A stretch of 64,000 nucleotides of DNA, taken from NCBI RefSeq assembly GCF_000233955.1, contig NZ_JH376642.1, forward strand, positions 124,001 through 188,000, given 5' to 3'. Positions 1 to 64,000 of this stretch are shown here, in pieces; position 1 is the stretch's first letter, and each line of letters begins with the position of its first letter. The position numbers and the translations under genes were made by a program. Below the pieces are notes generated by a model. The model worked only from the letters and a program-made list of their open reading frames with translations, was not told the origin of the DNA and did no database searches. The DNA is from Paraprevotella clara YIT 11840. Its GTDB lineage: Bacteria > Bacteroidota > Bacteroidia > Bacteroidales > Bacteroidaceae.

Positions 1-1
1 G

Positions 2-292
2 GTATTGGCCTATAGCCGTAATAACCTCATATTTGTCTTTAACTTCAACTATGCCCGTTCGTATACGGATTACGGCTTCATGGTGCCTCAAGGAGCTTAC
101 GACGTGATTCTGAACACTGACGCGCCGGCATTCGGCGGACACGGATTGAATGATGACAGCCTCCGCCACTTGACCAACTTCGACCCGCTTTTGGCCCGCG
201 ATGGAAAGGGATGGCTCAAACTCTATCTTCCGGCACGTTCCGCCATGGTACTCCGTAGGGCGCAAGAAGATAAAAAGACGGAAAATAAATAA
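2..292 (+). CDS. glgB: 1,4-alpha-glucan branching enzyme, C-terminal fragment
   Basis: The reading frame enters from the left edge, so only about the last 97 residues are present. They match the C-terminal all-beta domain of eukaryotic-type GH13 branching enzymes: FVFNFN, then SYTDYGF, then VILNTD and FGGHG. The full enzyme forms alpha-1,6 branches in glycogen. The catalytic barrel lies outside the window. The end after YLPARSAMVLRR is typical of this subfamily, and the last residues form a short charged tail. Whether glgB shares a transcript with the membrane protein 34 bases downstream cannot be decided here. Confidence 0.85.
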   Translation, partial: VLAYSRNNLIFVFNFNYARSYTDYGFMVPQGAYDVILNTDAPAFGGHGLNDDSLRHLTNFDPLLARDGKGWLKLYLPARSAMVLRRAQEDKKTENK

Positions 293-326
293 GAGTAAAA
301 ACAAATAAACTGAAACTGGATTCCGG

Positions 327-1481
327 ATGTACAAACCGACATATAAGAAAAGAACCGCACGCATGATTTCATGGGTATGCGGTTCTCTTTTCACCTTGTT
401 CTCCCTGCTTTACCTGTTTGTGATGCAGGCTGATTTATTGGCTACCGCACAACATTTGTTGTCGAAAGGGCAGACCGTCTATTCTCCGCTGTGGGGAACG
501 GTCATCATTACCTTTCTGCTACTGTTATTGCAGGGAGTTTTTCGGCGGATAATGGTATATCCGTTGCGTTTCCATGCACTCTATTATTTCCCGTCGTGCG
601 TCGTGTTGGGATTGCTTACGTCCATTGTTCCTCAAACAGGGTGGAATGTACAATTGTCTACCAATTGGATATGGCTCACGGTCTGTATTTTTTTGTATAT
701 CCTTGTGACATGGATGGCTCTGCATTTCCCGGACCGTAAAAACGGAAAACAGAATGCTTTTTCCTTCCTATGGGTGAATTTCCTATGGCTTGCGTTGCAG
801 TTCTGCATGGTAAACAGCATAGCCAATACGAAAGATGTATACCACTACCGGCTCAAAGCCGAGAGATACCTCGTCGAAGGGCAGGACTCGTTGGCGTTGC
901 AAGTAGGAGCCCAATCATTGCAGACAGACCGGAGCCTGACTGCCATGAGAGTGTTTGCACTAAGCCGTGAGAATCTTTTAGGCGAGAAGCTTTTCGATTT
1001 TCCTCAATATAACGGTAGCCAAGACCTGTTGCCCAGTTTGTCTGATACAACCTACGCTCATGATTGGACGAAGGCCTTATACAAACATTTAGGGGGAAAG
1101 CCGGGGAAAAATATGAAAGACAACACCCGGTTTCTCGAACTTCTGTCCCAACGGCCTTCGGCCACTGCTGCTGCAAAAGATTACTTGCTTTGCGCCTATC
1201 TGTTGGATAAGAACCTTGATGCTTTTGTCACCGTACTGCCACGTTGCCATGAAGTGAACGACAACCTCCCGTTACATTACAAAGAGGCTCTCATTCTATA
1301 TAACCGTTTGCATACCACTCCGGCCATTACGTACAAAAACAGCGTAATAGAAACAAACTTGAACGACTTCCTCCACTACGGTATGCAATATACTCATGCG
1401 ACGGAACGCTCGAACCAATGCCGACGCATGTACGGAAATACGTATTGGTGGTATTATTACTATCAAAAACCTTCTGAATAA
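327..1481 (+). CDS. DUF6057-like multipass membrane protein
   Basis: A 384-residue protein with an N-terminal membrane part and a soluble C-terminal half. Hydrophobic segments lie at about residues 14-34, 58-73, 88-105, 114-133 and 145-163. From about residue 170 it becomes a helical, repeat-like domain (KAERYLVEGQDSLALQVG and similar stretches) that looks TPR-like. It resembles the Bacteroidetes family DUF6057, whose function is unknown to me. It starts 34 bases after the branching-enzyme gene on the same strand, so the two may be co-transcribed. It ends 8 bases before the convergent NO_stim-like gene. No catalytic motif is visible. Confidence 0.7.
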   Translation: MYKPTYKKRTARMISWVCGSLFTLFSLLYLFVMQADLLATAQHLLSKGQTVYSPLWGTVIITFLLLLLQGVFRRIMVYPLRFHALYYFPSCVVLGLLTSIVPQTGWNVQLSTNWIWLTVCIFLYILVTWMALHFPDRKNGKQNAFSFLWVNFLWLALQFCMVNSIANTKDVYHYRLKAERYLVEGQDSLALQVGAQSLQTDRSLTAMRVFALSRENLLGEKLFDFPQYNGSQDLLPSLSDTTYAHDWTKALYKHLGGKPGKNMKDNTRFLELLSQRPSATAAAKDYLLCAYLLDKNLDAFVTVLPRCHEVNDNLPLHYKEALILYNRLHTTPAITYKNSVIETNLNDFLHYGMQYTHATERSNQCRRMYGNTYWWYYYYQKPSE

Positions 1482-1489
1482 TCGTAGCT

Positions 1490-1807
1490 TTATCCCCTAT
1501 ATTCCCGCCATAAATGCCGCAAAGCAATCAGGGGATGATACCATAACATACGCGGACCTGCATATCGCATCACTTTCCGGATGCGTCGCTTCATGTCCGG
1601 ACGGTAGCAATGTATGGTGCAAAGACGGCACGTACGCTTATCTTTCTGGAAGGGACACCGTGATAGACGTACACGGGAATAATCCAACATTTCACGGCAC
1701 TCCGGACATAAAGTCCTGTGGCCTTCCTTGTAGCGACAGTAGAGACGAATCATCAATTCCACCGTACGCTGTTCTTCCTCTATCCGGTTGTTTTTACCCT
1801 TGCCCAA
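1490..1807 (-). CDS. NO_stim (nitrous oxide-stimulated promoter) family protein
   Basis: A 105-residue cysteine-rich basic protein. Cys pairs CPEC and CRLC, the CPF and CYRP stretches, and the ending MRYAGPRMLWYHPLIALRHL are characteristic of the small YgbA/NO_stim family. In other bacteria this family is linked to nitrosative stress and rapid growth recovery; the biochemical activity is not known to me. The cysteines could bind metal, which is an inference. It follows the NCS2 permease gene by 21 bases on the same strand and is probably co-transcribed with it. No separate promoter box was seen between them. Confidence 0.75.
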   Translation of the reverse strand: MGKGKNNRIEEEQRTVELMIRLYCRYKEGHRTLCPECREMLDYSRVRLSRCPFQKDKRTCRLCTIHCYRPDMKRRIRKVMRYAGPRMLWYHPLIALRHLWREYRG

Positions 1808-1828
1808 ATCCGTTCTATTCCTTTCTAC

Positions 1829-3160
1829 CTATTCTTTAATACGAATCAAGGCATTGGCCAAAATAGCTGTGACACCACCGGTCGTGATACCGGACGAGAA
1901 TATGTTTCTCACCGTTTCCGGCAGTTGCGAAAGAATCTCGGGCACCAATTCCACACTTAATCCCAAAGAAAAACTCAACGCCATCACCAACGTGGCCTTG
2001 CGGTCGATGGTCTGAGCTGCAATAATACGGATTCCGGCGGAAGCCACTGTGCCGAACATCAATAACGTGGCACCGCCCAATACAGGTTCGGGCATCAAAG
2101 AGAACACCAGACCCACGGCCGGGAAAAGTCCCAGCAAAATAAGGAATCCTGCGATATAATATCCCACGTAACGGCTCGCCACTCCAGTCAACTGTATCAT
2201 CCCGTTGTTTTGGGCAAAGACTGAGTTCGGGAAGGAATTGAACACTCCGGCCAACATAGAATTGAACCCATCGGCCAAAATTCCTCCGGAAGCCCGTTTC
2301 ACAAACGTCTTTCCCTCTACCGGCTCTCCCGAGATGAGTGAATTGGCCGTGATGTCGCCGTAGGCTTCAATCGCCGTAATCAAATACACCAGTCCCAAAG
2401 CGATAAAAGCCGACCAGTCAAAAGACAAGCCGTATTTAAAAGGAACAGGTATATTGAACCCTCCATAACTCTGCACCGAAGAAAAGTCCACCAAACCCAT
2501 ACACCAAGCCACCGCGTAACCGATGACCAGTCCGATGACAATCGAACTCATACGCAGGTAACGGTTCGAACTTCTGTTGAAGAAAATAATCAGCAACAAA
2601 ACCAAAGCCGCCAAGCCGACATGTTCAAAGCTACCGAAAGTCCCGTTGCTTTTGGCCACCGCACCGCCTCCGCAGGCCGTAATCCCCACTTTGATAAGAC
2701 TCATGCCTATCAGCGTCACGACAATACCGGAAACCAACGGCGTAATGATTTTACGGGTATATTTCAATAAGCGGCTAATTAACATTTCTACCGTAGAGGC
2801 CGCCATACAAGCCCCGAAAATAACGGGAAGGCCTCCGGTCAACCCCGCAGAGATGATAGGACCGATGAAAGAAAAGCTCGTGCCCTGTATGCACAGCAAT
2901 CCCGTACCGAGACCTCCGATTCGCCTACATTGTATAAACGTAGACACGCCGGAAGCAAACAATGCCATGGAAACCAAGAAACTGGTCGTCTCGATATCCA
3001 ACTTCAAAGCCCCGGCGATGATGAGCGGCGGGGTGATGATAGCCACGAAAATGGCCAATAAATGCTGTAGGGCAGCAAATAAAGTTTCGCGCAAAGGCGG
3101 TCGGTCGTTCAACCCGTATATCAACTCTGCTTTTAATTCGGACTTGTTTGATGCTTCCAT
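1829..3160 (-). CDS. NCS2 family purine (xanthine/uric acid-type) permease
   Basis: A 443-residue inner-membrane transporter of the NCS2/SLC23 family with about 14 hydrophobic segments. The family signature is visible as QNNGMIQLTG, the form found in xanthine/urate permeases such as XanQ and XanP rather than in uracil permeases. The start at 3160 (MEASNKSELK) is chosen over an upstream in-frame start because a TAnnTTTG box at 3226-3233 would otherwise sit within the coding sequence. The 5' leader is then about 60 bases, too short for a purine riboswitch. The NO_stim-like gene follows in the same direction. Xanthine is the likely substrate by signature, but uric acid or another oxopurine is possible. 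Confidence 0.9.
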   Translation of the reverse strand: MEASNKSELKAELIYGLNDRPPLRETLFAALQHLLAIFVAIITPPLIIAGALKLDIETTSFLVSMALFASGVSTFIQCRRIGGLGTGLLCIQGTSFSFIGPIISAGLTGGLPVIFGACMAASTVEMLISRLLKYTRKIITPLVSGIVVTLIGMSLIKVGITACGGGAVAKSNGTFGSFEHVGLAALVLLLIIFFNRSSNRYLRMSSIVIGLVIGYAVAWCMGLVDFSSVQSYGGFNIPVPFKYGLSFDWSAFIALGLVYLITAIEAYGDITANSLISGEPVEGKTFVKRASGGILADGFNSMLAGVFNSFPNSVFAQNNGMIQLTGVASRYVGYYIAGFLILLGLFPAVGLVFSLMPEPVLGGATLLMFGTVASAGIRIIAAQTIDRKATLVMALSFSLGLSVELVPEILSQLPETVRNIFSSGITTGGVTAILANALIRIKE

Positions 3161-3225
3161 TGGTTTCTTCTTGTGTACGTTTGATTGGTATGTAGAAAAA
3201 CACCCTACCTTAATAATTTGGGCGC

Positions 3226-3233
3226 AAAGGTAC
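3226..3233 (-). promoter_or_regulatory. Bacteroidetes -7 box for the purine permease
   Basis: Reading on the minus strand gives TACCTTTG, a perfect TAnnTTTG. It lies about 66 bases upstream of the chosen start codon at 3160. Confidence 0.6.
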
Positions 3234-3377
3234 GAAAAAAACAGTAAAGGAAGCAGGTATGTTTCGCTTTCTCCTGACAATTAAAGAGGCATTTCGAGCC
3301 AAATGTTAAAAATCGAGGGCAAATTAGGTATTTTCGCTCCGTCGTTCGTCCTATATATAAAACGTGATTGGAATCGG

Positions 3378-3406
3378 TGTTACGGCCAACAGGTTCAGCC
3401 GTAACA
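3378..3406 (+). promoter_or_regulatory. Hairpin in the leader of the glycan locus
   Basis: TGTTACGGC (3378-3386) and GCCGTAACA (3398-3406) form a perfect 9-bp inverted repeat with an 11-base loop, 35 bases upstream of the start codon at 3442. It could be an RNA hairpin in the leader or a two-fold DNA site for a regulator such as the HTCS protein. The sequence does not decide between these. Confidence 0.4.
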
Positions 3407-3441
3407 GTCCGAAAAAAGATTGAACCTTACTTTTTACTATT

Positions 3442-6400
3442 ATGGGAAAAAACGACTTTTTTAAGGATTTGCCGCGCAGAGGGGCCAAGCATCTGTTGGC
3501 CACAATGGCGTGGACTGCTTTTTGCACGGGAACTGTGTATGCACAAGAATGGATTGATGTGACAGACACTTACATCACCAATGCAGACTTCTCCACCGGT
3601 ACGACGGACGGGTGGGACGCCGGGACTGCGCTTCCCGGCGTGAATGCCACATGGTTGAATGCAGAGTTCTTCCAGTCTTATAATTCTGCCTCGCAAAACG
3701 TATTAGGGTTGAAAGCCGGTCATTACAAACTTACGGTACAAGGGTTCCACCGTGCAGGCGGAAATGATAATGGAGCGGCCTACAACGCCGGCACGGAAGT
3801 TATCAATGCTTACCTGTTTGCAGGAAAGGATTCGGTGAAGCTAAAGTCCTTGTACAGCGAACCTGCAGATGCCAGTGTAGCCAACCAGTTGAACGGATGG
3901 CCCGACGGTATGGAAGGACTGAACGCTTGGCTGACCAAATACCCCGAAAGCTATCTGAACGAGGTGACATTCACCGTACAACAAGACGGAAGCGACATGC
4001 TGATGGGGATTGCATCCAATACCAATGCGGGTAAAACATGGTCTTGTTGGGACAACTTCAAACTGTATTTCGAGGGAAGCGCGTTTGATGCCTTCTCCGT
4101 CAAAATCTCAAAATTGGAAACGTTGCGCGATTCATTGGAAACTTTGGGTATAGCGTCCGCCTCCGAGTTGAGCACCCTCGTCGAACAGTACGGCAGCTAC
4201 AATGAAAACACTCCGGAGAAGGAAATCGCCGCCGCATCCGTTGTCCTCGAAGAAAACACAGCCATAGCTTTAGGGCTTTGTACGAAGGGGGCTGAGTTGA
4301 CAGCAAGCATGGCCAAAGCAACCGAGCTGTTGGCGCAAATGGAAGATGGAACATATAATGTGACAGATGCCGTAAAGCAAGAACTGCAAGACGCTATCGG
4401 AACTGCGGAAGAGGTTCTGAAACTGTCCACAATGAAAGAAGTCACTGAAGCAATTGGCGACGGCATTACGGCCATGAACACGGCAACATCCAATGCCGTG
4501 GCTTACATCAGCCTAAGCTATTCATTACAGAAAGCCAAAGCATTGGCCGACCGTATCGGCGGTTTGGCAGAAACCGAAGCTTACAAGAAAGTAGCTGAAT
4601 TGTTGGCCTCCACGGAATTGGTTTACGACGATGTGGCTTTGGCCGCACAGGCTCTCAATGCAGAATGCCGTACAGCCATGACGCCGGAGTTCCTTTCTAC
4701 GGCATCCGATGACAATCCGATAGAACTTACCAGTTTCATTGTCAATCCGAACGTATTCCAAACCGTATCGGAAATGGCTCCTCCTTCCGGTTGGGATTGC
4801 GACAAAGGGGCTGCGGACGGTACGTGGTACACGTCTACCGAAGGTACAGGTAATTCAGATCTTTACTGCAACAGTTGGACCGGTTCCCGTCTGAACCCCT
4901 CACGCTATGGCCAAACTATAGGAAACGACGAAGAAGGAGCGGTGAAGTTACCGGACGGACTGTACATATTGAAAGCAGCCACTTATACAAACGCCGGAGC
5001 GACCAACGTACTCTTGTACGCCTCGACAGACAGCGTGGATTTCGCCTTTGCGGAAAGCAACGAAGATTGGGACACCTATGTAGAAGCACGCGACGCTCTG
5101 GCTACAACGACGGAAACAGAGAACTTCGAAGTGCGCGACGGTAAACTTCACATCGGTATGGTTTGCGTAGGCACGACAGGTGGAAACGGTAAAAGTTGGT
5201 ATGCCGACAACTTCCGCCTTTATTACATCAAGAGCGATGTAATCTCTGCTTACCGCGACCGTCTGCAAGCCCGACTGGATGAAGCGGCCCTGCTGCATGA
5301 AAAGATGGTGGAAGCCGGTATCGACGACAGCGACGAACTCGGTTTTGCCTTGGATCCGGAAGACGGTTATCCCGACTTCATCGAATCCGGAACACAAGAA
5401 GAGTTACAATTAGCCATCGAGGATATGGACCGCATGTTGGAAGAAGGCAACACGATTATTACAAATTATGAAACCCTCACGCCTCTCTTAAGCAACGGTA
5501 CCGTTTTGGACAGTCAATTAAATGAAGGTCTGGTTGTAGCCCAACCTAAGGTTACGGCCGATTTCTCCATGGCATTGGAGGACGCTGCGGCTTACGCGGA
5601 AAAGATGACATGGGGAAATTACTTGGACGAAAGGATCGTTGAGAAGACAACTGTATTGAATGATGCGACCGAAGCCTTGAAAGCTTCCATCGCGCTCTGC
5701 TTCCCGTTGGGTAAAGCCAAAACCTTGGCCGACCAAATCGGCGGATTGACCGAAAGCGAAGCGTATAAAAACGTGGTGGCACTTTTGAAAAGCGATGAGA
5801 TTGACCAAATCGATGCCGACGAATTCACGGAACTGTTGAAGATGGAATGTGTGGAAGCCATGACACAGGACGTGAAAGAAAGCGCCAAAGAAAACCCGTT
5901 GGACATGACGAGTTTCATTGTCAATCCGAATATCTATCAAAATGCAGTGGACGACAATAATACGCCAATCAACACCGTAGCCAACGGTTGGGAGTGCCAA
6001 ACGACGGCTGACAGTCAGGAACGTACCAAAGCGACGAGCGGCGACACTTGGTTGTATTGTTGGAGCTGGTCCGGAAAAGAAAGCAACAACATCGCTTCTT
6101 CTACCGATTACCATCAAGTTTTGGGCAACTATGGGGCACAAGAAAGCAAGGTCGCTTTGCCCGATGGAGCTTACCGTTTGGAGGCTGCCACTTGGTGTAC
6201 GAAGACTCCGGAACTGTTGCAGTTGTATGCCTTGACGCGCAATGTGTCTACCGAGATTGTACCCGACATCAACCAAAACGACAGCACGGTTTACGTATTC
6301 AGCGACAGCGTATACGCGGAAGCTGCTTTCAATGCCGATACCGACACATGGGACATCGCTCAAAACACGTTGTCTACCACCACGGTCATACCGGAAATTT

Positions 6401-6684
6401 ATGTGGAAAACGGAAGCCTGGTCATCGGTATCAAGGGAAGCGGCGTCATTACCGGGAACGGACAATATTGGTTTGCCGATAATTTCCGCCTTTATTACGT
6501 AGGTCCGAACAAAGGCGACAATATCTCGGCTCCCGCCATGGATAACAATGACCTGATGAAAGAAGTGGATGTATATGACTTGTCCGGCCGGATGGTACGC
6601 AGACAAGTAAGGAAGTCCGAGGCTCTGCGCGGTCTGCATAAGGGCATCTACATCATGGACGGAAAAAAATACGTAGTGAAATAG
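3442..6684 (+). CDS. Secreted three-module protein with beta-sandwich-like repeats
   Basis: A 1,080-residue exported protein with a signal peptide cut near residue 35 (TVYAQ). It contains three related modules at about residues 36-212, 430-598 and 823-1020. Each ends in a W-x-x-DNF-R/K-LYY/F motif (WSCWDNFKLYF, WYADNFRLYY, WFADNFRLYY). Modules two and three begin with FIVNPN and follow near-identical helical linkers (QKAKALADRIGG and GKAKTLADQIGG). The modules look like jelly-roll carbohydrate-binding domains, but I do not recognise a named family and see no catalytic residues. The last 50 residues (VDVYDLSGRMVRR ... GIYIMDGKKYVVK) resemble a short type IX-like C-terminal tail. It is 19 bases upstream of the GH43 gene, so a role in binding the same glycan is inferred. 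Confidence 0.75.
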   Translation: MGKNDFFKDLPRRGAKHLLATMAWTAFCTGTVYAQEWIDVTDTYITNADFSTGTTDGWDAGTALPGVNATWLNAEFFQSYNSASQNVLGLKAGHYKLTVQGFHRAGGNDNGAAYNAGTEVINAYLFAGKDSVKLKSLYSEPADASVANQLNGWPDGMEGLNAWLTKYPESYLNEVTFTVQQDGSDMLMGIASNTNAGKTWSCWDNFKLYFEGSAFDAFSVKISKLETLRDSLETLGIASASELSTLVEQYGSYNENTPEKEIAAASVVLEENTAIALGLCTKGAELTASMAKATELLAQMEDGTYNVTDAVKQELQDAIGTAEEVLKLSTMKEVTEAIGDGITAMNTATSNAVAYISLSYSLQKAKALADRIGGLAETEAYKKVAELLASTELVYDDVALAAQALNAECRTAMTPEFLSTASDDNPIELTSFIVNPNVFQTVSEMAPPSGWDCDKGAADGTWYTSTEGTGNSDLYCNSWTGSRLNPSRYGQTIGNDEEGAVKLPDGLYILKAATYTNAGATNVLLYASTDSVDFAFAESNEDWDTYVEARDALATTTETENFEVRDGKLHIGMVCVGTTGGNGKSWYADNFRLYYIKSDVISAYRDRLQARLDEAALLHEKMVEAGIDDSDELGFALDPEDGYPDFIESGTQEELQLAIEDMDRMLEEGNTIITNYETLTPLLSNGTVLDSQLNEGLVVAQPKVTADFSMALEDAAAYAEKMTWGNYLDERIVEKTTVLNDATEALKASIALCFPLGKAKTLADQIGGLTESEAYKNVVALLKSDEIDQIDADEFTELLKMECVEAMTQDVKESAKENPLDMTSFIVNPNIYQNAVDDNNTPINTVANGWECQTTADSQERTKATSGDTWLYCWSWSGKESNNIASSTDYHQVLGNYGAQESKVALPDGAYRLEAATWCTKTPELLQLYALTRNVSTEIVPDINQNDSTVYVFSDSVYAEAAFNADTDTWDIAQNTLSTTTVIPEIYVENGSLVIGIKGSGVITGNGQYWFADNFRLYYVGPNKGDNISAPAMDNNDLMKEVDVYDLSGRMVRRQVRKSEALRGLHKGIYIMDGKKYVVK

Positions 6685-6703
6685 AATAATCAACGATGAA
6701 TTT

Positions 6704-13232
<6,529 letters not shown>

Positions 13233-13240
13233 CCGAAGAC

Positions 13241-15739
13241 ATGAATATCCTGAAACCTTTTATGGCACTTTGCCTCATGCAGGCTTTGCCATGTGCCGTA
13301 CGGGCGGCACAACCCGATTCCGTTTATGTCTTCCCTTATCCCACGACCAACGACCACGGACGGCGCGGCATGCAGTTCGTCTGGAGCGCGGACGGGGAGC
13401 ACTGGCAGGACGTGGCGGAAGGAATGGTCATTATGCGGTGCGACTTCGGTGCTTGGAAATACATGTACAGGCCGCGCCTGATACAAGACCGGCAGGACGG
13501 AAGGTTGCACTGTTTCTGGGACTTGGACCCGGAAGGCAGCGCGATAGGCTATGCTTCGTCCACCGACCTGATAAAATGGACACCCCAAGAATATTTCATG
13601 GCCACGGAACAAGGCAAGTTTGCCGTGAAAGACGGCCGTATGCCAGTGGTTGACACGGTGCAAGTCGGCGACAAGACGATTGCGGGATATGCCCTGAAAG
13701 TGCCTTACCGTATGGTTGAGGGGCTGGAACGCCATGGCATATACCGTTCCGCCCTCAATGCCCAAAGGGGCGAGCGTGCCGAGCACGACGCGGCCCGGTT
13801 TGCCGGACTGCAAACGGTCAATGCACGGATTACCGTGGACGAAGGCCGGGCGAAACCCATCAGTGACAACCTGATTGGCGTGTTTTTTGAAGACTTGAAT
13901 TACGCAGCCGACGGCGGACTGTATGCCGAACTGGTGCAGAACCGGGATTTCGAATACTCCGAAGCCGACGGCAACAAGGACCGGAACTGGAACAGCCGCT
14001 ATGCGTGGAGCGTGGAGGGCGAGGGCATGGCATTCGACGTGTCCACGGAACAGCCCGTCCATCCCAACAATCCCCATTACGCCGTGCTCGACGTGGCGCA
14101 GCCCGGCGGCGGCTTCACGAATACGGGATTCGACGGCATCGCGGTGAAGGAAGGCGAGAAGTACGACTTTTCGCTTTTCACCCGTACGCCGGACGGCAAG
14201 GGAGGCGGAAAAGCCGTGGTACGTCTGGTCGACCCGCAGGGAAAGACCGTGGCCGAGACCACCGTCACACTGTCCTCGAAAACATGGAAGAAACGGGAAG
14301 CCGTGCTGAAAGCCACGGCCACCGTGGCTCAGGCCCGGCTCGTCATTATCCCGCAGTCTGCCGGACGGTATGCCCTCGACATGATTTCACTGTTCCCGCA
14401 AAAGACGTTCAAGGGACGGAAGAACGGGCTTCGCGCCGACCTGGCGCAGGCCATTGCCGACATCCGTCCGCGTTTCGTCCGCTTCCCCGGCGGATGTCTG
14501 GCCCATGGGGACGGGGTGGACAACATCTATCATTGGAAAGAGACCATCGGCCCGTTGGAAGCCCGAAAACCGGCGGCCAACATCTGGCGTTACCACCAGA
14601 CGCGCGGTTTGGGCTACTTCGAGTATTTCCAATTCTGCGAGGACATCGGTGCCGAACCGCTGCCGGTCGTGGCCGCAGGCGTGCCTTGCCAGAACTCCGG
14701 TATCGGAGGCCCGAGCCATCACTCTAAAGATATTGTGACAAGCCTTGGGCAACAGGGCGGCATCCCGATGGAGGAGATGGGGCAGTACATACAGGACGTG
14801 CTCGACCTGATTGAATATGCCAACGGTGATGCCAAAACCACACGGTGGGGACGCGAACGGGCCAAGGCCGGACATCCCGAACCGTTCAACCTGAAATACA
14901 TCGGACTGGGCAACGAAGACCTCATCAGCCGCGTGTTCACGGAACGGTTTACGATGATTTATGAAGCCATCCAGGCCAAATATCCCGACATCGTAGTCAT
15001 CGGCACGACGGGGCCGTTCAGCGAGGGGACAGACTATGAAGAAGGATGGGCTTTGGCCGACCGTTTGAAACTACCCATGGTGGACGAGCATAATTACAAC
15101 ACGCCGGGATGGTTCATTTACAACCAAGATTACTACGACCATTATGACCGACATAAGTCCAAGGTCTACTTGGGGGAATATGCGGCCCATGCCCCGGGAC
15201 GTCCGAGCAATATCGAGACGGGATTGGCAGCGGCTTTGTTCCTGACTTCGGTAGAGCGCAACGGCGATGTGGTGAGCATGACATCATACGCTCCGCTCTT
15301 GGCCAAGGAAGGGCATACGCAATGGAGGCCGGATTTGATTTACTTCAACAACACGGAAGTGAAAGCCACTGTGGATTATTACGTGCAGCAAATGTACGGG
15401 CAGCATGCCGGAAATAAGTACCTGCCCTCTACGCTGACGGTGGATAACCGGCGGCATGATGTGCGTAGCCGCGTGGGCGTTTCCGTGGTGAAAGACGGCG
15501 AAAGCGGTGACCTTATCGTGAAATTGGTGAACCTGCTCCCGGTGGCGGTCAAAACGGATGTGGAAATCCCGTCGTTAGCCGGACATCAAGCCGTAGGGCA
15601 GAAGACCGTCCTTTCGGGTCGCCCGTCCGACACGAATGCCGTACCGGTGGAAAGCGCAATGGAAATAGGGGAGAAGTTCCCCTATGAAATGCCGGCCTAT
15701 TCCTTCACGGTTATCAGGATAAAACGCGAATGTAAGTAG
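13241..15739 (+). CDS. GH51 alpha-L-arabinofuranosidase with N-terminal propeller-like segment
   Basis: An 832-residue enzyme starting at the ATG at 13241; a TTG twelve bases earlier overlaps the preceding stop and is less likely. A signal peptide ends near AVRAAQ. Residues of about 25-110 (WSADGEHW ... YRPRLIQD ... IGYASSTDLIKW) look like one or two GH43-type propeller blades. The middle holds a carbohydrate-binding-like sandwich (about 210-385). The TIM barrel follows with acid/base E559 in GLGNED and nucleophile E646 in YLGEYAAH, then a beta-sandwich. GH51 enzymes release terminal alpha-L-arabinofuranose from arabinan, arabinoxylan or arabinogalactan. The blade-like extension has no complete catalytic triad and may bind or shape substrate. 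It is the last gene of the plus-strand run, followed by a strong hairpin. Confidence 0.9.
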   Translation: MNILKPFMALCLMQALPCAVRAAQPDSVYVFPYPTTNDHGRRGMQFVWSADGEHWQDVAEGMVIMRCDFGAWKYMYRPRLIQDRQDGRLHCFWDLDPEGSAIGYASSTDLIKWTPQEYFMATEQGKFAVKDGRMPVVDTVQVGDKTIAGYALKVPYRMVEGLERHGIYRSALNAQRGERAEHDAARFAGLQTVNARITVDEGRAKPISDNLIGVFFEDLNYAADGGLYAELVQNRDFEYSEADGNKDRNWNSRYAWSVEGEGMAFDVSTEQPVHPNNPHYAVLDVAQPGGGFTNTGFDGIAVKEGEKYDFSLFTRTPDGKGGGKAVVRLVDPQGKTVAETTVTLSSKTWKKREAVLKATATVAQARLVIIPQSAGRYALDMISLFPQKTFKGRKNGLRADLAQAIADIRPRFVRFPGGCLAHGDGVDNIYHWKETIGPLEARKPAANIWRYHQTRGLGYFEYFQFCEDIGAEPLPVVAAGVPCQNSGIGGPSHHSKDIVTSLGQQGGIPMEEMGQYIQDVLDLIEYANGDAKTTRWGRERAKAGHPEPFNLKYIGLGNEDLISRVFTERFTMIYEAIQAKYPDIVVIGTTGPFSEGTDYEEGWALADRLKLPMVDEHNYNTPGWFIYNQDYYDHYDRHKSKVYLGEYAAHAPGRPSNIETGLAAALFLTSVERNGDVVSMTSYAPLLAKEGHTQWRPDLIYFNNTEVKATVDYYVQQMYGQHAGNKYLPSTLTVDNRRHDVRSRVGVSVVKDGESGDLIVKLVNLLPVAVKTDVEIPSLAGHQAVGQKTVLSGRPSDTNAVPVESAMEIGEKFPYEMPAYSFTVIRIKRECK

Positions 15740-15763
15740 ATGTCTCGATAACGAAAGGGATAA

Positions 15764-15828
15764 GACAGAAGAACAAAAGGACAAAAGGCTGCGCAAGCCA
15801 AAATATTTTGTCCTTTTGTTCTTCTGTC
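15764..15828 (+). terminator. Long hairpin terminator after the GH51 gene
   Basis: A perfect 23-bp stem (15764-15786 with 15806-15828) encloses a 19-base loop. It begins 24 bases after the GH51 stop. The left arm is purine-rich and the right arm pyrimidine-rich, ending in a T-rich stretch, so it should end the plus-strand operon transcript. Confidence 0.75.
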
Positions 15829-16171
15829 TCATTTTATCGTTTTGTCAATCTGTCAATCCCACCCTCACGAGAATCGCGTATTTGCCCTTTGGTCCGAAGC
15901 CGGAAATAAATAAGGCATTCTCGCGAGGGCGGGATTTTAACTTACTGTAAGCATAGACTTGTTTTTACTTTCTTTTCGCCCGGCAGCAAGGAATGAGATG
16001 CGGAAGGAAGCGGTCGGCCTGTCAGCCGGACGCGAATATCTGGAACACTTTGATTCCGTTTTTGCGAAACGGATTTTCTTCAGATAGCGTCTGAAGCCCC
16101 CCTCAAAGGGCCTTTTCCTGCCTCTTTCAGCCTCCGGATTCCCCTTTCGGAAGAGTTTGGGCGCACAACAT

Positions 16172-16220
16172 GCTGAGAATGAAAAATCGCTTTCAGCCGA
16201 ACGATTTACCGTTCGGCTGA
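16172..16220. repeat. Interspersed hairpin repeat, copy A
   Basis: It contains GCTGAGAATGAAAAATCG (16172-16189), shared exactly with copy B near 40130. This is followed by an 11-bp stem (16193-16203 with 16210-16220) around the loop ATTTAC. Its AACG/CGTT stem core with an AAAT- or AAAA-containing loop recurs in copies B and C. Confidence 0.55.
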
Positions 16221-16403
16221 GAAAAATACACGAATATGCAGGATTTATGCCATAATATTGCATTTATACCGTATAAATATACAGAGAAAAGCCCTAAAAA
16301 GCCCTTTTTCCCTTTTTCTTGAAATACTGAGATTCCGGAAAAACTGTCTTTTTGACAGCTTAAAGTCCTTTAAAACGTACAAATGTAAGTCCCTCCAAAC
16401 GCT

Positions 16404-16925
16404 TCACCCATATCTGAAGTATTCCTTTTGCAACTGCGTCTTAATATCCTTGCGTGCCAATAAGATATGCTGTTCCACGGTACGCTTTGAAACAGACAAT
16501 TCACGGGCGATCTCGGAAGGGGTGAGGTTTTCAAAAAAGGACAGGCAATACGCCTTGCGCCGCTTTTCCGGCAGGGCAAACACCAAACGGTCGAACATCA
16601 GTTTCAATTCCTTGAAAGAGACTTTTTCCTCCGTCGTGTCTTGCAAGGTCTCCTGCGTGTAAAACAGTTCGCCCCACACGTCATTCTCCTTGCGGTATCT
16701 TCGTTGGCGGTCGGCCATCAGGTTACGTGCCACTTTGTAAGCCAAGGACACCACAGCCTCCGGACTTATGAAATCCTTATGCTTCCACAGTCTCTCAAAC
16801 ACATCCTGCACCACGTCTTCCGCCTCGTCGGGACGATCGATGCGGGATGCGATATAATGCTTCAAAGCCTCCTTTTGCCGTACGTAACACGCGGCCAGTC
16901 CTTTTTCGTCGTTTCTTACTTCCAT
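16404..16925 (-). CDS. ECF-type RNA polymerase sigma factor
   Basis: A 173-residue sigma-70 family factor of the Bacteroidetes ECF type. Region 2 is visible as DEAEDVVQDVFERLWK and region 4 as LTPSEIARELSVSKRTVEQHI, a helix-turn-helix for -35 recognition. The start MEVRNDEK at 16925 is used; an upstream in-frame start would add eight residues. Most Bacteroidetes ECF factors lie beside a FecR-type anti-sigma gene and a SusC gene, but neither is here. Instead the gene sits 62 bases downstream of the HTCS regulator on the same strand, which suggests co-transcription. Its target promoters are not evident from the window. Confidence 0.88.
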   Translation of the reverse strand: MEVRNDEKGLAACYVRQKEALKHYIASRIDRPDEAEDVVQDVFERLWKHKDFISPEAVVSLAYKVARNLMADRQRRYRKENDVWGELFYTQETLQDTTEEKVSFKELKLMFDRLVFALPEKRRKAYCLSFFENLTPSEIARELSVSKRTVEQHILLARKDIKTQLQKEYFRYG

Positions 16926-16987
16926 GGCACATCGTTTGATTTCTACCACAAAAGTAGCCTAAAGGCAGGCGACGGAATGGGATGATT

Positions 16988-19900
16988 TCAGCCGATTGTT
17001 ACGTCATTTTGCGCCTTTCCTTCTTTTTCCCTGAACTGTGTCGGTGTCATGCCGAACTCTTCCTTGAAATGCAGGTTGAAATACTTGATGGTGTTGAATC
17101 CCGTGAGGTCCGCTATTTCGTTCACGCTGCATGTGGTGGCCTTCAGCAACTGGGCTGCCCGTTTCAACCGGATGGAACGGATGAACTGCAAGGGCGTGAC
17201 GTTGACAATGGCCTGCATTTTGCGGTTCAACTGGGTCTTGCTCATCCCCACGTCCAAGCTCAGGTCGCCCACGGAATATTCCGGATTGCTGATGTTCTTC
17301 TTGACGGATTCCAAGGCTTTTTCCATCAGCTTCTCGTCTATCGAAGTCGTGGTGATGGCCTCGAAAGACACGTCGATGGACTTGCGGAACATCTTTTGCC
17401 GCCGTTCTTTCTGCTCGATGAGTTGGCGGATGCGCACTTGCAGCATTTCCCAGTTGAACGGTTTCGAGATATAAGAATCCGCTCCTGCTTCGTATCCCCC
17501 GATGCGCGAATCGTCGGAACTGCGGGCCGTAAGCAGGATGAACGGGATATGTGAGGTCTGTATGTCGCCTTTCAGCCTGCGGCACAGTTCCATGCCGTCC
17601 ATGCGGGGCATCATCAGGTCGGACACAATCAAGTCCGGCAACTCCGTCCGTGCCGCCTGTTCGCCCTCCACGCCGTCTCGCGCTTCCACCACACAAAAGT
17701 CCTTTTGCAGTTGCTCCATCAGGAAATGACGGAATTCGTCGTGGTCCTCCACCACCAGAATCTTCTTCCGTCCCGTCTCCGTGGGCGGCATGTCGTGGAT
17801 TTCGCTCTCTTCGTCCCGGTATTCCGCCTTTTCTTCTGCCGCAGGTGCCGTCCCTCCGCCATGCAGGTCGGTCGGGATATACAGGGTGAAGGCCGTGCCT
17901 TCTCCCGTCCGGCTTTCCACCGTGACCTTTCCTTCATGCAGCTTGGCGTACTCGCGCACCAGATGGAGACCTATACCGCTGCCTTGCCCGGCCGGTTGTC
18001 CCTCCGTGGCTGTCTGATAAAAACGGTCGAAAACGAAGGGCAAATCCTTTTCCGCAATGCCGCATCCGGTGTCTTCCACCCTGACCGCCGCATACGGCCG
18101 TCCGTCTTCCGATACCTTCTCCAGCGTGACCCGTACCTGCCCGTGCGCGGAGGTGAATTTGAAGGCATTGGAAAGCAGGTTGTTGAGCATCTTATACATC
18201 TTGTCGGAATCGTAATTCATGAAAAGACGTTCCACCTTAGGCTCGAAGGAAAGTTCTATCTCACGGCTTGCCGCCAAGTCGGTGAACTGCCTGACAGCTT
18301 CTTCCAAGAAAAAGACCATGTCGTTCATCTTCAACCTGAGACGCTCGCCCTTCATTTCCAATTTACGGAAATCGAGCAACTGGTTTACCAGATTGAGCAG
18401 ACGGCGCGCATTATTGTAAATAGGTTCCAACTTCTTTTTCAGCTCCGGTTCGCCCGTATCGTGGATGAGTGCCCCCAAAGGCGTAAGAATCAAGGTGAGG
18501 GGAGTGCGGAACTCATGGCTGATGTTCGTGAAGAAGCGGAACTTCATCTGGTCGAGCTCTTCGCGCTGTTTCCGTTCGTTGGCTTCTTGAGCCATCCGGA
18601 TTTTGAGCTGTGCCCGCCTCCGGAACCTTCTATACGACCAGACCATCAAACCGGCAGCCAGCACGACGTACACCGCGATGGCCCATGCCGTCGCCCAAAA
18701 CGGTGGCGCAATGGTAATGGTTATTTCGGCCGGTGTCTTCCCCCAAATCTTGTCCCCGTTGGCGGTGTAGACCACGAATTTGTACTCGCCGGGCTGTAAT
18801 CCGGTATAGGTGGCGCGTCCGCTCCCGTCGGCCACCACCTCGTTCCATTCCTTATCGTAATTCAGCAGTTTATACTTATAGTAAGTGTGCGAAGGGTTGA
18901 CATAATTCAGGCCTGAAAATTCTATCATGACGAAATTCTCGTCGTGACGGAGCCGGATTTCCGACGTTCGGTCCACGGTCTGCGTCAGAATCACATGCCC
19001 GTTGTATGCCTCACTCACTTTCAACGGGTTGTTGAACAGATAGAAACGGGTGAAGACGGGATGGTTGTCGCTTCGGTCGTATCGGATTTCCGAAGGATTG
19101 AAATAATTGAATCCGTGGGCCCCGCCGAAGAACAAAAGCCCGGACCGGGTTTTCAAAGCCGCATTCTCATAAAACTTGCCGCCCTGCAACCCGTCGGTTT
19201 CCCCATAGCTCACCACGGAAAATCCTTTCCCGGCAGGGTCTTCACGAGGTGCGATTTTACAAAGTCCGTTCAGCGTGGAAGCCCATACCATTCCTTCGTT
19301 GTCCTCCAACAAGGCCGTGACGGCATTGTTGGGCAGTCCGTCAGACTCGGTCAGCACCGTGGCCTCCTTGTGGCGAGGGTCAAACACCAAGATGCCGTCT
19401 TCCGTCCCGAACCATTCCACGCCGTGGCGGTCTTTCAGCATGCAGAAATATTTGGTGTCGGCATACCGCTGTTCTTTCAGAAAAGCCGGAATCCACACGC
19501 TGTCTTTCTGCGTGTCGTAATAGTAGATGCCGCTGTTGCCCAAAGCGGCGAACGTATGGCCGTCCACCGGATAGAAGGCATGAACCACGGCGTATGAACG
19601 GAGTTCGGGATGACGGTCGTGCAACATATAGGCAATCTTTCCCGTAGCCGGATCGAAACGTCCGACCCCGCCGGTCACACTGGCCCAATAACGGCCTTCG
19701 CTGTCTTCGTACAAAGCACGGGATATGTTCTGGTTAGGGTCTTGTTCCCAATTCACCGTAGAACGGAGAAGGTTGCGAACCTGTCCGCCCTCGATGCAAT
19801 AAAAACCGTGAAGGAAGGTACCCACCCATATACGTCCGCCCTTGTCCTTAAAAACGGAAAGGCAAATGTCATTCGGTTCGGCCTTGAATACTTGCTCCAT

Positions 19901-21100
19901 CGCACCGGTAGACGGCCGGAAACGGAAGAGGCCGAAAACGCCTCCGATAAGTACAGACCCGTCGGCGTCCTCCAAAAAGCACCGGATGCTCTCGCTGGTG
20001 ACGGACGAATAGCGGTTCACGGTGTGACCGAGAGAGAACTTCTGCATGCTGGGATGGTAATAACACAAGCCCTGAAAAAGGGTGCCCACCCATATACCCC
20101 CGTTCCGGTCGGAAAATACCGTATAAATATCGTTTTCCAATGTCCCTCCGTCGGTCAGTTCCAGTGCAGGAAGTGTGGTTGCCTCGAACGTCCGGGCATC
20201 GATGATGCGGAGGCCGGATTTGGACGTGCCGACCCACACATTGCCGTCCCGGTCCAAATCCATGCACGTGAAGAAGTTGGAAAGTCCGCTTATGCCGCAT
20301 GCCTCCTTCCAAGTGCGTTCCATGCGATTGTAGAAGAATAGTCCGTTGTTGTACATCAGCCAGATGTTTCCCTGGGCATCCGGATGCAGGTAGATGCGGT
20401 CGGTAAGCCGGTTGATGACATGCAGGAAACGTGTCTCTTGCGACACGAACTCGGCCGAAGAGTAGTCCCAGTAGCGAATCAGTCCGCTTTCATATACAAT
20501 CCAACAGAGGTTCTTGTATTGCGTCATTTCCACCGGAACGCCGTATTTCCGGGTAAATTCACTGCCGCCATCCTCTATAGTGCGCAAACGCCCCTGTTCC
20601 ACGTCGTAGAAGGAGACGGTATTGTCTTCGGTCACGAACCAATAATTCTTGTAATCGTCTATAAACAGGTTCTTCAGCCGCCGGTTTATTCCCATGGAAG
20701 CCAACACCTCGGAGACGGAATAATCATATTGCCCGCTCTTCATATCGAGCAAAAGCAGGTAGCCCAACTCTTTGAGCCACATCCGTCCTTCGCGGTCGTA
20801 ATACTCTTTGGGCGGACGGTCGTATGCCCAAATGTATTTACGTGTCTTGTCGTACGGGAATCGGTCGAACGTGGCACCGTTGTAAATGTTCAGAATGAAA
20901 CCGGTCTTGATGGCGATGCAACCTTCTTCCGTCATCGTCAGGCTGCGGATTTGTCCGTCCGAAAGTCCGTCCGAAGCATCGATAAGGCGGAATTTGTATT
21001 GACGGTCTTGTGCGTGGAGGCACGAGGCCAACAATAGGAACAACATCGGAACGACTGTCCTTATGGCACGCTTTCCTGCTTTTCGTTTTACGGTATCCAT
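16988..21100 (-). CDS. Hybrid two-component system (HTCS) regulator
   Basis: A 1,370-residue one-polypeptide sensor-regulator. Order: signal sequence to about residue 30 (ASCLHAQ); a periplasmic sensor made of two seven-bladed propellers with repeated Reg_prop motifs (GNVWVGTSKSGL, GGIWVGTLFQGL, GRIWVGTFLHGF); a Y_Y_Y domain (about 720-790); one membrane helix near 800-820; histidine kinase with H862 in SHEFRTPL; ATPase domain; receiver with D1161 in VSDLMMP; and an AraC-type DNA-binding domain over the last 110 residues. The start at 21100 is favoured by a TATCTTTG box at 21134-21141. HTCS proteins sense oligosaccharides in the periplasm and switch on glycan-utilisation genes. The flanking GH operon and the divergent lyase-like gene are the likely targets. 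Confidence 0.95.
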   Translation of the reverse strand: MDTVKRKAGKRAIRTVVPMLFLLLASCLHAQDRQYKFRLIDASDGLSDGQIRSLTMTEEGCIAIKTGFILNIYNGATFDRFPYDKTRKYIWAYDRPPKEYYDREGRMWLKELGYLLLLDMKSGQYDYSVSEVLASMGINRRLKNLFIDDYKNYWFVTEDNTVSFYDVEQGRLRTIEDGGSEFTRKYGVPVEMTQYKNLCWIVYESGLIRYWDYSSAEFVSQETRFLHVINRLTDRIYLHPDAQGNIWLMYNNGLFFYNRMERTWKEACGISGLSNFFTCMDLDRDGNVWVGTSKSGLRIIDARTFEATTLPALELTDGGTLENDIYTVFSDRNGGIWVGTLFQGLCYYHPSMQKFSLGHTVNRYSSVTSESIRCFLEDADGSVLIGGVFGLFRFRPSTGAMEQVFKAEPNDICLSVFKDKGGRIWVGTFLHGFYCIEGGQVRNLLRSTVNWEQDPNQNISRALYEDSEGRYWASVTGGVGRFDPATGKIAYMLHDRHPELRSYAVVHAFYPVDGHTFAALGNSGIYYYDTQKDSVWIPAFLKEQRYADTKYFCMLKDRHGVEWFGTEDGILVFDPRHKEATVLTESDGLPNNAVTALLEDNEGMVWASTLNGLCKIAPREDPAGKGFSVVSYGETDGLQGGKFYENAALKTRSGLLFFGGAHGFNYFNPSEIRYDRSDNHPVFTRFYLFNNPLKVSEAYNGHVILTQTVDRTSEIRLRHDENFVMIEFSGLNYVNPSHTYYKYKLLNYDKEWNEVVADGSGRATYTGLQPGEYKFVVYTANGDKIWGKTPAEITITIAPPFWATAWAIAVYVVLAAGLMVWSYRRFRRRAQLKIRMAQEANERKQREELDQMKFRFFTNISHEFRTPLTLILTPLGALIHDTGEPELKKKLEPIYNNARRLLNLVNQLLDFRKLEMKGERLRLKMNDMVFFLEEAVRQFTDLAASREIELSFEPKVERLFMNYDSDKMYKMLNNLLSNAFKFTSAHGQVRVTLEKVSEDGRPYAAVRVEDTGCGIAEKDLPFVFDRFYQTATEGQPAGQGSGIGLHLVREYAKLHEGKVTVESRTGEGTAFTLYIPTDLHGGGTAPAAEEKAEYRDEESEIHDMPPTETGRKKILVVEDHDEFRHFLMEQLQKDFCVVEARDGVEGEQAARTELPDLIVSDLMMPRMDGMELCRRLKGDIQTSHIPFILLTARSSDDSRIGGYEAGADSYISKPFNWEMLQVRIRQLIEQKERRQKMFRKSIDVSFEAITTTSIDEKLMEKALESVKKNISNPEYSVGDLSLDVGMSKTQLNRKMQAIVNVTPLQFIRSIRLKRAAQLLKATTCSVNEIADLTGFNTIKYFNLHFKEEFGMTPTQFREKEGKAQNDVTIG

Positions 21101-21133
21101 GGCTTTTCTTTCAAATAACAAATGATGATTAGA

Positions 21134-21141
21134 CAAAGATA
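21134..21141 (-). promoter_or_regulatory. -7 box for the HTCS gene
   Basis: TATCTTTG on the minus strand, 34 bases upstream of the start codon at 21100. This position argues against translation starting further upstream. Confidence 0.6.
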
Positions 21142-21334
21142 GGCAATCGGCACCACCTGACGTAGGATATTTTGATTCAAAATATAGGTTGTTTTGTTGC
21201 ATCGTACTGAATCGGCCGTCTTTTTCGGACATTTTCCTTTATGCCGTGGCTGAAAAGCAGCCTTCAGGCGCATTTGGTTCAGAACGACATAAAAGATGCT
21301 TTTTTTCATCCGTCCCCGTACGGTATTTACCTGC

Positions 21335-21342
21335 TAACTTTG
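21335..21342 (+). promoter_or_regulatory. -7 box for the alginate-lyase-like gene
   Basis: TAACTTTG, a perfect TAnnTTTG, 26 bases before the start codon at 21368. The leader is therefore only about 20 bases. Confidence 0.6.
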
Positions 21343-21367
21343 CCACGGTTCATTAAAAACATTTACC

Positions 21368-24205
21368 ATGAAGAAAAGATACTTGATAGTCATGACACTG
21401 TGCAGTTCGTTATGGCTGAATGCACAAAACTTCATCCATCCCGGCATGTTGCATACGCAGGCCGACCTGGACCGGACAAAAGCCAAGGTAGAAGCCGGCG
21501 AAGAGCCTTGGGCTTCCGCTTACAGGAAACTGCTGACCAGCCCGCATGTCAGTTTGGACTGGAAGGCTGCTCCGGTCGAGAAAATCGTACGCGGAGGCCG
21601 GACGATTTGGGAACCCGACCCGGACAATTACCAGTTGGCTTACCGGGATGCCGCCACGGCTTACCAATGTGCGTTGGTCTGGCACATATCCGGCGATAAG
21701 ACGTATGCGGACAAGTCCGTCCAAATCCTTAATGCTTGGGCCAAGACCTGCAAGAAGGTGAGCGGAGACACGAATGCCTGTCTGGCATACGGGCTGTATG
21801 GCTACCAGTTTGCCAACGCTGCCGAACTGATGCGCGACTATCCGGGATGGGATGCCACGGACTTCGGACGATTCAAAGAATGGATGCTGAAAGTGTGGTA
21901 CCACGGGGTAATCGGTTTCCTGCAAGGACGCAACGGGACACAAGACGACCATTATTGGTCGAATTGGGGCTTGTGCAACGTGCTGTGTGCGATGAGCATC
22001 GGTATCTTGTGCGACGATGTCTTCATCTACAACCAAGCCACGGAGTATTATAAGTATATGGAAGACCACCGTTACGGCGAGTCGCTGCATCATTTGGTCT
22101 GGAAACTTCATCCGGACGAACGCGGCCCCTTCGGCTATTTCGGGCAGATGCAGGAATCCAACCGCGACCAAGGGCATGCTGCCATGGCGCTTGCGTTGGC
22201 CGCAGACCTTTGCGGCACGGGGCGAAACCAAGGCGATGACTTTTATGCCCTGAAGGACGACCGTATCGTATGTGGGTTTGAATACGTCAACGCCTATAAT
22301 TCCGGAGTGGACGACTTGCCAAACAGTCCTTATACGAATTGCGACGGGACTTTCATGAGAATGGGGGACGGAGGACGGGGAACCAACCGTCCGGCTCAAG
22401 CCCGTATCGTGAATTACTATGAAAACATACGAGGTATAGAGGTGCCTTACTCCAGAAAGATGCTCGAAATGAACGAAAACGGCATAGACGCAGGAGGTGG
22501 ATTCGGCGGAGGAAACAGCGGCGGATACGACCATTTGGGTTTCAGTACCCTGATGTGTACGCTCGACCCGTTGGAGGACAAGACTAAAGTCCCCACGGTC
22601 CTGAGTGGAAAAATCGCGTATGAAGGTCGTGAAATCGACCGGCCTGACGTGAACTGTATCCCCAAAGGGGCGACCGTGACCCTGACGGCCCTATTGCCGG
22701 ACGGAGAAACGGATACCGGTAAATGGGCATGGGACGATGACCCGGCATGCACTTCTTCCACACGTGACATCGTGTTGGATACTTCGCGTACCTTCCGTGT
22801 GCATTATACCAATGAAAAAGGCGTGAGCAACACGCAGTTGTTCGCCCTTCATGTGGAAGGGGAGGGATGGACCGGTAACTTTACTCCTTATTATAAAATG
22901 AACGGTACCACGGGAACAGACACGTTGATTTACGTGAAGAAATATGATGAACTGACATTTGGGATGGAGTATATTGATACTCCTGTGCGTGAATGGAAGT
23001 GGGAAAAAAGTACCAATGGGCAGAATTGGAATGCACTGAGCCACAACGAAAATCTGATGACGCTGCCGAGCGTTTCATCGAATGCTTATTACCGGGTGAC
23101 AATGACCAATCAGGCCGGTGCCCGATTACAACAAACGTTCCGCGTGGAGGTGTCGGAAATAGACCCGTTCATTGCGTATGGCGACGATAAAAACTATAGC
23201 GGGACGACCTTGGCCGTGCCACGCCACACAGCCGTGTCTTTGTACGCCTCGCCGAACTCCCTGCTCGCCCAGTCAGCCAACTCCACACGCGTTTACAAGT
23301 GGATACTCGATAAAGACACCATACAAGCCGACACATTGACTTTCCACCTGAACGATTTAGGCGGAAAAGTGGCCGATCTGAACGATACTTTGTGTGTCGG
23401 AGTGTTGGACACCTGCATGGAATACACGTTGATGTTCCACCGCGTTTCACAAACAGGCTCGAAAGCCGAAACCGTTTTGCATTTCAACCTGCCGGTATAT
23501 GAGACCAATACGCTCGAACCGCAAGCCAAAGACAGTTTTTATATTAAAGACCCGCAAACCGGCCGGTACTTGAGGAATACGGATGCTACGTTCACCGGTC
23601 TGGACGAAACCGACGACCGCTCTTTCTTGTGGAGGATACGTTCCATGCCACTTTATGGCGACCGTTACATGTTTGTCAGCCAAACGGATAACAATAAACA
23701 TTTGTCTGACGAGGGAACACTGACTACAAAGAATGATTATTCCAAACATTCCTTCAATCTCTTCCGCAAATATTCGGATGAAGACCTGTATGCCATCGGT
23801 CTTTCTTCGACCGCAGGCTCAGGTTTTCTCGAAACCGATGCCGACGATCCAGCCTTAAGCGTAACGAAAGGAAGCGTGTTTTCGGAATTTCCTTTCGTCA
23901 TAATCCGGAAAGTACAACCGGACGGCCCTGACGGCATCAAAGACTGTCGGAACGAAACAGAGTATACCGTAAATCCCATCATCAGCTATTCCTGCCACGG
24001 GCAAGAGTTGTACTTGAAGAGCAAAGAAGCCGGAATATTACGTATTTACTCGTTATCCGGCGTGCTTCTGCAAACGGAAACCTGCGAAATGGGTGACAAC
24101 CACATACGTCTCCTCTCTCGGAACAAAGGGATATGTATTGGATTATACGCTACTTCTACGGGCAAACGCCAATCCATTAAAATTACAAGAAATAGCGTCA
24201 TATAG
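21368..24205 (+). CDS. Secreted alginate-lyase-like polysaccharide lyase
   Basis: A 945-residue exported protein with signal peptide ending near WLNAQ. Residues of about 22-390 form the alpha/alpha-toroid of the alginate_lyase family (HPGMLHTQADLDRTKAKV, WSNWGLCNVLCAMSIG, and ESNRDQGHAAMALALAADL, whose Asn, Arg and His could be catalytic). Several immunoglobulin-like domains follow (about 420-720), then a sandwich-like domain, and a C-terminal tail from about residue 875 (LRIYSLSGVLLQTE ... GLYATSTGKRQSIKI) resembling type IX sorting tails. The substrate is not certain. This fold covers alginate and glucuronan lyases, and uronic acids of arabinogalactan are a possible target given the context. 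It is divergent from the HTCS gene and may be under its control. Confidence 0.75.
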   Translation: MKKRYLIVMTLCSSLWLNAQNFIHPGMLHTQADLDRTKAKVEAGEEPWASAYRKLLTSPHVSLDWKAAPVEKIVRGGRTIWEPDPDNYQLAYRDAATAYQCALVWHISGDKTYADKSVQILNAWAKTCKKVSGDTNACLAYGLYGYQFANAAELMRDYPGWDATDFGRFKEWMLKVWYHGVIGFLQGRNGTQDDHYWSNWGLCNVLCAMSIGILCDDVFIYNQATEYYKYMEDHRYGESLHHLVWKLHPDERGPFGYFGQMQESNRDQGHAAMALALAADLCGTGRNQGDDFYALKDDRIVCGFEYVNAYNSGVDDLPNSPYTNCDGTFMRMGDGGRGTNRPAQARIVNYYENIRGIEVPYSRKMLEMNENGIDAGGGFGGGNSGGYDHLGFSTLMCTLDPLEDKTKVPTVLSGKIAYEGREIDRPDVNCIPKGATVTLTALLPDGETDTGKWAWDDDPACTSSTRDIVLDTSRTFRVHYTNEKGVSNTQLFALHVEGEGWTGNFTPYYKMNGTTGTDTLIYVKKYDELTFGMEYIDTPVREWKWEKSTNGQNWNALSHNENLMTLPSVSSNAYYRVTMTNQAGARLQQTFRVEVSEIDPFIAYGDDKNYSGTTLAVPRHTAVSLYASPNSLLAQSANSTRVYKWILDKDTIQADTLTFHLNDLGGKVADLNDTLCVGVLDTCMEYTLMFHRVSQTGSKAETVLHFNLPVYETNTLEPQAKDSFYIKDPQTGRYLRNTDATFTGLDETDDRSFLWRIRSMPLYGDRYMFVSQTDNNKHLSDEGTLTTKNDYSKHSFNLFRKYSDEDLYAIGLSSTAGSGFLETDADDPALSVTKGSVFSEFPFVIIRKVQPDGPDGIKDCRNETEYTVNPIISYSCHGQELYLKSKEAGILRIYSLSGVLLQTETCEMGDNHIRLLSRNKGICIGLYATSTGKRQSIKITRNSVI

Positions 24206-24327
24206 AAAAATTGTTCATAAGTTGTCCGCATCAAACTGATGCGGTAGGTATGAGTTTTGCCCCTAAGGTAGAGATTGTTTTCAGATAATAACGACAAAAA
24301 ACGACCGATTCCCTTATGAACATACAT

Positions 24328-24370
24328 AAAGAAATAGACCTGTGCAATGGATGCGCAGGTCTATTTCTTT
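24328..24370. terminator. Bidirectional hairpin between the lyase-like gene and ppdK
   Basis: An 18-bp stem (24328-24345 with 24353-24370) with a 7-base loop separates two convergent genes. Its single mismatch is a U-G pair in plus-strand RNA. The A-rich left end and T-rich right end fit termination from both sides. Confidence 0.7.
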
Positions 24371-24396
24371 AATTATTGCAATCAAATGGATTTGAA

Positions 24397-27117
24397 TCAA
24401 TCTTCGAGAGCCGCCTGCGCCGCAGCAAGACGGGCAATAGGCACGCGGAAAGGAGAACAAGATGCATAGTCCATTCCTATTTTAGCACAGAACTTCACGG
24501 AAGAAGGTTCACCGCCATGCTCTCCGCAAATGCCGGTACGGATGTCCGGACGTACGCTGCGTCCCTTTTCCACTGCCATCTTAATGAGCTGGCCCACACC
24601 GTTCTGGTCCAACACCTGGAAAGGATCTACTGTCAGAATCTTCTTTTCCAAATATACCGGCAAGAAGCTGGCAATATCATCACGTGAGTAACCGAATGTC
24701 ATCTGTGTCAAGTCGTTCGTTCCGAAAGAGAAGTACTCGGCTTCCGAAGCGATACGGTTGGCTGTCAGAGCCGCACGAGGAGTCTCTATCATAGTACCGA
24801 TTTCGAATTCCACTTCGATACCTTCTTCGGCGAAAACTTCTTTAGCCGTAGCCAAAATAACTTCTTTCTGCTGTTTCAACTCATAAAGGATGCCTACCAA
24901 CGGTACCATGATTTCAGGTTTCGGGTCCTTACCTTCTTTCTTCAACTCGCAGGCTGCACCCAAAATGGCACGGGTCTGCATTTCGGTAATTTCCGGGAAA
25001 GTAATCCCCAAACGGCATCCACGATGACCCAACATCGGGTTGTTCTCGGCAAGGCTTTCCACACGTTTCTGAATTTCTTCCACACTGACACCCATCTCAT
25101 CGGCCATCTTCTGCTGTCCTTTCAAGTCATGGGGCACAAATTCATGGAGTGGGGGATCGAGCAAACGAATGTTCACCGGACAGCCATCCATAGCTTCCAA
25201 AATGCCTTTGAAGTCACTCTTCTGATAAGGAAGCAGTTTGGCCAAAGCTTTTTTACGGCCTTCCACACTACCAGCCAAAATCATTTCGCGCATGGCCACA
25301 ATCTTTTGGTCTTCAAAGAACATGTGTTCCGTACGGGTCAAACCGATACCCTTTGCTCCGAAAGAACGAGCCACTTGCGCGTCGTGCGGTGTATCGGCAT
25401 TCGTTCGTACCTGAAGCTTCGTATATTTGTCACACAAATCCATCAGTGCCTTGAAGTCACCGGATAGTTCAGCCGCTTTCGTCGGTATCTCTCCTGCATA
25501 AACTTGTCCCGTAGAACCGTTCAAAGAGATGTAATCGCCTTCTTTATATACAACGCCTTCGATCTCCACTGTCTTGTTCTTGTAGTTCACATTGATGGCA
25601 CCGGCACCGGACACACAACATTTACCCATACCACGAGCCACTACGGCCGCATGGGAAGTCATACCTCCACGAGCGGTAAGGATACCTTCGGCTGCCGACA
25701 TACCGGCCAAATCTTCGGGAGAGGTCTCGATACGTACCATAACCACCCGATGGCCGTCCTCACGCCATTTCTGGGCATCATCTGCGTGGAACACGATTTG
25801 TCCGCAAGCCGCCCCCGGAGACGCCGGCAACCCTTGGGTAATCACCTTGGCTTTCTTCAACGCATCTTTGTCAAACACGGGGTGGAGAAGCTCATCCAAT
25901 TTTTGAGGCTCGCAACGTTTCAATGCTGTCTTCTCGTCTATCAATCCTTCACGCACCAAGTCCATGGCGATTTTCACCATAGCTGTACCGGTACGTTTAC
26001 CGTTGCGCGTCTGCAAGAACCAAAGTTTGCCATCCTGAACTGTAAACTCCATATCCTGCATATCGCGATAGTGGTTTTCCAATTTAGTCTGAATGGCATC
26101 GAGCTCTTTATAAATCTCAGGCATAGCCTCTTCCATCGAAGGATATTTGGCGGCACGTTCTTCCTCCGAGATACCTTGCAGGGCAGCCCAACGGCGTGAA
26201 CCCTCTACCGTGATTTGTTGGGGTGTACGGATTCCGGCCACAACGTCCTCACCTTGGGCATTCACAAGGTACTCGCCGTTGAACAGGTTCTCGCCAGTTG
26301 CGGCATCGCGGCTAAAACAAACACCCGTAGCCGACGTTTCGCCCATATTGCCGAATACCATGGCCATGACAGAAACCGCCGTACCCCATTCATCGGGTAT
26401 GCCCTCCATCTTACGGTAAAGAATAGCACGTTCGTTCATCCAACTGCGGAATACGGCGCAGATGGCTCCCCAGAGTTGCTCCATCGGGTCGGTAGGGAAG
26501 TCATTTCCGGTCTGTTCCTTGATGGCTTTCTTGAAACGGGCCACCAAATCTTTCAACTCATCCACCGACAAATCCTTGTCCAACTCTATCCCGCGAATGG
26601 CTTTCACTTCGTCTATGATGGCTTCGAACGGATCGATATCTTCCTTATTCACCGGTTTCATTCCCAGCACCACGTCGCCGTACATCTGAACAAAGCGGCG
26701 GTAAGAATCGTACACGAAATGAGGATTACCCGTCTTACGTACCATTCCTTCGGCTACTTCATCATTCAAACCTAAGTTAAGAATGGTATCCATCATACCC
26801 GGCATGGAAGCCCGGGCACCGGAACGAACCGAGACCAACAACGGATTCTCAGTACTTCCGAACTTACTGTTCATCAAGTTTTCTACATGGGCCACCGCAG
26901 CATTGACCTCAGCTTGAAGTATTTCTACGATTTTCTCTTGCCCCACTTCATAGTATTCGTTGCAAACATCTGTTGCAATGGTAAAACCGGGAGGTACAGG
27001 TATACCGATAAGATTCATTTCGGCGAGATTAGCACCTTTGCCACCAAGTCTTTCTCTCATCTGGGCATTGCCCTCAGCCTGCCCGTTACCAAAAGTATAA
27101 ACTCTTTTTTCACTCAT
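24397..27117 (-). CDS. ppdK: Pyruvate, phosphate dikinase
   Basis: A 906-residue cytoplasmic enzyme interconverting pyruvate + ATP + Pi and phosphoenolpyruvate + AMP + PPi. The N-terminal ATP-grasp part begins with VYTFG and GGKGANLAEMNLIG. The swivelling phosphohistidine is H489 in GGMTSHAAVVARG, and the PEP-binding barrel ends with C864 in GICGEHGGEP. Length is in the normal range for bacterial PPDK. In Bacteroidales it serves PEP/pyruvate interconversion in central metabolism. It is monocistronic: its own promoter box lies at 27162-27169 and a terminator hairpin lies after the stop. Confidence 0.97.
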   Translation of the reverse strand: MSEKRVYTFGNGQAEGNAQMRERLGGKGANLAEMNLIGIPVPPGFTIATDVCNEYYEVGQEKIVEILQAEVNAAVAHVENLMNSKFGSTENPLLVSVRSGARASMPGMMDTILNLGLNDEVAEGMVRKTGNPHFVYDSYRRFVQMYGDVVLGMKPVNKEDIDPFEAIIDEVKAIRGIELDKDLSVDELKDLVARFKKAIKEQTGNDFPTDPMEQLWGAICAVFRSWMNERAILYRKMEGIPDEWGTAVSVMAMVFGNMGETSATGVCFSRDAATGENLFNGEYLVNAQGEDVVAGIRTPQQITVEGSRRWAALQGISEEERAAKYPSMEEAMPEIYKELDAIQTKLENHYRDMQDMEFTVQDGKLWFLQTRNGKRTGTAMVKIAMDLVREGLIDEKTALKRCEPQKLDELLHPVFDKDALKKAKVITQGLPASPGAACGQIVFHADDAQKWREDGHRVVMVRIETSPEDLAGMSAAEGILTARGGMTSHAAVVARGMGKCCVSGAGAINVNYKNKTVEIEGVVYKEGDYISLNGSTGQVYAGEIPTKAAELSGDFKALMDLCDKYTKLQVRTNADTPHDAQVARSFGAKGIGLTRTEHMFFEDQKIVAMREMILAGSVEGRKKALAKLLPYQKSDFKGILEAMDGCPVNIRLLDPPLHEFVPHDLKGQQKMADEMGVSVEEIQKRVESLAENNPMLGHRGCRLGITFPEITEMQTRAILGAACELKKEGKDPKPEIMVPLVGILYELKQQKEVILATAKEVFAEEGIEVEFEIGTMIETPRAALTANRIASEAEYFSFGTNDLTQMTFGYSRDDIASFLPVYLEKKILTVDPFQVLDQNGVGQLIKMAVEKGRSVRPDIRTGICGEHGGEPSSVKFCAKIGMDYASCSPFRVPIARLAAAQAALED

Positions 27118-27161
27118 TTTTCAAAGCTTGTTTTTGAATTAGTTAACAAAATGAATTAATG

Positions 27162-27169
27162 CAAAACTA
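27162..27169 (-). promoter_or_regulatory. -7 box for ppdK
   Basis: TAGTTTTG on the minus strand, 45 bases upstream of the ppdK start codon. Confidence 0.55.
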
Positions 27170-27223
27170 CTCAAAAAAAATGGGCTGCAAAAGGAAAAAC
27201 GAGAAAAAATGCAAAAAAAATGC

Positions 27224-27231
27224 TACTTTTG
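27224..27231 (+). promoter_or_regulatory. -7 box for rlmD
   Basis: TACTTTTG, 43 bases before the chosen ATG at 27274. An upstream in-frame ATG at 27220 would precede the transcription start implied by this box. Confidence 0.6.
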
Positions 27232-27273
27232 TCCCCTGAAATCAAAATAAAAAACAGAATAAACTCATCGGAT

Positions 27274-28695
27274 ATGACCCGAAAAAGAAAAGAATTCCCT
27301 ATATTAGAGAATATTACAATTACGGATGTGGCAGCAGAGGGCAAAGCCCTGGCCCGGGTGGACGACATGGTGGTTTTCGTTCCCTTTGTCGTTCCCGGCG
27401 ATGTGGTCGACTTGAAAATCCAGAAGAAAAAACATCATTATTGCGAAGCGACAGCCGTGAAGTTCCACCAATATTCTCCCCTTCGGGCCGTACCTTTCTG
27501 CCCGCATTTCGGAGTTTGCGGCGGTTGCAAGTGGCAATGTCTCCCATACGAAGAGCAGCTCAAATACAAGCAACAGCAAGTTCTGGACAACCTTACACGT
27601 ATCGGCAAGGTGGAACTCGACGGCATACAGCCGATATTGGGTTCCGTGAAAACGGAAGAATACCGAAACAAGCTGGAATTCGGTTTTTCAAACAAGAGAT
27701 GGCTTACACCGGAAGAAATCGCATCCGGAAACGCATATACGCAGAACGGAGCCGTAGGATTCCACACCAGCGGTTCGTTCGACAAGATTTTACCCATCGA
27801 ACAATGTCGTCTGATGGATGATATCAATAACCGTATCCGTAACGCCATCCGTGACTACGGGTACGAGCACCAGTTGACATTCCACGATCAGCGGGAACAT
27901 GCCGGACTATTGCGCAACATGATGATCCGTAACTCCAATACGGGCGAACTGATGCTTCTTATGCAGTTCTGCATCACCGACGATACGGAAAAAGCGCAAG
28001 CCGAGGCATTGATGGGTTATCTGGCCGAAACATTCCCGGAGATTACCTCTTTATTATATGTAAACAACCTCAAATACAATGATACGATAGGCGATTTGGA
28101 CGTCATCACGTTTAGGGGAAACGACCACATTTACCTGCAAATGGAAAATCTGAGGTTCAAAGTCGGTCCGAAAAGTTTCTACCAGACCAATACCGATCAG
28201 GCGTATGAATTATATAAGGTAGCGCGGGACTTTGCAGGCCTCACCGGTACGGAACTGGTTTACGACTTGTATACCGGAACCGGAACCATTGCCAATTTCG
28301 TGGCCGGGAAAGCCCGGAAGGTCATCGGAATAGAGTATGTGCCCGAAGCCATTGAGGATGCCAAAATCAATTCACAAATCAACGGAATCGGCAATACCCT
28401 GTTTTTCGCCGGTGACATGAAGGACATCCTGAACAAGGAATTCATCACGGCACACGGCCAACCGGACGTAATCATCACGGATCCTCCAAGAGCCGGCATG
28501 CACAAAGACGTCATAGAGACTATCTTATTTGCCGCACCTCATCGCATCGTCTACGTCAGTTGCAATCCGGCCACACAGGCACGTGACCTGGCTTTGCTGG
28601 ATTCTCAATACAAAATCATGGGAGTACGCCCCGTGGACATGTTCCCGCATACGCAGCACGTGGAAAACGTGGTTATGCTGGAAAGAAGAGCGTAA
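27274..28695 (+). CDS. rlmD: 23S rRNA (uracil-5-)-methyltransferase, RlmD/RumA type
   Basis: A 473-residue SAM-dependent rRNA methyltransferase. It has an N-terminal TRAM RNA-binding domain (about 8-65), a cysteine cluster likely to hold an iron-sulfur centre (C76, C82, C85 and C89 region, CPHFGVCGGCKWQC), and a Rossmann domain with YDLYTGTGTIANF, DPPRAG and the catalytic C430 in VYVSCNP. The product is 5-methyluridine, typically at position 1939 of 23S rRNA; Bacteroidetes members of this family may have another target uridine. It is divergent from ppdK and ends in a clear hairpin terminator. Confidence 0.92.
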   Translation: MTRKRKEFPILENITITDVAAEGKALARVDDMVVFVPFVVPGDVVDLKIQKKKHHYCEATAVKFHQYSPLRAVPFCPHFGVCGGCKWQCLPYEEQLKYKQQQVLDNLTRIGKVELDGIQPILGSVKTEEYRNKLEFGFSNKRWLTPEEIASGNAYTQNGAVGFHTSGSFDKILPIEQCRLMDDINNRIRNAIRDYGYEHQLTFHDQREHAGLLRNMMIRNSNTGELMLLMQFCITDDTEKAQAEALMGYLAETFPEITSLLYVNNLKYNDTIGDLDVITFRGNDHIYLQMENLRFKVGPKSFYQTNTDQAYELYKVARDFAGLTGTELVYDLYTGTGTIANFVAGKARKVIGIEYVPEAIEDAKINSQINGIGNTLFFAGDMKDILNKEFITAHGQPDVIITDPPRAGMHKDVIETILFAAPHRIVYVSCNPATQARDLALLDSQYKIMGVRPVDMFPHTQHVENVVMLERRA

Positions 28696-28701
28696 ACACA
28701 G

Positions 28702-28744
28702 AAAATGCCGGAAAGGTTTCAAGTTCCAACCTTTCCGGCATTTT
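28702..28744 (+). terminator. Terminator after rlmD
   Basis: A 17-bp perfect stem (28702-28718 with 28728-28744) whose right arm runs into a T stretch. It starts 6 bases after the rlmD stop and also lies downstream of the convergent acyltransferase gene. Confidence 0.85.
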
Positions 28745-28774
28745 TTCATTATGCTGACGAAAACCGGAACAGCG

Positions 28775-29890
28775 TCATCGCCCTCCCGTCAACACTGCGC
28801 AAATCCGGGGTGTATATCGCCGAAGCAACTCGTAGAGTCCGAATGAGACGGCAGTAGTCAAGCAGGGCACGACGAAATAAAGTGCAACCGTATAAAAAAG
28901 ACTGTCCACGAAAAATACTTTTGTGATACACCTTGCTAAGACGAGCATGAGCAAAGCGTGTAGGGCATACAGGAAGAAACTGCCATCCGACAAGAACTTG
29001 TTCACCCGGATGACACCGCGTTCCAACAAGTATGCCGTCAGCACGACCGCTGAGAATATGCCGAAAATGATGCCGATATTGTGGATATAAATACCGTATA
29101 TACCCTCCACCTTTAGCATATCAGCCACCGCCCAAAGGGGATACAGCAGGGCTATCCACGTGCGGTGGCGCATCGAGGCCACCAAGTCCATACCTTTCAG
29201 ACCGTAGCAGGCTCCCCACGAGAAGAAGAAAGCCGCTGTGAAGAACTGTCCCCAGTAGGTTATATTGCAAATGGAATGCAAGGCAAGCCAAACCATACCC
29301 AAAACCACAACTGCCAACCATCCAACCTTTTTGAGCATCCAATAGAATACAGGAGCCAATACGACCACGAGCATAAGGTCGCGAACATACCACAAGGGAA
29401 AATCCTGCGGATAAATGTATGACGATGCAGGTACAGGGAACACACCGCGACTTTTGTCCCAGAAACACGCCAACACCGCAGACAACGACCAGTTGGCTTG
29501 CGCTGTGTCGTGGCTTAAGCCAGAGAATGCGGGAATGTCCCGAAAAGCAGTTCTGATCAAGTAGAGCAGGTTCCATAGGATATATGGGACGAGGAGCGTG
29601 CGTACCCTTCTGCGTAACTTGTCTGTGTAAGTCCGTATCATGAAACCCGAACGGAAAAACAGGTAACCCGAGATAATGAAGAACAACGGTACGGCAATGC
29701 GCGGCAGGACTTCGCTAAACAAGTTGAACATACATACGAGCCACGTGGGGAAGTGTTCGGCGTTTCCGGTGCCACGCACGGCCAAATTATCGGAAAGAAC
29801 GTTGAAATGGATGAATACGACACCTACCGTCAACGGAAACCGGAGCGCACTGATAGTGCTCGATGTTAGACTACTGATTTTTTCTTTCAT
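28775..29890 (-). CDS. Membrane acyltransferase, acyltransferase-3 family
   Basis: A 371-residue integral membrane protein with about ten hydrophobic helices. The family hallmark is the N-terminal ISALRFPLTVGVVFIHFNV, where the His in the first helix is the usual catalytic residue. A second conserved part is FFIISGYLFF around residue 80. Such enzymes O-acetylate or otherwise acylate sugars of exopolysaccharide, LPS or peptidoglycan. No sugar-polymer genes are adjacent, so the acceptor is unknown. The start codon lies only two bases after an 11-pair hairpin, and upstream is a strongly folded leader (see 29893-30141), which suggests RNA-level control of this gene. Confidence 0.85.
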   Translation of the reverse strand: MKEKISSLTSSTISALRFPLTVGVVFIHFNVLSDNLAVRGTGNAEHFPTWLVCMFNLFSEVLPRIAVPLFFIISGYLFFRSGFMIRTYTDKLRRRVRTLLVPYILWNLLYLIRTAFRDIPAFSGLSHDTAQANWSLSAVLACFWDKSRGVFPVPASSYIYPQDFPLWYVRDLMLVVVLAPVFYWMLKKVGWLAVVVLGMVWLALHSICNITYWGQFFTAAFFFSWGACYGLKGMDLVASMRHRTWIALLYPLWAVADMLKVEGIYGIYIHNIGIIFGIFSAVVLTAYLLERGVIRVNKFLSDGSFFLYALHALLMLVLARCITKVFFVDSLFYTVALYFVVPCLTTAVSFGLYELLRRYTPRICAVLTGGR

Positions 29891-29892
29891 AA

Positions 29893-30141
29893 CAGATGAT
29901 AGCTTTTACGCATCTGCTATCATCCGCATGGACACACAAAGAAGGCGTGAACCTTATCTGTGCGTCCACCGAGGCAGTGTAGGAAAAGGAAGCCTCCCAA
30001 GAAAACAAGACAAGTCCACGCCCTGACGGCGCAAACATTAGTCCTATCTTTCTTGGTAAGCTTCAACCTCCCACGGCAAGCTTGTCTATTATTTGCATGT
30101 TCTATTTCCTAATGAGCTTCCTACACTTTTCGGTGAACGCA
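29893..30141 (-). promoter_or_regulatory. Structured leader RNA (riboswitch-like) upstream of the acyltransferase
   Basis: On the minus strand, 30130-30141 pairs with 29961-29972 (12 pairs, one T-G wobble) and 30119-30127 pairs with 29976-29984 (9 pairs), closing a domain of about 180 bases. Inside it, CCAAGAAA and TTTCTTGG form a distal stem (30048-30055 with 29998-30005), and AAGCTT at both ends makes a small hairpin (30059-30082). The 3' strand of the closing stem can instead pair as GGACGCACA (29967-29959) with TGTGTGTCC (29938-29930), so the two are mutually exclusive. A third hairpin (29926-29916 with 29903-29893) ends two bases before the acyltransferase ATG. The wobbles favour minus-strand transcription. 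It could be a riboswitch-like leader or a 6S-like RNA. I recognise no named class. Confidence 0.5.
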
Positions 30142-30925
30142 ATAATAGCTAATGCTTTGTTAATATTTAAATATGTCGTTTATTTTTATTTCATTCCTGA
30201 TATGCTTTTTTAAAGTTCCACATGGATGGTCCGGATTCCCGCCCGACCTTGCCGGCCTGCCTTAACGGACACAAAGGGAATCCGCACAAACTGAGAACAA
30301 AATTACATAAAAAATGCGAGACCACGTGCAATGGGATGCCTTTTTCTCACCATCCATTCATTTTGGACAAATGGCAGGGAAATAAGGGTTTCGTATGCAA
30401 AAAGAAAGTTTCAAGCGTTTCTTCGGATAGGACGTGAGCCGCTGAAAAAACGGAAAAACAAGATTTCTGTTTGAGTTTAGATACGTTTCTTCACAATTTG
30501 GCCTCGTTTTTTATACGATTAAACGTTTTTTAAGTTCAAACGAGGCCGAACTTTTTTTCGTTTGGCGCAGAAAACATTTTTTATCTCCTCAAGTCGTAGT
30601 GAGGTCATCCGCATTCCGACACTTAAAACAGTTGAAAACGGCAAACGAAACAGCGCAAAACGCCTCGTTTTTTTCTATTTGGTCGGTACCTGATACTGTG
30701 GAAAGGGCGGCATGATGAAAGCTTAAACACGATTTTTGCTATCATGAACCCCGACAGGAAAGGCATAGGACAGCAGTTCTTCTTGCAGGATACAAGGAAA
30801 AGAACTGAGGAGTTGTCTTTTTGTTTCCGCCAGACCGCACGAGAATCGCTTGTTTTCGTCTTCATCTGCCTTGCCCCCGAAATATCACAATCCTACATGG
30901 GGGAAAATGGCATTTTGCCAAAATG
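30142..30925. other. Gene-free AT-rich interval
   Basis: About 780 bases with no gene I can support. A weak -7-like box on the minus strand (TATTATTG, 30140-30147) could start the structured leader. At 30500-30509 and 30538-30547 there is a 10-bp inverted repeat (GGCCTCGTTT/AAACGAGGCC), and the word CCTCGTTTTTT occurs again near 30663. The part nearest the HAD gene holds a small TGGCA/TGCCA hairpin that may end that operon's transcript. Short open frames here have no family resemblance. Confidence 0.4.
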
Positions 30926-31738
30926 TCAAACACAAAGCAGGAATTTCTCCACCACTGCAGCCACACCGTCCTCCTCATTCGAGAGAGTAACATAGTCGGC
31001 GGCTTCTTTTACGACATCCTGCGCATTGGCCATGGCTACTCCCAAACCTGCAAACTGAATCATGGACAAGTCGTTGAATCCGTCACCCACAGCCACCATC
31101 TCTTCCGGCTTCATGCCCAACTCGTCCAATAGGACGGCAAGACTCCGCGCCTTGTCGATACCATTGGGCACCAATTCCAGGAAAAACGGTTCGGAACGGA
31201 ATACATTCATCCGCCCTTCCAAATCTTGCTTCATCTTTTGCTCCAGCACGGACAACGGTTCCGGGTCGCCCACAATCAGGCACTTCGGAACAGGGAAATC
31301 GAACACCTCCAGGAAATTCGGTACGATAATGCTGGGCATCCTGTTCAGAAAAGCCTCATGCTGCACGTACGGATTCCCCGCGTCTTCCGATACGATGTAT
31401 TCGTCCTTGTAGCTCAATATTACGAAACCGTTCTTTTTCGCGCATTCATATAAATAAGGATATACTTTCGGGTCGAGTTCATTCTCATACATCATCTTCT
31501 TGGTCTTCCAATCAATGATTTGCCCTCCGTTGTAGGACAGGATATAACCCTCGAAGTCCCCGAGGCGCAGTTCTTCGGCCAACGGGACGATGCCGTAGGT
31601 GGGCCTTCCGGAAGCCAGCACGATCTTCACGCCCGCTTCCTGTGCCCGGATGAGGGTTTCCCTCGTATGCGCCGTGATTTCTTTTTTCTTATTCGTCAAA
31701 GTCCCGTCCAAATCCAGGACCAAAATCTTGTATTTCAT
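30926..31738 (-). CDS. Cof-type HAD-IIB phosphatase
   Basis: A 270-residue haloacid-dehalogenase-fold hydrolase. Motif I is DLDGTL with D9 and D11, motif II ASGRP, and the C-terminal motifs are the conserved Lys region (GIDKARSLAVLL) and VAVGDGFNDLSMI, with the IIB cap between. Members dephosphorylate sugar phosphates, flavin or other small phosphates; the substrate cannot be predicted here. It is the last of four closely spaced minus-strand genes, 7 bases after tex. Confidence 0.92.
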   Translation of the reverse strand: MKYKILVLDLDGTLTNKKKEITAHTRETLIRAQEAGVKIVLASGRPTYGIVPLAEELRLGDFEGYILSYNGGQIIDWKTKKMMYENELDPKVYPYLYECAKKNGFVILSYKDEYIVSEDAGNPYVQHEAFLNRMPSIIVPNFLEVFDFPVPKCLIVGDPEPLSVLEQKMKQDLEGRMNVFRSEPFFLELVPNGIDKARSLAVLLDELGMKPEEMVAVGDGFNDLSMIQFAGLGVAMANAQDVVKEAADYVTLSNEEDGVAAVVEKFLLCV

Positions 31739-31745
31739 AAATTCA

Positions 31746-33869
31746 TCAGATTTTCAATGATAATGCAATCCGTTTGCGTTCCTTGTCCACCTGCAGCACG
31801 CGCACGTTCACCTGTTGATGGAGCGAAACGACTTCGTTCGGGTCGCTCACATAGCGGTCGGCCAACTGCGAAATATGCACCAAACCTTTCTCGTGCACCC
31901 CGATGTCTACGAAACAACCGAAATTCGTAATATTGGAAATGATGCCCGGCAATACCATCCCTTCCTTCAGGTCGTCCATCGTATGCACATTGGGATCGAA
32001 AGAAAAGGCCTTTATTTTGCTGCGCGGGTCGCGCCCCGGTTTGTCCAGTTCGCTCATGATGTCGTTCAGCGTAGGAAGGCCGCAATCCTCCGTCGCATAC
32101 CGTTCCAACGGAATGCTCCGCCGCAATTCCTTGTTGCGGATGAGTTCTTCCACAGAAGCCCCCGCATCCTTGGCCATCCTCTGCACCAAGGCATAACGTT
32201 CGGGATGCACGGCTGTATTGTCCAAAGGATTCTCACCTCCCGGAATGCGCAAGAAACCGGCGCACTGCTCAAAGGCTTTCGCCCCCATGCGTTTCACTTT
32301 CATCAAATCCCGCCGAGTGGGGAAGGGACCGTTTTCCGCGCGGTAGTCCACGATATTCTGTGCCAGTTGCGGCCCCAGCCCCGACACGTAAGTCAGCAGT
32401 TGGCAACTCGCGGTATTCAAGTTGACTCCCACGGCATTCACGCACGATTCTACCGTACGGTTCAGCGTTTCCCGCAGTTTCATCTGGTCCACGTCGTGCT
32501 GGTATTGTCCGACACCGATGGATTTCGGGTCTATCTTCACCAATTCCGCCAACGGGTCCATCAACCTGCGTCCGATGGAAACGGCACCGCGCACCGTCAC
32601 GTCATATTCCGGGAATTCCTCACGGGCGATTTCGGAAGCCGAATAGATGGAAGCCCCGTCTTCACTCACCACGAACGCTTCTACCGGACGGTCGAAACGG
32701 ACAGATTGCACGAAGCTCTCCGTCTCGCGACTGGCCGTACCGTTCCCTATGGCTATAGCCTGTATGTCGTACTGTTCCACTAATTTCTGCAACTTCCGTT
32801 GCGCCTGTGCATATTCATTGCGCGGAGGGTGGGGGTATATCGCTTCGTTATGCAACAAATTCCCTTGGGCATCCAAGCATACAACCTTGCATCCCGTACG
32901 GAATCCGGGGTCTAAACCCAACACACGTTTCTGCCCCAAAGGCGGAGCCAAAAGCAGTTGGTGAAGATTTTGCGCGAAGACCCTGATGGCCTCATCATCG
33001 GCTTTCTGTTTGGAAGCGGCTGCAAATTCCGTTTCGATGGAAGGTTTAATCAAACGCTTATAACTATCTGTCAATGCAGAAGCTACGAGTTTGCTGCATT
33101 CGCTGTTTCCTTTGACGCACAAACGGTTCAAGCTTTCCACGCAAGCCTCGTCGTCCGGCGAAATAGCCACTTTCAGGATACCTTCCGCCTCTCCGCGTCG
33201 CAAAGCCAATAAACGATGAGACGAGCATCGCTTCAATGGTTCGCTGAAATCAAAATAATCACGGTATTTTGCCCCTTCCTCCTCTTTACCTTTCACCACT
33301 TTGGAACTGATGACGGCTCCACGGCGGAACTGTTGGCGCACGGAGTTCCGACAACGTTCGTTCTCGTTGAACTGTTCGGCCAGAATATCCGAAGCCCCGG
33401 CCAAAGCCTCGTCCGCATCCTTTACTTGCCCGTTCACATAACATCCGGCCACTTCGCGTATGTGCGCCTCACGCTGCATGGCGATAATCACGGCCAAGGG
33501 TTCCAGTCCTTTCTGCCGGGCTATCTCGGCACGCGTACGACGTTTCGGTTTATAAGGCAAATAGATGTCTTCCAATTCCGTAGCGTTCCAACAAGCCTCG
33601 ATTCTCCGTTTCAGTTCATCGGTCAACTTGTCTTGCGCCTCGATGGAAGCCAATATCGTTTCCTTGCGTTTGCCCGTCTCGACCAATTTGTCATACACTC
33701 TTTTGATTTCTCCGATTTGCACTTCATCCAGCCCTCCGGTCATCTCCTTACGGTAACGGCTGATAAAAGGGATGGTAGCCCCTCCCTCCAATAAATCCAA
33801 GGTGCGTGCCACTTGTCTTTCGGCAATGGAAAGGGTAGCGGCAACCATCTTGCTCAATTCCGGTTGCAT
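31746..33869 (-). CDS. tex: Tex family S1 RNA-binding protein
   Basis: A 707-residue cytoplasmic protein with the Tex domain order: N-terminal helical region (LDLLEGGATIPFISRYRKEMTGGLDE), YqgF-like nuclease fold (RVLGLDPGFRTGCKVVCLD), helix-hairpin-helix motifs (LTYVSGLGPQLAQNIVDYR) and a C-terminal S1 domain (VLPGIISNITNFGCFVDIGV). Tex is a conserved nucleic-acid-binding transcription accessory factor. The start at 33869 (MQPELSKMVAA) gives the normal length; twelve more codons upstream are open but unlike the family. It lies 16 bases after the FHA gene and 7 before the HAD gene. Confidence 0.95.
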   Translation of the reverse strand: MQPELSKMVAATLSIAERQVARTLDLLEGGATIPFISRYRKEMTGGLDEVQIGEIKRVYDKLVETGKRKETILASIEAQDKLTDELKRRIEACWNATELEDIYLPYKPKRRTRAEIARQKGLEPLAVIIAMQREAHIREVAGCYVNGQVKDADEALAGASDILAEQFNENERCRNSVRQQFRRGAVISSKVVKGKEEEGAKYRDYFDFSEPLKRCSSHRLLALRRGEAEGILKVAISPDDEACVESLNRLCVKGNSECSKLVASALTDSYKRLIKPSIETEFAAASKQKADDEAIRVFAQNLHQLLLAPPLGQKRVLGLDPGFRTGCKVVCLDAQGNLLHNEAIYPHPPRNEYAQAQRKLQKLVEQYDIQAIAIGNGTASRETESFVQSVRFDRPVEAFVVSEDGASIYSASEIAREEFPEYDVTVRGAVSIGRRLMDPLAELVKIDPKSIGVGQYQHDVDQMKLRETLNRTVESCVNAVGVNLNTASCQLLTYVSGLGPQLAQNIVDYRAENGPFPTRRDLMKVKRMGAKAFEQCAGFLRIPGGENPLDNTAVHPERYALVQRMAKDAGASVEELIRNKELRRSIPLERYATEDCGLPTLNDIMSELDKPGRDPRSKIKAFSFDPNVHTMDDLKEGMVLPGIISNITNFGCFVDIGVHEKGLVHISQLADRYVSDPNEVVSLHQQVNVRVLQVDKERKRIALSLKI

Positions 33870-33885
33870 AAAAATAAGATAAAAA

Positions 33886-34413
33886 TTATTCTTCACGAGC
33901 CGCACGCAATATCAGCGTGGTAGCCCCGATAGTGACTATGCTGCCGTCTTCCAGTCTCACACGGTCATAGTCCGTCAATATGTCGTTCATATAAAAAGTG
34001 CCGGTATTGCTCGGCGCGTCGCGCAAGGTGTACACCAGACGACCGTTCTTGTCCCGTTTCACATTGATGATGCAATGCTTGGTGTCCACACTGGGGTCTA
34101 CTGTCTCGATGGGGGTAGAAATGGCAGTCCCTTTCACGTACCTTCCGATTACGTTGTCGCCCAACTTCAGCGGAAGCACCTGCTTATAGTGGAAGACGTT
34201 CTCCACCACAACGATACTGCCGTATGCGTCGTCGTTCTCGTTCTCGTCCACAGTCTCTTCCTTACGTGTAGCCCGCAACTTGGATGCCCCGATGCGTATG
34301 CCGAACTGCTTGCGGCATTCCGGACATTCGAAAACAAGCGACTGCCCGTCTTCGTACTGGGTTTCGTCAAAAGTGATGTAATGATCACATTTAGGACAGC
34401 GTACTCTTTTCAT
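33886..34413 (-). CDS. Zinc-ribbon plus FHA-domain protein
   Basis: A 175-residue protein. Residues C6, C9, C30 and C33 (CPKC and CPEC) form a likely zinc ribbon at the N-terminus. Residues of about 68-172 form a forkhead-associated domain with the phosphopeptide-binding pattern IGRY, then VDTKHCIINV, then NTGTFYMND. FHA domains bind phosphothreonine, so the protein probably reads a Ser/Thr kinase signal or assembles a complex; no kinase is encoded nearby. It lies 12 bases after the HU/SPOR gene and 16 before tex, so it belongs to that operon. Confidence 0.85.
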   Translation of the reverse strand: MKRVRCPKCDHYITFDETQYEDGQSLVFECPECRKQFGIRIGASKLRATRKEETVDENENDDAYGSIVVVENVFHYKQVLPLKLGDNVIGRYVKGTAISTPIETVDPSVDTKHCIINVKRDKNGRLVYTLRDAPSNTGTFYMNDILTDYDRVRLEDGSIVTIGATTLILRAAREE

Positions 34414-34425
34414 TCCTTGTATTCC

Positions 34426-35478
34426 TTACTTGATATGATAAACCCATGCAGACGCAAACTCTTCCGACCGGTCGCTCAAAACGTTCATCTTGGCATGCGC
34501 TTCTGCTTCGGATGCAAATCCCGGGAAAACCACACGCACCATATTTCCTTTTTTATATACTTGCGCCTCTTTGTAACCTTCCTTATGAAGCCGTTCGACA
34601 TAACTCTCTGCGTTCTTTTCCGAAATGGCACTGGCCACCACAACGCAATAACCGCTTTTCACTGCCGCTGCGCCCTCCGTCTTTTGGACGGGTTCCGGTC
34701 GGGCAACGGCCGTTCCCGCGCCTTCCACATCCGTTTCCATACCCTTGGCCTGTATCTCTTCGGGCTTACCAAAAGCTTCGGGTACGGTTTCCTGTACCGC
34801 AGGCATCCACATCAGACGGGCGAAATCAGCTTGGTTCGAGGAAGACACTCCCGTGTTCTTGGCATCGGGAGACATCAGGAAAAACAAGAGCACCACGGCA
34901 GCCACGGCAGCAATGTTTTGCAGCCACACCGTCTTCAGCCGGATGGTGATTTCGCCGCGTGCCACAGGCTCGCTTTCGGTTGCAGCCGCTTCGGGCTTTC
35001 TTTCGGGAACCGTACGCGACACCTCGACGGCCAATGACGCTTCCACCGCCTTTTCCGCTTGCAAAGGTTCGAACAGCAAGGCATCCAAACCATAATAAGC
35101 CGGACAGACCGTACCGGCCTGACAAGGTGAAAACTCCACATTGTTCCGCTCATCCAACATCAATACCCCGATGCTCCCAAGGTCGTACGTGCCCGTCTCC
35201 CACAATTCCTGTTGCAGGTCGCGGATCTGTTCTCCGAGCATGGCTCTCGCCTCGGTGTCGGAACAATCGTATGCTTCCACGTATGAACGAACCAACAATC
35301 CGTCGTCGGCCTTCAAACGTTCGTTGAACCCCACCGTACGGATAGGAGGTAAAAACAGATTTTCTTCTTCCACGTATTTGGCCGGAGCATTGCAAGTCAC
35401 GAATCCCCCGATTTGCGGAACCACCACACAATCGTGTTCCAGCAACAATATCTCGATATGTTTTACTAACTCTTTCAC
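34426..35478 (-). CDS. HU-CCDC81-like and SPOR domain membrane protein
   Basis: A 350-residue bitopic membrane protein. Residues of about 1-130 match the bacterial HU-CCDC81 region (HIEILLLEHDCVVVPQIGGFV, then GSIGVL), an HU-like fold found in Bacteroidetes. One membrane helix lies at about 185-203, and a SPOR domain at about 276-349 (YCVVVASAISEKNAESYVERL ... VRVVFPGF). SPOR domains bind denuded peptidoglycan at division sites, so this may link cytoplasmic DNA or protein partners to the septal wall; that is an inference. It is the first gene of the operon with the FHA gene, tex and the HAD gene. Confidence 0.88.
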   Translation of the reverse strand: MKELVKHIEILLLEHDCVVVPQIGGFVTCNAPAKYVEEENLFLPPIRTVGFNERLKADDGLLVRSYVEAYDCSDTEARAMLGEQIRDLQQELWETGTYDLGSIGVLMLDERNNVEFSPCQAGTVCPAYYGLDALLFEPLQAEKAVEASLAVEVSRTVPERKPEAAATESEPVARGEITIRLKTVWLQNIAAVAAVVLLFFLMSPDAKNTGVSSSNQADFARLMWMPAVQETVPEAFGKPEEIQAKGMETDVEGAGTAVARPEPVQKTEGAAAVKSGYCVVVASAISEKNAESYVERLHKEGYKEAQVYKKGNMVRVVFPGFASEAEAHAKMNVLSDRSEEFASAWVYHIK

Positions 35479-35574
35479 ACTACAAATTTACGGCTTTCCC
35501 GTGGACATTGCTAATTTTTGCAGAAAAAGTTATCAAATATTTCAGCTTGTATTGTTGATAGCTCTATTTTTCAT

Positions 35575-35582
35575 TACTTTTG
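35575..35582 (+). promoter_or_regulatory. -7 box for ugd
   Basis: TACTTTTG, 25 bases before the ATG at 35607. It overlaps an upstream in-frame TTG at 35580, which supports the later start. Confidence 0.65.
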
Positions 35583-35606
35583 CCTACAGTTAATAGCAAC
35601 GAAAGT

Positions 35607-36920
35607 ATGAATATAGCGATTGTAGGCAGCGGCTACGTAGGTTTGGTAACCGGTGCATGTTTTGCCGAGATAGGGGTCAATGTCACTTGCGTGGACGTGG
35701 ACCGGAATAAAATTGAAAAGCTCAAACAAGGTGAAATTCCTATTTACGAACCGGGCCTGAAGGAGTTGGTCCAGAAGAATCAAAAAGCAGGGCGGTTGGA
35801 CTTCACCACTTCACTCGAAAGCGTGCTCGACAAGGTGCAGGTGATATTCAGTGCTGTGGGAACTCCCCCCGACGAAGACGGAAGCGCGGACTTGAAATAC
35901 GTCCTACAAGTTGCTCGAACAATCGGCAGATATATGACTGATTACAAATTGGTTGTCACCAAGAGTACCGTTCCCGTCGGTACGGCGCAGAAAGTACGTC
36001 ACGCCATTCAGGAAGAGTTGGACGAACGGGGAGTCGACATTGCTTTCGATGTGGCCTCCAATCCGGAATTCCTGAAAGAAGGCAACGCCATCAGCGACTT
36101 CATGAGTCCGGACCGCGTGGTGGTAGGCGTGGAGTCTGAAAAAGCCAAGGAACTGATGACCAAACTCTACAAACCTTTTCTTATCAACAATTTCCGAGTG
36201 ATATTCATGGACATTCCCTCTGCCGAGATGACGAAATATGCCGCTAACTCCATGTTGGCCACACGCATCTCGTTCATGAACGACATCGCCAATTTGTGCG
36301 AACGCGTGGGAGCGGATGTCAACATGGTGCGCAACGGCATCGGGGCCGACACCCGCATCGGCCGCAAGTTCCTGTATGCCGGATGCGGCTACGGAGGCTC
36401 TTGTTTTCCCAAAGACGTGAAGGCACTCATCAAGACGGCCGAACAGAACGGCTACGAAATGACAGTACTAAAAGCCGTAGAGGCCGTGAACGAACGCCAG
36501 AAGTCCATCCTCTTCCACAAGCTGGACACGGCATGGCAACATGAGTTGGCTGGCAAGACCGTCACATTGTGGGGACTGGCTTTCAAGCCGGAGACGGACG
36601 ACATGCGCGAAGCACCGTCCCTCGTTCTTATCCGGAAATTACTGGAAGCCGGATGCACGGTCCGTGTCTACGACCCGGAAGCCATGGATGAATGCCGCCG
36701 CCGTTTGGGCGATGTGGTCATTTATGCCCGCGACATGTACGAAGCGGCATTGGATGCCGACGCGCTGCTTTTGGTGACCGAATGGAAGGAATTCCGCCTG
36801 CCGGCTTGGGGCGTGCTGAAGAAGACGATGAGCGGACGGCTCATCATCGACGGGCGCAACGTATATGACGCTGACGAAGTACGCGAAGCCGAATTTGAAT
36901 ACCATTGTATCGGAAAGTAA
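35607..36920 (+). CDS. ugd: UDP-glucose 6-dehydrogenase
   Basis: A 437-residue cytoplasmic enzyme that oxidises UDP-glucose to UDP-glucuronate with two NAD+. It has an N-terminal Rossmann fold (MNIAIVGSGYVGLVTGACFAE), the conserved STVPVGT segment, catalytic C266 in GYGGSCFPKD with the nearby Lys, and a C-terminal UDP-binding domain (LWGLAFKPETDDMREAPS). UDP-glucuronate feeds capsule, exopolysaccharide or lipid A decoration. Its stop codon overlaps the start of the next gene by one base, so the two are translationally linked. Confidence 0.97.
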   Translation: MNIAIVGSGYVGLVTGACFAEIGVNVTCVDVDRNKIEKLKQGEIPIYEPGLKELVQKNQKAGRLDFTTSLESVLDKVQVIFSAVGTPPDEDGSADLKYVLQVARTIGRYMTDYKLVVTKSTVPVGTAQKVRHAIQEELDERGVDIAFDVASNPEFLKEGNAISDFMSPDRVVVGVESEKAKELMTKLYKPFLINNFRVIFMDIPSAEMTKYAANSMLATRISFMNDIANLCERVGADVNMVRNGIGADTRIGRKFLYAGCGYGGSCFPKDVKALIKTAEQNGYEMTVLKAVEAVNERQKSILFHKLDTAWQHELAGKTVTLWGLAFKPETDDMREAPSLVLIRKLLEAGCTVRVYDPEAMDECRRRLGDVVIYARDMYEAALDADALLLVTEWKEFRLPAWGVLKKTMSGRLIIDGRNVYDADEVREAEFEYHCIGK

Positions 36921-37744
36921 TGAAATGGATACATCATATTATATACGGTAGTCTTTTAGTGTCCGTGGCAGCATGGACAAGTTGCGGCACAAGGGACAAC
37001 CGGACTCCAAACAAGGATACTCCCGAACCGGAAGACCAGGAGGCCAAAAAAGCTTTGCAGGGAATCTGGATCGACCAGGAGACCGAGACCGTTTCGTTCT
37101 GCGCCAAAGGGGACACCATCTATTACCCTGATACGGCCAACGTACCGGTACGTTTTTTTATCCGTAAGGACACTTTGTTTTTGGTCGGAGGAGGAGATAC
37201 GACCGCTTATCCCATAGACAAGAGGGGAAATCACCTTTTCCACTTCCATTCGGCCACGGGCGACGTCGTGAAGCTCGTCCGATCGGAAGACCCGAACGAC
37301 AGTATCTATTTCATCCATCGGCAAGCCGCCACGCTCACCTACAATGAAGTCGTAAAAAAAGACACAGTAGTGTTCCATGGCGGCGAGCGTTACCACTGCT
37401 ATGTCTATGTCAACCCCTCGCGCTTGAAAGTATACAAGACAAGTTATACGGACGAGGGTATCGCCGTGGAAAATGTGTACTACGACAACGTGATTCACAT
37501 CTGCGTGTACAAAGGAAAGGTGTGTTTGTTTTCACGGGACTATACCCGGAAAAGCTTCACCGGGCTCGTACCGAGCGGTTTCCTGAATCAGGCCATCCTG
37601 TCGAACATGGTATTTTCCGAAGCCGGTCCGCGCGGATGCCATTTCAATGCCACGGTATGTATTCCCGACGACGCCAGTTGTTATATGGTCAATATCTGTG
37701 TAGGATACGACGGCAAGCCGACGATGGAACTTCTCGAGTATTAA
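36920..37744 (+). CDS. DUF4738-like lipoprotein
   Basis: A 274-residue predicted lipoprotein. The start at 36920 shares one base with the ugd stop (TAATG); a start 15 bases earlier inside ugd is less likely. A hydrophobic N-terminus ends in VAAWTSC, a plausible lipobox with the Cys at residue 21. The C-terminal half (CYVYVNPSRLKVYKTSY, YYDNVIHICVYKGK, GLVPSGFLNQAILS) resembles the Bacteroidetes family DUF4738 of unknown function. It lies between ugd and an outer-membrane barrel in one transcription unit. A role in envelope glycan or surface assembly is only suggested by the neighbours. Confidence 0.7.
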   Translation: MKWIHHIIYGSLLVSVAAWTSCGTRDNRTPNKDTPEPEDQEAKKALQGIWIDQETETVSFCAKGDTIYYPDTANVPVRFFIRKDTLFLVGGGDTTAYPIDKRGNHLFHFHSATGDVVKLVRSEDPNDSIYFIHRQAATLTYNEVVKKDTVVFHGGERYHCYVYVNPSRLKVYKTSYTDEGIAVENVYYDNVIHICVYKGKVCLFSRDYTRKSFTGLVPSGFLNQAILSNMVFSEAGPRGCHFNATVCIPDDASCYMVNICVGYDGKPTMELLEY

Positions 37745-37760
37745 CCCCTGCCACACCATC

Positions 37761-40049
37761 ATGAACAGAGCACACAAGATTTTAAGCGTCCTTTTATTGG
37801 GGAGCTATGGTTTGGGCATTCAATTACTGGATGCCCAAACCGTTTCCGGAAGAATCACGGACCGGGAATCCAGCCCGGTAACAGGGGCTGCGGTAGTATT
37901 GCAGACTCCAGATTCCATATTCGTCAGTGCCGCCGTATCAGATGCCGACGGCCGTTTCACCCTGTCGGCCCAACCGGAGCAGTATCGCCTGATTGTACAA
38001 CACCTTTTATATCGTTCACGAACCGTAAACGGAACGGGAAAGGATGTCGGGACCATCGTACTGCAACCGGCTGACCGCACCATCGGTGAGGTTGTGATCA
38101 AAGCCGAGCGCCCCATAGTAAGAGTGGAAGAGGGGAGGTTGAACTATGATTTGGAACAAATCGTCCGAGACAAAGTCGTCAACAACACCTACGAGGCCTT
38201 GCAGAGGTTGCCCGGCGTGCAAGAGATAGGAGGCAAATTGACCTTGGCCGGTGCCGGAGATGTCACGGTCATCCTGAACGGCAAACCCACTACAATGGAT
38301 GCGGGACAGTTGGAGACCCTTTTGCGGAATACTCCGGTCAGCCGCGTGGAGAAAGTGGAGGTCATGTATAGCACTCCGCCGCAATATCACGTAAGAGGAG
38401 CTTCCCTGAACGTCGTTCTGAAACGTCCCAACGACTATTCCTTTCAGGGCGAAGTCAATGCAAGTTATGACAACTGCTACTTCAACGCGGGCAATGCCAC
38501 CGGGAATTTCCGTTTCTCAACCCCGAAACTGGCATTGGATGCCATGTACGGCATAGACCGTGTACACACGATGCAATATTACAACTTGTTTTCACGGCAC
38601 ACCCTGGACGGACAGGTATATTCCATAGAAGAAAACGAACAGCTTCGCAACAAATCTTACAGGCATAACATGCGGGTGGCCGGAGAATACCACTTCGACG
38701 AGAACAGCAGCATAGACTTGGCTTACACCGGCAAATACATGCCGGATATACAAGAGGACGCGCAAACGACAGGAAATTTCCAAACCAGTGACATAGACGG
38801 CCGTCGCGAAGCCCAGATGCACAACATCGCATTGCACCTCCGTTCGGGATTCGGTCTGGATGCCGGTGGGGACTATACGCACTATACGACCGACAACCGG
38901 CGGTGGATGCACGCCGAGTATGCCGACGGCAACCGGAACCGTTTCACCTTGGCTGGCGGGCAACGGATAGACCGATACAACGTGTATGCCGACCAGAAAC
39001 ACAAACTGTCCCAAGGATGGAATCTGGGATATGGCGTCTCTTATACCCAAACCCATAACCATGACTTTCAAACCTACACCGAAGTGGAAGGCGACATCGC
39101 CACTCCCTCTACGGACTCCAAGTTAAAAGAACAGACCGCGGACTTCTACGTATCGTTGGGAAAGGATTGCCCCAGCGGAATATCATGGTCGGTATCGGGC
39201 ACAGGGGAATATTACTCCATCGGCAATTACCGCAAATGGGCTTTCTACCCTCAGGCTTCCCTCACTTACATGAAGACTCCCGAACACATCCTGCAACTCT
39301 CGCTCTCCACCCAAAAGACTTATCCGGGATATTGGGAAATGCAGTCTTCCGTCAGCTACATCAACGGATATTCCGAAATATGGGGCACACCCGGATTGCG
39401 CCCACAGACGAACTACAGTGTGAATGCCAATTACGTAGTGAAGCAGAAGTATGTTTTCGGCGCATACTTCTCCCACACCCAAGATCAGTTCATGCAAACG
39501 GCCTATCAGTCCACAGAACGGTTGGCCATGATTTACAAGATGATGAACTGGAACTACACGCAGTACGTAGGTCTCATGGCCACGGTGCCGTTCCGGGTCG
39601 GAACGTGGTGGGATTCCCGTTGGGTAGCGGTGGAACAATACGCGCGCCACCGTTGCGACGACTTTTTCGACCTTCCTTTTGACCGGAAAAAGTGGATTTT
39701 GCAGTGCCAATGGGACAACACGTTCAAGCTGAACAAGAATCTGACTTTCGAATTGCGCGGATTCATGCAGACTCCGGCCATACAAGGCACATACGACCTG
39801 AAAATGGTGGGTACGGTAGATGCCGGGGTGAAATGGACCTTTGCCGGAGACAAAGCCACACTCTCTGCCCGTTGCAGTGACATATTCAATACAAGTATGC
39901 CGGAATGTAACCTACGTTACGGAGGTCAGGACGTGAGAATGGAAAACTCTTTTTACCTAAGAACGTTCACCCTGAACTTCAGTTTCCGTTTCGGAGGATA
40001 TAAGAAAAAGGAAATCAAGGAAGTGGATATTTCCCGGTTCAGGCATTGA
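37761..40049 (+). CDS. Outer-membrane beta-barrel protein with TonB-receptor-like plug
   Basis: A 762-residue exported protein (signal peptide ending near LLDAQ). It has an N-terminal carboxypeptidase-regulatory-like domain (about 27-105, VSGRITDRESSPVTGAAVVL), a plug-like region (about 115-210, with YEALQRLPGVQ and ILNGKPTTMDAGQLETLLRNTP) and a barrel of alternating strands to the C-terminus ending in aromatic-rich strands. It matches the outer membrane beta-barrel family related to TonB-dependent receptors. There is no SusD partner. The ligand is unknown. It lies 16 bases after the lipoprotein gene and is likely co-transcribed with ugd. Confidence 0.85.
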   Translation: MNRAHKILSVLLLGSYGLGIQLLDAQTVSGRITDRESSPVTGAAVVLQTPDSIFVSAAVSDADGRFTLSAQPEQYRLIVQHLLYRSRTVNGTGKDVGTIVLQPADRTIGEVVIKAERPIVRVEEGRLNYDLEQIVRDKVVNNTYEALQRLPGVQEIGGKLTLAGAGDVTVILNGKPTTMDAGQLETLLRNTPVSRVEKVEVMYSTPPQYHVRGASLNVVLKRPNDYSFQGEVNASYDNCYFNAGNATGNFRFSTPKLALDAMYGIDRVHTMQYYNLFSRHTLDGQVYSIEENEQLRNKSYRHNMRVAGEYHFDENSSIDLAYTGKYMPDIQEDAQTTGNFQTSDIDGRREAQMHNIALHLRSGFGLDAGGDYTHYTTDNRRWMHAEYADGNRNRFTLAGGQRIDRYNVYADQKHKLSQGWNLGYGVSYTQTHNHDFQTYTEVEGDIATPSTDSKLKEQTADFYVSLGKDCPSGISWSVSGTGEYYSIGNYRKWAFYPQASLTYMKTPEHILQLSLSTQKTYPGYWEMQSSVSYINGYSEIWGTPGLRPQTNYSVNANYVVKQKYVFGAYFSHTQDQFMQTAYQSTERLAMIYKMMNWNYTQYVGLMATVPFRVGTWWDSRWVAVEQYARHRCDDFFDLPFDRKKWILQCQWDNTFKLNKNLTFELRGFMQTPAIQGTYDLKMVGTVDAGVKWTFAGDKATLSARCSDIFNTSMPECNLRYGGQDVRMENSFYLRTFTLNFSFRFGGYKKKEIKEVDISRFRH

Positions 40050-40117
40050 GCGTACGTCCGTTCTGTATGTTTTTCAGAATATCCGATGAACCTCTCCGCA
40101 CACCTTCCTCAAAGCAT

Positions 40118-40215
40118 AAAATCAATCGGCTGAGAATGAAAAATCGTTTGCCGCAGAACGGAAAATCGTTCTCAGCCGATTGATTTTTCAATCTCAGGAG
40201 ATTGATTTTGCATTT
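40118..40215. repeat. Interspersed hairpin repeat, copy B
   Basis: A perfect 19-bp stem pairs 40118-40136 with 40169-40187 around a 32-base loop that holds ACGGAAAATCGTT. Just after it are AATCTCAGGAGATT and GATTTTGCATTT. It shares GCTGAGAATGAAAAATCG with copy A and, in reverse orientation, the words AATCTCAGG and ACGGAAAATCGTT with copy C. Confidence 0.6.
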
Positions 40216-40340
40216 ATAAACATCTATTACACAAAGGTTTATAGAATCATGATTTTAGAAGAAGAACAAAAAAACACGAAGCCATGGCTGTAAAGAAAAA
40301 CAATAAGAGGGAAAAGAAAAGGAAAAGAATGAGACCGAAA

Positions 40341-40372
40341 TTTGGCCATTGGAATAATTTTGCTTAACTTGC
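40341..40372 (+). promoter_or_regulatory. Candidate promoter of mscL
   Basis: TTTG at 40341-40344, 20 bases, then TAACTTGC at 40365-40372. The spacing fits the Bacteroidetes -33/-7 pattern, with one mismatch near the end of the -7 box. Confidence 0.45.
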
Positions 40373-40402
40373 CTCGGTAATTCATAAACAAAACTGGAAA
40401 CT

Positions 40403-40825
40403 ATGAAAAAAATCTTGCAAGAATTCAAGCAATTTGCCATGCGTGGCAATGTGGTGGACATGGCGGTCGGTATCATTATCGGCGGTGCCTTCGGTAAAAT
40501 CGTTTCTTCGGTAGTGGCGGACATCATCATGCCTCCCGTAGGTTTGCTCATCGGCGGAGTGAATTTCTCCGACCTGAAAATCACATTGAAAGAGGCAGTC
40601 ATGAAGGGCGGGGCAGAGGTGACGCCGGCCGTCACGCTGAATTACGGTAATTTTATCCAGACCACGCTGGACTTCATCATCATTGCACTGGCCATCTTCC
40701 TTTTGGTAAAGGGTATGAACGCCCTCAACAAAAAGAAGAAAGAGGAACCGAAAGCTCCGGCTGCTCCTCCGGCCGACATCCAACTGCTCACGGAAATCAG
40801 AGACTTACTGAAAAAAGAGAAATAA
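40403..40825 (+). CDS. mscL: Large-conductance mechanosensitive channel
   Basis: A 140-residue inner-membrane protein. The N-terminal amphipathic helix and first membrane helix read [31 protein letters not shown], the family hallmark. The second helix is [18 protein letters not shown], followed by a cytoplasmic helix with [10 protein letters not shown]. It forms a homopentamer that opens on hypo-osmotic shock. Length is normal. It is monocistronic with its own candidate promoter and a terminator. Confidence 0.97.
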
Positions 40826-40831
40826 AAAAAA

Positions 40832-40865
40832 CGTCCGTTTGTCTTCGCGATGAAGCAAACGGACG
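40832..40865 (+). terminator. Terminator after mscL
   Basis: CGTCCGTTTG (40832-40841) pairs with CAAACGGACG (40856-40865), with a further CTTC/GAAG pairing inside. An A run precedes it and a T-rich stretch follows. The convergent DEAD-helicase gene ends 111 bases beyond the hairpin. Confidence 0.75.
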
Positions 40866-40975
40866 ATTTGTCTTTTTTATGCGGAAAAGGTGCTGAACCC
40901 ATCTGGAAGCGTTTCCAATCGCAATCATCCTTCCCGAAAAGGGTAATTGTCGAAAGTTTAAGAAAGACTTAAAAT

Positions 40976-42322
40976 TCAATCGGAAGCTTTCTTTTCTTGG
41001 GGTTGTTTCGCTTTCTTGTCCCGATTTGCAGTGCTTCTTCTGCTATTTGCATTCGGGCGAGCTTTCTTTTGTGATTGTCCCTCCTTGCTTTGATTTTTAT
41101 TTCTTCTTTTATAACCGTTTCTATGCCCCTGATTCCTACGTCCGCCATATCTTTTCTCACCGCCTTCTTTCGGCCGATAGGCCGGGCCTTCTCCAAGCCC
41201 TTCCGGCAGGGGACGTTTTTCTATTTCGGTTTCAAGGAAATGCTCAATGGAAGCAAAACGTTGCTGGTCTTTCTCGCTCACCAAGGTTATAGCCTCTCCG
41301 TCGTTGTTGGCACGAGCCGTACGGCCGATGCGATGCACATAATCTTCGGCATCGTGAGGCACATCGAAATTGATGACCAACTGGATATCGTCGATGTCGA
41401 TGCCGCGCGCCACGATGTCCGTAGCCACCAACACGTCGATTTGTTGGGCTTTGAACTTATACATCACTTCGTCACGCTCCTGTTGTTCCAAATCCGAGTG
41501 CATGGCACCGACCTTGAATCCGGCACGCCCTAAAGCAATGGCCATATCTTTCACCTTCAACTTGGAAGACGCAAAGATAATCACGCGGTGCGGAGGCCGC
41601 TCGGCAAACAGCTTTTTGACTAACGACACCTTTTGTGCCTCATAGCATACGTAAGCCGACTGCACGATCTTGTCGGCCGGCTTCGATACGGCCAGTTTCA
41701 CTTCTACCGGATCGCGCAAAATGGTGCGTGCCAAGTCTTGAATCTTCCGGGGCATCGTGGCCGAAAACATGATGGTCTGCCTTTCTTGAGGCAAATACTT
41801 GACAATCTGCATGATGTCGTCGCTGAAACCCATGTCCAGCATGCGGTCCGCCTCATCCAATACAAAGAAAGACACTTTCGACAAATCCACGTTGCCTAAA
41901 CTCAAATGACTGATCAAGCGCCCCGGCGTGGCGATAATCACATCTGCTCCCATAGCCAATCCGCGTTTCTCCTGCTCATAACGTATCCCGTCGTTTCCGC
42001 CATATACTGCCACGCTCGACACGTTCATGTAATAGGAAAAACCCTCCATGGCCTGGTCTATTTGCTGGGCCAGTTCCCGGGTGGGGGACATGATGATACA
42101 ATTAATGGCTTTTTCGGGATAACCGCCATCGCTCAGTTTACTCAATATGGGAAGCAGGAAAGCCGCAGTCTTACCCGTCCCCGTCTGTGCCACGCCGATC
42201 ATGTCACGCCCCTCGAGTATCACGGGGATGGCATGTTCCTGAATAGGCGTGCACTCGGTAAAATTCATATCGTCCAAGGCATCGAGCACTTGGTCGCTTA
42301 AGTCTAAATCGTAAAAATCCAC
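40976..42322 (-). CDS. DEAD-box RNA helicase, RhlE-like
   Basis: A 448-residue ATP-dependent RNA helicase. The Q motif region (FTECTPIQEHAIP), Walker A AQTGTGKT (45-52), DEAD (156-159), SAT in FSATMPRK and motif VI HRIGRTAR are all present. From about residue 375 the tail is very basic and low-complexity (KRYGGRRNQGHRNGYKRR), as in RhlE-type helicases acting on structured RNA or ribosome precursors. It lies 33 bases after lptG and is probably the last gene of the lon-tgt-lptG operon. Confidence 0.95.
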   Translation of the reverse strand: MDFYDLDLSDQVLDALDDMNFTECTPIQEHAIPVILEGRDMIGVAQTGTGKTAAFLLPILSKLSDGGYPEKAINCIIMSPTRELAQQIDQAMEGFSYYMNVSSVAVYGGNDGIRYEQEKRGLAMGADVIIATPGRLISHLSLGNVDLSKVSFFVLDEADRMLDMGFSDDIMQIVKYLPQERQTIMFSATMPRKIQDLARTILRDPVEVKLAVSKPADKIVQSAYVCYEAQKVSLVKKLFAERPPHRVIIFASSKLKVKDMAIALGRAGFKVGAMHSDLEQQERDEVMYKFKAQQIDVLVATDIVARGIDIDDIQLVINFDVPHDAEDYVHRIGRTARANNDGEAITLVSEKDQQRFASIEHFLETEIEKRPLPEGLGEGPAYRPKEGGEKRYGGRRNQGHRNGYKRRNKNQSKEGQSQKKARPNANSRRSTANRDKKAKQPQEKKASD

Positions 42323-42355
42323 TGTTCTAATTTGTGTTTAAATCCTACATCCACT

Positions 42356-43462
42356 CTACTGCGGTGCCTTTTTATAAAGGAAAAACGCAATAAAGGCAAA
42401 TATTATATTGGGCAGCCACGCCGCCAAAGCCGGTGGCCAGTCTGCATTGATGGCAAAAGTAGACGACACGGTCTGAAACAAAATATAAGAAGCGCTCAGA
42501 GCCAATCCTATACCCAAATACAGTCCCATACCGCCTTTCCGCTTCCGCGCCGAAAGGGAAAGACCGATAATCGTCAGAATAAACGAAGCAAAGGGGGTGG
42601 CAAACCGTTTCTGATACTCCACCTCGAACGGTTTCACATTGCCCGAGCCACGGGCACGCTGCTTGACGATATATTCTTTCAGTTCCGGACTGGTCAAGGT
42701 TTCCTGTTGGTTTCGTGTCAACAAGAAATCCGACGGTTCCATGGCGATGATGGAATCTATCCTCGAACCATGGGAAATGTATTCACGCATGCCTTTCAGT
42801 TCGCGGAGCGTGTAATTGTTGATTCGCCAATGGTAACGCTCGTCCGACAGCGTGTCGTAAGACACCGAAGCCGCCGTAAGGTGCGACACAAGCTTCTTGT
42901 TCACAAACTTGTCCAACGAAAAATGATAACCGGTCTTGGTGCGTCCGTCGAAATGTTCGATAAACGCAATAACCCCCGTATCGACCTGCAATTGCACATT
43001 CTGGGCAAACTCCGTCTTTTTCTTCTTCTTGTATATGTTCTCAAAGTTGAGCCGCGTGACGCTTCCCTTAGGAATGACGTAGGCTCCCAACAGGAAAGTC
43101 ATCACTGCAATGATGGCAGCCGAAATCATATAAGGGCGCATCAGGCGCTTGAAGCTCATCCCGGCGGCCATCATGGCGATAATCTCCGAATTCTCTGCCA
43201 GTTTGGAGGTGAAGAATATCACTGAGATGAACACGAACAGCGGACTGAACAAGTTGGAAAAATAGGGGACGAAGTTGGCGTAGTACTCGAAAATGATACC
43301 TTTCCACGGGGCATGGTTGGTCGTAAACTTATCGATATTCTCATTGAAGTCGAACACCACGGCAATGGAAATAATCAATGCAATGGAAAAGAAATATGTA
43401 CCCAAAAACTTCTTGATAAGATACATATCCAACTTGGAAATGAGACGTTTATACCACTTCAT
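42356..43462 (-). CDS. LptF/LptG family LPS export permease
   Basis: A 368-residue inner-membrane protein with three N-terminal and three C-terminal membrane helices flanking a periplasmic beta-jellyroll, as in LptF/LptG. The N-terminus MYLIKKFLGTYFFSIALIISI and the C-terminal FASFILTIIGLSLSARKRKGGMGLYLGIGLALS are typical. It should drive LPS transport from the inner membrane with the LptB ATPase, which is not in the window. The start at 43462 is chosen because an upstream extension of 20 residues is not membrane-protein-like. It lies 17 bases after tgt in the operon. Confidence 0.92.
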   Translation of the reverse strand: MKWYKRLISKLDMYLIKKFLGTYFFSIALIISIAVVFDFNENIDKFTTNHAPWKGIIFEYYANFVPYFSNLFSPLFVFISVIFFTSKLAENSEIIAMMAAGMSFKRLMRPYMISAAIIAVMTFLLGAYVIPKGSVTRLNFENIYKKKKKTEFAQNVQLQVDTGVIAFIEHFDGRTKTGYHFSLDKFVNKKLVSHLTAASVSYDTLSDERYHWRINNYTLRELKGMREYISHGSRIDSIIAMEPSDFLLTRNQQETLTSPELKEYIVKQRARGSGNVKPFEVEYQKRFATPFASFILTIIGLSLSARKRKGGMGLYLGIGLALSASYILFQTVSSTFAINADWPPALAAWLPNIIFAFIAFFLYKKAPQ

Positions 43463-43479
43463 ATACAGTCCTTCTTTAA

Positions 43480-44610
43480 TTATAGCCGTGCGGCCACCCG
43501 TTTTACCATCGAGGCCTTCCAAGAAGCGAAGTCCCCGGTTATGATATGGCGGCGTGCCTCACGTGTCAACCACAAATAGAAAGCCAGATTATGGATGGAG
43601 GCGATTTGCAGCGCCAACAACTCCTGAGCTTTGAAAAGGTGATGCAGGTAGGCTTTGCTGTATGCCTTGTCTACGTAAGAGGTACCGTCCGGATCCAAAG
43701 GCGAAAAGTCGTCTTCCCATTTCTTATTACGCAGGTTCATAATACCATTCTGTGTAAACAGCATGGCATTACGCCCGTTACGCGTAGGCATCACGCAGTC
43801 GAACATGTCGACTCCACGCTCTATGCCTTCAAGGATATTCACCGGCGTGCCGACCCCCATCAGATAACGTGGCTTGTCTTTCGGCAAGATTCCGTTGACG
43901 ATCTCAATCATTTCGTACATCACCTCCGCCGGTTCGCCTACTGCCAATCCGCCGATGGCATTGCCATCGGCCTCCTTTGACGCCACGAACTCGGCCGACT
44001 GGATACGCAAGTCTTTATAAGTACAGCCCTGTACGATGGGAAAGAGCGATTGCTGGTAACCGTATCGGGGTTCTGTCTCATTAAAACGACGAATACAGCG
44101 GTCCAACCAACGGTGGGTCAGCCCCAAACTTTTCTTCGCGTATGCGTAATCGGATGTGCCCGGCGGACATTCGTCGAATGCCATCATGATGTCCGCCCCG
44201 ATGGCACGCTCGATGTCCATGACTTTCTCGGGCGTGAAAATATGCTTTGAACCGTCGATATGCGAACGGAATTCGCACCCTTCCTCCCGTAATTTACGGA
44301 TACCGGTCAACGAAAAGACTTGGAAGCCTCCGCTATCGGTCAGAATAGGACCGTTGAAACTGTTGAACTTATGCAAACCTCCCGCTTTGCCCAGTATTTC
44401 AATTCCGGGACGCAAGTACAAATGATAGGTATTCCCCAAAATGATTTGTGCCTTGATATCTTCCTTCAATTCCCACGGATGGACAGCCTTGACCGAACCC
44501 ACCGTACCCACCGGCATGAAAACAGGAGTCTCTATCGGGCCATGGTCTGTGGTCAACACCCCGGCCCGTGCCGACGTAAGGGTGTCTGTATGTTGGAGTT
44601 CAAACTTCAT
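43480..44610 (-). CDS. tgt: tRNA-guanine(34) transglycosylase, zinc cysteines replaced
   Basis: A 376-residue enzyme that exchanges guanine 34 for preQ1 in tRNAs with GUN anticodons. The substrate-binding segment DSGGFQVFSL, the GGLAVGE loop and the nucleophile Asp in VDMFDCVMPTRNGR are intact. The usual C-terminal zinc site, with a CxCxxC cluster between PLDP and RAYLHH, reads PLDPDGTSYVDKAYSKAYLHH here, so its three cysteines are absent while the His is kept. I recall this as common in Bacteroidetes Tgt. Its start overlaps the lon stop by four bases, so translation is probably coupled. Confidence 0.95.
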   Translation of the reverse strand: MKFELQHTDTLTSARAGVLTTDHGPIETPVFMPVGTVGSVKAVHPWELKEDIKAQIILGNTYHLYLRPGIEILGKAGGLHKFNSFNGPILTDSGGFQVFSLTGIRKLREEGCEFRSHIDGSKHIFTPEKVMDIERAIGADIMMAFDECPPGTSDYAYAKKSLGLTHRWLDRCIRRFNETEPRYGYQQSLFPIVQGCTYKDLRIQSAEFVASKEADGNAIGGLAVGEPAEVMYEMIEIVNGILPKDKPRYLMGVGTPVNILEGIERGVDMFDCVMPTRNGRNAMLFTQNGIMNLRNKKWEDDFSPLDPDGTSYVDKAYSKAYLHHLFKAQELLALQIASIHNLAFYLWLTREARRHIITGDFASWKASMVKRVAARL

Positions 44611-47063
44611 TTCGTTTCGTTCTTAGGCTCATCGAAAGTAAACTCGATGGCATTTTTTACTTTTTCGTCCAGCAAAGCGAAATTCAGCACCTCGGACACA
44701 TCGTTCACATAATGGAACGACAGTCCTTTGAGATACATTTCCGGTATCTCCTCTATGTTCTTGCGGTTTTCCTCACACATAACAATGTCTTTGATGCCTG
44801 CACGTTTTGCTGCCAGGATTTTCTCCTTAATGCCTCCCACGGGCAGCACTTTCCCCCGTAAGGTAATCTCACCGGTCATGGCCAGATTCGGGCGGACCTT
44901 GCGTTGGGTCAATGCCGAAGCGATAGAAGTGGCCATCGTGATACCGGCCGATGGTCCGTCTTTGGGTACGGCTCCTTCGGGCACGTGCACATGGATATTC
45001 CACAGGTCGAAAATCCGCGCATCAATATGTAAATGGTCAGCATGCGCCTTGATGTACTCCAATGCCAACACCGCCGACTCTTTCATTACGTCGCCCAAAT
45101 TTCCTGTGAGCGTCAGCTTACTTCCCTTTCCCTTACTCAGACTGGTTTCTATAAAGAGGATTTCTCCCCCAACGGAGGTCCATGCCAATCCGGTTACCAC
45201 ACCGGCATAACCATTGCCCTGGTATTTGTCGCGAGTATATAAGGGTTTGCCCAACAAGCGTTCCACATCTGCCACTTTCACGTCCGTACAGGAGAAAATA
45301 CCGTTTCGGGCGTATTCCAATGCCATCTTACGGAACACCTTATTTATTTGTTTTTCCAATCCCCGCACGCCGGACTCACGGGTGTAGTTCTCTATAATGT
45401 ACTCCAATGCCGGCTTGCTGATTTTGATTTCCGACCGGTCGGCCAAACCATTGTTTTCCTTTTCCTTGGGCACCAAATGACGTTTAGCAATCTCTACCTT
45501 CTCTTCCGTAATATAGCCGCTCACTTCTATCAGTTCCATGCGGTCGAGCAAGGGGCGGGGTATAGTACCGATATTATTCGCAGTCGCAATAAACATGACC
45601 TTGGACAAATCGTAGTCTACATCCAGAAAATTATCATGGAAAGCACTGTTCTGTTCCGGATCGAGTACTTCCAACAGAGCAGAAGAAGGGTCGCCATTCA
45701 CTGTATTCTGGGTCACTTTGTCTATCTCGTCTAAAATGAACACCGGATTGGAAGAGCCTGCCTTTATCATACTTTTTATAATGCGCCCGGGCATAGCTCC
45801 GATATAAGTGCGGCGGTGCCCCCGGATTTCAGCCTCGTCATGCAATCCGCCCAAAGACATACGGATATATTTCCGCTTCAAAGCCGAGGCGATACTCTTG
45901 CCCAAAGAGGTCTTGCCGACACCCGGAGGACCATACAGACAGATTATCGGAGATTTTCGGTCGCCTCTTAACTGCAATACGGCCAAGTGCTCCAAGATGC
46001 GTTCTTTTACTTTCTCCAGCCCGTAATGGTCTTTGTTCAAAACTCTTTCTGCATTCTTCAAGCTCAAATTATCTTCCGTATAAGTCTGCCAAGGCAAACT
46101 CAACATCGTCTGCAAATAATTGAGTTGGACATTATAGTCCGGACTTTGGGGGTTCAAGCGTTCAAGCTTGTCCACTTCCCGATGGAAAGTCTTGGCAACG
46201 TCTTCCGGCCATTTCTTTTTTTGAGCCTGCGTACGTAAATCGTGCAAGTCCTGATCCTGGGGCGTACCGCCAAGTTCATCCTGTATGTTTTTGATTTGTT
46301 GTTGCAAAAAGTACTCACGTTGCTGCATGTCCAAATCTTCCCGGGTCTTACGCTGAATCTCAGCCCGAAGTTCCGAGTATTGGATTTCCTTGTTCAACAG
46401 CTTGAGTAAGTTGACCGTACGCAAATCCAATGCGCCCTCCCTCAACAACTCCATCTTGCGGACAATAGGGAAAGGGAAATTGGCACAAACAAAGTTTACC
46501 AAAAACATATTGTTGCTCACGTTTTTCACCGCGAACATGGATTCCTTCGGCATCTGGTCACTCATCTGAATATACTGCATCGTACGTTCGCGACAAGCTT
46601 CTACCAAGATTTCGAACTCTTTGTTATTCTTCGAAGGGAGCGTGTCTTCCAACTTCTCTACCATACCGGTAAGATAAGGCTGGTCGGACACAATACCTTT
46701 CAAATCGAAACGACTCATACCTTGTAAGATAACAGTGGTAGACCGGTCTGGCAATTCAAGAATACGAATAATCTTTGCCATCGTCCCGATGTGATACAAA
46801 TCATCAAACCCCGGATTCTCTGTCTCCGGACTCAACTGACAAACTACGCCGATGTTCAATTTATTTTTATCTGCGGCTTTCGCCAAACGAAGAGAAGACT
46901 TCCGTCCCACTGCCACAGGCATCACCACACCTGGGAATAACACCATGTTGCGCAACGGCAAAATCGGTAATGTGGCCTCCATTTCCACGTCGAAAACACT
47001 GGATTCATCTCCTTCAAAATCTGCAACCAATGAAAATGGATTCTGATTATCGTCAATATGCAT
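44607..47063 (-). CDS. lon: ATP-dependent protease Lon
   Basis: An 818-residue cytoplasmic protease. The N-terminal LON substrate domain begins [15 protein letters not shown]. The AAA+ module has Walker A at 378-386 (YGPPGVGKT), and the peptidase domain has the catalytic Ser in PKDGPSAG (S705) and Lys in GGIKEK (K746). It degrades misfolded and regulatory proteins. The start at 47063 ([10 protein letters not shown]) is chosen because the 35 residues upstream are unlike Lon and contain the promoter box at 47115-47122. It is the first gene of the operon lon-tgt-lptG-helicase. Confidence 0.97.
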
Positions 47064-47114
47064 ATTAAAAATCTTAAATGATTTAGTGAACAAAACTTTT
47101 TTCACAAAACGTGG

Positions 47115-47122
47115 CAAAGATA
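47115..47122 (-). promoter_or_regulatory. -7 box for lon
   Basis: TATCTTTG on the minus strand, 52 bases upstream of the lon start codon. Confidence 0.6.
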
Positions 47123-47176
47123 CAAAAAAAGAGTGTACTCTACGTATGATATACAGTGGAAATAACAAATATTTGC

Positions 47177-47184
47177 TACTTTTG
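47177..47184 (+). promoter_or_regulatory. -7 box for trmN6
   Basis: TACTTTTG, 44 bases before the trmN6 start codon. Confidence 0.6.
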
Positions 47185-47227
47185 CAAGCAAAACGAAGGA
47201 TAGACTCTAAGATTACACCCGAATTTT

Positions 47228-47938
47228 ATGGCAAAAACTCATTTCGACTTTAAGAAGTTCACAATTTATCACGACAAATGTGCCATGAAGGTTGGTACGG
47301 ATGGAGTACTGCTGGGCGCATGGACGGAAGTTTGTCCCGATTCCAAATATATCCTCGACATCGGCACAGGTTCCGGATTGATAGCCATCATGTTAGCTCA
47401 AAAGTGCAACGCATACATCATAGGAATAGACATAGACGAGGAAGCAGTAAACCAAGCCACAGATAACGGGAAAAAGACACCTTGGTCACAACGTCTGCAT
47501 TTCGAAGTAGAAAATGCTCTCACTTACATTCCTCAGAAAAAGCTTGACCTGATAACATGTAACCCGCCGTTTTTCACGAATTCACTGCAATGCCCCGGAG
47601 AAAAACGTAACTATGCACGCCATAGTGACGCTCTTCCTTTCGATGCACTCATCGCTAACGCATATACATGGTTGAACGACGGAGCTTGTTTCAACGTCGT
47701 CCTCCCTGCATCGTCAGCCGATGCTTTCATACAAATGGCGTGGGAGAGGGGACTCAATCTCCACAAAAGATGTATGATACACAGTTTGCCTGAGAGTATG
47801 CCTAAAAGAGCCTTATTGAGCTTTAAAAAAGGAAGTACGCCTTACCCTCAAACCACACGGCTCATGATCAGAGACAGGAATGGTATTTACACGGAAGAGT
47901 ACAAAAGGCTCACAGAAGAATATTACATACATTTTTGA
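47228..47938 (+). CDS. trmN6: tRNA1(Val) adenine-37 N6-methyltransferase
   Basis: A 236-residue SAM-dependent methyltransferase of the YfiC/TrmN6 type. The SAM motif ILDIGTGSGLIA is at about 42-53 and the N6-adenine catalytic NPPF at 112-115. The N-terminal HFDFKKFTIYHDKCAMKVGTDGVLLG is the family signature. It should methylate A37 of tRNA-Val. It is divergent from lon. Its stop is directly adjacent to the last base of the convergent lipid kinase gene, with no spacer. Confidence 0.92.
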   Translation: MAKTHFDFKKFTIYHDKCAMKVGTDGVLLGAWTEVCPDSKYILDIGTGSGLIAIMLAQKCNAYIIGIDIDEEAVNQATDNGKKTPWSQRLHFEVENALTYIPQKKLDLITCNPPFFTNSLQCPGEKRNYARHSDALPFDALIANAYTWLNDGACFNVVLPASSADAFIQMAWERGLNLHKRCMIHSLPESMPKRALLSFKKGSTPYPQTTRLMIRDRNGIYTEEYKRLTEEYYIHF

Positions 47939-48961
47939 TTATAATTTCAGGCGTCTCATGACTTCTTTGTTAAAGCTGTCTATACGCCGGATATTTCGAT
48001 TACGTACGCTTATACTCAAAGAAATCAGTTCGTCATATAATTCTGAAACAACCCGCCCAAACGCAGTGTCTGAGGCTTGTTGAGTATTCACAATCATATT
48101 CAAACCTTTTTGTATTAATTGTACGTCAATATCCGTCCCGGCCGACATGGGATCGCCATCAAAATGAATCACTCCGGGATGTTCACGATGAATATGGATG
48201 TTTTTGCATCGGAATGTCTTGATTTTATTATTCTGCAACAATGTCCTATTGAACAATTGGACGGCAATTTGAGGGGCTTCCAGAACCGTAAAAGGCTCCA
48301 TTATCGTTACATCCATAAGACCGTCCGACATGGAAGCGTGAGGAGCAATATATGCATTATTCCCATATTGGGATGCATTGGCACAAGCAATCAGGAACGC
48401 CTTATACTTGGACGTTTCTCCTTCTATCTCAATCTCGTACGTATCCGGCTTATATTTCAAACCTTCCCGAAGCGTGTTCTCCAAATAAGTCAATACTCCG
48501 CGTTTCTCCGAATGAGCAAATTTGGAACTTACAAAAGCATCAAACCCCACACCGCATGTACAAAAAAAAGGGACATCATTTATCTTCCCATAATCCAGAC
48601 ACTCAATATCAAAACGATTAAGTACCTTAATGGAACCAAGCGGATCCATGGGAATGCGTAAATGACGTGCCAATCCGTTTCCCGATCCACAAGGAATGAC
48701 ACCGAAGGCCACGGACGTATGTACTAAGGAACGGGCTATTTCATTGACCGTACCGTCGCCCCCAATAGCCACAACCGCATCACAACCTTTTTCAACATGC
48801 TCCTGTGCCAATAAAGTAGCATGTCCGGCATATTCGGTCCGGGCTATCTGATAGTTGAATTTATCTTGATCCAAATGCTGAGAAATCAGTTCTATGATAT
48901 TGTCCTTACTTTGGGTTCCAGATATAGGATTTATAATAAAAACGATGCTCCTCTTTGCCAT
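47939..48961 (-). CDS. Diacylglycerol-kinase-family lipid kinase
   Basis: A 340-residue kinase of the DAGK_cat fold. It carries NPISG at the N-terminus, the nucleotide-binding GGDGT motif at 67-71 with TVNEIA, and the substrate-side PCGSGNGLARHL segment. The family phosphorylates diacylglycerol, ceramide or sphingoid bases in eukaryotes and undecaprenol or DAG in bacteria. It is divergent from the serine palmitoyltransferase gene 163 bases away, which raises the possibility of a sphingoid-base or dihydroceramide substrate; that is inference from position. The convergent trmN6 gene abuts its stop. Confidence 0.9.
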   Translation of the reverse strand: MAKRSIVFIINPISGTQSKDNIIELISQHLDQDKFNYQIARTEYAGHATLLAQEHVEKGCDAVVAIGGDGTVNEIARSLVHTSVAFGVIPCGSGNGLARHLRIPMDPLGSIKVLNRFDIECLDYGKINDVPFFCTCGVGFDAFVSSKFAHSEKRGVLTYLENTLREGLKYKPDTYEIEIEGETSKYKAFLIACANASQYGNNAYIAPHASMSDGLMDVTIMEPFTVLEAPQIAVQLFNRTLLQNNKIKTFRCKNIHIHREHPGVIHFDGDPMSAGTDIDVQLIQKGLNMIVNTQQASDTAFGRVVSELYDELISLSISVRNRNIRRIDSFNKEVMRRLKL

Positions 48962-48981
48962 ATTGCTTCTTAAATCGGGAA

Positions 48982-48989
48982 CAAAGATA
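48982..48989 (-). promoter_or_regulatory. -7 box for the lipid kinase gene
   Basis: TATCTTTG on the minus strand, 21 bases upstream of the start codon at 48961, leaving a leader of about 14 bases. Confidence 0.55.
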
Positions 48990-49087
48990 AGGATAAAAAA
49001 TGAGAAATACAGCGTCTGACTTCACGGCTTACAAGAACATTAAAAAGATTTTTTATGATTAAAGGCTATTTAAAAGGATGTTTTTAT

Positions 49088-49095
49088 TAACTTTG
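49088..49095 (+). promoter_or_regulatory. -7 box for the serine palmitoyltransferase gene
   Basis: TAACTTTG, 30 bases before the start codon at 49125. Confidence 0.6.
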
Positions 49096-49124
49096 CAAAG
49101 TTTTTTAATTACGAACTTATTAAA

Positions 49125-50309
49125 ATGGGCTTATTACAAGACAAATTAGCTAAATATGACGAGCCACAAAAGTACATGGCTGAAGGCATATACCCTTATT
49201 TCCGCGAAATAGAAGGCAAACAAGGTACCGAAGTTCTTATGGGTGGCCATCGCGTACTCATGTTTGGTTCTAATGCTTATACAGGTCTGACGGGCGACGA
49301 CCGCGTCATAGAGGCTGGCGTGGCTGCTATGCGTAAATATGGTTCCGGTTGTGCCGGTTCACGATTCCTCAACGGAACATTGGACATACACGTTCAACTT
49401 GAAAAAGAATTGGCAGCTTTTGTAGGTAAAGAAGAAGCTCTCTGTTTTGCGACTGGCTTTACAGTCAACTCCGGTGTCATTCCTTGTTTGACAGGACGGG
49501 GCGACTATATCATTTGCGACGACCGAGACCACGCTTCCATTGTAGATGGCAAACGTTTGTCTTTCTCTCAAAACCTGAAGTACAAGCACAATGATATGGC
49601 AGACCTGGAGAAGCAATTACAAAAATGCAATCCGGATGCTATCAAATTAATCATCGTAGACGGAGTCTTTTCAATGGAAGGAGATTTAGCCAACCTTCCC
49701 GAAATTGTGCGACTGAAACATAAATATAACGCTTCCATTATGGTAGACGAGGCTCACGGCCTTGGTGTTTTTGGCAAGCAGGGTAGAGGAGTATGCGACT
49801 ATTTCGGCTTGACGGATGAGGTAGACTTGATAATGGGAACATTCAGTAAGTCTTTGGCTTCAATCGGAGGTTTTATCGCAGCAGACAAAAGCATCATCAA
49901 TTGGCTGAAGCATAATGCGCGTACCTATATATTCAGTGCATCAGCCACACCGGCCGCTACGGCTTCAGCGTTAGAAGCCCTGCATATTCTTCAGCAAGAA
50001 CCGGAGCGCTTGGAAAATTTATGGAACGTAACGAATTATGCTTTAAAACGTTTCCGTGAATCAGGATTTGAGATAGGTGCCACAGAATCTCCAATCATTC
50101 CACTTTACGTCCGTGATACGGAAAAAACATTCATGGTTACGAAATTGGCTTTTGACGAAGGAGTTTTCATTAATCCTGTGATTCCGCCTGCATGTGCGCC
50201 TCAGGATACCTTAGTACGTTTCGCCCTGATGGCTAACCATACACACGAACAAGTGGATGAAGCGATTCAGAAACTTACAAAAGTATTCAAGCAGTTGGAG
50301 CTACTCTAA
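49125..50309 (+). CDS. spt: Serine palmitoyltransferase
   Basis: A 394-residue PLP enzyme of the alpha-oxoamine synthase family. It condenses serine with an acyl-CoA to give 3-ketosphinganine, the first step of sphingolipid synthesis in Bacteroidales. The PLP Lys is K242 in GTFSKSLASIGGF. Other markers are SNAYTGL, GCAGSRFLNG, the ATGFTVNSG loop, and MVDEAHGLGVFG. The sequence is closest to the Bacteroides SPT type by its whole pattern, although 2-amino-3-ketobutyrate CoA ligase is the main alternative in this family. It has its own promoter and a strong terminator. Confidence 0.88.
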   Translation: MGLLQDKLAKYDEPQKYMAEGIYPYFREIEGKQGTEVLMGGHRVLMFGSNAYTGLTGDDRVIEAGVAAMRKYGSGCAGSRFLNGTLDIHVQLEKELAAFVGKEEALCFATGFTVNSGVIPCLTGRGDYIICDDRDHASIVDGKRLSFSQNLKYKHNDMADLEKQLQKCNPDAIKLIIVDGVFSMEGDLANLPEIVRLKHKYNASIMVDEAHGLGVFGKQGRGVCDYFGLTDEVDLIMGTFSKSLASIGGFIAADKSIINWLKHNARTYIFSASATPAATASALEALHILQQEPERLENLWNVTNYALKRFRESGFEIGATESPIIPLYVRDTEKTFMVTKLAFDEGVFINPVIPPACAPQDTLVRFALMANHTHEQVDEAIQKLTKVFKQLELL

Positions 50310-50335
50310 ACAGCAAAATAAAACACGAAATAAAG

Positions 50336-50379
50336 AAAAGGAAAGAAAGCCGAAGAGGATTTTGGCTTTCTTTCCTTTT
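50336..50379 (+). terminator. Terminator after spt
   Basis: A 16-bp stem pairs 50336-50351 with 50364-50379, followed by a T run. It starts 26 bases after the spt stop. Confidence 0.85.
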
Positions 50380-50505
50380 TTTGAAAGAAACTTTCGAAGT
50401 AGAATGAATAATTAAAAAGCTTCTTTCTTATTAAACATAATGCCGATTAGATATTAAATCTCAAGATTCAAGCAACCACAAAGCCTGTATTTGAAAAAAT
50501 AGTCT

Positions 50506-50513
50506 TACCTTTG
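50506..50513 (+). promoter_or_regulatory. -7 box for the pseudouridine synthase gene
   Basis: TACCTTTG. The TTG at 50511 lies inside the box and cannot be the translation start, which places the start at the ATG at 50532, preceded by a purine-rich AGAAGAAAAG. Confidence 0.65.
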
Positions 50514-50531
50514 CAAAAAACAGAAGAAAAG

Positions 50532-51473
50532 ATGAGAAATAAGTCCGGTGCACAATATGCAGCATCAAAATACATAGAGTTTACAGTCAATAAACCCATG
50601 TCATTATTAGATTTCATTATGGAATCGATGAAAGGAATCAGTAGGAATAAAGCCAAAGATATTCTGACGGGACATGGCATCACGGTAGACAGAAAATCTG
50701 TCTCCCAATATAATTATGAATTACGACCCGGTATGGTTGTACGGGTAAGCAAACATAAGCGTAACAATGAGCTGAAAAACAAATACGTTAAGATTGTATA
50801 TGAAGACAAAGACCTGATTGTGATTGAAAAAAGTGCCGGTATTCTCTCTATGCCCGCTGTTACACAACAATTTTCAATCAAAACCGTATTGGATGAATAT
50901 TTTACCCGACGGCATTTCAAATGCACTGCCCACGTAGTCCACCGTTTGGACCGCGACACATCCGGTTTGATGATGTATGCAAAAAATATAGAGGTACAAC
51001 GGATTTTGGAAGAACACTGGCAGGAAATCGTGACAGACCGTAGATACGTGGCCGTAGTCAGTGGGAAGATGGAAAAGGAAGGCGGAACCATATCTTCTTG
51101 GTTGAAAGACAATAAAGCGTATGTAACGTACTCCAGTCCGACAGACAACGGAGGAAAATATGCCGTCACACATTTTCATACGTTAGACGCGAGAGAGCGT
51201 TATTCGTTGGTTGAATTGAAATTGGAAACCGGCCGGAAAAACCAAATCCGTGTACACATGCAAGATATCGGCCATCCGGTAGTCGGCGATTCAAAATACG
51301 GCAATGGAAGCGATCCAATAGGACGGTTGGGGTTACATGCCTATCGACTGAATTTTTACCATCCCATCACGGGAGAGCCGATGGAGTTTGAGACCCCCTT
51401 CCCTACTTTATTCACTAAATTATTTCCGGTAAGCAAACCATTTCACTCTACAACAGAAGCACCTTCTGAATAA
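50532..51473 (+). CDS. RluA-family pseudouridine synthase
   Basis: A 313-residue RNA-modifying enzyme. An N-terminal S4 domain (about 16-75, ISRNKAKDILTGHGITVD) precedes the RluA catalytic domain with HRLDRDTSG (137-145), where D140 is the nucleophile. The downstream ETGRKNQIRVHMQDIGHPVVGD motif is also conserved. The family converts uridines in rRNA or tRNA to pseudouridine; the target position cannot be assigned. The end (about 300-313) is a Ser/Thr/Pro/Glu-rich tail. It ends in a bidirectional terminator shared with aspS. Confidence 0.92.
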   Translation: MRNKSGAQYAASKYIEFTVNKPMSLLDFIMESMKGISRNKAKDILTGHGITVDRKSVSQYNYELRPGMVVRVSKHKRNNELKNKYVKIVYEDKDLIVIEKSAGILSMPAVTQQFSIKTVLDEYFTRRHFKCTAHVVHRLDRDTSGLMMYAKNIEVQRILEEHWQEIVTDRRYVAVVSGKMEKEGGTISSWLKDNKAYVTYSSPTDNGGKYAVTHFHTLDARERYSLVELKLETGRKNQIRVHMQDIGHPVVGDSKYGNGSDPIGRLGLHAYRLNFYHPITGEPMEFETPFPTLFTKLFPVSKPFHSTTEAPSE

Positions 51474-51505
51474 TTCCATTTCCGTTATCATGAAATGGAT
51501 ATTAT

Positions 51506-51542
51506 AAAAATGTGCGAGGGAAATAATCCCTCGCACATTTTT
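51506..51542. terminator. Bidirectional terminator between the pseudouridine synthase gene and aspS
   Basis: A 16-bp stem pairs 51506-51521 with 51527-51542 around a 5-base loop, with an A run on the left and a T run on the right. It serves both convergent genes. Confidence 0.85.
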
Positions 51543-51576
51543 ATAACTATAATATTTCTCTATATTCTTCTTTTGC

Positions 51577-53337
51577 TCAATCTTTTAAATCGAGTGCCAA
51601 ATTCAGTTCATCCAACTGCTTTTGGTCTATATAAGAAGGCGCATCCAGCATTACGTCACGCCCACTGTTATTCTTCGGGAAAGCGATACAATCGCGAATA
51701 CTGTCAAGTCCGGCAAACAAACTTACCCAGCGGTCAAGCCCGTACGCCAAACCACCGTGGGGAGGCGCACCGTATTTGAAAGCATTCATCAGGAAACCGA
51801 ACTGCTCCTGTGCACGTTCTTCCGTGAAGCCCAATATCTTGAACATCTTGTCCTGAAGCTCCGGATCGTGGATACGGATGGATCCCCCTCCTACTTCTAC
51901 TCCATTGCAAACCATATCGTAAGCATCCGCACGCACAGCCGCCGGATTGGAGTCCAACAATGGGATGTCCTCATCCTTGGGATGCGTGAACGGATGGTGC
52001 ATCGCCATCAAACGCCCTTCCTCTTCGCTCCATTCGAACATCGGGAAATCCACCACCCACAACAAAGAGAATTTGTTCTTGTCGCGCAATCCCAAACGAG
52101 AACCCATCTCCAAACGCAATTCACACAACTGTTTACGCGTCTTCATGACATCCTCGCCACTCATTATCAGTATCAAATCGCCCGGCACGGCCTTCATCGT
52201 CTCCTTCAAGCGCAACAATACTTCTTGCGTATAGAACTTATCCACACTGGATTTTACGCTACCGTCTTCCTGCACACGGGCATATACCAATCCTTTCGCC
52301 CCGATTTGACTGCGTTTCACGAAGTCCGTCAGTTGGTCCAACTGCTTACGGGTATATGAAGCACATCCCGGCGCACAAATACCTCCGATGTAGGACGCAT
52401 CATTGAACACGGAAAACTCTCCCGTACCTTTCAACACGTCCATCAGTTCCACGAACTCCATACCGAAACGCGTGTCCGGCTTATCGCTACCGTAAAGCCT
52501 CATGGCTTCGCTCCAAGGCATGCGGGGGAACGGTTCGGTGAGTTCAATGCCCCGTATCGTACGGAACAGGTGTTTGGCCATCCCTTCAAAAAGAGCTATC
52601 ACGTCCTCCTGCTCCACAAAACTCATCTCACAGTCTATCTGTGTAAATTCGGGTTGGCGGTCGGCACGCAGGTCTTCATCACGGAAACACTTCACAATCT
52701 GGAAGTAACGATCCATACCGGCTACCATCAAAAGTTGTTTCAGAGTCTGCGGACTTTGCGGCAACGCATAAAACTGTCCCGGATTCATGCGGGAAGGCAC
52801 CACAAAGTCACGGGCACCTTCAGGAGTAGACCCGATCAGCATCGGTGTTTCTATTTCCAAAAAACCTTTGCTGTCCAGATAACGGCGAACCTCCATCGTC
52901 ATCTGATGGCGGAGTTCCAGATTTTTCCGCACGCAAGCACGGCGCAAATCCAAATAGCGGTATTTCATACGGATATCATCCCCTCCGTCCGTATTGTCTT
53001 CGATCGTGAAAGGAGGAGTGGCGGAAGCATTGAGCACAGTCAGTTCCGACACGATGATTTCAATCTCCCCTGTCGGCAAATTCTTATTCTTACTCTCACG
53101 CTCGTTCACTTCGCCCTTTATCTGAATCACATCTTCACGCCCCAACTTATTAGCCCGGGCACAAAGCGCGTCATTCACTTCTTCATTAAAAACTAATTGT
53201 GTAATGCCATACCGGTCACGCAAGTCGACGAAAGTCATGCCTCCCATCTTGCGCACACGCTGCACCCACCCGGCCAGCGTCACGGTCTTTCCGGCATCCG
53301 CAAGTCTCAGCTCACCACAAGTATTTGTCCTGAACAT
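51577..53337 (-). CDS. aspS: Aspartyl-tRNA synthetase
   Basis: A 586-residue class II synthetase of the bacterial AspRS type. It has an N-terminal OB anticodon-binding domain (about 1-105, [24 protein letters not shown]), motif 2 in [18 protein letters not shown], the bacterial GAD insertion (about 275-410), and motif 3 [13 protein letters not shown] near the C-terminus. It charges tRNA-Asp. Its start codon is preceded by its own promoter box at 53368-53375, and it ends at the shared bidirectional terminator. Confidence 0.97.
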
Positions 53338-53367
53338 ATCTGTTTGCTTATATTAAGATTCAACGTG

Positions 53368-53375
53368 CAAAGTTA
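53368..53375 (-). promoter_or_regulatory. -7 box for aspS
   Basis: TAACTTTG on the minus strand, 31 bases upstream of the aspS start codon. Confidence 0.6.
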
Positions 53376-53445
53376 TCTTTTTTTTATGAGGAATTCAACG
53401 TTAGATAAAAGTTTTCGTTCTTATTTTATCCTTTTTCTTCAAAAA

Positions 53446-53477
53446 CTTGTATATAAGAAATAAGTGTCGTATTTTTG
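53446..53477 (+). promoter_or_regulatory. Promoter of the GH35 gene
   Basis: CTTG at 53446-53449, 20 bases, then TATTTTTG at 53470-53477. The -7 box matches TAnnTTTG and lies 45 bases before the start codon. Confidence 0.55.
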
Positions 53478-53521
53478 AACCCGCAAAATATGAGAAACCA
53501 TATCATTAATAACTGATTTCT

Positions 53522-55882
53522 ATGATGAATTTAAACAGAAGTATCAGCCACGTGCTTAAAGCATCCTTGCTCACGGCCGGATTGTTCCTTTTCACTCCGA
53601 CAGAAGCCGCGGCCAAAACCGAAACTTTCGGAGTAGGAAACAAAACATTCCTCCTTAACGGCAAGCCTTTCATCATCAAGGCCGCCGAAGTGCATTATCC
53701 CCGCATCCCGCGTCCCTATTGGGAGCAGCGCATCAAGATGTGCAAAGCTTTGGGAATGAACACGCTTTGCCTGTATGTCTTTTGGAACATACACGAACAG
53801 GAAGAAGGCAAGTTCGACTTCACGGGCAATAACGACGTAGCGGAATTTATCCGATTGGCACAAGAAAACGGCCTCTATGTCATCGTGCGCCCCGGCCCGT
53901 ACGTATGCGCCGAATGGGAAATGGGCGGTCTGCCGTGGTGGTTGTTGAAGAAGAAAGACATCCGTCTGAGAGAACAAGACCCGTACTTCATGGAACGTTA
54001 CCGTATCTTCGCCCAGAAACTGGGAGAGCAGATCGGAGACTTGACCATTGAAAAAGGCGGACCGATTATCATGGTGCAAGTGGAAAACGAATACGGCTCG
54101 TACGGCGAGGACAAACCGTATGTTTCGGCCATCCGCGACATCATCCGCGATTCCGGTTTCGACAAAGTAACTTTATTCCAATGTGACTGGAGTTCCAACT
54201 TTACCAAAAACGGACTGGACGATTTGGTATGGACCATGAACTTCGGTACCGGCGCCAATATCGAAAACGAATTCAAGAAGTTGGGCGAGTTGCGTCCCGA
54301 ATCTCCCCAAATGTGTTCCGAGTTCTGGAGCGGATGGTTCGACAAATGGGGCGGGCGTCATGAAACGCGCGGCAGCAAGGAAATGGTCGGCGGACTGAAG
54401 GAAATGTTGGACAAAGGCATTTCTTTCTCGCTCTACATGACGCACGGAGGTACCAGTTGGGGGCACTGGGCCGGTGCCAACAGTCCCGGATTCTCGCCCG
54501 ACGTGACTTCGTACGATTACGATGCTCCTATCAACGAGGCCGGACAAGTCACTCCTAAATACATGGAATTGCGCGAGATGCTGGCCGGGTATAGCGACAA
54601 AAAGTTACCCTCCATCCCCAAAGAAATCCCTGTAATCAATGTTCCCAAAATACAGTTTACGGAAGTGGCTCCCTTGTTTGAGAACCTCCCCGCCCCTCAT
54701 GCGTCGATGGACATTCAGACGATGGAAGCGCTCAACCAAGGATGGGGTTCCATTCTTTACCGTACCAAAACCCCGGCAGTGCCTACCCAAAGTGTGCTGA
54801 CCATAACGGATGCGCACGACTTCGCGCAAGTCTTTATCAACGGGAAACTGATCGGTTCCATCGACCGTCGCAACCACGAAAAGACCATGTTGCTGCCGGC
54901 CATGAAGGAAGGAGACCAACTGGATATCCTTGTGGAAGCCATGGGACGAATCAACTTCGGCCGTGCCATCAAGGACTTCAAGGGCATCACGGAGAAAGTG
55001 GAATTGAGCTATACCATGAATACCGGCAGCCAGGTGACCGTCAACTTGAAGAACTGGCAGATTTACACCCTCAGCGACAGCTATCAGGTGCAGAAGGACA
55101 TGAAATATGTTCCGCTGAAAGACCAGAAAGTACCGGGATGCTACCGTGCGACTTTCAACCTGAAAAAGACCGGCGACACGTTCCTGAATTTGGAAACATG
55201 GGGCAAAGGACAAGTGTACGTAAACGGACACGCCATCGGACGCTTCTGGAAAATCGGTCCGCAACAGACGCTATACATGCCCGGATGCTGGTTGAAGAAG
55301 GGCGAGAACGAGATTATCGTACAAGACATTGTAGGTCCGCAGGAAACCGTGGTCGAAGGTCTGTCCAAACCTATCATCGACAAACTGAACGTCGATGCGC
55401 CGAATACGCACCGCAAGGAAGGACAAACTCTGAATTTGGCAGGCGAAACGCCTTGCAAGGCCGGTGAGTTTGCCCCGGGCAACGGTTGGCAGGAAATCCG
55501 GTTTGACCAGCCCGTAACGGGACGTTACGTGTGCATCGAAGCCTTGAATTCCCATAACAACCGCGAATATGCTTGTATCGCGGAATGGTACATGCTCGAT
55601 GACAAAGGTCAGCGCATCAGCCGCGAGCCATGGACAGTGGCATACGCCGACGACGAGGACATCTCTTCGGGCAACAAAACGGCCGATAAGATTTTCGACC
55701 TTCAGGAGTCTACGTATTGGAGTACCAATAAAGACGTGAAGTTCCCCCATTACATCGTATTGGATTTGGGCGCAGAGCAGACATTAGGCGGTTTCCAATA
55801 TCTTCCCCGCGTAGAACAGGGAGCACCCGAAAGTATCAAAGGCTACAAAATCTATGTAAAGAGCCAGCCTTTCAAATTCTAA
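53522..55882 (+). CDS. GH35 beta-galactosidase with C-terminal discoidin-like domain
   Basis: A 786-residue exported enzyme (signal peptide ending near TPTEAAAK). The GH35 barrel (about 35-350) holds the acid/base E190 in VENEYGSYG and the nucleophile E267 in CSEFWSGWFD, plus the HYPRIPRPYW substrate region. Beta-sandwich domains follow (about 390-620, with YVNGHAIGRFW), then a discoidin/F5-8-like domain at about 645-785. It should remove terminal beta-galactose in the periplasm or at the surface. It stands alone here with its own promoter, about 29 kb from the main glycan locus. The start has two adjacent ATGs, at 53522 and 53525. Confidence 0.95.
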   Translation: MMNLNRSISHVLKASLLTAGLFLFTPTEAAAKTETFGVGNKTFLLNGKPFIIKAAEVHYPRIPRPYWEQRIKMCKALGMNTLCLYVFWNIHEQEEGKFDFTGNNDVAEFIRLAQENGLYVIVRPGPYVCAEWEMGGLPWWLLKKKDIRLREQDPYFMERYRIFAQKLGEQIGDLTIEKGGPIIMVQVENEYGSYGEDKPYVSAIRDIIRDSGFDKVTLFQCDWSSNFTKNGLDDLVWTMNFGTGANIENEFKKLGELRPESPQMCSEFWSGWFDKWGGRHETRGSKEMVGGLKEMLDKGISFSLYMTHGGTSWGHWAGANSPGFSPDVTSYDYDAPINEAGQVTPKYMELREMLAGYSDKKLPSIPKEIPVINVPKIQFTEVAPLFENLPAPHASMDIQTMEALNQGWGSILYRTKTPAVPTQSVLTITDAHDFAQVFINGKLIGSIDRRNHEKTMLLPAMKEGDQLDILVEAMGRINFGRAIKDFKGITEKVELSYTMNTGSQVTVNLKNWQIYTLSDSYQVQKDMKYVPLKDQKVPGCYRATFNLKKTGDTFLNLETWGKGQVYVNGHAIGRFWKIGPQQTLYMPGCWLKKGENEIIVQDIVGPQETVVEGLSKPIIDKLNVDAPNTHRKEGQTLNLAGETPCKAGEFAPGNGWQEIRFDQPVTGRYVCIEALNSHNNREYACIAEWYMLDDKGQRISREPWTVAYADDEDISSGNKTADKIFDLQESTYWSTNKDVKFPHYIVLDLGAEQTLGGFQYLPRVEQGAPESIKGYKIYVKSQPFKF

Positions 55883-55909
55883 ACCGTTAGTCTGGCATTT
55901 ATCAGAAAA

Positions 55910-55937
55910 TGGCATGCTTCTTTTGAGAGGCATGCCA
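55910..55937 (+). terminator. Terminator after the GH35 gene
   Basis: TGGCATGC (55910-55917) pairs with GCATGCCA (55930-55937) and is followed by a run of eight or more T residues. Confidence 0.8.
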
Positions 55938-55953
55938 CTTTTTTTGTATTTAG

Positions 55954-55985
55954 TTTGGATATGTCGTCTAAAAGACGTACCTTTG
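55954..55985 (+). promoter_or_regulatory. Promoter of tRNA-Pro
   Basis: TTTG at 55954-55957, 20 bases, then TACCTTTG at 55978-55985. Both boxes match the Bacteroidetes consensus and lie 35 bases upstream of the tRNA 5' end. Confidence 0.7.
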
Positions 55986-56019
55986 CATCGCTTTTGAGAA
56001 ATCACATTCTCTCAAGTCT

Positions 56020-56097
56020 CGGGGTGTAGCGCAGTCCGGTTAGCGCACCTGCTTTGGGAGCAGGGGGTCGTGGGTTCGAATCCCGCTACCCCGACCA
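56020..56097 (+). tRNA. tRNA-Pro (anticodon TGG), CCA encoded
   Basis: A complete cloverleaf. The acceptor stem CGGGGTG pairs with the CACCCCG-type 3' strand (TACCCCG), the anticodon loop is CTTTGGGA with anticodon TGG, and the T arm carries GGTTCGAATCC. The discriminator A at 56094 is followed by an encoded CCA. It has its own promoter and terminator. Confidence 0.95.
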
Positions 56098-56102
56098 TCA
56101 GA

Positions 56103-56146
56103 AAAGGCACTGTAAAACAAGCTTTCAGCGAGTTAACAGTGCCTTT
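56103..56146 (+). terminator. Terminator after tRNA-Pro
   Basis: AAAGGCACTGT (56103-56113) pairs with ACAGTGCCTTT (56136-56146), followed by a T-rich stretch. The MATE gene begins 28 bases later. Confidence 0.75.
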
Positions 56147-56174
56147 ATTTTTATTCAGCCAACAAATGACCGTC

Positions 56175-57497
56175 ATGAATAAGTCATACCACAAAGAGAT
56201 ACTGCACATCGCTCTCCCGTCCATCCTTTCCAATATCACCGTTCCCCTGCTCGGGCTGATAGACCTGACCATTGCGGGACATCTCGGTGCCGCTTCATAT
56301 ATCGGTGCCATAGCCATCGGCAGTACGATATTCAATATGATCTATTGGATTTTTGCATTCCTGCGGATGGGAACCAGCGGGATGACTTCACAAGCCTACG
56401 GTGCCGACAATAAACAAGAAATCCAACTGTTGCTTTATCGTTCCTTGGCTACTTCCACGGGCATAGCCATCCTCATACTCCTCCTGCAAGGTCCGTTACT
56501 TCATCTGGCCCTGTCCGTCATGTCGCCCACGGAAGCTGTGGCGGATTTTGCTTCGGTATATTTTAGAATCTGCGTATGGGGCGCCCCAGCCGTGCTTGGG
56601 CTTTACAGTCTGACCGGATGGTTCATCGGATTGCAAAATGCAAAATACCCGCTCTACGTGGCCATCGTCCAAAACCTCGTCAACATAGCGGCCAGCCTGT
56701 TTTTCGTCTTCGTATGGCACATGGACGTGGCCGGAGTGGCTTTGGGAACGGTCATCGCCCAATATTGCGGACTAACGCTTTCCCTATATTATTGCCACCG
56801 CATGCACCGTAGGCTCGGCCTTCCTTATACATTCGTCCCCTCTTCCGTATTCCGGAAAAACGCCATTCGCCGTTTCTTCAGTGTCAACCGCGACATTTTC
56901 CTGCGCACCCTTTGCCTCGTGTGCGTCACTCTCTATTTCACCTCCGCCGGTTCCCGTCAAGGGGAATATATCTTAGCGGCCAATGCCTTGCTGATGCAAT
57001 ACTTCACCCTCTATTCTTATTTCATGGACGGTTTCGCCTTTGCCGGAGAAGCCCTCTCGGGTAAATGTGCCGGTGCGGGAGATTATCAGGCTCTGAAAAA
57101 AGTCATCCGTAACCTGTTTCTTTGGGGAAGCGGCGTGGCACTGATCTTCACCTTATTCTATATGGCCGGCGGAAAGGCTCTCATGAACCTGCTCACCGAC
57201 GAGGCCTCTGTCGTCGCCACAGCTTCCGACTACCTGCCTTGGGCTGTCCTCATCCCCTTTGCAGGTCTCTCGGCATTCATTTGGGACGGTGTTTTCATCG
57301 GACTCACGGCCACACGCTATATGTTCCTGTCCATGTTGGGCGCCACCCTGACTTTTTTCAGCGTCTATCTCAGCCTCTTTCCTATATGGCAAAACCACGC
57401 ACTCTGGCTGGCTTTTCTCCTCTATTTATTCGTGCGAGGCCTCATGCAACACTTGCTATATAGAAATAAAATCTTAACTTTGCATCCTACAAACTAA
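56175..57497 (+). CDS. MATE family efflux transporter (DinF/NorM-like)
   Basis: A 440-residue inner-membrane protein with twelve predicted helices in two homologous halves. It starts MNKSYHKEILHIALPSILSNITVPLLGLIDLTIAGHLG, typical of the DinF branch. MATE proteins export cationic drugs or metabolites using Na+ or H+ gradients. The ATG at 56175 is used; one at 56166 would add three residues. A frame open from inside the tRNA gene is not a real start. The DUF4491 gene follows 15 bases later and is probably co-transcribed. Confidence 0.9.
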   Translation: MNKSYHKEILHIALPSILSNITVPLLGLIDLTIAGHLGAASYIGAIAIGSTIFNMIYWIFAFLRMGTSGMTSQAYGADNKQEIQLLLYRSLATSTGIAILILLLQGPLLHLALSVMSPTEAVADFASVYFRICVWGAPAVLGLYSLTGWFIGLQNAKYPLYVAIVQNLVNIAASLFFVFVWHMDVAGVALGTVIAQYCGLTLSLYYCHRMHRRLGLPYTFVPSSVFRKNAIRRFFSVNRDIFLRTLCLVCVTLYFTSAGSRQGEYILAANALLMQYFTLYSYFMDGFAFAGEALSGKCAGAGDYQALKKVIRNLFLWGSGVALIFTLFYMAGGKALMNLLTDEASVVATASDYLPWAVLIPFAGLSAFIWDGVFIGLTATRYMFLSMLGATLTFFSVYLSLFPIWQNHALWLAFLLYLFVRGLMQHLLYRNKILTLHPTN

Positions 57498-57512
57498 ATA
57501 CACGCAAACGCA

Positions 57513-57809
57513 ATGAACTACGTAGGCATACTTATCGGCTTGGCCACCTTCCTGATTATCGGCCTGTTCCATCCTTTAGTCATCAAGGGCGAATACTATT
57601 TCGGAACCCGATGCTGGTGGGCTTTCCTCGTGACGGGAATCCTATGTGCCGGTTTGTCCCTTTATGTGGAAAACGTGTACCTGAGTATTATTTTCGGTGT
57701 CATATCGTTCTCTTCCTTTTGGGGGATACTCGAAGTGTTCGACCAACGCAAACGGGTACTGAAAGGCTGGTTCCCGAAAAATCCCAAACGACTGAAAGAC
57801 TACGAATAA
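57513..57809 (+). CDS. DUF4491 small membrane protein
   Basis: A 98-residue protein with three hydrophobic segments (about 4-22, 34-52 and 56-74). It reads MNYVGILIGLATFLIIGLFHPLVIKGEYYFG, then GFWGI-like and FDQRKRVLKGWFPKNPKR, as in the Bacteroidetes/Firmicutes DUF4491 family. Function is unknown. It follows the MATE gene by 15 bases, which suggests co-expression. Confidence 0.85.
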   Translation: MNYVGILIGLATFLIIGLFHPLVIKGEYYFGTRCWWAFLVTGILCAGLSLYVENVYLSIIFGVISFSSFWGILEVFDQRKRVLKGWFPKNPKRLKDYE

Positions 57810-57947
57810 GCCGCCTGTCGTTTTTTCATCATTCCCATTCTCTCCCCTCCCCTCGCGTCAAAGATTTTTCCTGCTGAGAAAAAAGCCTCTCCATTTTTCT
57901 ATATTCCTCTTTTTCAAGCTCTTGAATACAGCGTAAAAATATGCGCC

Positions 57948-58040
57948 AAATGAAAAATCATTCGCCTGAGATTGATTTTTCATTCTCCTGCAAACGATTT
58001 TCCGTTTGCCGCAAGATGATAAATCGCTTTCATGCAAGCC
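57948..58040. repeat. Interspersed hairpin repeat, copy C
   Basis: Two hairpins lie in tandem: AATGAAAAATCA (57949-57960) pairs with TGATTTTTCATT (57973-57984), and GCAAACG (57990-57996) pairs with CGTTTGC (58003-58009). In reverse orientation it shares AATCTCAGG and ACGGAAAATCGTT with copy B, and it carries AATGAAAAATC as do copies A and B. Confidence 0.55.
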
Positions 58041-58132
58041 TTTTTTGTCAAACTTACCGATATATCCGAAAGAACAGCCACACGCTATATCCTCCCATGT
58101 CATACTCAAACGACAGGCGGGGCATTCAATAC

Positions 58133-58170
58133 AAATCCCGTGAAGCCAGATATTCAACTTCACGGGATTT
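58133..58170 (-). terminator. Terminator after the rubrerythrin gene
   Basis: A 13-bp stem pairs 58133-58145 with 58158-58170, 50 bases after the minus-strand stop. The arms end in A and T runs. Confidence 0.75.
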
Positions 58171-58219
58171 TCCTGCCGGATATGCTACGACATCCGGACT
58201 AATACACCATACGAGATAA

Positions 58220-58771
58220 TTACTTGTCGCCGAAGTAACGGTTGTACAGACCGGCGAAACCACGGCCGTGACGAGCTTCATCCTTCGCCATTTCATGCAC
58301 AGTGTCGTGAATTGCGTCCAAATCCTGCTGCTTGGCCATCTTGGCCAAATCCATCTTGCCGGAGCAAGCACCGCTTTCAGCCTCCATACGCTTTTTCAGG
58401 TTCGTCTTCGTGTCCCAAACCATGTCGCCCAACAATTCGCAGAAACGAGAAGCATGGTCGGCCTCTTCAAAAGCATAACGCTTGAAAGCTTCCGCAATTT
58501 CAGGATAGCCTTCGCGGTCAGCCTGACGGCTCATGGCCAAGTACATACCCACTTCTGTGCATTCGCCTTCAAAGTTAGCCTGCAAACCTTTCTTGATTTC
58601 AGGGTCAACGTCCTTGGCAATGCCGATGACATGTTCGGTCACGAAAGTCAATTCCGTATCTACCAATTCCTTGAACTTTGAAGCCGGAGCCTTGCACTGC
58701 GGGCACTGTGCCGGAGCTTCTTCGCCTTCATGAATGTAACCACATACCGTACATACAAATTTCTTTTTCAT
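58220..58771 (-). CDS. Reverse rubrerythrin (rubredoxin domain first)
   Basis: A 183-residue non-haem iron protein that reduces hydrogen peroxide. A rubredoxin domain comes first ([20 protein letters not shown]), and a four-helix ferritin-like diiron domain follows with [24 protein letters not shown] and [11 protein letters not shown] supplying the iron ligands. This domain order is the reverse of classical rubrerythrin and is common in anaerobes. It lies 68 bases after perR on the same strand, with no clear promoter between, so the peroxide sensor and the enzyme form an operon. Confidence 0.95.
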
Positions 58772-58839
58772 TTTCTTTCGTTTTTAATTTAAATTACACA
58801 TTCGTTTATACTTTATTTCTCTGCCCGTACCTTTCAGGC

Positions 58840-59256
58840 TCACGCCTCCATCGCACAGGCTTTGCATATACCTTTATAATAGACATGCGCTTCATCCACC
58901 TTAAAGTCCGAACCCTTAGGCAAGAAATCTTTCAAACTTTCCGGAAGAGCCACATCGAATAATTTTCCGCATCGTTTACACATAAAATGTGCATGGGGAA
59001 CGACCACCCCGTCAAAACAAACTTTCTTCTCATCAATGGTCAACATCAAGGCAGCTCCATGCTCGGAAAAAAGCCGTAAGGTGTTGTACACGGTTGTCTT
59101 AGACAACGTAGGTATCACTTTACACAAAGCCACATACACCTCATCCACTGTGGGGTGCGTATGATTTTTAAGCAAATAATCCATAATTGCTATGCGCTGT
59201 ACGGAAGGGTGAATCCCGTAATTCTGCAATGTATCCAAAGCCTCTTTGTTGACCAT
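58840..59256 (-). CDS. perR: PerR-type Fur family peroxide-sensing repressor
   Basis: A 138-residue winged-helix metalloregulator. Residues of about 1-80 form the DNA-binding domain (HPTVDEVY, TLSKTTVYNTLRLF), and the C-terminal part has a zinc site in CKRCGKLF and CKACAMEA. The start at 59256 is chosen because the preceding promoter box and a palindromic operator lie just upstream. The Fur family includes iron, zinc and peroxide sensors; the rubrerythrin gene downstream argues for PerR. Autoregulation is likely from the operator at 59270-59284. Confidence 0.9.
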   Translation of the reverse strand: MVNKEALDTLQNYGIHPSVQRIAIMDYLLKNHTHPTVDEVYVALCKVIPTLSKTTVYNTLRLFSEHGAALMLTIDEKKVCFDGVVVPHAHFMCKRCGKLFDVALPESLKDFLPKGSDFKVDEAHVYYKGICKACAMEA

Positions 59257-59269
59257 GTCCAATATAAAT

Positions 59270-59284
59270 TTGTAATGTTTACAA
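59270..59284. promoter_or_regulatory. Candidate PerR box
   Basis: TTGTAA and TTACAA are inverted around a 3-base spacer (TTGTAATGTTTACAA). It covers the predicted transcription start of perR, 13 bases upstream of the start codon, where a bound repressor would block transcription. The half-sites match Fur/PerR-type operators. Confidence 0.55.
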
Positions 59285-59286
59285 TG

Positions 59287-59294
59287 CAAATTTA
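59287..59294 (-). promoter_or_regulatory. -7 box for perR
   Basis: TAAATTTG on the minus strand, 30 bases upstream of the perR start codon, directly adjacent to the palindromic operator. Confidence 0.6.
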
Positions 59295-59377
59295 GTGTAA
59301 GTTCCGTTCCCGTGCAAGCCTTTCTGTGTTTTTTTGATAAATAACAGTTTTTTTTGCTTTTATTGATACCTTTATAT

Positions 59378-59486
59378 TATCTTTGCCCCACAAAGATAGC
59401 GAAAGGCGAGCGCAGAGACAAATGAAAACGAAGTTTTCTGGTTTGGCTATGCCGAGCCGCATCCTATCTTCGTGGGAACAAAGATA
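59378..59486. repeat. Folded promoter-bearing element
   Basis: A 13-base inverted repeat (59387-59399 with 59464-59476) has one mismatch that becomes a G-U pair in minus-strand RNA. Inside are GAAAAC/GTTTTC (59424-59438) and GGCT/AGCC (59445-59458) hairpins. TAnnTTTG boxes point outward and inward: TATCTTTG on plus at 59378-59385, and on minus at 59391-59398 and 59479-59486. I recall similar sequences in Bacteroides intergenic regions, often mis-called as proteins on the minus strand, but cannot verify it. A folded RNA or a regulatory leader is likely. Confidence 0.45.
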
Positions 59487-59552
59487 AATAGAAAAGCTGA
59501 GATTGGGAAATTTGAAGCAAGTTAGTTTATACAAAGGATTTTAGGGGCTTGA

Positions 59553-59610
59553 AGCGGAAATCGGTAAAGTCAGCGGAAATCGGTAAAGTCAGCGGAAACC
59601 GAGAAAAAGA
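59553..59610. repeat. Short tandem direct repeats
   Basis: The 19-base unit beginning AGCGGAAATCGGTAAAGTC occurs twice exactly (59553-59571 and 59572-59590) and a third time in degenerate form from 59591. Such repeats next to recombinase genes often bind the recombinase or its accessory factors. Confidence 0.5.
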
Positions 59611-59817
59611 CAAGTTAAACCGGAGCTGCATTACCTAATAGTAACCCCATCGTATAACCCGACATCGGGAAGAAAATGGGTGTAAAGGTCAGCAATTCGG
59701 GTACAAAATTAGTCATTTTTTCCGGTATGACGGGCAAATACCGAAAAAAGTCAATCATCAGATTCTTATTCTGTGATTAGCAATGTTTTGCGTAACAATC
59801 AGAAACTCTACTCAAAG

Positions 59818-59825
59818 TAATTTTG
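59818..59825 (+). promoter_or_regulatory. -7 box for the recombinase gene
   Basis: TAATTTTG, 22 bases before the ATG at 59847. Confidence 0.5.
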
Positions 59826-59846
59826 AAACCAAAAATTCGTAGAGTT

Positions 59847-60719
59847 ATGAGAAGTACATTTTCAAGCATTTTCTACCTCAAACGTCAGGTAGTAAGAAAA
59901 GACGGAACCGTACCTGTAATGGGACGTATCACGATTGACGGAACGCAAACGCAGTTCAGTTGTAAAATGACCATAGACCCGAAAATCTGGGATACCAAAA
60001 CCGGACGGGCAATAGGTCGCAGTGCCGTGGCATTGGAAACGAACCGTATGTTGGATAAAATCCGCGTGAAAATCAACAGCCATTATCAAGAGATTTTCGA
60101 CAGGGACAACTATGTTACGGCGGAGAAAGTCAAAAATGCCTTTTTAGGGTTGGAACATCGGCAGCATACGCTGATGAAAGTGTTCGAGCAATACAACGAG
60201 GACTACGAGAAACTTGTCAATGCCGGAATGAAATCCCCCAAGAGCCTGAACAAGTATCAGGTCGTTTATAAACACCTGAAAGAGTTCCTGTATCAACGGT
60301 ATCATGTCAATGACATCGCGTTGAAAGAACTCACACCTGCATTTATTACAGACTTCGATATGTTTCTCCGTGCGGACAAGCATTGCTGCAACAATACCGT
60401 TTGGATTTATACCTGTCCGCTACGGACAATGGTTTCCATTGCCATAAATAACGAGTGGCTTACACGAGACCCGTTCCGTGATTATGAAATAAAGAAAGAG
60501 GAAACGAAAAGAGGCTTTCTTTCCCGTGACGAAATACAACTTCTTTTGAATGGAAAACTGAAAAACGCCAAGCAAGAGTTGTATCGTGATATGTTTCTTT
60601 TCTGTAGCTTCACATTTGTTGCACTAACCAATGTGTGTCTGATTATCAATAAATTGCAAACCAATAATAGAAGTATAGGTAATGGTTTAGAAACCACCTG
60701 TCTTCATCATTTTGCATGA
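59847..60719 (+). pseudogene. Truncated tyrosine recombinase (integrase) gene
   Basis: The frame encodes 290 residues beginning MRSTFSSIFYLKRQ, typical of Bacteroidetes mobile-element integrases, which are usually about 400 residues. The arm-binding domain (about 1-100), core-binding domain (about 110-215) and the start of the catalytic domain (FLSRDEIQLLL) are intact. At FLFCSFT, near residue 256, the family pattern stops and an unrelated 35-residue tail follows. The catalytic Arg, the His-x-x-Arg box and the Tyr nucleophile are therefore all missing. It lies at the border of the element and points toward rteB. A deletion or rearrangement at about 60612 has removed the catalytic half, and the protein should be inactive as a recombinase. 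Confidence 0.85.
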
Positions 60720-60818
60720 TTCTCAATCATTTCAAATAGCTCAATGCGAAGATAATACTATTGCTTGAATTAGCCAAATTCCGATTGTCAAATCCATCTA
60801 AATTCAGCGAATTACGGG

Positions 60819-62141
60819 CTATGATTGCTTGAATTTATATTTAAGTCCATACTCTTCTAATTTACTATATAGTGTTGTCCTGCCTATTCCAAGCAGTTCG
60901 GCGGCGATACTCCGGTTTCCGTTTGCCTGTTTCAAGGCACGTAATATCCGTTCCTTTTCTTCCATATCATTGTGTAGGGCAAAGCTGACGGGTGAAGTCG
61001 GCTTCGTCCCGGTAAGTTCCAGATGCTCTTTCGCTACCATCCCTTCCTGAGCCTGCAATACCGCTCCCATGATTTTCTGCCGAAGTTCTCGCACATTACC
61101 CGGCCATGCATGGGTCAGCAACGCTTTCCGGGCTTCGATACTGAATCCGCTCACATTACATTCCAGTTCCTTGTTGGCTACCTCGCGGAAGAATTCTGCC
61201 AATGGCATGATGTCCTCCTGACAGTCGCGCAACGGTGGCACGGTTATCTCGAAGTCGTGCAGACGGTACAGCAAATCCTGACGGAAACGCTTCTCGCCCA
61301 CTGCCGTCTCCAAGTCCTCGTTGGTGGCGGCGATGATGCGGACGTTGAAACTCCTGTCTGACTTGTCACCGACCGGGCGATACCGTCTTTCCTGTATGGC
61401 ACGGAGCAACATCTGTTGCGTTTCCATTGCGAGATTGCCCACCTCGTCTAAGAATAATGTGCCGCCTTCCGCTTCATGGAAGTATCCTTTCCTTGCACAG
61501 TCTGCACCCGTGAACGAGCCCTTGATGTGTCCGAAGAATGCCGATGGTGCAAGTTCTTTGGTCAGTGAACCACAATCCACCGCAACGAAAGGCTTGCCCG
61601 CCCGTTTGCTCTTGTTGTGCAGGTGGTGAGCGATATGCTCCTTTCCCGTGCCGTTCTCGCCGAATATCATCACGCTCATGTCCGTACCGGCAACAATCTT
61701 TATACGGTGCATGATTTTCTGAAAGGCAGAACTTTCACGGGGGAATACGGGCATACGTATGAATCCGGCTTGACGCTCTTTCTCTATGGTCCGTATCTGC
61801 GGGACAAGTTTGTTTTCTAAAAGTTGTTTGGGGATATAGTCTATCGAGCCGAATTTCATACTTTCTACGGCGGTAGGCACTTCGGCGTAGTCTGTCATGA
61901 TGAAGAATGGCTGCATCATTCCCTCCTTGCGCATCCAGCGCAACAGTTCGATGCCGTTGCCATCGGGCAGACGCAGGTCGGAAACAACAATGTCATCATC
62001 CGTTGCCTGTTTTAGATGTTGCTTGGCTGTCGATAAGCGATAAGCCTGTACGGTGCGGTAACCATCCCGTGCCAACAAATTGCAGACATACTCGCAATAC
62101 ACGATGTTGTCCTCCACCACGATAATTCTTGTACTATCCAT
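60819..62141 (-). CDS. rteB: RteB-type sigma-54-dependent response regulator
   Basis: A 440-residue transcription activator. The receiver domain has D55 in VVSDLRLPDG. The AAA+ sigma-54 module has Walker A at 161-168 (GENGTGKE), GSFTGA at 208-213 where the usual loop is GAFTGA, and Walker B in GGTLFLDEVG. The Fis-type DNA-binding domain is at the C-terminus (NRSIAAELLGIGRTTLYSKL). It matches RteB of CTnDOT-type conjugative transposons, where RteA phosphorylates RteB and RteB activates rteC and then excision. rteC is not next to it here. Its start overlaps the rteA stop by eight bases. Confidence 0.93.
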   Translation of the reverse strand: MDSTRIIVVEDNIVYCEYVCNLLARDGYRTVQAYRLSTAKQHLKQATDDDIVVSDLRLPDGNGIELLRWMRKEGMMQPFFIMTDYAEVPTAVESMKFGSIDYIPKQLLENKLVPQIRTIEKERQAGFIRMPVFPRESSAFQKIMHRIKIVAGTDMSVMIFGENGTGKEHIAHHLHNKSKRAGKPFVAVDCGSLTKELAPSAFFGHIKGSFTGADCARKGYFHEAEGGTLFLDEVGNLAMETQQMLLRAIQERRYRPVGDKSDRSFNVRIIAATNEDLETAVGEKRFRQDLLYRLHDFEITVPPLRDCQEDIMPLAEFFREVANKELECNVSGFSIEARKALLTHAWPGNVRELRQKIMGAVLQAQEGMVAKEHLELTGTKPTSPVSFALHNDMEEKERILRALKQANGNRSIAAELLGIGRTTLYSKLEEYGLKYKFKQS

Positions 62142-64000
62142 TTTTGAATTTTCTCCTTTCTTCTTTTGCCAGCCGGATTATCTCCGTTCCCATGTCCAAT
62201 ATGAGGGTTACGGCATGGTTTAACGCATTATCATCAAGCGTTGTCCCATTATGAAGTAATCCATAAAGTCCCCTTAGAGGTTGGTCGGCACGGAGTATTT
62301 CCCATGAACTGCGCAGATGATGTGTCAGGGCATCCAACTTTGGCAGGTCTTTTTGTGTTGCCGCATCCCGGACAGCCTGCATTTCCTTTTCAGTTTCAGC
62401 TATCAGTTTCTCCAGCATGACGGCTTCATTTCCGTAGGACAACAAGGTAGAAAAGTCCGGTTTCCCACAGGGCGTCGCTTTCATGGAACATCTGTCAGAA
62501 GCCTCCATCAGTTCCGATATGGAGAACGGCTTGAACAGGCATCCGGCAAAGCCCCGCTCTATGAGTTCCTCCGCATTGCAACTGCCCGAAGCGGTTGCCA
62601 CGACCACCGGGATTATTTTGGAATTGCCCACGTTGGATGAGCGCAGCAGCTCCAACAGTTCAAAGCCGTTTGTATCGGGCATTTTTAAATCTGCCAGTAA
62701 CAAACCGTATTCTTTCCGGCGTATCAGTTCCATCAGTTCCGCGACATCTGTACAGATGTCGCAGTGTATTCCCTCTTGGGCGTACATTTCTTTCAGCATC
62801 AGGAGAAGCACCTCGTCGTTGTCGATGGCTACGACTTTGAGGTTCTTCTTTTTCCTGTGGATATAAGTCTGCATTTCTTGCTCCGGCACTTCCTCGGCTT
62901 CCTGCATGGGTATCTCCACCGTAAAACGACTTCCTTTGCCTTTCTTGCTTTCCAAGCGGGTTTTTCCGTGAAGCATTGTTACGATATTATGCACGATGGC
63001 AAGCCCTAGCCCGAAGCCATCTTTTACGGCTGCATTTGAAAGACGTTCAAACGCTCCGAATATTTGTAGCTGTTCCTCTTCGGTCATACCGGTTCCTGTA
63101 TCCTCAACCACAAGTGTCAATATGCCGTTGTCGTAATCCGTTGTCAGGAACACACCGCCTTTCTCCGTAAACTTGACGGCATTTGACAGCAGGTTGTTTC
63201 CAATTTGCAGGATGCGTTCCTTGTCGGTCAATACAATGGCATCACTTCCATCCTTCACCGTCAGAGACAATTCCTTGCTCATTGCAATGGGCGTGAATTC
63301 CGTTTCAAGGGTATGCGTAATTGTAGAAATGCGGCAAGGGGACAGTCTGGGCTGTTCCTTGCCGTTGTCCAAGCGAAAGAAGTCCAGTAAAGTATTGAGC
63401 ATAATGCGCATACGTTCGGAAGATTCCTGTATGTTTTCGATGAAATGCACATTGTTACCTTTGCTAAACTCTTTCTGCAGCAATTCGGTATAACCGGTTA
63501 TTGCTGCCAACGGTGTGCGCAGCTCATGGGTAATAGTATGCACCGCTTTTTTACGGGATGCTATCAGTGTTTCGTTTTCTTGTACACTTTTATTGAGTTG
63601 TTCAATCAACTTCTCCTGTCTTTCTTTTGTTTTTTCTTTCACCCGAATGTCCCTTTGGATAATCCAATAAGATACCATAAGCAGGACAATGACACTAATA
63701 ATCAAGATGGTTACAATAACCGCAGAGCGTTCATACGATTCTTTTATGTGCTGTTCCTTGTTTTGAAATGCCGTTTGTGATTGTTCGTCTAACTCTTGAA
63801 GCAGAGTAGATAATTTGCTGTTCAGTTCCTTATTCTGCACACACAGGCTGTCCGTATTGTCGCTTATCTGCTGTTGTCGTGAAATCAACTGTCTGTTAAG
63901 AGCATGAAGCAGATTGGACTGCATAGGGACTTGCACGGTTTCTTTAGCTCCGAAAAATCCTGCTATGCCTTTCTTTTTACGGGTTACAGTACGGAAACTT
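62134..64000 (-). CDS. rteA: RteA-type hybrid sensor histidine kinase, 5' end cut by the window
   Basis: The frame is open to the right edge, so the N-terminus is missing. Visible parts are a coiled-coil-like sensor region, a membrane helix (SAVIVTILIISVIVLLMVSYWII), the kinase phosphoacceptor in HTITHELRTPLAAITGYTELL, the ATPase domain with VEDTGTGM and GFGLGLAIVHNI, a receiver with LLADLKMPDTNG, and a C-terminal Hpt-like domain with THHLRSSWEIL. This order fits RteA, the tetracycline-responsive partner of RteB. A GTG at 63936 is in frame but too internal to be the start. In CTnDOT-type elements tetQ lies upstream and is co-transcribed, so tetQ is expected beyond this edge. Confidence 0.92.
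   Translation of the reverse strand, partial: SFRTVTRKKKGIAGFFGAKETVQVPMQSNLLHALNRQLISRQQQISDNTDSLCVQNKELNSKLSTLLQELDEQSQTAFQNKEQHIKESYERSAVIVTILIISVIVLLMVSYWIIQRDIRVKEKTKERQEKLIEQLNKSVQENETLIASRKKAVHTITHELRTPLAAITGYTELLQKEFSKGNNVHFIENIQESSERMRIMLNTLLDFFRLDNGKEQPRLSPCRISTITHTLETEFTPIAMSKELSLTVKDGSDAIVLTDKERILQIGNNLLSNAVKFTEKGGVFLTTDYDNGILTLVVEDTGTGMTEEEQLQIFGAFERLSNAAVKDGFGLGLAIVHNIVTMLHGKTRLESKKGKGSRFTVEIPMQEAEEVPEQEMQTYIHRKKKNLKVVAIDNDEVLLLMLKEMYAQEGIHCDICTDVAELMELIRRKEYGLLLADLKMPDTNGFELLELLRSSNVGNSKIIPVVVATASGSCNAEELIERGFAGCLFKPFSISELMEASDRCSMKATPCGKPDFSTLLSYGNEAVMLEKLIAETEKEMQAVRDAATQKDLPKLDALTHHLRSSWEILRADQPLRGLYGLLHNGTTLDDNALNHAVTLILDMGTEIIRLAKEERRKFKNG

Follow-up and report, generated by a model that had tools for sequence, protein, structure and literature searches.

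The window analysed here is a stretch of 64,000 nucleotides of Paraprevotella clara YIT 11840 DNA, in which a gene for a membrane protein lies on the minus strand behind a long, structured and conserved RNA domain (Table 1). The original prediction had placed a membrane acyltransferase downstream of a riboswitch-like leader, and this gene assignment held (Acyl_transf_3, PF01757); the protein had no PADLOC match. The gene, the RNA and the DNA upstream of it form an accessory block, as genome G014 lacks 28745-30940 and has flanks that are 95-97% identical. The approximately 0.8 kb lying 5′ of the leader within this block (30160-30940) carries no obvious gene. Within the genus, the neighbouring HAD protein was matched in 18 of 18 genomes (only 47-48% identity in G007 and G013), the acyltransferase had matches of 26-38% identity, and a search of 17 relatives found no leader DNA. 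No direct DNA homology to 28700-30950 was detected in plasmids and phages (distant mode), and a protein scan of genome contigs with the acyltransferase gave 38 pattern matches, none of which was confirmed.

Table 1. Features of the leader RNA and its gene in the window.
Feature	Position	Strand	Basis
Accessory block of about 2.2 kb (leader, upstream intergenic DNA and gene)	28745..30940	-	Absent from G014
Acyltransferase-3 family membrane protein, 371 aa	28775..29890	-	Acyl_transf_3 (PF01757), E 4.7e-23
Entire conserved leader RNA, from the 5′ motif up to the base preceding the ATG	29891..30155	-	Family homology, R1 and R2 matches, z -7.03; transcription start unknown
Conserved 5′ motif GCATTAGCTATTATT, 5′ strand of P0	30141..30155	-	Motif also in order-mates; pairing retained in variants
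P1 5′ strand	30130..30141	-	12/12 pairs with 29961-29972
P1 3′ strand, shared with P4	29961..29972	-	12/12 pairs with 30130-30141
P2 5′ strand	30119..30127	-	9/9 pairs with 29976-29984; covariation
P2 3′ strand, within the P6 loop (H-type pseudoknot)	29976..29984	-	9/9 pairs with 30119-30127
P6 5′ strand, GAGGC	29992..29996	-	Pairs with GCCTC 29971-29975
P6 3′ strand, GCCTC	29971..29975	-	Pairs with GAGGC 29992-29996
P3a hairpin (30028-30036 with 30014-30022)	30014..30036	-	9/9 pairs, three of them G-U
P4 hairpin, reuses the P1 3′ strand; loop 29944-29952 complementary to the P3a 3′ strand	29930..29967	-	P7 pairing
P5 start-codon hairpin, 11 pairs, two bases before the ATG at 29890	29893..29926	-	Fold; family position relative to start codons

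The predicted minimum free energy of 29893-30141 was far below that of dinucleotide shuffles (z -6.61, 0 of 200), as was that of 29860-30160 (z -7.03, 0 of 100). The original prediction had described a closing stem of 12+9 pairs, a hairpin sharing a strand with it and an 11-pair hairpin ending two bases before the ATG, and all three held; on the minus strand, the 21-pair closing stem consists of P1 (12/12 pairs) and P2 (9/9). Its coordinates held only in part: the 5′ end was missed, and the conserved motif at 30141-30155 belongs to the RNA. Two further pairings, the P6 pseudoknot and P7, were absent from it. The sequences flanking the P2 3′ strand pair together to form P6, which turns P2 into an H-type pseudoknot. 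In the window RNA the 5′ motif pairs with 29916-29923 (8/8) and 29910-29913 (4/4), a pairing designated P0, and both of these partners also lie in the left arm and loop of P5. In P7, 30014-30022 pairs 9/9 with 29944-29952.

Relatives were found in the same order. When 393 genomes of the order were searched at the DNA level, 19 had a match, the window's own included; many of the other matching genomes have AAAGCATTAGCTATTATT and the start of P1 in common, and the flanks of the DNA matches proved to be whole homologous RNAs. A pattern scan of a contig collection (the motif, 197-227 bases, then TGATAG) returned at least 120 stretches, and the first 80 loci were analysed while a further 40 were held out for the start-codon test. 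The titles of the 80 loci give Bacteroidia or Bacteroidales taxa except for L289 (Mucilaginibacter) and L293 ("Alphaproteobacteria"); taxa whose titles do not name Bacteroidia are ones which we take to be Bacteroidales. L289 and L284 were chance matches and not members of the family. L289 and L211 were removed before grouping together with near-duplicates of ≥93%, and L284 and L279 were removed before the alignments A1 (47 sequences, group B plus the window RNA) and A2 (33 sequences, group A plus the window RNA). The 15-mer motif alone was nonspecific: it occurred in 10 of 198 genomes versus 4 of 198 for its reversed control, it matched unrelated DNA in L215-L218, and a scan of viral sequences with it returned at least 120 stretches.

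A covariance model, R1, was built from 47 sequences, the window's own among them, and matched the window at 29960-30142 with 74 bits. At E ≤0.001, R1 matched 24 of the 393 order genomes including the own genome; in 18 of these the match reached ≥50 bits, and a single genome carried as many as five copies. Several of the weaker matches were group C RNAs, which are described below. Among 247 phylum-wide genomes it matched the own genome and gave one weak match, and weak matches may be lost at this scale. That sole non-own match (G649, 33.6 bits) did not resemble the family on reading.

The original prediction had proposed a covariance search in which compensatory change in the 12+9-pair stem would speak for a leader, and when this check was run, strong compensatory change was found there, which favours a leader. 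In A1, 95.9% of the cells of P1, P2, P3 and P3a were paired, compared with 82.6% in shuffled alignments and 34-42% when the helices were slid; 230 cells were double-changed against 76.5 in shuffles, and the covariation score was 0.453 against 0.218 (0 of 500 shuffles). Support from further pair types was weaker, as 42 of 500 shuffles did as well. P1 was 100% paired in the 47 sequences, with double changes in 5 of 9 pairs, P6 was 96.5% paired in the same 47, and P3a was 97.4% paired in the family. In A2, P1 and P2 were 96.9% paired with a score of 0.553 versus 0.170, and further pair types were not above shuffles (256 of 500). A P6 helix of at least four pairs was present in 47/47 sequences of A1 and 33/33 of A2, a few group A rows having a different helix. 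These shuffle controls leave relatedness in. An alternative pairing of TTCACGG with the P1 3′ strand (P1alt) was 95.1% paired in group B and clear in that group only; it was not established for the window RNA, and hence no claim is made for it there.

The position of the RNA relative to coding sequences was examined by taking the longest downstream open run as the gene frame and choosing the P5 hairpin blind to ATG. Within -6 to +8 nt of the 3′ arm of P5, an in-frame ATG open to the gene was present at 90 of 97 loci (L249 excluded), and the other two frames gave 5/97 and 1/97. The held-out loci, 33 after removal of 7 near-duplicates from the 40, gave 33/33, with one each in the other frames. 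Among the seven misses (L213, L243, L258, L268, L284, L379 and L391), L284 is a non-member, L268 is cut before P5, and L243 and L258 are at contig or locus ends; L379 and L391 are the misses left without such a cause. At L213:3131 the methyltransferase frame seems to begin at ATA where relatives have ATG. In L268 (4471-4750) the copy ends before P5 and is followed by TACCTTTG, which resembles another promoter. P5 was abnormal or missing in L268 and in L255/L209, and L382 was without the 5′ motif. The conserved spacing between P5 and the in-frame ATG (90/97 and 33/33) indicates a cis leader. The comparisons of sequence thus show the helices, their conservation and covariation, and the placement of P5 at start codons; the family has a conserved structured domain in the 5′ leader position, and its transcription as a leader is inferred.

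The sequence could also be envisaged as a DNA element, such as a mobile repeat in dispersed copies or a site of recombination, with inverted repeats that merely mimic an RNA structure. The accessory nature of the block and the occurrence of the family in many genomic contexts are in favour of such a DNA element. Against it stand the G-U pairs, the double changes that differ by helix, the spacing tied to in-frame start codons, and the variation of the arm sequences between copies, and we consider it very unlikely.

P0 joins the 5′ motif, GCA(U)..GCUAUUA, to its complement UGAUAGY..UGC in the P5 left arm and loop, and since it thus uses one arm of P5, P0 and P5 are mutually exclusive. In 18 loci, the total energy of each motif with its own partner was -183.5 kcal/mol, compared with a permuted mean of -157.6 (sd 7.8; 0 of 2000 permutations). 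This set comprised 13 clear motif variants and included the window RNA, L382, which has no motif, and L379/L381, whose segments were truncated by a wrong start; L249, L258, L268, L279, L284, L289, L385 and L386 were left out before the test. By eye, GCAAC and AGCUAUUAC in L374 pair with GUGGUGGCU-GUUGC, AGCAAUAUU pairs with AAUGUUGUU in L379 and L381, ACUAUUA pairs with UGAUAGU in L387, and GC-UUACUAUUA pairs with UGAUAGUAAGC in L388. Since variants of the motif still pair with the P5 left arm, the reading of the motif as a promoter only was rejected. P5 itself also showed compensatory change, with GCAAUGUUG:CAACAUUGC in L379 and GAAGUGGUU:AACCACUUUC in L375, and the AUG still adjoined it.

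A second choice lies in the core. The P3a 3′ strand (GGYGUGRGC) pairs 9/9 with the P4 loop in 47/47 sequences of A1, the window's included, and in L255 this P7 pairing was retained although P3a was down to 4/9. All 423 of 423 P7 pairs were observed, compared with 410 of 423 for permuted partners, and therefore part of the support for P7 is plain conservation; the informative part is the excess of Watson-Crick pairs (342 versus 315, 0/500). Two mutually exclusive choices tied to an expression platform, P0 versus P5 and P3a versus P7, are shown in this way, the argument resting on sequence alone.

The P0/P5 choice was also examined by folding 17 chosen loci. Transcripts without the P5 right arm folded with P0 in 17/17, involving 10-14 of the 15 motif bases, and when the P5 right strand was blocked, P0 formed in 15/17 (not in L221 and L206). 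Full-length folds preferred P5 by about 2-16 kcal/mol, with a P0 pairing probability of ≤0.03 in 14/17 loci; for the window RNA, the full-length fold was -113.9 kcal/mol versus -106.2 kcal/mol with the P5 right strand blocked. These energies ignore the pseudoknot. Because the full-length folds disfavour P0, the start would be closed in the absence of a signal or of kinetic effects.

A third set of relatives, group C (L427-L446), consists of multi-copy RNAs that covary, are about 165 nt long and carry a U-run at the 3′ end. The model R2 was built from seven group C RNAs, with groups A and B absent, and its sole match in the 64-kb window up to E 1 was at 29938-30157 (38.5 bits, E 1.6e-5, full length), so the window RNA is a member of the group C/R2 superfamily. 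R2 matched 76 of 198 order genomes and 16 of 18 genus genomes, and nine copies besides the window's were found in the own genome, the weakest at E 7e-4; own-genome group C copies lie at G000:C39:86902-87069 and in C7, C41, C84, C29, C21 and C4. In a fitted alignment of 48 R2 matches, 93.2% of cells were paired and the score was 0.680 versus 0.234; this alignment leans towards the model and includes the seven model sequences, and one of the 48 matches is antisense to another. A P7 partner forming a helix of at least five pairs preceded the terminal U-run in 44 of 48 (permutation 0/500), the window's row being misaligned in this test. The window RNA and group C have the same helix order, namely 5′ hairpin, P1, P2, P3, P3a and a 3′ segment complementary to P3a. 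Group C differs in that P5 was not seen, the RNA ends in a U-run, and in the 20 copies inspected it stands mostly before secreted or LRR-like proteins and small regulators. An open frame began 4-105 nt downstream in 16 of 20 inspected copies, and the downstream products judged by eye were mostly secreted or LRR-like proteins, HTH proteins and a DHFR-like protein. Similar small HTH proteins were seen downstream of both RNA groups (L374, L376, L433, L442 and L446). In L211, a group C RNA (3168-3330) lies just 5′ of a DUF805 RNA (RF03081, 3457-3522), and in L007 a group C RNA (1150-1318, minus strand, 70.5 bits) lies near a Bacteroidales-1 RNA (1501-1675) on the opposite strand.

Two rival explanations may be considered here. 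The first is that the RNA is an independent transcript, a small RNA of 6S type or another kind, which terminates in the U-rich sequence following P4 and is merely located upstream of the gene. It draws support from the short AAAGG..CCUUU hairpin followed by U-rich sequence in group B, from the U-run end and missing P5 of group C, and from the L268 RNA that is cut before P5. Against it, P5 and its spacing to start codons are conserved (90/97, 33/33), P0 joins the 5′ end to P5, and there was no 6S match in 29700-30450 and none to RF00013 in 25 relatives, so we judge it unlikely. The second is a transcription attenuator, in which P3a would act as antiterminator and P7 with U-rich sequence as terminator, giving read-through or a stop before the gene. 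The P7 partner preceding the U-run in group C (44/48), which would be the same core with another platform, and the U-rich sequence after P4 in group B are points for it. In the window, however, what follows the P4 loop strand is CUUUGUGUGUCC and not a U run, P7 crosses P1-P3, and P5 and P0 would be superfluous; this explanation also appears improbable.

The genes that follow the start-codon form were classified from 95 first downstream proteins (L249 and L258 excluded): 77 were of restriction-modification type, 10 envelope-modifying and 2 HTH proteins, and 6 were unassigned. The original prediction had tied the RNA to acyltransferase genes, and this failed as a specificity, because 64 of the 95 resemble EcoRI-type adenine methyltransferases (PF13651 by Pfam for L221, the remainder by BLASTP to two of them). 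In 51 of the 59 cases with enough DNA, the methyltransferase was followed by a motif of the GmrSD_N/HNH protein that Pfam identified in L200, and the methyltransferase motif was found in 24 of 33 held-out frames. Thirteen further DNA methyltransferases or restriction enzymes were assigned by Pfam and PADLOC, L270 by clustering with L222; they are HsdM, MmeI-type IIG, Tsp45I, D12, N6_N4, C5, Eco57I-type, ResIII-HNH and one IIG. The ten envelope enzymes, assigned by family name, are Acyl_transf_3 in the window and L257, sulfatase/EptA-like proteins in L206, L387 and L388, glycosyltransferase 2 in L237, L265 and L297, GDSL in L390 and DUF2334 in L227. DNA modification and surface modification are therefore the inferred common theme, a theme that rests on family names. 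No reverse transcriptase was recognized by Pfam among the five window proteins or 30 first downstream proteins scanned, and a retron ncRNA reading was dropped on this ground.

Considering all the above results, we propose that the leader of the acyltransferase mRNA is likely a cis-acting two-state control of translation, in which the states, their ON/OFF sense, their coupling and the expression are inferred. The rod-like core (P1, P2 with the P6 pseudoknot, P3 and P3a) would keep the two ends of the RNA close together. In the first state, the 5′ motif would pair with the P5 left arm and loop (P0), leaving the stretch before the AUG single-stranded so that translation could start. Bacteroidetes initiate at unstructured, A-rich start regions without Shine-Dalgarno pairing. 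In the second state, the P5 hairpin would close against the AUG and block initiation. P0 is proposed to form first, as transcription reaches its partner ahead of the P5 right arm, and refolding to P5 would then shut the gene unless the core is held; the choice in the core between the P3a hairpin and P7, formed by the P3a 3′ strand and the P4 loop, may couple a signal to P0/P5. The same leader stands before unrelated genes. The riboswitch-like leader of the original prediction is thus supported by covariation, by position at start codons and by exclusive pairings able to open and close the start; its "aptamer" remains an inference, as do transcription, ligand and switching.

It is also possible, though we consider it rather unlikely, that the leader is bound by a host protein or a trans RNA, as in translational silencing, without any small-molecule aptamer. 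The 5′ motif, which is strictly conserved, might serve as a binding site, and as the RNA is common to many genes and genomes, a common host factor is plausible. Against this reading, the downstream cargo is unrelated, so that the shared regulator cannot be a protein encoded downstream, and there is no candidate protein. Two-state control by the leader, our preferred explanation, leaves the sensor open and overlaps this reading, and consequently the likelihoods assigned to the explanations do not add up to one.

If two-state control by the leader is correct, many Bacteroidales would control restriction-modification modules and single-gene surface modifications by the same RNA, which suggests timing of newly acquired and potentially toxic restriction genes and would provide one signal shared by defence and surface change. 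That the relatives are multi-copy points to a larger RNA class. A bolder reading, which we regard as more likely to fail than to hold, is a new Bacteroidales riboswitch superfamily with one pseudoknotted aptamer core, one common signal and two outputs. Within it, the start-codon form (P0/P5) would control restriction-modification systems and envelope-modifying enzymes, and the U-run form (group C) would govern small regulators and secreted surface proteins; a single RNA-sensed signal would then link surface remodelling with DNA restriction, each of which is a plausible defence against phage. Because its covariation is strong, the two-state model is explicit and the mutants to make are clear, the leader family lends itself to immediate testing.

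Searches against Rfam 15 gave no match above the gathering cut-off on the window RNA, and none on the RNA in sets of 12, 18 (including the non-members L284 and L289) and 10 loci (seven of group C); in L211 the DUF805 RNA lies beside the RNA and not on it, and one group C copy had below-cut-off matches only. In the open-access literature searched, no title named this leader RNA, and it was not described in the bearing passages of PMC2864571 and PMC7366714; because supplementary files were not covered, unnamed predictions of the same RNA are possible. The family looks like an undescribed RNA switch and might represent a new riboswitch class, with ligand, switching and expression all inferred. 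Strict membership among riboswitches would require a ligand; we class it as a riboswitch-type translational leader.

The main alternative named in the original prediction, a 6S-like RNA, received no support: 6S RNA was not matched up to E 10 in 29700-30450, and RF00013 matched in 0 of 25 relatives with control genomes positive. In the RF01685 search of 25 genomes the control matched nowhere. The window RNA resembles 6S RNA (RF00013, RF01685) as a long rod with a terminal closing stem, of about 180-200 nt up to P4, and is unlike it in having no Rfam match, a position in cis at start codons, a pseudoknot, P5 and, in some genomes, several copies. Bacteroidales-1 RNA (RF01693) is of similar length and from the same order, and it is a separate RNA, as R1 and R2 miss the RF01693 stretches of ten genus loci. 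Identity with it was rejected, since RF01693 did not match the window RNA and the genome has its own copy elsewhere; that copy lies at G000:C2:37633-37810 (RF01693, 160 bits). With translational riboswitches the family shares a structured 5′ leader, exclusive helices, a hairpin closing the start codon and one core before many genes; it differs in that no ligand is known, there is no Rfam match, and the cargo of restriction-modification and envelope genes is not one pathway. JUMPstart and EAR are operon-leader antitermination elements that act on elongation. Like them, the window family includes an RNA element before surface-polysaccharide genes; unlike them, its RNA ends at the start codon, often before modules of one or two genes.
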